A stretch of 26,025 nucleotides of DNA from a virus. Positions within the stretch are counted from its first letter, which is position 1. Each line of letters begins with the position of its first letter. The notes beneath the pieces were generated by a model. It was not told the DNA's origin and ran no database searches. It saw only the letters and a list, made by a program, of their open reading frames with translations. The position numbers and the translations under genes were made by a program. Positions 1 to 26,025 of this stretch are shown in pieces. The DNA lies in IMG/VR virus record IMGVR_UViG_3300009537_000152, positions 1-26,025 of that record. The stretch is one strand, 5' to 3'.

Positions 1-1
1 C

Positions 2-289
2 CGCCCGTTTGGTTGGCGCTCGTGCACCCAGAGCCCGAACAGCATTGAGCTGCTCATCGAGCAGGGTTACCTCTGGAACAGCAACTCTTTCTCCTACGAC
101 CTACCCTTCCTCTGGGAAAGCGAGAAAGGCAAGCTGGTAGAGCTCCCCAGGCAGCCCTTCGGGGATGGCAGGCTCTACGGACATCGAGACACCGGGAATC
201 CCAACGATACGCTGATTGTGTGGAAAGCTTTCTTCGATGAGCTATATGCGGAATCCAGTCGCGGCGTCTACAATGTTTTCGACATCTAG
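2..289 (+). CDS. Polysaccharide deacetylase (NodB/PuuE-like), C-terminal fragment, open at the left edge and apparently truncated
   Basis: An open frame entering from the left edge and ending at TAG 287-289 encodes 95 residues. It contains GWRSCTQSPNSIELLIEQG, then LVELPRQPFGDGRLYGHRD and WKAFFDELYAE. This order (GWR, SPN..ELL, a short hydrophobic strand, then LVELP) is the C-terminal half of the NodB-homology deacetylase fold of the PuuE/chitin-deacetylase type, which removes acyl groups from surface or wall polysaccharides. The N-terminal metal-binding half lies outside the window. Family members normally continue after WKxxFDxLYxE with a conserved strand ending in a His-Pro; here it is replaced by SSRGVYNVFDI and a stop. 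The last 48 bases overlap the convergent phage gene. It is probably host DNA or the far side of a joint rather than part of the phage operon. The family call is fairly sure; the truncation rests on recalled family sequence. Confidence 0.72.
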   Translation, partial: RPFGWRSCTQSPNSIELLIEQGYLWNSNSFSYDLPFLWESEKGKLVELPRQPFGDGRLYGHRDTGNPNDTLIVWKAFFDELYAESSRGVYNVFDI

Positions 290-1639
290 GACCCCGGCAG
301 CATTCCGATAAATCTTCAGGTCCTTACTCAACCCGAACGCCATTCCCCCCGCCGCATCCGTGCTGTCGGCATCTAAACTCAACCACAGGCCAGCCGTGCT
401 TGCGTCCTTAACGCCGATTCCGTAACTGCTTGCCCCCGCCGTTTGGCCTTGCACGAGCACCCCATAGCATGAAGTGAATGTCCCACCGCCAGAGTTGACG
501 CAGTTCTCCGCCAGGAACCCCGCTCCAAGGGAAAGCGTCCCAGTGCTCTTGTTGCTGACGATTGTGCGGTTGCCGTAAGCCGTAGAAACCGTCGCGGTCC
601 CGCTATGGACTGCTTCAGACTGGATTCCCGTAACCCCACCGGCCGCGGATGTGTAGTTTTGCCCGTTCCCACTCAACACTTCCGACGTGAAGTCCCCGGC
701 AATCAGCCGCGCGGAACTCGCTCCCCCAGCATTGAAAAACCCATACGCCCGGATCACGTCCCGAAAAGTTGCCGTTTCCGTGGAAGTCAATTCCGCGTTG
801 AGTCTCGCGTTCGTTGTCCCGGTTGTGGGGCTCCCCAGGTTCAGAATGTCATTGGTGGGGTCCCATTCGAGGTTCGTATCCTCCGCCAGCGCACTGCTCG
901 CCGCGTAGGGAATGCGGCTGTCCGTGAAGGTCGTATTCAGGTCCTCGACTTCCAAGGCGGCTTCCGTACTCACCTCGTCCCCCGGCTCGTAGTCCTCGTC
1001 TGACAGTTCCGTTGCCAGGGCTGCCGTAGTGAACGCCGGGAAGAAGCTGACGAGCGAATCCCCCGCTACCGCGTCGCCGTCGCTCGCCCCGTATGCTGCG
1101 TACTGCAAGGCCGGGGTTGCCGCGTTGTCGCAATACTGTAACGGCGTGGTATGAACCTGCGCCTTGCCTTGCGTAGAGGCCCCGCACGTCAGCGCCCCCG
1201 AGGTCAGGAAGTCCGCCTCGGTTGAGTCGGTAATCAATTCCGTCGCTGACACCCCGATCCCCGCACCGTCGATCAATGTCAACAGTAAGTAGGCTGACAG
1301 GGAATCGGGCGCGGTGGCGGTGTTGAGCTGCCAAAGCATATTGACCGCATTGGCCGGAGCGGCTGGGTCTGCGTCATCAAAGTCGGCGTCGGAAACGGCG
1401 GTCCCGTTCACAGATACATTGTCGCCACTTCCTGCCCCCCCGGCGTCGTCCGCGCAGACAATTTCCTCGGAGCCGTTCACCGTCAACTTCCCCCCATCCG
1501 CATTCCCTGTACAGTCAGAGGGAACGTTCCACACCAATCCCGGACGGGCGATTTGGTCCAAGGTCGGCCCCAGGCTGGGAACAATCCCCTGCCCAAAGGC
1601 AGAGGCAGCAAACAGCAAGACAATCGGCAAAGTTTTCAT
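242..1639 (-). CDS. Tail-fibre/virion-associated protein with N-terminal signal peptide, possibly cut short at its C-terminus
   Basis: This 465-aa protein starts at ATG 1639. The frame stays open to an ATG at 1837, but the 1639 start gives a textbook signal peptide (MKTLPIVLLFAASAFGQG: one Lys, a hydrophobic core, small residues near 14-18), so I chose it. The mature part is Ala/Gly/Thr/Asp-rich and low in charge, like phage fibre shafts. Residues about 72-104 (GDNVSVNG, DFDDADPAAP, WQ) match a module in the fibre-like protein at 6840-8447. The end, DLKIYRNAAGVLDVENIVDAATGFRI, is the kind of motif that normally leads into further fibre repeats, yet a stop follows at once, exactly at the joint with the plus-strand deacetylase fragment. 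It is the last gene of the leftward operon. Role inferred: receptor binding or another host-interaction protein that is exported or particle-bound. No specific family recognised. Confidence 0.7.
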   Translation of the reverse strand: MKTLPIVLLFAASAFGQGIVPSLGPTLDQIARPGLVWNVPSDCTGNADGGKLTVNGSEEIVCADDAGGAGSGDNVSVNGTAVSDADFDDADPAAPANAVNMLWQLNTATAPDSLSAYLLLTLIDGAGIGVSATELITDSTEADFLTSGALTCGASTQGKAQVHTTPLQYCDNAATPALQYAAYGASDGDAVAGDSLVSFFPAFTTAALATELSDEDYEPGDEVSTEAALEVEDLNTTFTDSRIPYAASSALAEDTNLEWDPTNDILNLGSPTTGTTNARLNAELTSTETATFRDVIRAYGFFNAGGASSARLIAGDFTSEVLSGNGQNYTSAAGGVTGIQSEAVHSGTATVSTAYGNRTIVSNKSTGTLSLGAGFLAENCVNSGGGTFTSCYGVLVQGQTAGASSYGIGVKDASTAGLWLSLDADSTDAAGGMAFGLSKDLKIYRNAAGVLDVENIVDAATGFRI

Positions 1640-1791
1640 GGCAGGGTATCCCCTATCGGATCGTTGCAGTGTTTCGGGAAAGTCTGGCCCCTCCCCAGGT
1701 CTTCGTGGACGCTTTTGATGGACGGGAGTGTCGGCTTCCAGGGGGTGCAGCCGCACAAGATGCCTGCAAAGCAGTTCCGTTGTACGCACAT
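1636..1791 (-). CDS. Small Cys-rich ORF coupled to the next gene by an ATGA overlap (doubtful)
   Basis: This 51-aa frame starts at ATG 1791 (a TTG at 1833 would give 65 aa) and ends in TGA overlapping the ATG of the signal-peptide protein by 4 nt, the same coupling seen throughout this operon. It has five Cys from the 1791 start and a high proportion of G/C at third codon positions, better than the competing frame that extends the downstream gene to 1837. LCGC followed by a Pro-containing tail (CTPWKPTLP) vaguely recalls a lipobox, as in small outer-membrane spanins, but the hydrophobic stretch is very short. No clear Shine-Dalgarno sequence precedes either start. Either this frame or the extended one is translated; I favour this one only weakly. 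Confidence 0.35.
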   Translation of the reverse strand: MCVQRNCFAGILCGCTPWKPTLPSIKSVHEDLGRGQTFPKHCNDPIGDTLP

Positions 1792-1843
1792 GGCGATATA
1801 GTTCCGGCAAAAGCCAGCGTAGAATTTTTTCAAACATAAGTTT

Positions 1844-2212
1844 TTACGAGTAGCTAAGAGATGCCCTATCGTCCCACACTTGGTTAAATGCCGCGGCCCC
1901 GCCAGCCCAAGTGATTCCAGTTAGCAGATTCCCGGAGTAGGTATACAGAACAATGGCCCAACCAGCGGCGGACGTAGCGGTTCCAGGCGCAGCCCAGCCC
2001 TGGTAGGTAATCAAGTTCCCCGTGTAGGCCATTTGCTGGGTGTAGACGTTCCCTAGGCCGGTGTTCACCGTGCCAAGCGAATGAACCAACAGGCGCGGCG
2101 GGTCGTAGGAGGTGTCCACCGTGATCCGAACGGGGATGTATTGCTCTTCACCGTTCTTGTTCGGCGCTACCCCAGCGATGAACGTGCTGCTATGAATTGG
2201 TTCATTGGCCAT
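1844..2212 (-). CDS. Small probable virion protein, function unknown
   Basis: 122 aa starting MANEPIHSSTFIAGVAP, directly abutting the preceding gene (stop at 2213, start at 2212), with GGGGAT about 7 nt upstream as a ribosome binding site. The sequence is rich in Thr, Gly, Tyr and Trp with alternating polar/hydrophobic strands and no signal peptide or membrane helix, which suggests an all-beta structural protein. Its place between the large internal-protein gene and the last fibre-like gene suggests a small tail or head accessory protein. I do not recognise a family. Confidence 0.75.
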   Translation of the reverse strand: MANEPIHSSTFIAGVAPNKNGEEQYIPVRITVDTSYDPPRLLVHSLGTVNTGLGNVYTQQMAYTGNLITYQGWAAPGTATSAAGWAIVLYTYSGNLLTGITWAGGAAAFNQVWDDRASLSYS

Positions 2213-3991
2213 TTACTGTATCCCCAATCTCCGTAGAAGTTCTAGGTATAGCTGCCCTTTCATTTCCGGCGTTAAGGAAGACAGCGCACTTGGATGAACC
2301 CCCGCCCGCAGCAGCACATTATCAATACCACCCACAGGAAACGCCGGGGTTCCGCCCGGAGACTGCCCCCCAGGACCACGACTTGCTACTGGCCGGCCGC
2401 CGGGGGTCCTGGAAACTGTTTGCCGTCCAACCCCCGGCTCCCCCTCAGTCAAAAGCCGATTGGGGGCCTTCGTGCCAAAGTCCGCTGGGGAGAATGGCCT
2501 GTTGGGAATTTGGCCTTCCGGTGCAGCCCCGGAACGGGTAGCCCCTGGCCCCAACATCCGCTCGAATGCAAATTCCGGCGGTCTGGTTGGGATTTTCTCG
2601 GGGGCAATATATTTTGCCACTCGGGTCTTTGCCGCCGTACCTGTCAGTGCCGGGATACTCCCACCAACTACAGCCCCCAGCGTACCGCCAAGCGGCCCCC
2701 CAAGCACGGAGCCAGCAATTAGACCGCTTCCCCAAAAAATAGCAGGGGTTATGGAGTCTGCCTGTTTCACCGCTATTGCCCTGCGAATCGAATTGTCCGC
2801 TGTCAGCAGGTTTCCATACGACTCATTTAGCGGGACCAACTCGGGGAGGGCGCTATCGATTTGCGCCCTAAGATTTTGGTAGATGTCCCTCTTCACGGAG
2901 TTCATCATGTTGTCCTGAACCGTATAGGAAACACCTTCCTTGAATCGGGTCTCGTCCTTGATTTCCTGGAGGTATTTCCATGCCCCCTCCGGTTCAGTAA
3001 CACCCCTGTCGGTAAGCCGCCCCAGCCGCCTCTCGAATTGGGCGTTTCGGTACTTGTTAAGTCTTTTCACTAGGGCCGTATCGCCCCTATCCTTAGCAAG
3101 TGAGATGGCTTTATCAATTGGCCCATTGACAGAGTTTCGCAGATCGATATTCTGAATATTCAGGGGCCTGCCATCCGCCGCCTTCGGCACATTCCTGACA
3201 ACCCTTCCGATTTGATCCCCAATGTCATTTAGTTCGGCGGATACCTTCGATGCTAATCCTGGAACAGTATTTGCCACAATCCGCCGTTGCGCAATCTCAA
3301 GCCCCGGATTCCTCCCGAACTGGAAATCCTTAGCGTGTGGTTCTATGATACTGTTTATGATCCTTCCAGCCACCCGGCTCTTAAACTCCGGGGAAACATC
3401 CGCCAGTTTCTTAACAGTCCTGTAGGCGCTTGCTCCCCGAGTTGCCCCCACGGTCCCGCCAAGGATTAGTTGCGAAGTTGATTCTAATATCCGGCCTACC
3501 TTTTCTGGATATTGCTCGCCTTCCGGTGGTGAGAGCAACCGGTTGGTAGCCTCTGCTGCAAACCCGGCCCCCGCAACACCCTCCGCCCCCCTGACTATCT
3601 TGCCAGCCGCGCCAGGGATTCTACCCGATGCTCCAGCCGCAAGGGTCCCGATCCCAAGCGGTGACGTGAACGAACTTAAGGTTTTACCAATGTCCCCTGA
3701 AACCCCAGCGGCAAAAACGTCAACCCCGTGCTGGAAGGGTGTTTGTCCTGGAAGTGCTCCCTGCTGACGAATTTCTTCCCCCAACCCCTGTGGGGAAATC
3801 TCCTCCGGTGGTACGAGGGGAGTAGACAAAGCCCCAAACAACCTGTCAGGAGTTACAGGCGAAGGCCTAGCCCCCATATTGCGCAACTGCTCTTCGGTTA
3901 GGGGGGCGGGCGGTAAAATCTCCCTACGTCGCGGGGAAGCGGGAACCCCGCCAAGGGCCTTGATCTGTTCTTCTGTGAGTCCTTGTGGCAT
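2213..3991 (-). CDS. Large internal virion / DNA-ejection protein candidate
   Basis: 592 aa. The N-terminus carries a short internal repeat, GLTEEQIKALGGVP (about residues 4-17) and PLTEEQLRNMGARP (about 30-43). Two Gly/Ala-rich weakly hydrophobic segments follow, around residues 90-160 (VSGDIGKTLSSFTSPLGIG onwards) and around 410-455 (IFWGSGLIAGSVLGGPLGG), on either side of a charged helical middle. Glycine-zipper-like stretches of this kind are common in podoviral ejection proteins that enter the host envelope ahead of DNA. It is third in a run of three large proteins after the tail genes, the place where P22- and T7-like phages keep ejection proteins. No enzymatic motif such as a transglycosylase is visible. 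The role is inferred from composition and position; start supported by GGAA six nt upstream of ATG. Confidence 0.72.
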   Translation of the reverse strand: MPQGLTEEQIKALGGVPASPRRREILPPAPLTEEQLRNMGARPSPVTPDRLFGALSTPLVPPEEISPQGLGEEIRQQGALPGQTPFQHGVDVFAAGVSGDIGKTLSSFTSPLGIGTLAAGASGRIPGAAGKIVRGAEGVAGAGFAAEATNRLLSPPEGEQYPEKVGRILESTSQLILGGTVGATRGASAYRTVKKLADVSPEFKSRVAGRIINSIIEPHAKDFQFGRNPGLEIAQRRIVANTVPGLASKVSAELNDIGDQIGRVVRNVPKAADGRPLNIQNIDLRNSVNGPIDKAISLAKDRGDTALVKRLNKYRNAQFERRLGRLTDRGVTEPEGAWKYLQEIKDETRFKEGVSYTVQDNMMNSVKRDIYQNLRAQIDSALPELVPLNESYGNLLTADNSIRRAIAVKQADSITPAIFWGSGLIAGSVLGGPLGGTLGAVVGGSIPALTGTAAKTRVAKYIAPEKIPTRPPEFAFERMLGPGATRSGAAPEGQIPNRPFSPADFGTKAPNRLLTEGEPGVGRQTVSRTPGGRPVASRGPGGQSPGGTPAFPVGGIDNVLLRAGVHPSALSSLTPEMKGQLYLELLRRLGIQ

Positions 3992-3994
3992 CTA

Positions 3995-5389
3995 TTATTC
4001 CGGCAGATACGTTCCGTCTGGTTGCCTGACGTAATTCTTCCCATCCAGCGTGTAGACTGGCACTCCCTGACCCCCCGATGGCGCAGCGGGAAATGCGGCT
4101 TCGTAATCTTTCAGCCAACTCTCCCCATCGGGTTGCCCGCTGATTCTCTCGATCTGTTTTGCCGTTTCGCTTCTTAGATTCCTATACTGGGCAGTAATGA
4201 TCGAATGCTTCTCCCCAATGATATTGACAAACTCCTCCCGGATTCCTTCATTCAAAAACCCACCATCCGGCCTCAATGCCCCATTGAACCTAGCCGCCCA
4301 TCCTGCAAAGATATTCCCGGACTTTGCAGCAGCTTCATATTCCGATTCTCGAACTACGGAAGTGGGGTCCAGGGCTTTCATGAACTCAAACACTAATGCC
4401 AAATCCCTTGGCCCGGACCAGTTTTCAATGATGCTTTGTACGCTCTGGAATTTATTTTGCACTTCATTGTATTGCTTTACGATTGGGCTGGAATCAAACC
4501 GCGTCGCCTCTCCTTGTGCCTGTGTTGCTTGCCGGGGAGACATCCCGCCAGCCTCAAGTGCCTTCGGGTCTAATCCTAAATCGCGGTCGTATTCACCTGT
4601 CGCTGGCGAAAACTGGAAAATATGCGGCTTTCCATCTTTCCCTATCCTGGTAATTGTCCTGCCGGTGCCAACTGTTGACACTGGATTATATACGGCACTA
4701 AACGCCGCCTCGGGCGACTCCCCAGCCTGAACCCGGCGCTTCACTTCGTCGGCCTTTGCTTGTGCGTCGGTGATATTCCCAGGCGCTTCCGGCTGGACGT
4801 TCGATGCAATTGTCTGTCCACCCGCTACTTGGATGGCGTCCCTGTTCAGCACTGTCGGCTCCATGAACTTGCCCTGCTGGGCCATCCGTTGCTTTAACTG
4901 CTCCTGGACCATCATATTCTGCAAGGATTCCTGCTGATTCTGAATGGGAATCTGAAACCCCGGATCGCCCTCGGCAATGCCTGGAACCTGAACAGGCGCA
5001 TGGCGCATTCCCGCCTCGGTTGGGGCGGTGCGCTCCATCGGAACGTTACCAAAAGGACGGGATGGACTCTGGATGCTTCCTATCCCCCGCAAGTTCTCTC
5101 CCGGCGGTTGGGCCATTCCCTGGACGGGGCGGTTCATCATCTCCCGGATATTCCCAGGAACTGCCGGGTTGGTCCCCTGCAAGATGCCAGCCTGCTCCAG
5201 CTTGGCCCGCTGCTCAATCATTTTCTGCTGCAACTTCGCTGCCTTCAGTTGCTGCTGCATGGTTTCTATTCGGAGCTTGCGGTCTTCCTCTTCCAGCTCT
5301 TGCGCCTGCCTTCGGCGCTGCTCTGCCGCGACGTTAGTCATCAACAGCCCAATCGAGGATAAGGTTCTTCCAATAGTGCTTTCCGGCAT
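3995..5389 (-). CDS. Internal virion / ejection protein candidate with N-terminal coiled coil
   Basis: 464 aa beginning MPESTIGRTLSSIGLLMTNVAAEQ, then a strongly charged Glu/Lys/Arg/Gln helix at about residues 22-70, predicted as a coiled coil by its heptad-like spacing of Leu and Ala. The middle is Pro/Gln-rich and low complexity; the C-terminal part is mixed alpha/beta and ends in VYTLDGKNYVRQPDGTYLPE. There is no transmembrane segment or catalytic motif. ATG is preceded by GGGGGG at a good distance. Only 2-3 nt separate it from its neighbours, so it is cotranslated with the other internal proteins. Family not recognised; role taken from position. Confidence 0.7.
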   Translation of the reverse strand: MPESTIGRTLSSIGLLMTNVAAEQRRRQAQELEEEDRKLRIETMQQQLKAAKLQQKMIEQRAKLEQAGILQGTNPAVPGNIREMMNRPVQGMAQPPGENLRGIGSIQSPSRPFGNVPMERTAPTEAGMRHAPVQVPGIAEGDPGFQIPIQNQQESLQNMMVQEQLKQRMAQQGKFMEPTVLNRDAIQVAGGQTIASNVQPEAPGNITDAQAKADEVKRRVQAGESPEAAFSAVYNPVSTVGTGRTITRIGKDGKPHIFQFSPATGEYDRDLGLDPKALEAGGMSPRQATQAQGEATRFDSSPIVKQYNEVQNKFQSVQSIIENWSGPRDLALVFEFMKALDPTSVVRESEYEAAAKSGNIFAGWAARFNGALRPDGGFLNEGIREEFVNIIGEKHSIITAQYRNLRSETAKQIERISGQPDGESWLKDYEAAFPAAPSGGQGVPVYTLDGKNYVRQPDGTYLPE

Positions 5390-5391
5390 GA

Positions 5392-6825
5392 TTACCCCCC
5401 ACCTACCGGGATAGTGTTCCAGTCGTTTATCAGTTGTTCAATCCACGCCAAGGATTCTCTGGCCCCCGGACCAGCCCTGCCAAACTCGCGGGTCTCAGAT
5501 AGAAACTGTTCGTAAATGCCCTGTAAATATCCTTGGGCATCGCGGACCTCTTCCGGTGAAAGCGTCCCTGAGTGGTAGCGTTGCCAGAGTTCCTCGTTCA
5601 ATCGCTCGGCCTCGCCGGTAACATAGTTCTGCGCTGGCACAATGGCATCGGCTTCTCTTCTCCCACGCCCAAACAGGCTAGTGGCAGCGCCAATCCCAGC
5701 GCCAGCCGCCGCCCCGATTGGTCCAAGGGTCGCGCCAAGAGCCGCCCCGCCTAACAGGCCCCCACCCACACCCCCAGCCAGTCCGCCAACAGTGGCCCCG
5801 GTAGCCCCGCCACTCAATGCGCTCCTGGGGGTATTGACGGGGTTGAACAGGTCTATCCGTGGTGGTGCGCTAAATGCCCCACTGCCCTCGGGAAGACCTC
5901 CAGGGGGCAGTGCAACGTCCGTACTCCCGCTGGGCGGTGGAAGTAATCCTGGAGGCAGGTCAGGCCCAAGGGTGGTTCCGGGTAGCGGAGGATTTTGGAA
6001 TAAGTTGGGGTTCTGATTCACGAACTCCAGGCGGTCCTCAAAATCATCCTGGCTACCAGCCGTGATCCTGGTATCAGTAGACCCAGTAGCCGTTCTGCCT
6101 TCTATGTCTTGCTCGAACGTGGACTCGGACGTTGATCCTGGCAGCCTATACCCAAACACAGCCAAGGCGTCAGCTAAATCCTGGCTTTGGAACTGCCTTT
6201 CCAGCGCCGGAATAGCTTCGTTTAAGAATCTGCTCTGCTCCCCAAACCGCCTTGTCTCAATATCAGAAAGGCCCGCACCCTCTACCGCCGTACCGCCAAG
6301 CCCCCGGCTGGTCAAGCGGTTCTCTAGAGCCTGTTGGGACAAGTTGGACCCTTCGTTAATATTCCGCAATCCCTGAGCTTGAATGCCGCTGATAACGTCC
6401 GGGCCCTCCTGAAGTCTTTGCATGGCTTGGTTAATCAGCATTTGCTGTAACCCCTCAAACTCAGGCTGGATGGACGGGGTAGTTGTAGAAGAGCTGGTCC
6501 CGCCCGTAGCAGTGGAACTGGAAGTCTGCCCAGATTGCCGCGAGAATCCATAGGGGTCTGGATTGTATCCCCCCGCTCCCAATAGTTGCCCGGCCCCTGT
6601 AACTGCCGGACCCAACCACCAGGGGAACTGAAACCCTCCACCCGACTGCTGCCCGCCCGCCTGCTGTCCACCACCAGGCTGCTGCGTTGGGAACGGAGGC
6701 GGGACTGGGGTTTGGCCGATGTCCAACGGGGGTGGGTGGATAAAAATCGGCGGCGTGTAGTAGGGGAATGGGTTCGTTGGTTGCGGTACCGGGTCTGGGC
6801 GGAAGTTCCTTCTATTTGTCGCCAT
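5392..6825 (-). CDS. Internal virion / ejection protein candidate with Pro-rich N-terminus and glycine zipper
   Basis: 477 aa. Residues 10-65 are Pro/Gln/Gly-rich, followed by a Ser/Thr-rich patch near 100-118, an amphipathic helical part (120-225), another Pro-rich linker (275-335), then an almost pure Gly/Ala/Leu segment at about 338-385 (SGGATGATVGGLAGGVGGG and onwards) typical of glycine-zipper membrane-active proteins. The last 80 residues are a charged helical tail. Glycine zippers occur in phage internal proteins that form a channel in the host membrane, which fits the operon position. It starts 14 nt after the fibre-like gene, with GGGGGC upstream of ATG. No enzymatic residues seen. 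Confidence 0.74.
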   Translation of the reverse strand: MATNRRNFRPDPVPQPTNPFPYYTPPIFIHPPPLDIGQTPVPPPFPTQQPGGGQQAGGQQSGGGFQFPWWLGPAVTGAGQLLGAGGYNPDPYGFSRQSGQTSSSTATGGTSSSTTTPSIQPEFEGLQQMLINQAMQRLQEGPDVISGIQAQGLRNINEGSNLSQQALENRLTSRGLGGTAVEGAGLSDIETRRFGEQSRFLNEAIPALERQFQSQDLADALAVFGYRLPGSTSESTFEQDIEGRTATGSTDTRITAGSQDDFEDRLEFVNQNPNLFQNPPLPGTTLGPDLPPGLLPPPSGSTDVALPPGGLPEGSGAFSAPPRIDLFNPVNTPRSALSGGATGATVGGLAGGVGGGLLGGAALGATLGPIGAAAGAGIGAATSLFGRGRREADAIVPAQNYVTGEAERLNEELWQRYHSGTLSPEEVRDAQGYLQGIYEQFLSETREFGRAGPGARESLAWIEQLINDWNTIPVGGG

Positions 6826-6839
6826 AAGTTAAAGCCCCC

Positions 6840-8447
6840 TTACACGTCAGTTAGTGCAATTGACCAGCCGCCAACTTTCCCAGCTCCTCCAGTTCGGACA
6901 TGGGACAAGGTAAAGCGGTCCAGCTTCGCGAAGTCCAAAGCCGCTCCCGTGCTGGTAATCACGCCTGGAGTTGAACTGCTCGTCAAGTTGATTGTTGGAG
7001 ATTCGTCGGAGCCGTTCTTCCGAACCACCCAGTCCCAGGCCCCGCTGGTTGGGGCCGTGTCAAGCCACAACCTCAAGGCCCCCGTCGCAATCCTAAACGC
7101 CCTCGGACATGGAAAGAACATATTCCCCTCAGTATGGTTGACGGTGCCCGTGCCATTGTAAAACGGCATATCGTAGTTCTTGGTTGAATCGCCGCCACTA
7201 TTTTGCGGATACCCGATAAGGAGTGCGGTAAAGCCGGATGGCTCAATAATGAATGATAGATTCCCCTGGCAGGAGGTGCTACCGGAAGCATTGGCTGTTT
7301 CAATCGAGATTTGATCTCCCGCTGCAAAAGTTACCTCATTAGTCAAGTCTCGCAGGGTATTGGTTGCGGGAGCACCTGCTGGCATGGTAACGCTAAGGGA
7401 CGTTGGGGAACCGTTCTTGTAGACGGTGATGACAAGATCGCCACCGGCTGGCTGTGCATCTAGCATCCTGTAATACATCCGCTTGATCGTGCAGGCGGGA
7501 AGCGGCGTGCGTGCGGCGTTTTCCGTCTGCGTACCAAGACTAGACAGGGCGCGGTATAAAGTAGAGGAACCAGTCGTCGCCGGAACGAACCAAGCGTAAG
7601 GAATTTCTCCAGCCGCCGCATTGTATTCCATCGACCATGCCGAGTACGTTGCGCTAGGGATTCCAGAGCCACCCGACCCCGCATGTATAGCCCTAAAGTC
7701 AACTCCCTCCGGTATATACAAATACTGGCTGCCGCTTCCATAGGCCCCAGCAGTTGCATCTGGACGAACAACCGTGTCGTATAAGAATTGATTCAGCGAG
7801 CTATCCACATAGCCAAAACCAAATCGGGAGAACATCGCCCCGGTTTCTGCATCCCTCAGGGCCGCGCACATTGACCCAACCCACCCACTGAGCGGCCAGG
7901 GAACCTGGTCTGTCCTCGCGCCACCAGCAGATCCTTGGACAAAAGGCGATGGGGTGGACAGTCCTGCAACCGAACCTATAATTGGACCGCCAACGATTGC
8001 ACCGTTACCGAAATTGAGTGGCGTTACCGGTAGTTTTGTGGTGGGGACATACCCAGAAACCAGTGTCTCCGTCCCCCTAACCGCCTGCTGCCATTTAACA
8101 TTCGTGTTCCCCGCAGGCGCATCTGGAACTCCGTCATTAAAGTTAGGATCAAGCACGTCTCTCCCGTTGACCCACACATCATCCCCAGTCTCCCCTCCCT
8201 CGACTACAACCCTGTTCAGGAAATTTGTAATCGGAGACGGTCTGGACAGTGCCGGATTCCCCGGCTCCGACAACAACTTGCGAAGCTGCCGCATCGTTAC
8301 ATAATCGCTGTCGGCTATACCATCCCCCGCATTGATGATCCGTCGGCCGTTCAATTCGACGTTTAGCGTCCCATCGAATCGCCGTAGACGTGAATCTATG
8401 TCCAGAAGAGCCGCCCCAATCTCTGCAATTGTGCGTGGTTGTCTCAT
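6840..8447 (-). CDS. Tail-fibre-like structural protein
   Basis: 535 aa. Residues about 29-56 (VELNGRRIINAGDGIADSD then YVTMRQL) are the classic phage fibre anchor motif in which a beta strand with LNGxxIxN-G is followed by D-x-D/YVT and a helix. Residues 89-120 (GDDVWVNGRDVLDPNFNDG then APAGN, KWQQ) form a module shared with the last gene of the operon. The C-terminal half is Gly/Ser/Thr-rich beta sequence with ITVYKNGSPT and VRKNGSDESPT, repeated carbohydrate- or collar-type strands. The start ATG overlaps the stop of the tail hub gene by 4 nt. Likely role: fibre or appendage on the tail hub contacting the host surface. The C-terminal receptor domain is not recognised. Confidence 0.78.
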   Translation of the reverse strand: MRQPRTIAEIGAALLDIDSRLRRFDGTLNVELNGRRIINAGDGIADSDYVTMRQLRKLLSEPGNPALSRPSPITNFLNRVVVEGGETGDDVWVNGRDVLDPNFNDGVPDAPAGNTNVKWQQAVRGTETLVSGYVPTTKLPVTPLNFGNGAIVGGPIIGSVAGLSTPSPFVQGSAGGARTDQVPWPLSGWVGSMCAALRDAETGAMFSRFGFGYVDSSLNQFLYDTVVRPDATAGAYGSGSQYLYIPEGVDFRAIHAGSGGSGIPSATYSAWSMEYNAAAGEIPYAWFVPATTGSSTLYRALSSLGTQTENAARTPLPACTIKRMYYRMLDAQPAGGDLVITVYKNGSPTSLSVTMPAGAPATNTLRDLTNEVTFAAGDQISIETANASGSTSCQGNLSFIIEPSGFTALLIGYPQNSGGDSTKNYDMPFYNGTGTVNHTEGNMFFPCPRAFRIATGALRLWLDTAPTSGAWDWVVRKNGSDESPTINLTSSSTPGVITSTGAALDFAKLDRFTLSHVRTGGAGKVGGWSIALTDV

Positions 8448-11161
8448 GCGGGAATCCTGATTCTCTCCTGCGTCATCCCGCTACGCATCCCGATGACCTC
8501 AACCCAATGCGGGATAAAGGCGGAAGTAGAGGTAACGCGCACCCGAGGCACGGTCCCCTTTACCCCCCTTCCGAGTTTTACCTGATAGACTTTGGCCTTG
8601 TTCGCTGTGGCTGTCACAGTATACCCCGTGCTTGCAGTATCATCAAAGTATGGGGTAACGGTCAAGTCCGACGCGGCGTTTACTTTGACGTGAATCTCGC
8701 GCATCCAGAACAACTCGCTCACATCCAACGGCAATCCGCTGTCCCACACCAGCCTCGTTGCTGGGTTCAGGTAATAAAACAGAGAATAGTTGAGCAACCT
8801 GAATGTGCTGAAACTCCCTGTAATCCGCATCTGAACTTGGTAGAACTGTCCAAGCGCCGTATTGTCTTTTCGGACCGCCGAGAATCCGGTGGAAGAAATC
8901 GACAGAGAGTTCGTCGCGCTTCCTGAACCATTTTTGTGCATGGCGAACGTAGCCGTATTCCCCCCGGTGTCCAATTCGGTTCTGAAATCATGGGCGTCCT
9001 TGGCACTGTCAGGGACTCCGTTATCTTCCACCTTCGTCCACAACACAACCGCAATGTCGTTTGAATCGTCCTGAGTTCCGGTGTCCAACTGCCAGATGAT
9101 CCGGTTGTCATCCCCGGCAATCAACGTCCCGTCCGGCTCGTTGTGAACTGCCTTGAAATCAGTTGTTGACAAAAACGAGTAGGGGTGCCGATACCACTTC
9201 TGCTTAACGAAGTCGTAACGATGAATCGTGTTCGTTGTCGTATCGCTCCCCTCGGGGGTGACTGCGATCAGTTGCCCCTTGTTTAGGACCGCCCTGAACC
9301 GCGCCGTTCGGTCGGAAATGTTCACAGGACTAACGCCATGCCGCGTGTATCCTTTGTACAAAAGGCTCATATCCCCGGTAAGGGGGACGGAGTTTGTTCC
9401 GGTGAACAGCCTCCATCCATCCGATGCTAAGTAGACAATCGTATTCCCATCTTGCGCAAATGCCTTGCTAATTGGCGGCTGGGCAATATTCAGAGGCTCG
9501 ACAAGGAAGTTTACCGTTCCATCCGGCAACTCGTCCCCGGTCCCGCTGAGGCGGATGATGTCCTTATCCGTTCCGATGTAGATTCCCCCATTGGCCTGCG
9601 CAACCCAGTAGTTGACGTAACTCCCATCTCCTGTACGGAACGTCTGCTTGCTAGAGAAGTTATCAGGGTCCAGCCGTCGGCTTGGATATATCGTATCTGC
9701 CGTGATTGCGATTAGCCGGTCATAGTAATCCGGCACCATCCCCACAATATCGTCCGGGGGAAGTCCATTGTTGGAGTCCAGGGGGATGTTCAGGCGGAGA
9801 GCATCCACGTCAGACAGATCATCCGTGATTTGCTTAATCCCAGTAGATGCAGTAACCGTATCCACCGACACCCGATAGAACCCATTCAGCAATCCGCCCG
9901 CCCGATAGGTCCATATCTCTACGTTCCCGGCTGAAACATCTGCGGCTGAATACTTGGCAGTGGAAGGGTTGTCTACGTCTACCGTGGCCGAGCCTTGGTA
10001 AATCTCAAGCTCACTCGACAGATCGGACACGGTGGACTTGGCGTCGTAGCGCCCATTGTTCAACACATAGAGTGCCCGCCATTTGTATTTTCCGTCCAGT
10101 GGGGCCGTCTCCCCACCCTCTATTTTAATTGTGTCAAATTTGGCAGTGATATCGTCATCTGCATAAAAAGTAACCCGAATGGCCTTGACGGTCGCCCAGG
10201 TTTTGGTAGAGAGATCAAACCCCGCACGATAAAAAGATTGCCTTTCCGCAAACAGAAGACTCCAGGAAGCCAAGTCCTGATTGAATTGCGAGCGGGGGGA
10301 AATCCCATATCGAATGCCCGCCGCGATTTCCTCTTGCACTCCGGGGTCGTCGTATCCAGAGATAATCCCCGGGTCCTCAGTCTGAATCTTGTGCTCCCAA
10401 ATCTTGGAATAATAGTTGTTCGTGAATGTCCCGTCATCCACATCAATTTCAAGCCTTACATAGCGAAGCAAGGACGGATCGGATAAGTAGACCTCCATGG
10501 AAATTTTGTCTTGGTCTGTCCCTGTGTCAGATGCACTCAGGATTGTAAAATCCTGCGCGGCGGAATAGGTTAGCGTGGCCTTGCCTAATCCAGTTGTAGC
10601 ATCGTTGATGATTTGCAATGCGGAATTAGCGTTGCCATCCGCATCCGTAGAGAACGACAGCGTCCCGTGGCTTGGCGTTGTAAAGCCCGGAGACTCGCTG
10701 CTATCGCAAGTCGCAAACGTCTTTGACTGTGGATTAACCAGCGTCGGACTTGCCGGGGCGGCGGGTCCTGCAACCCCCCAATTCCTTACCGTGGTGCCAT
10801 CATACTTCTTTTTAGTAGTGCTCCTGGCAAAGAAGATTTCATCCAGGAAGGCCGCAAACTCAATGTCCCCGCTCCCGGCAACACTCGTGGCAATCGAGGA
10901 GCCGTTGGCATAGACCGCACTCGACGCCCCCGCCATCCGGTAGCGCGTTCCATCAATGTAGGTCGTGTACAGCGAGTGAACATCCGTGTCTCCCGCTCCG
11001 GTCTGCGTTAATTGAGATGTTCCCCTGCGTAGAGCAACCGCCCCGACTTCATCCAGAACGCAGTTGTCCATGCGCAGTAGAGCCTCACGGGGACAATTAA
11101 CATTGTCCAGGTTCGGCTGCCAGCCGAGCGAGAAATTGTTTCGGATGATTCCGTCAGCCAT
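8444..11161 (-). CDS. Tail hub / DNA-stabilisation protein, P22 gp10-like
   Basis: 905 aa starting MADGIIRNNFSLGWQPNLDN, followed by CPREALLRMDNCVLDEVGAV and RRGTSQL. An N-terminal strand ending in a list of first-line variables (DN..LRRG) followed by a long beta-rich body with repeated KxYDGT, WRxFTG and HRYDFVKQKWYRH motifs is the pattern of podoviral tail nozzle or packaged-DNA stabilisation proteins, beta-propellers that plug the portal after packaging. HRYDFVKQKWYRHP, around residue 640, looks like a propeller blade. The gene directly follows the two adaptor-type genes, the usual order portal-adaptor-nozzle. It abuts its upstream neighbour. No enzymatic motif seen. Family call by pattern, not by alignment. 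Confidence 0.75.
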   Translation of the reverse strand: MADGIIRNNFSLGWQPNLDNVNCPREALLRMDNCVLDEVGAVALRRGTSQLTQTGAGDTDVHSLYTTYIDGTRYRMAGASSAVYANGSSIATSVAGSGDIEFAAFLDEIFFARSTTKKKYDGTTVRNWGVAGPAAPASPTLVNPQSKTFATCDSSESPGFTTPSHGTLSFSTDADGNANSALQIINDATTGLGKATLTYSAAQDFTILSASDTGTDQDKISMEVYLSDPSLLRYVRLEIDVDDGTFTNNYYSKIWEHKIQTEDPGIISGYDDPGVQEEIAAGIRYGISPRSQFNQDLASWSLLFAERQSFYRAGFDLSTKTWATVKAIRVTFYADDDITAKFDTIKIEGGETAPLDGKYKWRALYVLNNGRYDAKSTVSDLSSELEIYQGSATVDVDNPSTAKYSAADVSAGNVEIWTYRAGGLLNGFYRVSVDTVTASTGIKQITDDLSDVDALRLNIPLDSNNGLPPDDIVGMVPDYYDRLIAITADTIYPSRRLDPDNFSSKQTFRTGDGSYVNYWVAQANGGIYIGTDKDIIRLSGTGDELPDGTVNFLVEPLNIAQPPISKAFAQDGNTIVYLASDGWRLFTGTNSVPLTGDMSLLYKGYTRHGVSPVNISDRTARFRAVLNKGQLIAVTPEGSDTTTNTIHRYDFVKQKWYRHPYSFLSTTDFKAVHNEPDGTLIAGDDNRIIWQLDTGTQDDSNDIAVVLWTKVEDNGVPDSAKDAHDFRTELDTGGNTATFAMHKNGSGSATNSLSISSTGFSAVRKDNTALGQFYQVQMRITGSFSTFRLLNYSLFYYLNPATRLVWDSGLPLDVSELFWMREIHVKVNAASDLTVTPYFDDTASTGYTVTATANKAKVYQVKLGRGVKGTVPRVRVTSTSAFIPHWVEVIGMRSGMTQERIRIPA

Positions 11162-12037
11162 CTAGCGCACAACCCTTCCGTAAGAAAACGGCATCCTTGC
11201 CAACGGCGGCCTCGAAAGTCTCTCGCTCGATCCGCCCATCACCACGTTGCGCCGCTGGTTAAATAGCTGCTTGCGGCGAATCATCCTTGCCACTCCCGAT
11301 TCATACAAATTCTTCCAAAACGCTCCAAGCTGAAGGTCTTGGCCAGGACCCTCTCTCTCAAGACATCGCCAGCAGGCGTAATGCCTTAAATACTTGGTGT
11401 ACCGATCTGGCAACTCGAAAGTATCTCCATCGGCAGACACCGCAGAACCCTTCCGGATGTATTCAATCTTGAAGTTGTTCGTTGTCGCAGTAGTCTCTGC
11501 CGTAGGGATCGGAACCTTCCGCAATACCCGCAGTCCGTCTTTGTCCATGACGTAACCTTGCGGATTGCCCTTGCGGGTATGGTACTGCGCGTCCAGGGGC
11601 TCCAGTTCGCTCGAATAGAGCGGGTCGATCCTCCGATTGTCCCACGTTGCCCGCTCAATGCGAATCAAGTCCGTTGGCAAATCGTACACAGCCTTTCCGA
11701 TAAATGCCAAATCCTCAGTTTCGTGCGCTGCCGTGTGGTTGCACGGCCCCAAAGCAGGCCCCCCCGGCATCATTTCTTCTTCAAATGCCCCGGTGAAGTT
11801 AAAAACACCCAGCACATCCCCTGGATGAAGGTCGCGCTCCCATTCGGCTGTGATGTTACAGGTATTCGCCTTGTCGTCCAGGAAGTCCCCATTCCAGAAG
11901 CACTCCGTCCTGGCAGCGATAATCGAATAGCACTCCTTGAGGTATCGCTTGATTTCCGCCGCCGTCCACACAGTCGCAGCGGTATCCCCCAACCGCGTCT
12001 GAACCTCGGATGCTACAGTAGAAAGTGATTTAGCCAC
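11162..12037 (-). CDS. Head-tail adaptor/connector-like protein (second of a pair)
   Basis: 291 aa. The N-terminus, SLSTVASEVQTRLGDTAATV then WTAAEIKRYLKECYSIIAAR, is a helix-turn-helix-like adaptor start very like that of the preceding gene (EIFTRLEENSSSPRFWAL, DVKAALNDGLEEIS). Beta-rich central and Arg-rich C-terminal parts follow (RRKQLFNQRRNVVMGG). Such proteins sit between portal and tail nozzle (T7 gp11 / P22 gp4 position). It starts with GTG at 12037, overlapping the previous gene by 8 nt, and has only a weak ribosome binding site, so translation is probably coupled. The insertion relative to its partner (residues about 60-115 with several Cys and His) is of unknown meaning. Confidence 0.65.
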   Translation of the reverse strand: MAKSLSTVASEVQTRLGDTAATVWTAAEIKRYLKECYSIIAARTECFWNGDFLDDKANTCNITAEWERDLHPGDVLGVFNFTGAFEEEMMPGGPALGPCNHTAAHETEDLAFIGKAVYDLPTDLIRIERATWDNRRIDPLYSSELEPLDAQYHTRKGNPQGYVMDKDGLRVLRKVPIPTAETTATTNNFKIEYIRKGSAVSADGDTFELPDRYTKYLRHYACWRCLEREGPGQDLQLGAFWKNLYESGVARMIRRKQLFNQRRNVVMGGSSERLSRPPLARMPFSYGRVVR

Positions 12038-12668
12038 GGAAGTAAGAAACCCTATCCCTTGCTATCCTGGATTCAACGTACCGCTTAAGCCTTTGGTCAT
12101 ACCCCCTAAATTCATTGAAGTGCTGGAGGGCTTTGACATAATCCCTTTCCTGGGCGAACAAATCTCCCAGGGCGTATTCAACAATCCCGTAGTGGTATTC
12201 ATCAGGAAATCCCGGCGTATCCGCATCCCCGATCATGCTTGCAGGAAGTGCCGTGTAGTACAGCGTAAAAGACCCCAGGGCATCCGACGAATGGGGGAAA
12301 ATCCCCAATTGCCACAGTCCCCTCAATACACACTTCTCTTCTTCTCCAGTAACCTCTTCCCACTCCAGCCGCTCATTGTCGAGGTCCCGAACGTCCTTGA
12401 ACTCGATCCAGCGGTTTGTCTGGTTGTTAAAAGCATGTTTCGGGGTTAAGACCACATCGCTCCCCAGCGAAGAGGAAAGATCGTAGTACAACTGATCCGC
12501 AACATGCGGAACGACGTAGTTCTTCTCCATCCATTCCGACGAATCCGAGATTTCTTCCAGGCCGTCATTCAGGGCTGCTTTTACATCAGCCAATGCCCAG
12601 AAGCGGGGCGAGGAAGAATTCTCTTCCAATCTCGTAAATATCTCGGTTTGCATTTCCAGGAAAGTCAT
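12030..12668 (-). CDS. Head-tail adaptor/connector-like protein (first of a pair)
   Basis: 212 aa starting MTFLEMQTEIFTRLEE, with an N-terminal helical region (WALADVKAALNDGLEEISDS), a beta-rich centre around YYDLSSSLGSD and WIEFKDVRDLDNERLEWEEV, and a C-terminal helical bundle containing YHYGIVEYALGDLFAQERDY. YGIVxYAxxxLxxxxxDxxKA followed by a Y..R....RIARDR tail is common in phage adaptor proteins that dock on the portal ring. Its ATG overlaps the stop of the GalE gene by 4 nt, so the sugar cassette and tail genes form one transcript. Function inferred from fold pattern and order. Confidence 0.68.
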   Translation of the reverse strand: MTFLEMQTEIFTRLEENSSSPRFWALADVKAALNDGLEEISDSSEWMEKNYVVPHVADQLYYDLSSSLGSDVVLTPKHAFNNQTNRWIEFKDVRDLDNERLEWEEVTGEEEKCVLRGLWQLGIFPHSSDALGSFTLYYTALPASMIGDADTPGFPDEYHYGIVEYALGDLFAQERDYVKALQHFNEFRGYDQRLKRYVESRIARDRVSYFRG

Positions 12669-13600
12669 TGGTTCATCCAGGCCCAGGAAGTTTCAACGAT
12701 GTCCCGCAATGGGCGTTCCGGCTTCCAGCCAAGTAACTTCCTCGCCCTGGAAGCATCCGCAACCAGAATCGCCGGATCGCCAGACCTTCTTGGCCGGGTT
12801 ACGGTTTTGATAGCTCTTCCTGTTACCTCTTCCGCTTCCCGGATAACCTCTCGGACCGAATTCCCGAGTCCGGTCCCAAGGTTCATGGCGGTTGACTTCC
12901 CACCACCTTGCAGATAATCCAAAGCCCGCACGTGGGCATCGGAAATATCGCTGACATGAACGTAATCCCGAATGCAGGTCCCGTCCGGGGTTGGGTAGTC
13001 GTTTCCGAAAATCGACATCTCGGCTCCACCCTTCGCCGCTGATAGGGTTAATGGTATCAAGTGTGTCTCGGGTTTGTGCCTCTCGCCCACTTCCCCATTT
13101 GATCCGGCGGCATTGAAATATCGGAAACTAACAAACTGCAAGTTGGCATGAAGCAAGGCAACCTCGATTCCCAACTTTGATTCCCCGTATGGGTTAACTG
13201 GCCTCAGTGGGGACTCTTCATCAATCGGGATCTCTTTCGGGTTCCCGTAAACTGCCGCCGTAGATGAATAGACGAAGTAGCGAATCCCGGAGTCGAGCGC
13301 CGAGCCTAGCAGGACTTTCCCGGCTGCAAGGTTGTTCTGGCGGTACTTTTCAGGATTCGCGATAGACTCGCTGACAATCGAGGACCCAGCGAAGTGCATC
13401 ACCGCATCCACATCCCGGAGCAGCGGAACCAGTGTCTCCCGATCCCCCACATCTCCCTGAACAAACTGGAATCCGTCTATCGAATCCAGATTCCCCGTCG
13501 AGAGATTATCGTAGGCGATAACCCCATGCCCCGCGCTCCGAAGTTGCCGAATGGCGTGGCTTCCGATATACCCCGCCGCCCCGGTTACTAGAACGCGCAC
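12665..13600 (-). CDS. galE: NAD-dependent sugar-nucleotide epimerase, UDP-glucose 4-epimerase (GalE) type
   Basis: 311 aa short-chain dehydrogenase of the extended epimerase class. Visible motifs are the NAD-binding loop TGAAGYIGS (residues 6-14), D31 after strand two, QGDVGD (48-53), HFAGSS (69-74), catalytic YSSTAAVYG (111-119) with the Y138-x3-K142 pair (NPYGESK), RYFNAAGSN (160-168) and the GalE-like DYPTPDGTCIRDYVHVSDI (201-219). It interconverts UDP-glucose and UDP-galactose, or a related pair such as the N-acetyl or uronic forms; the exact substrate cannot be told. Length is near the family's usual 320-340. It starts with GTG immediately after the preceding stop with little ribosome binding site, so translation is probably coupled. 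An epimerase within a virion operon is unusual. Confidence 0.92.
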   Translation of the reverse strand: MRVLVTGAAGYIGSHAIRQLRSAGHGVIAYDNLSTGNLDSIDGFQFVQGDVGDRETLVPLLRDVDAVMHFAGSSIVSESIANPEKYRQNNLAAGKVLLGSALDSGIRYFVYSSTAAVYGNPKEIPIDEESPLRPVNPYGESKLGIEVALLHANLQFVSFRYFNAAGSNGEVGERHKPETHLIPLTLSAAKGGAEMSIFGNDYPTPDGTCIRDYVHVSDISDAHVRALDYLQGGGKSTAMNLGTGLGNSVREVIREAEEVTGRAIKTVTRPRRSGDPAILVADASRARKLLGWKPERPLRDIVETSWAWMNQ

Positions 13601-13864
13601 CTAGAAGTCAACCGGAACCTGTCTGCCGCCAGACCCGTTCAGTTTGTAAAACTCATCCTCGCTCATAAACTGAATCCGGTTGAAGGTGATGTCTGGCACG
13701 CTTACCTGCGTTACCTGCTCGTGGGAAGGCAGAATGTTCAACTGCCTTGGTTCTACAACGGCCCCAACATCCGTGTTGGCGAGGTTCCAGTCCAGCAAGC
13801 GGAAAGTTCCGTTCTTTCTCTTTTCAATCACCAGCGTTCTGTCGAGTATTGGTCCTTTAGGCAT
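13601..13864 (-). CDS. Small protein of unknown function within the sugar cassette
   Basis: 87 aa, MPKGPILDRTLVIEKRKNG and onwards, with an acidic C-terminal part (MSEDEFYKLNGSGGRQ). No Cys, no membrane segment and no motif I recognise. The ATG overlaps the previous gene by 8 nt and has a strong AAGGAGGA site, so it is translated. It lies exactly between the dehydrogenase-like and epimerase genes. It could be a small partner of the sugar enzymes or an unrelated structural protein. Confidence 0.68.
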   Translation of the reverse strand: MPKGPILDRTLVIEKRKNGTFRLLDWNLANTDVGAVVEPRQLNILPSHEQVTQVSVPDITFNRIQFMSEDEFYKLNGSGGRQVPVDF

Positions 13865-14624
13865 ATACTTCCTCCTTGACGTTTGAAGTCAGATACTTCT
13901 GGTTGATTTCCAGCATCGTCCCTGTCAGCTCGGGTTGATACCCCACACTTTCCGCCCACGCCGCCCATCCATATACATCTTTTGGGATGCACTTGGAATT
14001 GAATCCTCTCTTGTCTGGGTACACGAAGGTCCACCAAAGATTAAATCTCGGGTCGTCTCCATAGACAGCCTCGCGGATTGTATTGTAATCCACCCCGGCC
14101 ATTTTGCAGACATCGTACAACTCCTGGCATTGCGCGACCTTAAACGCAATCGCCCGGTTCTCGCTCAACTTGATAACCTCCGCCTCGTAGTTGGTGACTT
14201 GGCGAATTGAGATGTTGGCGTTGTAGACCGTCTGGTACAGTTCGATAACCCTGGCTCGGTTGAGCGGCTTTCCTCCAAGGATCATAAACTTCCTGGAACC
14301 CATGTCCAGAAATGGGTGCGCTGTGGTTTCCCCCAGGTATTCGGGCTGGTACACGATGTTTCCATAGACCTCTAGCTGGTCACAGGTTCCCGGCATAACC
14401 GTAGATCGAATTACCAGCAAATCTTCCGGGGCATGAGCCACCACACCCTCAACAATGGAGGTATCGAGCTTCCCATCCTTGAGTGGGGTGGGCACACATA
14501 CGAATCCAATGTCTGCCGTGAAGTTGGCTTGGAGATGTAGTGCCGGGTCGTGGATCAGCGCCTTCGGAAATAGCTTGTGCATCGCCCTGCCAACCCAACC
14601 GTAACCATAAATCTTTACCGTCAT
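13857..14624 (-). CDS. UDP-glucose/GDP-mannose dehydrogenase-like protein, short form
   Basis: 255 aa. Motifs follow the nucleotide-sugar 6-dehydrogenase order: GYGWVG dinucleotide loop (7-12), CVPTP (43-47), RSTVMPGT (73-80), QPEYLGE (93-99, the NPEFLRE position), EAEVIKLSEN (147-156) with the Lys and Asn, and KCIPKD (211-216) with the catalytic Cys. These enzymes oxidise the C6 hydroxyl of UDP-glucose or GDP-mannose to the uronate with two NAD. Usual members have about 400-450 aa; here the C-terminal sugar-nucleotide-binding domain is absent, so either activity uses an abbreviated site or the protein has another substrate. It overlaps the glycosyltransferase gene by 4 nt and the next gene by 8 nt. 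The family call is firm; activity is not. Confidence 0.85.
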   Translation of the reverse strand: MTVKIYGYGWVGRAMHKLFPKALIHDPALHLQANFTADIGFVCVPTPLKDGKLDTSIVEGVVAHAPEDLLVIRSTVMPGTCDQLEVYGNIVYQPEYLGETTAHPFLDMGSRKFMILGGKPLNRARVIELYQTVYNANISIRQVTNYEAEVIKLSENRAIAFKVAQCQELYDVCKMAGVDYNTIREAVYGDDPRFNLWWTFVYPDKRGFNSKCIPKDVYGWAAWAESVGYQPELTGTMLEINQKYLTSNVKEEVYA

Positions 14625-16006
14625 TCAGCGCCTCTCTTCATGTAGGTAATTTGGTTGACCGGCATCAACCCCTCCTCCATGCAGGCATTGATGAAATTCT
14701 TCCCGCCGATGTCATAGTGCTCGGGGTGCATGTTATCTTCCAGGATGCCGTTGTTTGAGAACAAGATGCCGTTCGGCTTCAAGCATCGCGCCAATTCCCG
14801 CAATGCCTGCCGCCATTCGGAAATGTGCTCAAGCGAATCCATTGCTACGATAGCATCGTATTTCTCGCCGTTCAGCTCCGGGGAACCTCCCATGGATTCA
14901 AGGACTTTGGCTGTAACTTTGTGCTTTGCCAAACGCCACTTCAGGAATTCCAAAGTTCCCGTTCCCTGGATGTCCATCGCGGTAACATCATGGCCTTTTT
15001 CCGCCAACGTAAATGCCGGTATCCCAATCCCACAGCCGAAGTCCAGCACCTTGAGTTTCTTCGGAACGCTTTCCGCAGAAGAAAGGATAAATTCCGTCAT
15101 GCGCTTCTTGTCTTCGTTGGCTGTGTTGAACCACACCTGCCGACAGACGCGCTCCATCGGAAAGAGCCGGTACCATTCCGCGTCAGGGATATCGTGCTCC
15201 TTGCGCTGCTGCATAAACTCCTGGGCATCGCTGTACACTGCGTCAAGGGTTGGCTTCCCGGTATACTCGAAGGTGTCAACTGCCAGCCGCCGATAGACAT
15301 CCGAGAGAACCATCGACTTCTTCGCTTCGCCCGGCACCGCCCCTTCTAGTTGCAGTTGCTTCCGGTTGCGGCTGGTAATGACGACTTTATCCTTCTTGAT
15401 GTGCCCCAATTCTATCGAGGTATCCGCCCACACCTCTATGCCCTTCTCGGCGGCCTTCTGGCACAACTGAACGTCCGTCCCGTACCGGTGCTCCGGCTCA
15501 AAGAACGGAGGTCCTACCTTGTCGAACACCCGCATCTTAATCAGCAGGCATCCTCCGCCGGCAACGTCTACCTTCTGCAATCCGCCGGTTACCTCGTCAT
15601 CCCGCAGAAAGCGATAGCCGTTTTCGTTGACCTTGTGCATTAACACGGGCTCACAGTTCCCGCCCCTCTGCCAGTAGAGCGCCCCGCAAATATCCTTGTC
15701 GTGGGCAATCATCTTTTCCAAAAACCCATATTCATCTGATGGCCCCGAGGTTACAAACGGGTTGATTACCATGTCATCGTCCAGCATCAGCAGCCAATCG
15801 CAGTTCATCTGCTGGGCCGCTTCGACAATGGCAATCCGGGCGCGAAACTGCTCACTCTTGGTTTTGATCCCTAGGAAGAAGTCGTACCGTGGCATCCTTC
15901 TACCGCAGTGGTAGGCGAAACGCATCCAGTCTTCCAGGACCTCCGGGTCTACCTGCCCATAGCAGGGAACGCCAATCATGATCGTGGGCTTCTTTTCACT
16001 GGACAA
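14621..16006 (-). CDS. Glycosyltransferase (GT-A) fused to SAM-dependent methyltransferase
   Basis: 461 aa. Residues 8-225 are a GT-A fold: TIMIGVPCYG (8-17), DWLLMLDDDMV (70-80) with the DxD-type metal site at 76-78, GTDVQLCQKA (176-185) at the acceptor-base position and ELGHIKKDK (199-207). Residues about 318-460 are a class I methyltransferase: LKVLDFGCGIG (318-328), acidic D345, and AMDSLEHI (388-395), with a C-terminal NNGILE strand. One protein thus probably transfers a sugar and methylates it, or modifies two sites. Start: TTG at 16006, with AAGGAG 7 nt upstream in the transcript; the frame fits. It overlaps the zinc-ribbon gene by 11 nt. Acceptor unknown: virion protein, host glycan or other. 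The order epimerase, dehydrogenase and this enzyme fits synthesis and transfer of one modified sugar. Confidence 0.88.
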   Translation of the reverse strand: MSSEKKPTIMIGVPCYGQVDPEVLEDWMRFAYHCGRRMPRYDFFLGIKTKSEQFRARIAIVEAAQQMNCDWLLMLDDDMVINPFVTSGPSDEYGFLEKMIAHDKDICGALYWQRGGNCEPVLMHKVNENGYRFLRDDEVTGGLQKVDVAGGGCLLIKMRVFDKVGPPFFEPEHRYGTDVQLCQKAAEKGIEVWADTSIELGHIKKDKVVITSRNRKQLQLEGAVPGEAKKSMVLSDVYRRLAVDTFEYTGKPTLDAVYSDAQEFMQQRKEHDIPDAEWYRLFPMERVCRQVWFNTANEDKKRMTEFILSSAESVPKKLKVLDFGCGIGIPAFTLAEKGHDVTAMDIQGTGTLEFLKWRLAKHKVTAKVLESMGGSPELNGEKYDAIVAMDSLEHISEWRQALRELARCLKPNGILFSNNGILEDNMHPEHYDIGGKNFINACMEEGLMPVNQITYMKRGAE

Positions 16007-16253
16007 CGCTGAACTCCTTCAAAAACAAATCGCTGTCAGGGAACGCCAGCGTTCCATCCTGTATCTGCTTGGCCTCTTCCTCTTTGAGAATCGTTACTTC
16101 CACGAACCTTCGGTTCCCGCAATCCCCACAACATCCCAACTTCTGGATGGTCTCAAAAAGCACAAGTTTCTGACAGTCCTTGCAGCGCATGATGTAATCG
16201 TGCGCCCGGCCCTTCTCCTCGTAATAGCGCGGGACGCGAGTTACTTCTTCCAT
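15996..16253 (-). CDS. Small zinc-ribbon protein
   Basis: 85 aa with two Cys pairs, CKDC (about residues 24-27) and CCGDCG (about 41-46), around a short loop: a four-Cys zinc ribbon. The C-terminus is acidic and helical. The ATG follows a strong GGAGGGTT site, 7 nt after the small Cys gene. Such ribbons in phages often bind nucleic acid or RNA polymerase, or stabilise structural proteins; nothing here decides. It lies between the head genes and the sugar cassette. Confidence 0.75.
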   Translation of the reverse strand: MEEVTRVPRYYEEKGRAHDYIMRCKDCQKLVLFETIQKLGCCGDCGNRRFVEVTILKEEEAKQIQDGTLAFPDSDLFLKEFSVVQ

Positions 16254-16260
16254 AACCCTC

Positions 16261-16392
16261 CTATCGTTTCAGAAATCTCTTTGGCTTTGGTTCTGGCTTT
16301 GCTTGCTTTGGTTCATACCGGCACTCGCTCGAATCAAGCCTCGGGCTTGCTCCTGAATAATCCACCCTACATCCACACGGGGCCTGGTTCAT
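16261..16392 (-). CDS. Small Cys/Lys-rich protein, function unknown
   Basis: 43 aa, MNQAPCGCRVDYSGASPRL, then SSECRYEPKQAKPEPKPKRF. It has three Cys (CGC and SEC) and a Lys/Pro-rich tail. The start is chosen because AGGAGG lies 6-7 nt before ATG 16392, the best Shine-Dalgarno site of the neighbourhood; the frame continues upstream but there it would run through the head-surface gene. It ends 7 nt before the zinc-ribbon gene. Too short for a firm family; could be a minor capsid-associated or nucleic-acid-binding protein. Confidence 0.65.
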   Translation of the reverse strand: MNQAPCGCRVDYSGASPRLDSSECRYEPKQAKPEPKPKRFLKR

Positions 16393-16414
16393 TGGGAACC
16401 TCCTGTAAAGTGAG

Positions 16415-16442
16415 TGCCCCTTGTTTATCGGCACAAGGGGCA
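16415..16442 (-). other. Perfect 10-bp stem-loop between head and small-gene transcripts
   Basis: TGCCCCTTGT (16415-16424) pairs with ACAAGGGGCA (16433-16442) around an 8-base loop. In the leftward transcript it lies between the stop of the head-surface gene (16455) and the ribosome binding site of the 43-aa gene. No U-tract follows, so it is more likely an RNA-processing or stability element, or a weak attenuator, than a full terminator. Confidence 0.55.
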
Positions 16443-16454
16443 AAAGCCATCGCG

Positions 16455-16916
16455 CTAAAGGGCCTTGATGAAGACGGCCTTGGCAACGGTGGTCCACTGG
16501 TTCGTGAGCGTCGAAAGCATGAACGCACACGGCCAGATGTGAATGCCCGTGAAGTGGGTCGCAAAGGTTTCGAGGCAAAACACAGAACCCGCCGCATTCA
16601 TAGCCAGCGGCATTCCAGGAGTCGCCACGACGCCCCCACTCGTTACACCACGGACGCGAGTGGCGGAATGGTATCCGTACACCTGAACCAGTCCATAATC
16701 ACCCGCGGCGATGGACGAAGAAGCTACGATCCCGGCAGCCGCAAAGCCCTGATTAGTGGCCCGCGCCGTCGGACGTGTCACTCCCACGCCATCCGCATCC
16801 GTAGTGAAATCCCAGTTAACACCCTGCCCGTTGGTGATTGCCGCCGTCGAATACGAGTTGTAAACGGCGATGAAAATCTTTTCCGGGTCAGTTCGATTTA
16901 CTCTTTGCAGCAACAT
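16455..16916 (-). CDS. Probable head-surface / decoration protein
   Basis: 153 aa starting MLLQRVNRTDPEKIFIAVYN, then a Thr/Val/Gly-rich body with WDFTTDADGVGVTRPTA, ATNQGFAAAGIVA, AAGDYGLVQVYGYHSATRV and a closing SGGVVATPGMPLAMN. This is a beta-sandwich-like composition with no charged tail. It follows the major capsid gene directly, where many phages keep a decoration or minor head protein. The start is supported by GGGAGGA 9 nt upstream of ATG. No catalytic motif. Family name not recognised; a role in the capsid shell or head-tail interface is inferred. Confidence 0.65.
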   Translation of the reverse strand: MLLQRVNRTDPEKIFIAVYNSYSTAAITNGQGVNWDFTTDADGVGVTRPTARATNQGFAAAGIVASSSIAAGDYGLVQVYGYHSATRVRGVTSGGVVATPGMPLAMNAAGSVFCLETFATHFTGIHIWPCAFMLSTLTNQWTTVAKAVFIKAL

Positions 16917-16955
16917 TGTTTGGGGTCCTCCCTGAAAGTGTTTTCAAAACAGAGA

Positions 16956-16989
16956 GGGACAGCCTATCCATACGGAATGCGGCTATCCC
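16956..16989 (-). terminator. Probable terminator after the major capsid gene
   Basis: In the leftward transcript GGGATAGCC (from 16989) and GGCTGTCCC (to 16956) form a 9-bp stem with one G-U pair and a 16-base loop, followed by TCTCTGTTTTG. It lies between the capsid stop (17010) and the next start (16916). A partial terminator here would keep capsid expression above that of downstream tail genes. Confidence 0.5.
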
Positions 16990-17009
16990 CCTGAAAAGGG
17001 TTTACGGCC

Positions 17010-18077
17010 CTACGAAGAAATGGTGGTGTCAATCGAACCCATCACCCCTTGCTTACGCCGGTTGGAAACGCCGGTTCCGCCGTGCCACATCAACTGCGCG
17101 GTCTTGGCGTCCTGGTTCTCCGGTTTGATAAAGGGTGTTGGCTCGAAGTCCAGAAAGTACTTGATGTTGAAGAACTGGGTGTTGAACATCCACCAGGTGC
17201 CGCTTGAGGCTACCGGAATCGAAGCGATGGTGCCGTTGGCGACATCGGGAACGAACTCATCCCAGGTCGTGGGCTTTCCGTGGAACGTCACGTTCTCAAA
17301 CGGAATATCGGCCTTGTTGTAGTCGGTAAACCGATTCTGATTCCGCAACGCTGCCACGTACAGCTCGTATACGAACTGGTCCACCAAATGCAGGTCGGGC
17401 CTTCCCCCAGGACCCTTCGTACACAGGTTGTAAAGCCTGTCCAGGTCTTTCAGGAATCCTGCAAAGCTGGTTGACGCACTGTTCAACAACTGGTTTCTCC
17501 ACCAGGAATAGGTGTTTTGATTGATGTTCCCGACTGTCGTTGAGCTGGTCGGATCGTACTTCACCAGCAACGGCAGGGGGTCCACAAACGTCGCCCCATT
17601 CGTGATGGAGGTGTAAGGAGTGGTGATCGCCGTGGCGGTGTTGGGGCCGTTGCCCTGAATCAACGCCTTGGCAAACAGGTCTTGCGCGGACAGGCTTGAC
17701 TGCTTCGTCTTCGCCTTCAACAGGTCAAAGACTCGCGTTTCGCTTGAGGCGTTTTCCCGCTCCTCTTTCCCGGAAATGGTAATCGGAACGGACAGTTGTC
17801 CCCAATCGAAAAACGCGGAAGTCATCCCGTCGGCTGGCGTGGTATCCAGGGTGTCGTACCCCGAGTACACATCGCCGCCAGAGAAGCCGTACATCAACGA
17901 TACCTGCATCCGGTTCCCTTCCGCATCTCCCGTATACGACTTGTTCTGCCTCATGACAGCAAACAGAAAAGCGTTGGAGGTCGAGATTTCATCGAAGATC
18001 GCTCCCGACTTGTGGAGATTGAAAAGGGTGGATGCAAGTACCGCATCATAATTTAGAGTCAAACTAGACGGAGGCAT
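17010..18077 (-). CDS. Major capsid protein (HK97-type)
   Basis: 355 aa from ATG 18077; a GTG two codons upstream (18083) is the other possible start, but AAGGA lies 9 nt before the ATG and only 3 nt before the GTG. The sequence runs MPPSSLTLNYDAVLASTL, LFAVMRQNKSYTGDAEGN, SLMYGFSGGDVYSGYDTL, DWGQLSVPITISGKEERENA, then a Thr/Ser/Asn-rich P-domain-like part and a C-terminus with FLDFEPTPFIKPENQDAKTA. It has the usual order for this phage type: portal, Zn protein, scaffold, capsid. It forms the icosahedral shell around scaffold protein. Assignment comes from size, composition and position directly after the scaffold gene; catalytic residues do not apply. Confidence 0.85.
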   Translation of the reverse strand: MPPSSLTLNYDAVLASTLFNLHKSGAIFDEISTSNAFLFAVMRQNKSYTGDAEGNRMQVSLMYGFSGGDVYSGYDTLDTTPADGMTSAFFDWGQLSVPITISGKEERENASSETRVFDLLKAKTKQSSLSAQDLFAKALIQGNGPNTATAITTPYTSITNGATFVDPLPLLVKYDPTSSTTVGNINQNTYSWWRNQLLNSASTSFAGFLKDLDRLYNLCTKGPGGRPDLHLVDQFVYELYVAALRNQNRFTDYNKADIPFENVTFHGKPTTWDEFVPDVANGTIASIPVASSGTWWMFNTQFFNIKYFLDFEPTPFIKPENQDAKTAQLMWHGGTGVSNRRKQGVMGSIDTTISS

Positions 18078-18090
18078 TGTCACTCATCCT

Positions 18091-19047
18091 TTACTCGTAC
18101 CGAACGCCCTGCCGTGCGTCAGCAAAAGCATTGTCGAACTTCTCGTTGAAGTTCCCTGACTTCGGCGCGGACTTCGCTACGCGAGACGGAGACACGCCGC
18201 CCTCGGAAGATTCCGACTTTTCCGCCGCTTCCCCAATGCGCTTTACCGCCTTTTTGGCAGCCTCAGCTTCCCGCACATCCATCGTCGCCAGGAGGTACAA
18301 CCTCTCCATGTGCTCCAATGCCGTAGGGTATTTCCCCGTCTTGGGGTTTTTAGCTGGCAGCAATTCTTGACCGAGTTCGTACATTTTGCCTTCGTACTTC
18401 TTCCAATCCGGGTGCTTCTCCGTCATCCGCTGCATGTCTACTTCTACATCCTTGGAGGCTTGCTGCGCCTCCAGGGCTTTTGCCTGCTGGCGAATCGGCT
18501 CAACCGTCTGTCCGGCAACTTTTAGGATTGCCCGCTCCAGGCCCGGAGCCAGCCTTTCGGCCAAAAACTCAAACTCCGGCCCGAGGCTTTCCTTCAACTC
18601 GTCGGTCAGGCTTTTTGCAGCCGATTTCGCTTCAGCCTTGGTTTCCACGGACGGGATGTCAACCCCCGCCTGCTTAGCCAAAGCCTGGACAACTTCTTTC
18701 GGATTGGCGTTCCATCGCTCGATCAAGTGCTGATACTGGCCCAGAGCTTCCTTCTGAGATTCAAACGTCTTCTTCTCTTCGGAAAGTTTTTGGGTTTTCT
18801 CGGTAAACGCTTTGTTGAGAGCCGCTCGGAGAGCCTTGGGATCGTTCTGTAATTTGTCCCATTCCTCCTGGGGCAGCAAATCTTCGGAACCTTCAGTCGG
18901 CTGAGCGGGTTCCGTGCCTTTTTCCTCAGCCGTTTGCGTAGCTGATTCCGCTTGGTCAGTCTTCTCAGGGGCTTGGTCTTTCGACTGCTCTCCCTGCGCC
19001 TCGCTGACTGCTGTGTCAAATCGAGCTTCAAAATTCTCTTCTGGCAT
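18091..19047 (-). CDS. Scaffold-like capsid assembly protein
   Basis: 318 aa, strongly charged and helical: an acidic Glu/Gln/Ala/Pro-rich N-terminus (MPEENFEARFDTAVSEAQGE), then coiled-coil-like KAFTEKTQKLSEEKKTFESQ, KAEAKSAAKSLTDELKESLG, and AILKVAGQTVEPIRQQAKAL, and a final basic NEKFDNAFADARQGVRYE. A short basic C-terminus after a long acidic helix is the classic scaffold design, whose tail docks the coat protein during shell assembly. It lies immediately before the capsid gene. The ATG has AAGGAG upstream. Confidence 0.82.
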   Translation of the reverse strand: MPEENFEARFDTAVSEAQGEQSKDQAPEKTDQAESATQTAEEKGTEPAQPTEGSEDLLPQEEWDKLQNDPKALRAALNKAFTEKTQKLSEEKKTFESQKEALGQYQHLIERWNANPKEVVQALAKQAGVDIPSVETKAEAKSAAKSLTDELKESLGPEFEFLAERLAPGLERAILKVAGQTVEPIRQQAKALEAQQASKDVEVDMQRMTEKHPDWKKYEGKMYELGQELLPAKNPKTGKYPTALEHMERLYLLATMDVREAEAAKKAVKRIGEAAEKSESSEGGVSPSRVAKSAPKSGNFNEKFDNAFADARQGVRYE

Positions 19048-19057
19048 TCACAACTCC

Positions 19058-19312
19058 TTATTCCCTGATCGGCGGTAGCCCTTTTGTATACCGCCGGTGA
19101 TTTAGGTCGTCGATGTGTTCTCTCTCCCGAACCGACAACCCGTTCTGCTTCATGATCTTTTCCCGCTTCCGGTCGCTGTCGATATAAACCGGGTCCTCGG
19201 AAATGTTCGTGTCCCAGAACGGAATGAACGGGTGATGCTCCAGGGGCTTTTCGTGGGGGCACCAGGGCCACAAACCAATCTCTAATTCCTTATGGCAGTC
19301 TTCACAGATCAT
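19058..19312 (-). CDS. Small Zn-finger-like protein after the portal
   Basis: 84 aa beginning MICEDCHKELEIGLWPWCPHE: the pairs C-x2-C and C-P-H suggest a small metal-binding knuckle. The rest, FIPFWDTNISEDPVYIDSD, KREKIMKQNGLSVREREH, is helical and charged. Its ATG overlaps the portal stop (ATGA). Many tailed phages carry a small ribbon protein next to the portal; its job is not established. Confidence 0.75.
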   Translation of the reverse strand: MICEDCHKELEIGLWPWCPHEKPLEHHPFIPFWDTNISEDPVYIDSDRKREKIMKQNGLSVREREHIDDLNHRRYTKGLPPIRE

Positions 19313-21165
19313 TGGACTGGAACCTGCTCCTGTATTTGCTGTTGGATGTCCCCATTACTGGGGGTAGCCGTTGGTTGTGGGCCTTGTGCGGGCGGGCTTA
19401 CCCCGGCTTGCGATGCCGCTGCCGCCATTGCCATCTGCAATGCCGCTACCCCGAACTCACGAAGGGCCTGCAATTCCTTCTCGTCCCTGATATCGAAGAA
19501 CGCCATTGTCTTCCGCATCAGAACTTCATTGGCAAGCAGTACAGGACCCCTGGCCGGGTCAGTGATTAACGTCAAGGCCGCCATCCACGCTTCTCTTTCC
19601 TGGTTTTCGCTCTTCGGGGCCATTGAGGTAATGTCCACATTGACTTCTGTATCAACCCCGTCAAGGTCTTCTCTCTGAATATTGGCCCACCCTTGCAGGA
19701 TCTTGATTCCCTGCATAGCCCCTGCCATTCCCGCCGTGGCATCACTATTTAACTGCACCCACAACGGCAGGGCCATCTTTTTCCGAAGGTTATAGAGAGC
19801 CAACCGGCCAATCTCAGCCAGCCAGTCCGCAACAATATCGCGGGATTTACTGTCCCGAACTCTGGACTCTGTATCAATAATATTAGCCTGGGTAGCAGTC
19901 TCGGCCTCCGCAATCCCTCTATGCTCTGCCGGGTTGCCTGAAATTTCCCGGAAGTCTTCCTTGGTCTGGGGGATGTTTCTGACTACCGTGGGATCGAGTG
20001 GCGCATCCTGAATTGGGCCGCACGGATTCTCTCTTACCGCACGAAGAATTAACCCGTCAATCGGCTGCTCCAGCTTGGCAATTTCCGCTTCACTCTCAAA
20101 TCCACTGACTAAGGCCCAATACTTTCTCAGAAAGCGTTTCCGGTGAACCCGCTGCATGTCGCGGGTTTCATTCAATTCATCCTGCGGGGAAATCCAGTTG
20201 TAAGTTGCGGGCAAAGGATAGAAGTCATACAACCTTGGATGCCGCATTAAAACAGCATGAGGCACAACCGGCGACCCGTCTTCCCATTCATCCATCGGCT
20301 CTCCGTCCAGCAGGAACTTGTCATTCCCTTCCGCAAAGACATACTTCTTCTTGGCACGCAGGTCGTAAATCTTCCAGACCTTCGCCATGCTGCGAACCTT
20401 TGCTTCCTCGTCCGCGTCAGAATAAGTCGATGGCGAAGAATCACCATCCAGTTTTCCGGTGGTTCGCACGTTGGAAGTGTTTTTGTAGAGCTTATTCCTC
20501 TTCAAGTCCTCGGGATGGTGCCACTCAAAGTAGGCATACCAGTCTGACCGGCCCAACTGTCTTGATTTTGTAGTTGGCGCAATCCGAAACTGTGCCGCCG
20601 GGATGCGCTTGAAGTATACTTTCTCGGAAAGAAGCTTTTGCTCCGGCTCCATAACCTCGTTTCCATCGGAGTCGGTCATGGGCTGCTCGGAGTCTTCTTT
20701 CAGCATGGGCCTTCCGGCATTCGGGTTGTCGGCAAAGTTTCCCGAATACCCTACTTCAATAATTCCAACCATGAAGTACGATTCGAGCAGCGCATCAAAC
20801 GTCTCCTGCTTAAAAGACAACCGCTTATCCCGCACAAAGTAATTCAACGTCTCTTCCTGCAATTGTGCTCTGGCGCTTGCGTCTGACCCCGGAGTCTGGG
20901 TATGGGAAGGTCTGGGACGGATCAGGAATTTAGGATGGTAAAACAACTGTGTGGGGAGTTGCGACTCAATTGTCGGGAAGATCATGTTGATCGTGTACTT
21001 CGTCTTGCCGTTCTCTTCCCGTTCTTCCCGCCACTGGTGCCCTAAGTAATACTGGTAGAGCACATCGCATTGATACTTCTCCACCCACTTTTTGTAGCAC
21101 TTGTCCGCAGCTTCCAGTCTTTCCGCCCAGACCTTCACCCGATCCGAGTCTGTTTTTCTACCCAT
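19309..21165 (-). CDS. Portal protein
   Basis: 618 aa starting MGRKTDSDRVKVWAERLEAA. The N-terminal helix ends in YQCDVLYQYYLGHQW, then INMIFPTIESQLPTQLFYHP and KFLIRPRP, the usual portal wing/stem pattern with a beta patch followed by a long alpha-helical core (LQEETLNYFVRDKRLSFKQE, FDALLESYFMVGIIEVGYSG). The C-terminal part is Gln/Pro-rich and low complexity (VSPPAQGPQPTATPSNGDIQ). Twelve copies form the ring through which terminase pumps DNA. It overlaps the terminase gene by 8 nt, the normal neighbour. Length is typical for podoviral portals. Confidence 0.88.
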   Translation of the reverse strand: MGRKTDSDRVKVWAERLEAADKCYKKWVEKYQCDVLYQYYLGHQWREEREENGKTKYTINMIFPTIESQLPTQLFYHPKFLIRPRPSHTQTPGSDASARAQLQEETLNYFVRDKRLSFKQETFDALLESYFMVGIIEVGYSGNFADNPNAGRPMLKEDSEQPMTDSDGNEVMEPEQKLLSEKVYFKRIPAAQFRIAPTTKSRQLGRSDWYAYFEWHHPEDLKRNKLYKNTSNVRTTGKLDGDSSPSTYSDADEEAKVRSMAKVWKIYDLRAKKKYVFAEGNDKFLLDGEPMDEWEDGSPVVPHAVLMRHPRLYDFYPLPATYNWISPQDELNETRDMQRVHRKRFLRKYWALVSGFESEAEIAKLEQPIDGLILRAVRENPCGPIQDAPLDPTVVRNIPQTKEDFREISGNPAEHRGIAEAETATQANIIDTESRVRDSKSRDIVADWLAEIGRLALYNLRKKMALPLWVQLNSDATAGMAGAMQGIKILQGWANIQREDLDGVDTEVNVDITSMAPKSENQEREAWMAALTLITDPARGPVLLANEVLMRKTMAFFDIRDEKELQALREFGVAALQMAMAAAASQAGVSPPAQGPQPTATPSNGDIQQQIQEQVPVQ

Positions 21166-22966
21166 AGACTACTTCCTGGCGCTTATTGCTCCACTTGCCC
21201 CATTTCGGGTGGTTGCGCTTGAATTTCAGAATTTCGTCCCGTCTACCGAAGAAACTATTGGAACTGTACCGTTTGGCCGGGATATTCGGGACTGGCGCAC
21301 GCGAAGACGCGAAGTACCGCAGCACATCGTAGCCATGATCGGGAACTCCCTTATCGCGCTCATCTGAAAAGACCGGCTTCCCCAGCTCCGTGCCAATGCG
21401 CTCACGCCGCTGTTGTTTAGTATGGCGAACGATCCAGTCAATCCCTTCCGGCAGGTCTTCGGACTTCATCAGGAACCACAGCCTGGGCCAGTAACCGTAC
21501 TCCCCGGTAAACGGATGGACCCGTGGGATCTCGTCTCCAGGCTGGATGGTCATATTTCCATAAGTCCTGGGAATGGCACCTTTATAAATCTGTCCCGTAC
21601 CCTGGGGTCTTAGCAACTCGCTGATATAGTTCCTGGTCCCCATTTCGTCATTGTCGGCAGCCTGCCAGTCAATGGCGGTCTCTGGGTCGAAGCCGTGGTT
21701 GGGGTTTCTGTCGGAATACTCATCGGAGAACGACCATCTCCCTCCATACTTCTGCATGGTCTTGTAGAACATTGACGGATCGGCCAGGGAAGTCTGATAT
21801 CTTTCCTGCTGGCTCAAATTCGTCAAATTCTTCCGATGATCTGAGACCAGCAGATTTGCCTTGTAATACTCCCTGTACCCTATGTAATCCCCGCTCTGCA
21901 GAACCGACCACCACCCGCAACACGTAGGCGCTGAATCTCCATGATCGAGTGTTCTGTGCAATGTTCCTTTGGTCTTGACGAACTCTGCAAGGGCATGAGT
22001 TCCCGGAACCATGCTTTCAGGACGGATATTATGAATCTGCCCCTCGGGGATGCCCCACTCCCCGTAGAAAAACCTTCGCTGCCAGGTAATATCGTTGTTG
22101 AGCATTTCCTGGACGTTCTGATCCGGCAGGAACTTGTTCTCAAACGATGCCAATTTCAGCATCCGATACCCCAATTGAGAATACTGCTCTTTCCATGAAG
22201 TGCTTTCCGGGTGAAACCGCTGGTAAATCCAATGGCTCTCTACCTCGGGGTTGCAGGCAATCATGGAGTAAATCGGAGGGATGGGTCGTCCGGTTTCTGG
22301 ATTTTTCCAGGGCCATTTGTCGAGCCCGCCATATTTCATTAAGACCCGCTCAGGAACTTCGGCCTGATCCCACCTTCCCAGCCTTCCCATTAAGGTAGTG
22401 AAAATCTCCTCAGACACCTCTTCGGCCTGGTCAATCAAAAACCAATTCACTTCCAAGCCCCTGACTACCTTGTCCACATCGTCGTGCTCCAAGTGCAGCC
22501 AGATAATCTCCGACTCGCTCCCGGCAAGCCGTAAAGTCCCTTCCTGGTCAGACCGCCTTCCGCCCAGTTTAGGGTCGTATGCCGAAGGAGGGCAGAGCTT
22601 AAAGAACGTCTTCTGGGTGGTTAGGGCAAGCTCTTTGGCAACCTTCCTGGCAATGACCCCACGATTTTTGGGGTAGAGGTCGCTCAGATAAAGGGCCTTC
22701 AAGCACAGCGCAAAAGTTTTCGCGGAACCGAACCCTCCCGACATGCACAGGGGCGCGGGGCCGTATTCCCACGCTACGCGATCCCAGTGGACATGGGGGA
22801 TTTTCTCTTCAACCCGGACAATTCTGTTGCCTTCAATCTTGCGCGGGCGATCGTTGCAATGGCAGATGTACTCTTGTTCGTTCGGGTTAAGCTCATCAAC
22901 CCTTGTTGAGACACTGGCCCACTTGATTTCGTTTTTGGACCAGTCCCCATATGAGAAATTACCCAT
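21158..22966 (-). CDS. terL: Terminase large subunit (packaging ATPase and nuclease)
   Basis: 602 aa. ATPase part: Walker A-like SGGFGSAKT (76-84), Walker B-like WFLIDQAEEV (175-184) with D179 and the acidic pair at 182-183, and ACNPE (237-241) at the coupling motif; YGEWG (301-305) marks the linker. Nuclease part: LDHGDSAP (340-347), ADPSMF (395-400) and PDHGYDVLRY (542-551) supply the three acidic clusters of the RNase H-like headful/terminase nuclease. It cuts and pumps the genome into the prohead using the portal. The Walker B Glu of the usual DEAEE is Gln here (DQAEE), so the catalytic base may be one of the following Glu residues. The ATG overlaps the previous stop by 8 nt. Confidence 0.93.
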   Translation of the reverse strand: MGNFSYGDWSKNEIKWASVSTRVDELNPNEQEYICHCNDRPRKIEGNRIVRVEEKIPHVHWDRVAWEYGPAPLCMSGGFGSAKTFALCLKALYLSDLYPKNRGVIARKVAKELALTTQKTFFKLCPPSAYDPKLGGRRSDQEGTLRLAGSESEIIWLHLEHDDVDKVVRGLEVNWFLIDQAEEVSEEIFTTLMGRLGRWDQAEVPERVLMKYGGLDKWPWKNPETGRPIPPIYSMIACNPEVESHWIYQRFHPESTSWKEQYSQLGYRMLKLASFENKFLPDQNVQEMLNNDITWQRRFFYGEWGIPEGQIHNIRPESMVPGTHALAEFVKTKGTLHRTLDHGDSAPTCCGWWSVLQSGDYIGYREYYKANLLVSDHRKNLTNLSQQERYQTSLADPSMFYKTMQKYGGRWSFSDEYSDRNPNHGFDPETAIDWQAADNDEMGTRNYISELLRPQGTGQIYKGAIPRTYGNMTIQPGDEIPRVHPFTGEYGYWPRLWFLMKSEDLPEGIDWIVRHTKQQRRERIGTELGKPVFSDERDKGVPDHGYDVLRYFASSRAPVPNIPAKRYSSNSFFGRRDEILKFKRNHPKWGKWSNKRQEVVYG

Positions 22967-23243
22967 CCAAAATGCTCTCGTCGGCCAGAATGGGGTTGGA
23001 CACCGAAATATACCGGCAGCCCTTCATTTCCCCTATGCCTTTCTTCAGGCACCACATCCTGCCAACCTCTTCCGCCTTCTCAAATGAAGAAGCCTCGATA
23101 ATTCCGGTTTCCGCCGGATGATTCCCGAATTTATATCGCAGGGTCCATTGCTGCTGCTTATTCGGTTTTTCGGGTTTCTCCGGGGCCTCGGACACCGCCA
23201 CGCCACCAACAGAATCACTCAATTTCTGCTTCCAGTCTCCCAT
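22959..23243 (-). CDS. Small protein of unknown function preceding terminase
   Basis: 94 aa starting MGDWKQKLSDSVGGVAVSEA, then an acidic/Lys/Pro-rich stretch and a folded-looking QQQWTLRYKFGNHPAETGIIE, SSFEKAEEVGRMWCLKKGIG end, which could be a single small alpha/beta domain. The stop TAA of the upstream gene abuts its ATG, and its own stop overlaps the terminase start by 8 nt. No recognised family. Confidence 0.72.
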   Translation of the reverse strand: MGDWKQKLSDSVGGVAVSEAPEKPEKPNKQQQWTLRYKFGNHPAETGIIEASSFEKAEEVGRMWCLKKGIGEMKGCRYISVSNPILADESILDG

Positions 23244-23465
23244 TTAACTCACAACCTCCCCAGGCCGGTGCATGTGAAGGCATTGCCCCCCACCCCCGCA
23301 ACACGACCCGTTCCAGAAAAACATCTCTTTTTTCTCACCAAAAATCCTCTTTCCGTTCTTCCGGCCTAAATAGACCGCAGACCCCGCGATGACCATGTTT
23401 TCGCACCGATCCTCGCGCCGGGGTTTTTCCCGCCCCTGACGATCAATCCAAATCGCCGTTTTCAA
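23244..23465 (-). CDS. Small basic protein of unknown function, TTG start
   Basis: 73 aa starting at TTG 23465 with AGGAG 6-7 nt upstream; an in-frame ATG at 23396 is the alternative. The first 24 residues are Arg/Lys/Glu-rich (IDRQGREKPRREDRCEN), then VIAGSAVYLGRKNGKRIFGE, and a Cys/Gly/His-rich tail, CCGGGGQCLHMH, that might bind metal. It is the first gene of the leftward operon after the 23.6 kb promoter. Confidence 0.68.
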   Translation of the reverse strand: MKTAIWIDRQGREKPRREDRCENMVIAGSAVYLGRKNGKRIFGEKKEMFFWNGSCCGGGGQCLHMHRPGEVVS

Positions 23466-23491
23466 ATGGCTCTCCTAATGTAATGCGACCT

Positions 23492-23567
23492 GACAGATAC
23501 TCGCTGTCGGACCGAATACCCGTGAGGGGCGGCTGAGTTCAGGCGGATCGGAGGGAAACCGCCCCTC
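23492..23567 (-). promoter_or_regulatory. Structured 5' leader of the leftward (packaging/virion) transcript
   Basis: Between the predicted leftward start (about 23580) and the first gene (23465) the transcript folds into two stem-loops: GAGGGGCGG with CCGCCCCTC (23559-23567 and 23524-23532, a 9-bp perfect stem) and GACAG with CTGTC (23492-23496 and 23504-23508, extendable to 7 pairs). They may stabilise the message or control translation; no U-tract for a terminator. Confidence 0.5.
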
Positions 23568-23586
23568 TGCATCTAGACAGTGACAG

Positions 23587-23614
23587 ATTATGTCTCCTTG
23601 CCGAATAATGTCAA
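23587..23614 (-). promoter_or_regulatory. Leftward sigma70-type promoter of the packaging/virion operon
   Basis: On the minus strand TTGACA (23614-23609), a 16-bp spacer, and CATAAT (23592-23587). This is a consensus -35 and 5 of 6 at -10. It fires towards the small genes, terminase, portal and capsid genes, starting near 23580. The -35 forms an inverted repeat with that of the rightward promoter, only 8 bp apart. Confidence 0.72.
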
Positions 23615-23622
23615 GTTTTTTC

Positions 23623-23650
23623 TTGACATCGCCGTTTTTCGTCGTATTAT
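23623..23650 (+). promoter_or_regulatory. Rightward sigma70-type promoter of the candidate small RNA
   Basis: TTGACA (23623-23628), a 16-bp spacer, TATTAT (23645-23650): consensus -35 and 5 of 6 at -10. A start near 23657 would place the 5' end just before the first helix of the structured RNA (23661). Its -35 mirrors the leftward -35 (arms TGTCAAG and CTTGACA around a T6 tract), so both promoters cannot be bound at full occupancy together. Confidence 0.7.
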
Positions 23651-23656
23651 GAATCT

Positions 23657-23770
23657 GTACACTCCAACTGAATCGGCATAGGGGGAAGCTGGGAAGTTTC
23701 CCCCACACGTTTCGGTTGGAAGATTGCAACGTGAAAATGCCGATCTCAGGCCAATCCGGTAATTGGAGTT
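23657..23770 (+). ncRNA. Candidate structured small RNA (three-way junction, GNRA hairpin, pseudoknot)
   Basis: Reading from the predicted start, the strand folds into: P1 ACTCCAA (23661-23667) with TTGGAGT (23763-23769); P2 ATCGGCAT (23672-23679) with ATGCCGAT (23737-23744); inside P2, P3 at 23681-23690 with 23695-23704, a 10-bp stem with one G-U pair capped by tetraloop GGGA (GNRA type); and P4 CACGTT (23706-23711) with AACGTG (23728-23733). The P4 loop GGTTGG (23714-23719) can pair with CCAATC (23751-23756) in the P2-P1 strand, a possible pseudoknot with one G-U. Single A residues and AAA separate the helices, as in natural junctions. The G-U pairs favour the plus strand. It contains no good ORF and does not fit tRNA, hammerhead or other classes I know. 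Further small hairpins lie at 23788-23830; no clear terminator is seen. Confidence 0.6.
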
Positions 23771-23973
23771 GCCACTCTACCACACGTCCCTTGGCCGCAA
23801 GGTCAGGAGTCCGCGAAAACGCGACGGGGTATCGGGCTAACGCCTTACCTGCAGACCCCGGACCAGTGACCAGACCTTGAAAAAGCCTGGTTTGCCGAAT
23901 CGCACCTGAGATCGAACCAAATAACCCCTAAACCTAAAAAGTGATTCCTCCCTTTACTCGCTCCCCCCTGAAA

Positions 23974-23989
23974 TGTTTCACGTGAAACA
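23974..23989. promoter_or_regulatory. parS-type ParB-binding site
   Basis: TGTTTCACGTGAAACA is a perfect 16-bp palindrome (18 bp counting the outer A and T) and matches the bacterial chromosomal parS consensus TGTTNCACGTGAAACA exactly. Chance occurrence in 26 kb is negligible. ParB loads here as a CTP-dependent clamp and spreads. No parA or parB gene is present in the window, so the host's ParB is the likely partner unless the phage encodes its own elsewhere. Confidence 0.85.
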
Positions 23990-23999
23990 TCCCTGCCAG

Positions 24000-24044
24000 G
24001 GAACCCTATCCTGGAACCAAATACCAAATCCTAATCCAGGAACC
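24000..24044. repeat. Spaced GGAACC repeats next to parS
   Basis: GGAACC occurs at 24000, 24013 and 24039, spaced 13 and 26 bp (one and two units of 13). The last two extend to YGGAACCARATAC-like copies (TGGAACCAAATAC and AGGAACCAGATAC), and a CGAACCAAATAA copy lies at 23913. Short, regularly spaced direct repeats beside parS and close to the small terminase gene resemble iterons or terminase recognition sites. Confidence 0.45.
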
Positions 24045-24079
24045 AGATACGTGGTCCAATATACCCCATACCACGAGGA

Positions 24080-24113
24080 GGGGCGGGAGTCCCATCCGGG
24101 GGGGGCTAGGGGG
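24080..24113 (+). other. G-rich tract with quadruplex potential
   Basis: G-runs of 4 (24080-24083), 3 (24085-24087), 8 (24098-24105) and 5 (24109-24113) on the plus strand satisfy the four-run pattern for a G-quadruplex with loops of 1, 10 and 3 bases. It lies in the non-coding locus between the GGAACC repeats and the inverted repeats. Confidence 0.4.
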
Positions 24114-24199
24114 TAGGCAAACCCGCCGGAAACCGCCTGAAATCAGCACGAAAGTACCCCGTAAAGGCTCCTAACCATAGCGTAATCAGCATGTTAGGG

Positions 24200-24237
24200 C
24201 CACGTGTATGGTGAATGTATGATCTGCATACACGTGG
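24200..24237. repeat. Long inverted repeat with CACGTG-containing arms
   Basis: CCACGTGTATG (24200-24210) and CATACACGTGG (24227-24237) are perfect 11-bp complements around a 16-base loop. It could be a cruciform, a dimeric protein-binding site, or a hairpin at a single-strand initiation site. The arms carry CACGTG cores but are not parS sites. Confidence 0.55.
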
Positions 24238-24311
24238 TTGGGAGCACAACACGATCGGCTGATGCGGATGCGAGTGCAACGGGCTATCCCGTCAACGTCA
24301 AAACCTTGACA

Positions 24312-24361
24312 CTGTCGAAATATTGACAGTTTGGTCTTACATGGTGTCAGGATATTGACAC
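24312..24361. promoter_or_regulatory. Pair of TGTC-N8-GACA palindromic operator-like sites
   Basis: CTGTCGAAATATTGACAG (24312-24329) and GTGTCAGGATATTGACAC (24344-24361) share TGTC, ATATTGACA and dyad symmetry, with starts 32 bp apart, about three helical turns. A third related element, GTCAAAACCTTGAC (24297-24310), lies just before. The site pair ends at the stop of the small terminase gene. TGACAG also recurs near the 23.6 kb promoters, suggesting one regulator. Confidence 0.5.
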
Positions 24362-24362
24362 A

Positions 24363-24791
24363 CTACTGGTCCTGGTCTGGAGTGATGTTGATGGCCGGCG
24401 CGTCCACGGTGATCTTGACTGCAGATCCTGGAGGCAGGTGGAACATGGGTTGCCGCTCTTCGGTCTTTGGTGGTTCTTCCTTGGTTAGCTGGCCAAATTG
24501 AATATGATCGATGCGCTCAAGAGCTTTGAGAGATACCATTAATTGACTGTCCTGGTTGATGAGTTGGGCGTAGCGTTCAGCACGTTGTTCCGGCGGGATC
24601 TTGTCTAACAGGGTGCGGCGATAACTGTTGAGGAGCTCGCGCTGTTCCTCGTCGTTGAGGGAGATTTCCCCTTTGACTTTGGCCACCATGCTCAGCGAAC
24701 AGCCGGCTGTTTGGGCGATATCGCGTACACTGGCACCCGTGGCCAGCAGCGCAGTGATTCTCGCCCTTTTTTTCAGGTCTTTGGTCCTCAT
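24363..24791 (-). CDS. terS: Small-terminase-like HTH DNA-binding protein
   Basis: 142 aa from ATG 24791 (a TTG at 24827 would add 12 residues but has no ribosome binding site). Residues 7-40 form a clear helix-turn-helix: KKRARITALLATGASVRDIA then QTAGCSLSMVAKVKGE. A helical oligomerisation part with ERYAQLINQDSQLMVSLKAL follows, then a C-terminal PMFHLPPGSAVKITVDAPA beta segment. HTH, helical multimer and a beta tail ending in PPGxxVxITV is the usual design of phage small terminase subunits, which bind the pac/cos site and hand DNA to the large subunit. It lies 1.4 kb from the large subunit, with the control region between. An unrelated regulator cannot be ruled out. Confidence 0.65.
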   Translation of the reverse strand: MRTKDLKKRARITALLATGASVRDIAQTAGCSLSMVAKVKGEISLNDEEQRELLNSYRRTLLDKIPPEQRAERYAQLINQDSQLMVSLKALERIDHIQFGQLTKEEPPKTEERQPMFHLPPGSAVKITVDAPAINITPDQDQ

Positions 24792-24833
24792 ATCTCTTTT
24801 TATCGCACTAATATTGATAGATTGCAAGCTTTT

Positions 24834-24886
24834 TCGTGTATCTTATTAGATTGATAGAGCTTACACGATATTAAGCGCAAGCGCTT
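24834..24886. promoter_or_regulatory. Inverted repeats in the divergent control region
   Basis: TCGTGTA (24834-24840) pairs with TACACGA (24862-24868), and AAGCGC (24873-24878) with GCGCTT (24881-24886), a 14-bp palindrome. TTGATAGA occurs twice nearby. They lie upstream of both the leftward small terminase gene and the rightward small-gene run, so repressor or activator sites are likely. Confidence 0.4.
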
Positions 24887-24911
24887 TCGCCTTTCCTTCC
24901 GTGCCATCCTT

Positions 24912-24983
24912 TTGACAGCACTATCTGTTGTGGTCTAGGTGTGCCTGATAGCACTATATTTTGGGGCTTGTAATAGCACTATC
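24912..24983 (+). promoter_or_regulatory. Rightward promoter region with three AGCACTATC operator-like repeats
   Basis: AGCACTATC (24917-24925), AGCACTATA (24950-24958) and AGCACTATC (24975-24983) are within longer dyads of the type GATAGcaCTATC. The first overlaps a consensus TTGACA (24912-24917), the second a TATATT (24955-24960). TTGACA lacks a good -10 at normal distance, and TATATT has a poor -35 (TGGTCT at 18 bp), so the promoter may need an activator or the repeats may be repressor sites. Transcription would enter the small-gene run at 25036. Confidence 0.45.
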
Positions 24984-25002
24984 AGTGGATTATCATTGGG
25001 TT

Positions 25003-25027
25003 GTTAGAGCGGAGACCAAACAGGAGG
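25003..25027 (+). repeat. Degenerate first copy of the leader element (3' part only)
   Basis: GTTAGAGCGGAGACCAAAC followed by AGGAGG corresponds to the 3' part of the elements found later (ATTAGCGGA..ACCAA..GGAGG), without the two hairpins. It supplies the ribosome binding site of the first small gene. Confidence 0.5.
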
Positions 25028-25035
25028 AGGACAGA

Positions 25036-25260
25036 ATGAACACTGACGCTGAGCATAAAGCACTAGTCATTATTGACAACGCGGTCAGGGAGTTGTACCA
25101 CACTACAATGCGCGACAGCGAGCGCAATCCCTACACTGATAGAACAGCCTTTGAAACACTCTGTCATGCCCACGCTTGGATTGCCATGCTCGATCCGGCA
25201 TGGCGTAAAGCTTGCGGCTACCGCTCATTTGAGCAAGCTTGCAAGGCAGTATTCGCCTAG
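25036..25260 (+). CDS. Small early-type protein of unknown function
   Basis: 74 aa from ATG 25036 with GGAGGAGG 5-6 nt upstream; an in-frame TTG further left lacks a site. It begins MNTDAEHKALVIIDNAVREL, with a helical middle (RTAFETLCHAHAWIAML) and DPAWRKACGYRSFEQACKAV. The helical, mixed-charge design with two or three Cys has no family I know. First of a run of very small rightward genes, its stop TAG abutting the leader element of the next gene. Confidence 0.65.
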   Translation: MNTDAEHKALVIIDNAVRELYHTTMRDSERNPYTDRTAFETLCHAHAWIAMLDPAWRKACGYRSFEQACKAVFA

Positions 25261-25323
25261 CCGCGATCTGCCAGCTTGTCCTCGGAGAGCGAGCACACCG
25301 CGATTAGCGGAAACCAATGGAGG
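25261..25323 (+). repeat. Two-hairpin leader element, copy A
   Basis: Starts directly after the TAG of the preceding gene with CCGCGAT, then hairpin 1 (25274-25294, seven or eight pairs with one mismatch, loop TCGGA), hairpin 2 CCGCGATTAGCGG (25298-25310) and AAACCAATGGAGG, whose GGAGG is the ribosome binding site for the next gene. Confidence 0.72.
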
Positions 25324-25331
25324 GAAACAGA

Positions 25332-25547
25332 ATGGAACGACGAACACAGGAGGGACACATGAAAACGTACATAATCTACAGACGAGAACCGGTCCGGCCA
25401 GAGCATGGCGGGCGGAATACCGCATCTGGTTATTGCTGGGTTAATCGCGGCGAGGAGCGATCGGTCAACCCTCATCGCGCTATCGCGCAACACCGGCAGC
25501 GCAATCCATCAGATCAGCATGCCAGACTCCGCACAGCTCGCTGCTAG
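25332..25547 (+). CDS. Small basic protein of unknown function
   Basis: 71 aa from ATG 25332, 8 nt after the GGAGG of leader element A, as in the other copies; an ATG at 25359 has its own AGGAGG upstream and would give 62 aa. The sequence includes MKTYIIYRREPVRPEHGGR and an Arg/His/Gln-rich end (HRAIAQHRQRNPSDQHARLR), strongly basic and without hydrophobic segments, perhaps nucleic-acid binding. It ends with TAG, next to copy B. Confidence 0.58.
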   Translation: MERRTQEGHMKTYIIYRREPVRPEHGGRNTASGYCWVNRGEERSVNPHRAIAQHRQRNPSDQHARLRTARC

Positions 25548-25606
25548 CCGCGATCTCTGCTCCTACCGGGAGTAGAGACCGCGATTAGCGGAGAACCAAA
25601 TGGAGG
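25548..25606 (+). repeat. Two-hairpin leader element, copy B
   Basis: CCGCGAT follows the stop TAG. Hairpin 1: TCTCTGCTCC (25554-25563) with GGAGTAGAGA (25569-25578), ten pairs with one G-U, loop TACCG. Hairpin 2: CCGCGATTAGCGG (25579-25591), then AGAACCAAATGGAGG. Hairpin 1 differs in sequence from copies A and C but keeps its pairing. Confidence 0.75.
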
Positions 25607-25612
25607 GCAGAA

Positions 25613-25777
25613 ATGAAACGATATACTGATCCATTCGCAGCGCTCGAAACACTCCAAGCTCAAATAGCTAAGGCTAGCCAAGACGATCGCGACGGAGATG
25701 CCGATACGCTAGGCCAAGTGGAAGCATTTTTGGTGAATTTGATCTCCGCCCCTACCGGGGGCGGTGACCGCGATTAG
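25613..25777 (+). CDS. Small acidic protein running into the next leader
   Basis: 54 aa from ATG 25613, six nt after GGAGG: MKRYTDPFAALETLQAQIAK, then an acidic SQDDRDGDADTLGQ and a short hydrophobic VEAFLVNLI. The frame continues through hairpin 1 of copy C (residues APTGGGDRD) and stops at the TAG inside CCGCGATTAGCGG, so protein end and leader overlap. Function unknown; the helical, acidic make-up could suit a small inhibitor. Confidence 0.6.
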   Translation: MKRYTDPFAALETLQAQIAKASQDDRDGDADTLGQVEAFLVNLISAPTGGGDRD

Positions 25778-25793
25778 CGGAAACCAATGGAGG
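25746..25793 (+). repeat. Two-hairpin leader element, copy C
   Basis: Hairpin 1: CCGCCCC (25746-25752) with GGGGCGG (25758-25764), seven GC pairs and loop TACCG as in copy B. Hairpin 2: CCGCGATTAGCGG (25768-25780), then AAACCAATGGAGG. The leading CCGCGAT of copies A and B is lacking because the previous gene reads through. Confidence 0.75.
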
Positions 25794-25801
25794 AAACCAA
25801 C

Positions 25802-25969
25802 ATGAACACTTGCGACGAATGCAACGCCGTGGTTAGACACGCCGGCGATATCTGTGAGGATTGCGCCGACATGGGGTATGCGCTGCACAATGAGCGTGCC
25901 GGCGTTAGCCTAGATGTCTATTGTGAAGGGGAAACGAATGACCTGCCCACACTGCAAGGCCGAGTTTGA
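25802..25969 (+). CDS. Small Zn-ribbon-like protein
   Basis: 55 aa from ATG 25802, 8 nt after the GGAGG of leader copy C: MNTCDECNAVVRHAGDICED, then CADMGYALHNERAGVSLDVY. The pairs CDEC (4-7) and CEDC (18-21) form a typical treble-clef or ribbon zinc site. The next gene starts inside it (25938) in another frame. Confidence 0.65.
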   Translation: MNTCDECNAVVRHAGDICEDCADMGYALHNERAGVSLDVYCEGETNDLPTLQGRV

Positions 25970-26025
25970 ACCGAAACGATCGAACCAGAAGTATTGCTCG
26001 AAGAAATGCCGGGATACCGTCAATC
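25938..26025 (+). CDS. Zn-finger protein, N-terminal part, open at the right edge
   Basis: The frame from ATG 25938 to the window edge gives 29 residues: MTCPHCKAEFEPKRSNQKYC and SKKCRDTVN. CPHC with a second pair YCSKKC(R) is a common small zinc finger of phage and bacterial RNA/DNA-binding proteins. It overlaps the preceding gene by 32 nt in another frame, with GAAGGGG upstream. The rest lies outside the window. Confidence 0.65.
   Translation, partial: MTCPHCKAEFEPKRSNQKYCSKKCRDTVN

Follow-up and report, generated by a model that had tools for sequence, protein, structure and literature searches.

A strongly structured RNA predicted behind a near-consensus promoter in an insertion between the terminase genes of an uncultured tailed phage

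The DNA analyzed here, a virus record of 26025 bases (referred to as the window), is a fragment of the genome of an uncultured tailed phage, lacking the right arm. It encodes a terminase large subunit (TerL) whose nearest annotated relatives are haloviral terminases, together with portal and major head proteins (PHROGs), SU10-type adaptor proteins, and a TerS-like HTH protein. Since homologues of the latter lie directly upstream of terL in related phages, as judged from profile matches, the corresponding gene was taken as terS. Nucleotide-sugar genes for an NAD-dependent epimerase, a member of the UDP-glucose/GDP-mannose dehydrogenase family and a methyltransferase (12665-16006, minus strand) are located between the adaptor and head genes. 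A non-coding insertion holding two divergent near-consensus promoters, a structured RNA and an exact parS site separates terS from orf73, orf94 and terL (Table 1). The RNA therefore has the terL gene on one side and the TerS-like gene on the other, which agrees with its placement between the terminase genes in a preliminary description made from the sequence.

Table 1. Positions of the features of the terminase region and of the elements of the RNA fold in the window.
Feature	Position	Strand	Remarks
Terminase large subunit TerL	21158..22966	-	Terminase_3, E 1.6e-6; relatives found
Lineage-specific non-coding insertion, ~0.9 kb	23466..24362		between terS and orf73/orf94/terL; contains the RNA
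Divergent promoter TTGACA-N16-CATAAT (11/12)	23587..23614	-	reads toward orf73, orf94, terL
Sigma-70-type promoter TTGACA-N16-TATTAT (11/12)	23623..23650	+	predicted start G23657
Structured RNA	23657..23770	+	coaxial P1/P2 rod leading to a junction from which hairpins P3 (GNRA loop) and P4 extend
P1, 7 bp	23661-23667/23763-23769	+	from the fold
P2, 8 bp	23672-23679/23737-23744	+	from the fold
P3, 10-bp hairpin, GGGGGAAGCU-GGGA-AGUUUCCCCC	23681..23704 (arms 23681-23690/23695-23704)	+	GNRA tetraloop GGGA, one G-U
P4, 6-bp hairpin, 16-nt loop	23706..23733 (arms 23706-23711/23728-23733)	+	from the fold
CCTGAGATCG, perfect 10-nt complement of 23741-23750 (P2 3' strand)	23905..23914	+	38/2000 shuffles reach 10 nt
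Exact chromosomal-type parS TGTTTCACGTGAAACA	23974..23989		0 expected by chance; inside an 18-bp perfect palindrome
TerS-like HTH protein	24363..24827	-	HTH_38, E 2.4e-4, below Pfam cut-off

About 40 related loci were gathered from IMG/VR by TerL, portal and TerS scans. In five of the eight relatives with a recognisable TerS, terS adjoins the terL cluster (L004, L005, L010, L023/L017, and L043; the terS assignment is weak in L005, with an E of 5e-4, and in L010, with an E of 0.013). L044 and L016 have a small gap at this point, and L020 has other genes there, spanning ~2.8 kb. The record of the nearest relative, L001 (80% TerL identity), ends inside terL, before the terS-terL interval. This comparison suggested that the insertion with its RNA was gained by this phage lineage between terS and terL, so that the RNA occupies a spot where relatives have nothing or other cargo.

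The stability of the RNA was evaluated against shuffled sequences and against the rest of the contig. The plus strand of 23657-23770 folds with a minimum free energy of -52.5 kcal/mol (z -6.4, 200 shuffles), and none of 2000 dinucleotide-preserving shuffles was as stable (z -5.95). When the entire 26-kb contig was scanned on both strands, this segment ranked first among 1296 120-nt windows (z -6.2), and the next independent structure in the same scan reached a z of -4.8. Moreover, the opposite strand folds with only -39.3 kcal/mol (z -3.0), 13 kcal/mol weaker than the plus strand, indicating that the plus strand is favored, as its G-U pairs had first suggested. Helices P1 (7 bp) and P2 (8 bp), the GNRA-capped 10-bp hairpin P3, and the second hairpin P4 were all recovered in the computed fold; a further 4-bp CUGA/UCAG helix (23668-23671/23746-23749), absent from the preliminary description, continues P2 past a bulged C.

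The same description had the P4 loop pairing with the strand between P2 and P1 as a pseudoknot. This pairing, placed at 23750-23760, was calculated at -9.2 kcal/mol, a value equalled by 104 of 1000 shuffled loop/strand pairs; the possible pseudoknot is thus, as modeled, no better than chance, and this part of the description gained no support. The z-score of the fold drops once the 3' end is set past ~23775, indicating that the boundaries of the RNA are about right. In a longer transcript, pairing of CCTGAGATCG with the 3' strand of P2 could displace that helix, as modeled, and the long-range anti-P2 helix is weak. A larger RNA extending up to 23940 was considered and rejected, because its 3' part alone is not significant (z -1.0) and the anti-P2 helix has this weakness.

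The promoter upstream of the RNA is rare in this sequence. The pattern TTGACA-N16-18-TATNAT has a single match in the 26-kb window, with 0.01 expected, and this match points at the RNA, so that the near-consensus promoter reported directly upstream was borne out. The predicted start, 7 nt beyond the -10 box, lies 4 nt before P1 as previously stated, and pairing begins at nucleotide 5 of the predicted transcript. The -35 boxes of this promoter and of the divergent one together form a single palindrome, ATGTCAAG-TTTTTT-CTTGACAT (23608-23629). That the contig's strongest structure follows such a rare promoter head to tail, in the right orientation, is the best argument for an RNA that sequence alone provides, and we consider it probable that a genuine structured RNA is transcribed from this locus.

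The 3' end is less sharply predicted. Most stand-alone sRNAs end in an intrinsic terminator; none was found directly after P1, and no strong plus-strand terminator was found between 23770 and 24960. The sole terminator-like site downstream on the plus strand, ahead of terS, is weak (24311-24330). Given that no intrinsic terminator follows P1, the 3' end is predicted either at ~114 nt, after processing, or at up to ~0.7 kb, in which case the fold would form the 5' end of a longer non-coding transcript that fills the insertion.

Known RNA classes and homologues were then searched for. No Rfam covariance model matched the RNA at its gathering score, and ARAGORN detected neither a tRNA nor a tmRNA, consistent with the earlier statement that the RNA fits no known class. 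Neither blastn in phages and plasmids nor two exact-RNA-pattern scans of viral contigs returned a homologue. A covariance model built from the one sequence matched the window alone among the ~40 related loci (the next scores, E 0.4 and 0.7, did not reproduce the fold) and nothing beyond the window in 27 whole records; no relative turned up when prokaryote genomes were scanned twice with TerL. With no homologue in the loci, the records, the blastn search, or the pattern scans, the RNA is an orphan. Structured stretches upstream of terL in relatives were rejected as equivalents, having neither sequence nor fold in common, and structured RNAs that follow promoters in relatives proved unrelated and were rejected as counterparts. 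One of the related loci, L007, carries a candidate sRNA of its own (5570-5710, plus strand), in which a TTGACA-N18-CATAGT promoter is followed by ~100 nt that end in seven T after the strong hairpin GAGCGCCGATCTCTC..GAGGGGTCGGCGCTC.

A short stretch downstream of the RNA was also compared. GGGCTAACGCCTTRCCT (23834-23850) recurs with 16 of 17 bases identical near 5739 of L023 and near 125 of L017, on the minus strand in both. Each copy follows GAGTCC and hairpins at similar spacing in non-coding DNA beside terminase genes, the two phages being diverged, and the L023/L017 copy lies upstream of terS. As a mark of a homologous larger RNA, GGGCTAACGCCTTRCCT was rejected: a gapped scan of viral contigs gave only those two loci and a single further hit, attributed to chance, within a gene of another phage. 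One of 100 shuffles aligned locally as well, so that homology with L023/L017, which is suggestive and not significant, was not accepted.

The coding potential of the region was low. ORFs in the insertion have codon-usage z values of 0.8-1.7, compared with 4.2 for terS and 3.3 for orf94, and there is no clear coding signal over the RNA. A minus-strand ORF at 23475-23783 was rejected as a gene, as its codon signal is weak and the divergent promoter lies inside it.

We tentatively read 23657-23770 as primarily a phage-specific regulatory RNA, with a rough probability of 0.45. This reading is supported by the extreme, strand-biased stability, the adjacent promoter, the weak ORF signals, and the lack of an Rfam or tRNA match; the missing intrinsic terminator, the missing homologue, and an equally exceptional fold under DNA parameters argue against it. 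Among the functional readings that remain, a stand-alone or processed regulatory RNA is the most economical. Host sigma-70 RNA polymerase would start at ~23657 from the near-consensus promoter, and the first 114 nt of the transcript would fold into a closed P1/P2 rod bearing P3 and P4. With only four unpaired 5' nucleotides, the RNA should be very stable. It may control the expression of phage or host genes via base pairing or protein binding. An accessory element would be expected to be missing from most relatives, as the insertion is.

Regulatory RNAs derived from phages are well established (PMC12197685; PMC4104026). Like OOP, c4, AgvB, STnc6030 and other sRNAs of phages and prophages, the RNA is short, phage-encoded and non-coding, several of them having their own promoter; unlike them, it lacks a terminator and a known target, matches nothing by sequence or in Rfam, and has a more compact fold. 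By its sequence it shares the general features of phage regulatory sRNAs, being non-coding, folded, and preceded by its own promoter. The RNA is thus an orphan within an established kind, phage non-coding RNA, that matches no catalogued family, and it enlarges the dark matter of uncultured phages by one well-delimited structured RNA.

The least unlikely alternative is an element acting at the DNA level. In such a case the foldable strand would mark a single-strand initiation site or a site of packaging or recombination, and the promoter would be either incidental or used for priming. Folded with DNA parameters, the plus strand of 23657-23770 is equally exceptional (z -6.35), which leaves room for a role of this kind. 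The location beside terS would suit a pac or cos site, as such sites often adjoin terS, and three near-copies of TGTC-N8-GACA lie directly downstream of terS at 24296-24360, where they are possibly regulator operators or TerS/pac sites. However, the G-U pairing and the 13 kcal/mol strand asymmetry appear at the RNA level, and the promoter is directly adjacent and correctly oriented; we consider a DNA-level role unlikely.

Next in probability, and also unlikely, is a put-like leader, that is, a nascent 5' fold that binds the elongating RNA polymerase and causes terminator read-through toward the early plus-strand genes from 24961. HK022 putL is likewise a folded RNA immediately downstream of an early phage promoter, and it pairs from nucleotide 3 (PMC9378689), compared with nucleotide 5 here; the lack of a strong plus-strand terminator between 23770 and 24960 is also compatible with such a leader. 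In contrast, put is ~70 nt long with two open stem-loops, no enclosing rod, and a sister copy (PMC9378689), whereas the hairpins predicted here lie within a closed rod. No repeat of the RNA was found near the divergent promoter, so that the divergent transcript would have no second copy of the kind that put has. Moreover, the plus-strand genes have promoter-like and repeat sequences of their own at 24909-24996, and the transcript would have to cross terS in antisense.

Chance, meaning an inert palindromic sequence with no function, was given a slightly lower probability still. The structure is known from one genome only, has no homologue, and was chosen for being structured. On the other side stand its rank at the top of the 1296 segments scanned, the 0 of 2000 shuffles that were as stable, and the independent coincidence with the promoter.

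An equally low probability was given to a role in prophage replication. The parS site lies 204 bp downstream of the RNA, and its sequence, which agrees with the Bacillus subtilis consensus, is the chromosomal parS listed for Hyphomonas neptunium (PMC7022226). The insertion could accordingly be a plasmid-like maintenance module, in which the non-coding RNA drives extrachromosomal replication of the prophage and parS is a centromere served by a host or phage ParB. Prophage replication in phages Alma and LadyBird depends on a non-coding RNA encoded next to parABS; this RNA runs in the reverse direction to parA over 400-500 bp, and its role was shown genetically (PMC7157519). Like the present locus, for which transcription is predicted, the RNA origins of RedRock, Alma, and LadyBird are transcribed non-coding stretches that span a few hundred bp and lie next to a centromere site, and the absence of the insertion from relatives would suit a module of this type.

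Several observations oppose this role. Neither the 26-kb window, which is a fragment, nor 22 related phage records yielded a ParB_N gene. None of these records has the parS within two mismatches, so that the match occurs in this phage alone; among the 20 predicted window proteins scanned, none gave a ParA-type match. Unlike the cluster A phages, whose parS consists of 8-bp direct repeats and which have parA/parB (PMC7157519), the present phage has a chromosomal-type palindrome, and neither gene was found in the fragment; any replication role is putative. In addition, no antisense promoter of the RNA I type was found over the structure. The parS is the only supporting element at this locus. A more specific version, in which RNA and parS form a compact, protein-poor module, the RNA starting extrachromosomal replication and host ParB being borrowed via the chromosomal-type parS, is more improbable again. 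If the RNA were tied to the neighboring parS, it could show by what means such a phage is maintained in its host.

The packaging RNA suggested earlier, which would work on the terminase motor, is very improbable. The present fold resembles the outline of phi29 pRNA, in which a rod and two hairpins meet at a junction, and the position between terS and terL would suit it. The similarity extends to size (~120 nt) and to the packaging-gene neighborhood, but pRNA is said to occur only in phi29-like phages (PMC11476376), and the phage pRNA model of Rfam gave no match at E up to 5. Unlike in that group, which has a gp16-type packaging ATPase, TerL here matches Terminase_3 and a TerS-like protein is present. 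Furthermore, most relatives that share the packaging genes and have a recognisable TerS carry terS and terL side by side, and the RNA was found in none, which together with the restriction of pRNA to the phi29 group makes a packaging role unlikely. The preliminary reading thus holds for a promoter-driven structured RNA outside the known classes, while its packaging suggestion is disfavored; of its other suggestions, a regulator or a host-targeted RNA, the regulator is the most likely.

Further repeats were noted around the RNA and beyond terS. A 15-nt imperfect inverted repeat (93%; 23532-23546 and 24133-24147) flanks the RNA and parS, with ~0.2 such pairs estimated by chance in the region. 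The TAGCACTAT repeats (24909-24986) that separate the plus-strand genes from the divergent terS gene are likely operators. The second-best independent structure of the contig lies at 25521 on the plus strand (z -4.8). A further element, ACCGCGATTAGCGGAAACCAATGGAGG, is present in three copies (25297-25334, 25578-25615, and 25767-25804), each located shortly before the ATG of a small early ORF. Ahead of two copies there are hairpins that are related but differ in their stems (25552 and 25741), and the element looks like a repeated cis-regulatory 5' leader.

Follow-up and report, generated by a model that had tools for sequence, protein, structure and literature searches.

Why would unrelated small genes at the end of a phage record each begin behind the same short, hairpin-bearing sequence, and does that sequence act in RNA, act in DNA, or chiefly record how the genes were copied? 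The locus that raises the question lies in the window, the whole stretch of DNA analysed here, a viral record of 26,025 nt that ends 56 nt past gene C of Table 1. Its leftward operon gives weak-to-clear matches to terminase, portal, major head and structural proteins, which identifies the source as a tailed phage; in a search of 50,697 phage records, the best terminase and capsid matches remained below 60% identity. Small rightward genes begin at 25036 and continue to the end of the record. Those that carry the leader are all on the + strand and outside the leftward structural operon.

The repeated leader and the genes behind it

Three full copies of the leader, A, B and C, contain the 13-nt hairpin CCGCGATTAGCGG (hairpin 2, 4 bp), which occurs exactly at 25298, 25579 and 25768, each time on the + strand, and nowhere else in the record; with up to 3 mismatches allowed, its 12 matches in the window are near the chance expectation of 8.5. 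The hairpin is followed by an ACCAA..GGAGG block, present five times in the window against 0.56 expected, a count reached by none of 100 shuffles, and four of the five occurrences are leaders A, B and C and a degenerate copy. Five 11-mers are common to three starts in the window, compared with 0 in each of three shuffles. The end of hairpin 2 lies exactly 21 nt before the ATG in all three leaders. The ATG follows GGAGG by 8, 6 and 8 nt in A, B and C, matching the 6-8 nt given by an earlier reading made from the sequence only, and in leader B the 21-nt spacing, which that reading does not mention, is maintained through offsetting indels around GGAGG.

Table 1. Leader copies and small rightward genes, in positions of the window (gene A to gene C follow the leader of the same letter)
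Feature	Position	Strand	Description
Copy 0 (degenerate)	25008-25035	+	AGCGGAGACCAA then GGAGG, before gene 25036
Small gene 0	25036-25260	+	74 aa, no family match; stop TAG adjoins leader A
Leader A	25261-25331	+	CCGCGATCT at 25261-25269; weak first stem 25274-25294; ATG served 25332
Leader A, downstream part		+	hairpin 2 25298-25310; ACCAA 25313-25317; GGAGG 25319-25323
Small gene A	25332-25547	+	71 aa, no family match
Leader B	25548-25612	+	CCGCGATCT at 25548-25556; stem 1 25554-25563 with 25569-25578; ATG served 25613
Leader B, downstream part		+	hairpin 2 25579-25591; GGAGG 25602-25606
Small gene B	25613-25777	+	54 aa, weak PHROG match only (E 0.059)
Leader C	25741-25801	+	stem 1 25743-25752 with 25758-25767; hairpin 2 25768-25780; ATG served 25802
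Leader C, downstream part		+	ACCAA 25783-25787; GGAGG 25789-25793
Small gene C	25802-25969	+	55 aa, four early Cys, no family match

The sequence-only reading had credited the hairpin to three full copies and a degenerate one at 25003; it is present in A, B and C, while the degenerate copy retains only AGCGGAGACCAA..GGAGG, lacks a hairpin and gives no fold signal (z 0.47). The same reading had placed the leader before each small rightward gene, which was too broad: the gene at 25036 has a remnant only, and the next gene, with its ATG at 25938, has no leader when the sequence is read by eye, so the leader is absent from some small genes. The sample comprises three copies from one truncated genome, and since a 27-nt block is identical in leaders A and C, these two are not independent. 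Leaders B and C are 85% identical across 41 nt. Likeness between copies ends at the leader, and the flanks have diverged. The TAG of the upstream gene adjoins the left repeat in A and B and falls within hairpin 2 in C, so that in all three cases the upstream stop is either part of the leader or next to it; the 3' end of gene B encodes most of leader C. Gene A has an alternative start, with a second Shine-Dalgarno sequence (SD) and an in-frame ATG at 25359. The small proteins, for which family matches were judged at the default cut-off, are mutually dissimilar when compared by eye.

Other features of the window were recorded alongside the leader. Genes for a sugar epimerase, a UDP-glucose dehydrogenase-like protein and a methyltransferase lie within the structural operon at 12665-16006. 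A rightward open reading frame of 338 aa at 15978-16994 has a translation that matches loci of 13 relatives, on the strand opposite the capsid gene, and could be a shadow frame of a gene running leftward. Positions 23974-23989, in non-coding DNA to the right of the structural operon, read TGTTTCACGTGAAACA, identical to the bacterial parS consensus, with one more match, at 2 mismatches (L080), in the 1.84 Mb scanned. Three repeats like TGTCNNNNNNNNGACA, two of them exact, occupy 24296-24360 near the leftward HTH gene (24363-24827) and are possible operators. Two copies and a near copy of TAGCACTAT surround a sigma-70-like site (24968-24996) at 24911-24990, just before the rightward operon.

Predicted folding of the leader

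The stretches preceding the starts of genes A, B and C have more stable predicted folds than their shuffles (z -2.83, -4.03 and -3.28). Across 26 sources, the window included, z fell below -2 at 9 of 144 starts on the opposite strand and at 50 of 508 on the same strand, and no family-wide hairpin before early starts was seen among the 144 opposite-strand starts (mean z -0.12). Stem 1, which precedes hairpin 2, has the loop TACCG in B and C and is strong in both (z -5.04 and -3.22), whereas in A it is at the level of shuffles (p 0.305 and 0.336; z 0.27). The proposal that the upstream stem differs in sequence yet pairs in every copy is therefore supported for B and C and not for A, and covariation rests on the comparison of B with C. 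Over 41 positions these two have 6 differences: two pairs are altered on both sides, one changes from G-T to G-C and one from T-A to T-T, so that pairing is kept in five of the six differences, four of which make up the two double changes. In a rough simulation that placed six random substitutions over 27 nt, nine pairs together with two double changes were kept in 0.7% of trials, a figure that assumes independent changes, an assumption that template switching within a palindrome would violate. In the three-copy alignment, the share of paired cells was reached by 92 of 500 shuffles and the covariation score by 66 of 500, and because of the latter the covariation of stem 1 is suggestive only. 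Predicted accessibility of the SD varies among the copies and with the folded length, so no single shared effect on translation is apparent.

A second CCGCGATC is located upstream in leaders A and B, as had been pointed out earlier together with the idea of a translational switch in which this upstream CCGCGAT competes with hairpin 2. The competing pairing is dominant in B only, where a single long, imperfect hairpin can form at the expense of hairpin 2 and is 6.5 kcal/mol more favourable than the fold in which hairpin 2 is enforced; the predicted probability of hairpin 2 there is 0.0, and an isolated 52-nt piece of A also adopts the alternative pairing. In longer context, however, hairpin 2 stays at a probability of at least 0.97 in A and C, which form only short stems beside it, and leader C is without the competing upstream repeat. 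With B favouring the long hairpin and A and C keeping hairpin 2, a switch shared by the leaders is highly improbable.

Occurrence in relatives and likeness to known repeats

Capsid searches gave 86 distinct loci (12 and 80, with 6 common to both), none of which has the hairpin, at up to 2 mismatches, ahead of the ACCAA..GGAGG block. For 50 of the 86 relatives the whole record was scanned with one of two patterns, giving 0 of 10 and 0 of 40. The closest relative (L022, 85% capsid identity) is a 6.5-kb piece ending short of the early region, so the absence of the leader concerns less close relatives only; searches through gene A and through the HTH gene returned no relatives. A covariance model built from the three leader copies recovers all three and finds four weak matches among 84 other sources (L005, 20.8 bits; L060, 16.2; L112, 13.5; L085, 10.8), as well as weak matches in 3 of 24 whole records. 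The search of other phages with such a model, which the sequence-only reading had suggested, thus returned only weak, chance-like matches beyond the leader's own copies, and since none of the relatives searched carries the leader, conservation of its pairing is not shown in them.

Scans for the exact motif found 3 matches in viral contigs and 15 in genome contigs, one per locus and none with GGAGG at the leader spacing, and no multi-copy match to the leader was present in the viral or species-genome collections. The pattern ATTAGCGG..ACCAA..GGAGG had 0 matches, and AGCGGA..ACCAA..GGAGG had 20 single matches, the hairpin being found in none. Leader C compared by blastn with phages and plasmids gave E values of 1 or more only, and Rfam 15 held no family above threshold, the sub-threshold SymR hit being on the other strand (21.2 against 61 bits). 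Individual matches were set aside. The L005 match lies before the start of another gene, with GGAGG and ATG 34 nt on and the preceding gene ending in the motif's TAG; the copy stands alone, before an open frame of 223 aa, presumably a tape-measure-like gene, and was taken as chance. The L060 match (GGAACCAATGGAGGGAACC..ATG), on the strand opposite the capsid gene and about 2.4 kb from it, was likewise taken as chance, without proof. In L112, a hairpin copy with two mismatches precedes GGAGG and ATG, with the stem unpaired and ACCAA absent.

A comparable arrangement was found in G018 (L141), which has 52% capsid identity. Its repeated leader, CGAGCGCCCAGACAC, stands before four successive starts (228, 579, 895 and 1176), those of the first four genes of its early operon, on the - strand, opposite the capsid gene and about 10 kb upstream of it; the fourth copy retains only the end, CCAGACACAGGAG. 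A scan of the collection found three copies in the record itself and single matches in two others. Like the window leader, it belongs to the same phage group, lies in a divergent early operon and sits shortly, or directly, after a TAG stop and before an SD; unlike the window leader, with which CGAGCGCCCAGACAC shares no relationship, it has a hairpin no more stable than shuffles (z -0.68 to 0.87). Among 81 records examined for shared 11-mers, mostly fragments, 10 have 11-mers common to three starts: the window, G018 and eight others, some with isolated k-mers of a kind also seen in shuffles. The 11-mers shared in G006, G026 and L095 span little beyond the SD, and in G026 they precede related proteins. 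Leaders of such length at the head of the early operon are thus seen twice in the group, in the window and in G018, with unrelated sequences. Further repeats were noted in the collection: a two-copy candidate, CATrGGTCsCATTAGGGTAAC, in G025; five copies of GACGTACC(C)TCGGGGAGTCGG on the - strand of G022 (L145) at 48, 1308, 4390, 6791 and 9797, with no clear link to gene starts; and a palindrome, TTGTCCAA-ATTTGGACAA, directly 5' of the SD at starts 926 and 11617 on the + strand of L094.

Descriptions of start-associated repeats in actinobacterial phages go back to 2011, and in the excerpts available their role is still called unclear. According to the excerpted text of PMC3203893, the start-associated sequence (SAS) of cluster K mycobacteriophages is a short stretch of conserved sequence located at the SD of some of the non-structural genes, which belong to different families and mostly share one orientation, and the motif can contain upstream stop codons. 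About half of the copies have a second upstream element, ESAS, consisting of imperfect 17-bp inverted repeats with a variable spacer and arms conserved in sequence; departures in the arms generally do not support RNA pairing, and Pope et al. favoured DNA-binding proteins (PMC3203893, same excerpts). The ESAS copies of Adephagia hold SigA-like promoters (PMC11373665), and a later survey is given in PMC12699233. Microbacterium phages of clusters EF, EC and EG have group-specific repeats close to start codons or as far as 30 bp ahead of them; inverted repeats are among them, sequences are unrelated between groups, and those of cluster EG are 18-bp inverted repeats 14-22 bp before starts (excerpts of PMC7302621).

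The window leader resembles the cluster K SAS, as far as the PMC3203893 excerpts describe it, in having an SD motif, non-structural genes, one orientation and an upstream stop in the motif. It differs in sequence: compared by eye, the cluster K consensus GGGATAGGAGCCC is not matched within two mismatches, and the SD block of the leader, CCAATGGAGGGAA, lacks the GGG/CCC frame. In contrast to the conserved ESAS arms of the same excerpts, the inner arms differ in A, B and C, and those of B and C still pair; the outer CCGCGAT is common only to leaders A and B. In a simple consensus scan, no SigA-like -35/-10 was found in the three leaders, in contrast to the Adephagia copies of the PMC11373665 excerpt. 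As a group-specific repeat close to starts, the leader also resembles the Microbacterium repeats, although the EG palindrome GATCAACCNNGGTTGATC is common to three phages (PMC7302621), while the window leader has a different sequence and is found in one genome. A repeated conserved motif that includes the SD, 6-8 nt before the ATG, at non-structural genes of different families in one orientation places it in the broad SAS class. No report of this leader was found in the literature on phage start-associated repeats, a result that is not proof of absence, and a literature search for HK022 put RNA as a two-hairpin parallel gave no match. The leader is a new, so far single-genome example of a known start-associated kind.

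What the leader may do

The best explanation, given a probability of about one half, is that the leader is phage-specific and start-associated, stands before successive small early genes and works at the level of mRNA as a standard translation-initiation module. Its elements are read directly from the sequence: the SD is strong, the ACCAA spacer is conserved, and the 3' edge of the 4-bp hairpin lies 21 nt before the AUG. The 30S initiation complex would end about where this edge sits, so the hairpin would fence the ribosome-binding site off from the upstream coding RNA; this fence could give unrelated genes the same initiation rate, or a common factor might read the hairpin. In B and C the fence would be strengthened by the upstream stem, and predicted folds of these two copies suggest that ribosomes ending the upstream gene may open the structure that pairs with the SD, producing some coupling. 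The coordinated translational control proposed earlier survives to the extent that the leader is shared and its position relative to SD and ATG fits a role in initiation; the shared switch does not.

If each leader were instead a DNA site that a phage or host protein binds, with an imperfect inverted repeat serving as operator or promoter, the imperfect palindrome of copy B, with about 21 bp per arm, would be accounted for, in keeping with the descriptions of the Adephagia promoters (PMC11373665), of the proteins favoured by Pope et al. (PMC3203893) and of the EG inverted repeats (PMC7302621). Yet the conserved block takes in the SD and keeps its distance to the ATG, the inner arms of B and C change with pairing kept, the left half-site is lost in C, and A, B and C have no forward sigma-70-like site, the only forward-strand one being that at 24968-24996. 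RNA-level control is best supported because of the block that includes the SD, the kept AUG distance and the lack of a promoter-like site, and a DNA element is regarded as a serious though unlikely alternative. The exact 21-nt spacing and an identical hairpin beside diverged flanks also suggest constraint, which speaks against the leader being mainly a trace of recent duplication, spread by copying or cassette exchange, with compensating changes produced by template switching in a palindrome rather than by selection. This account, which draws on the 85% identity of B and C, on the bordering genes without family matches and on the upstream TAG supplied or bordered in every copy, is judged distinctly improbable. 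Cassette shuffling of leader-gene units, raised by the sequence-only reading, may nevertheless have occurred: likeness stops at the leader and the small proteins are dissimilar by eye, with no swapped cassette seen in the relatives searched. Slightly less probable still is a role in mRNA processing or stability, in which RNases would cut the hairpins, or the hairpins would block decay, giving each cistron its own 5' end; the copies do lie between cistrons, directly before the SD, and B can form a long hairpin, but the short stems of A and C next to hairpin 2 and the lack of an Rfam family above threshold argue otherwise.

A more specific form of RNA-level action is put forward tentatively, with odds well short of even. 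The element may be recognised as an RNA structure rather than as a sequence, through a fixed hairpin 21 nt from the AUG and a stem free in sequence with its pairing kept, which would place unrelated early genes under one shared control of initiation, with a phage RNA-binding protein as a possible mediator. The fixed AUG spacing and the differing yet pairing stems point to RNA and offer a sharper test than earlier repeats did. The leader comes from an uncultivated phage group, and its comparison with G018 suggests a repeated origin of such leaders, with differing sequences, at the heads of early operons within one phage group.
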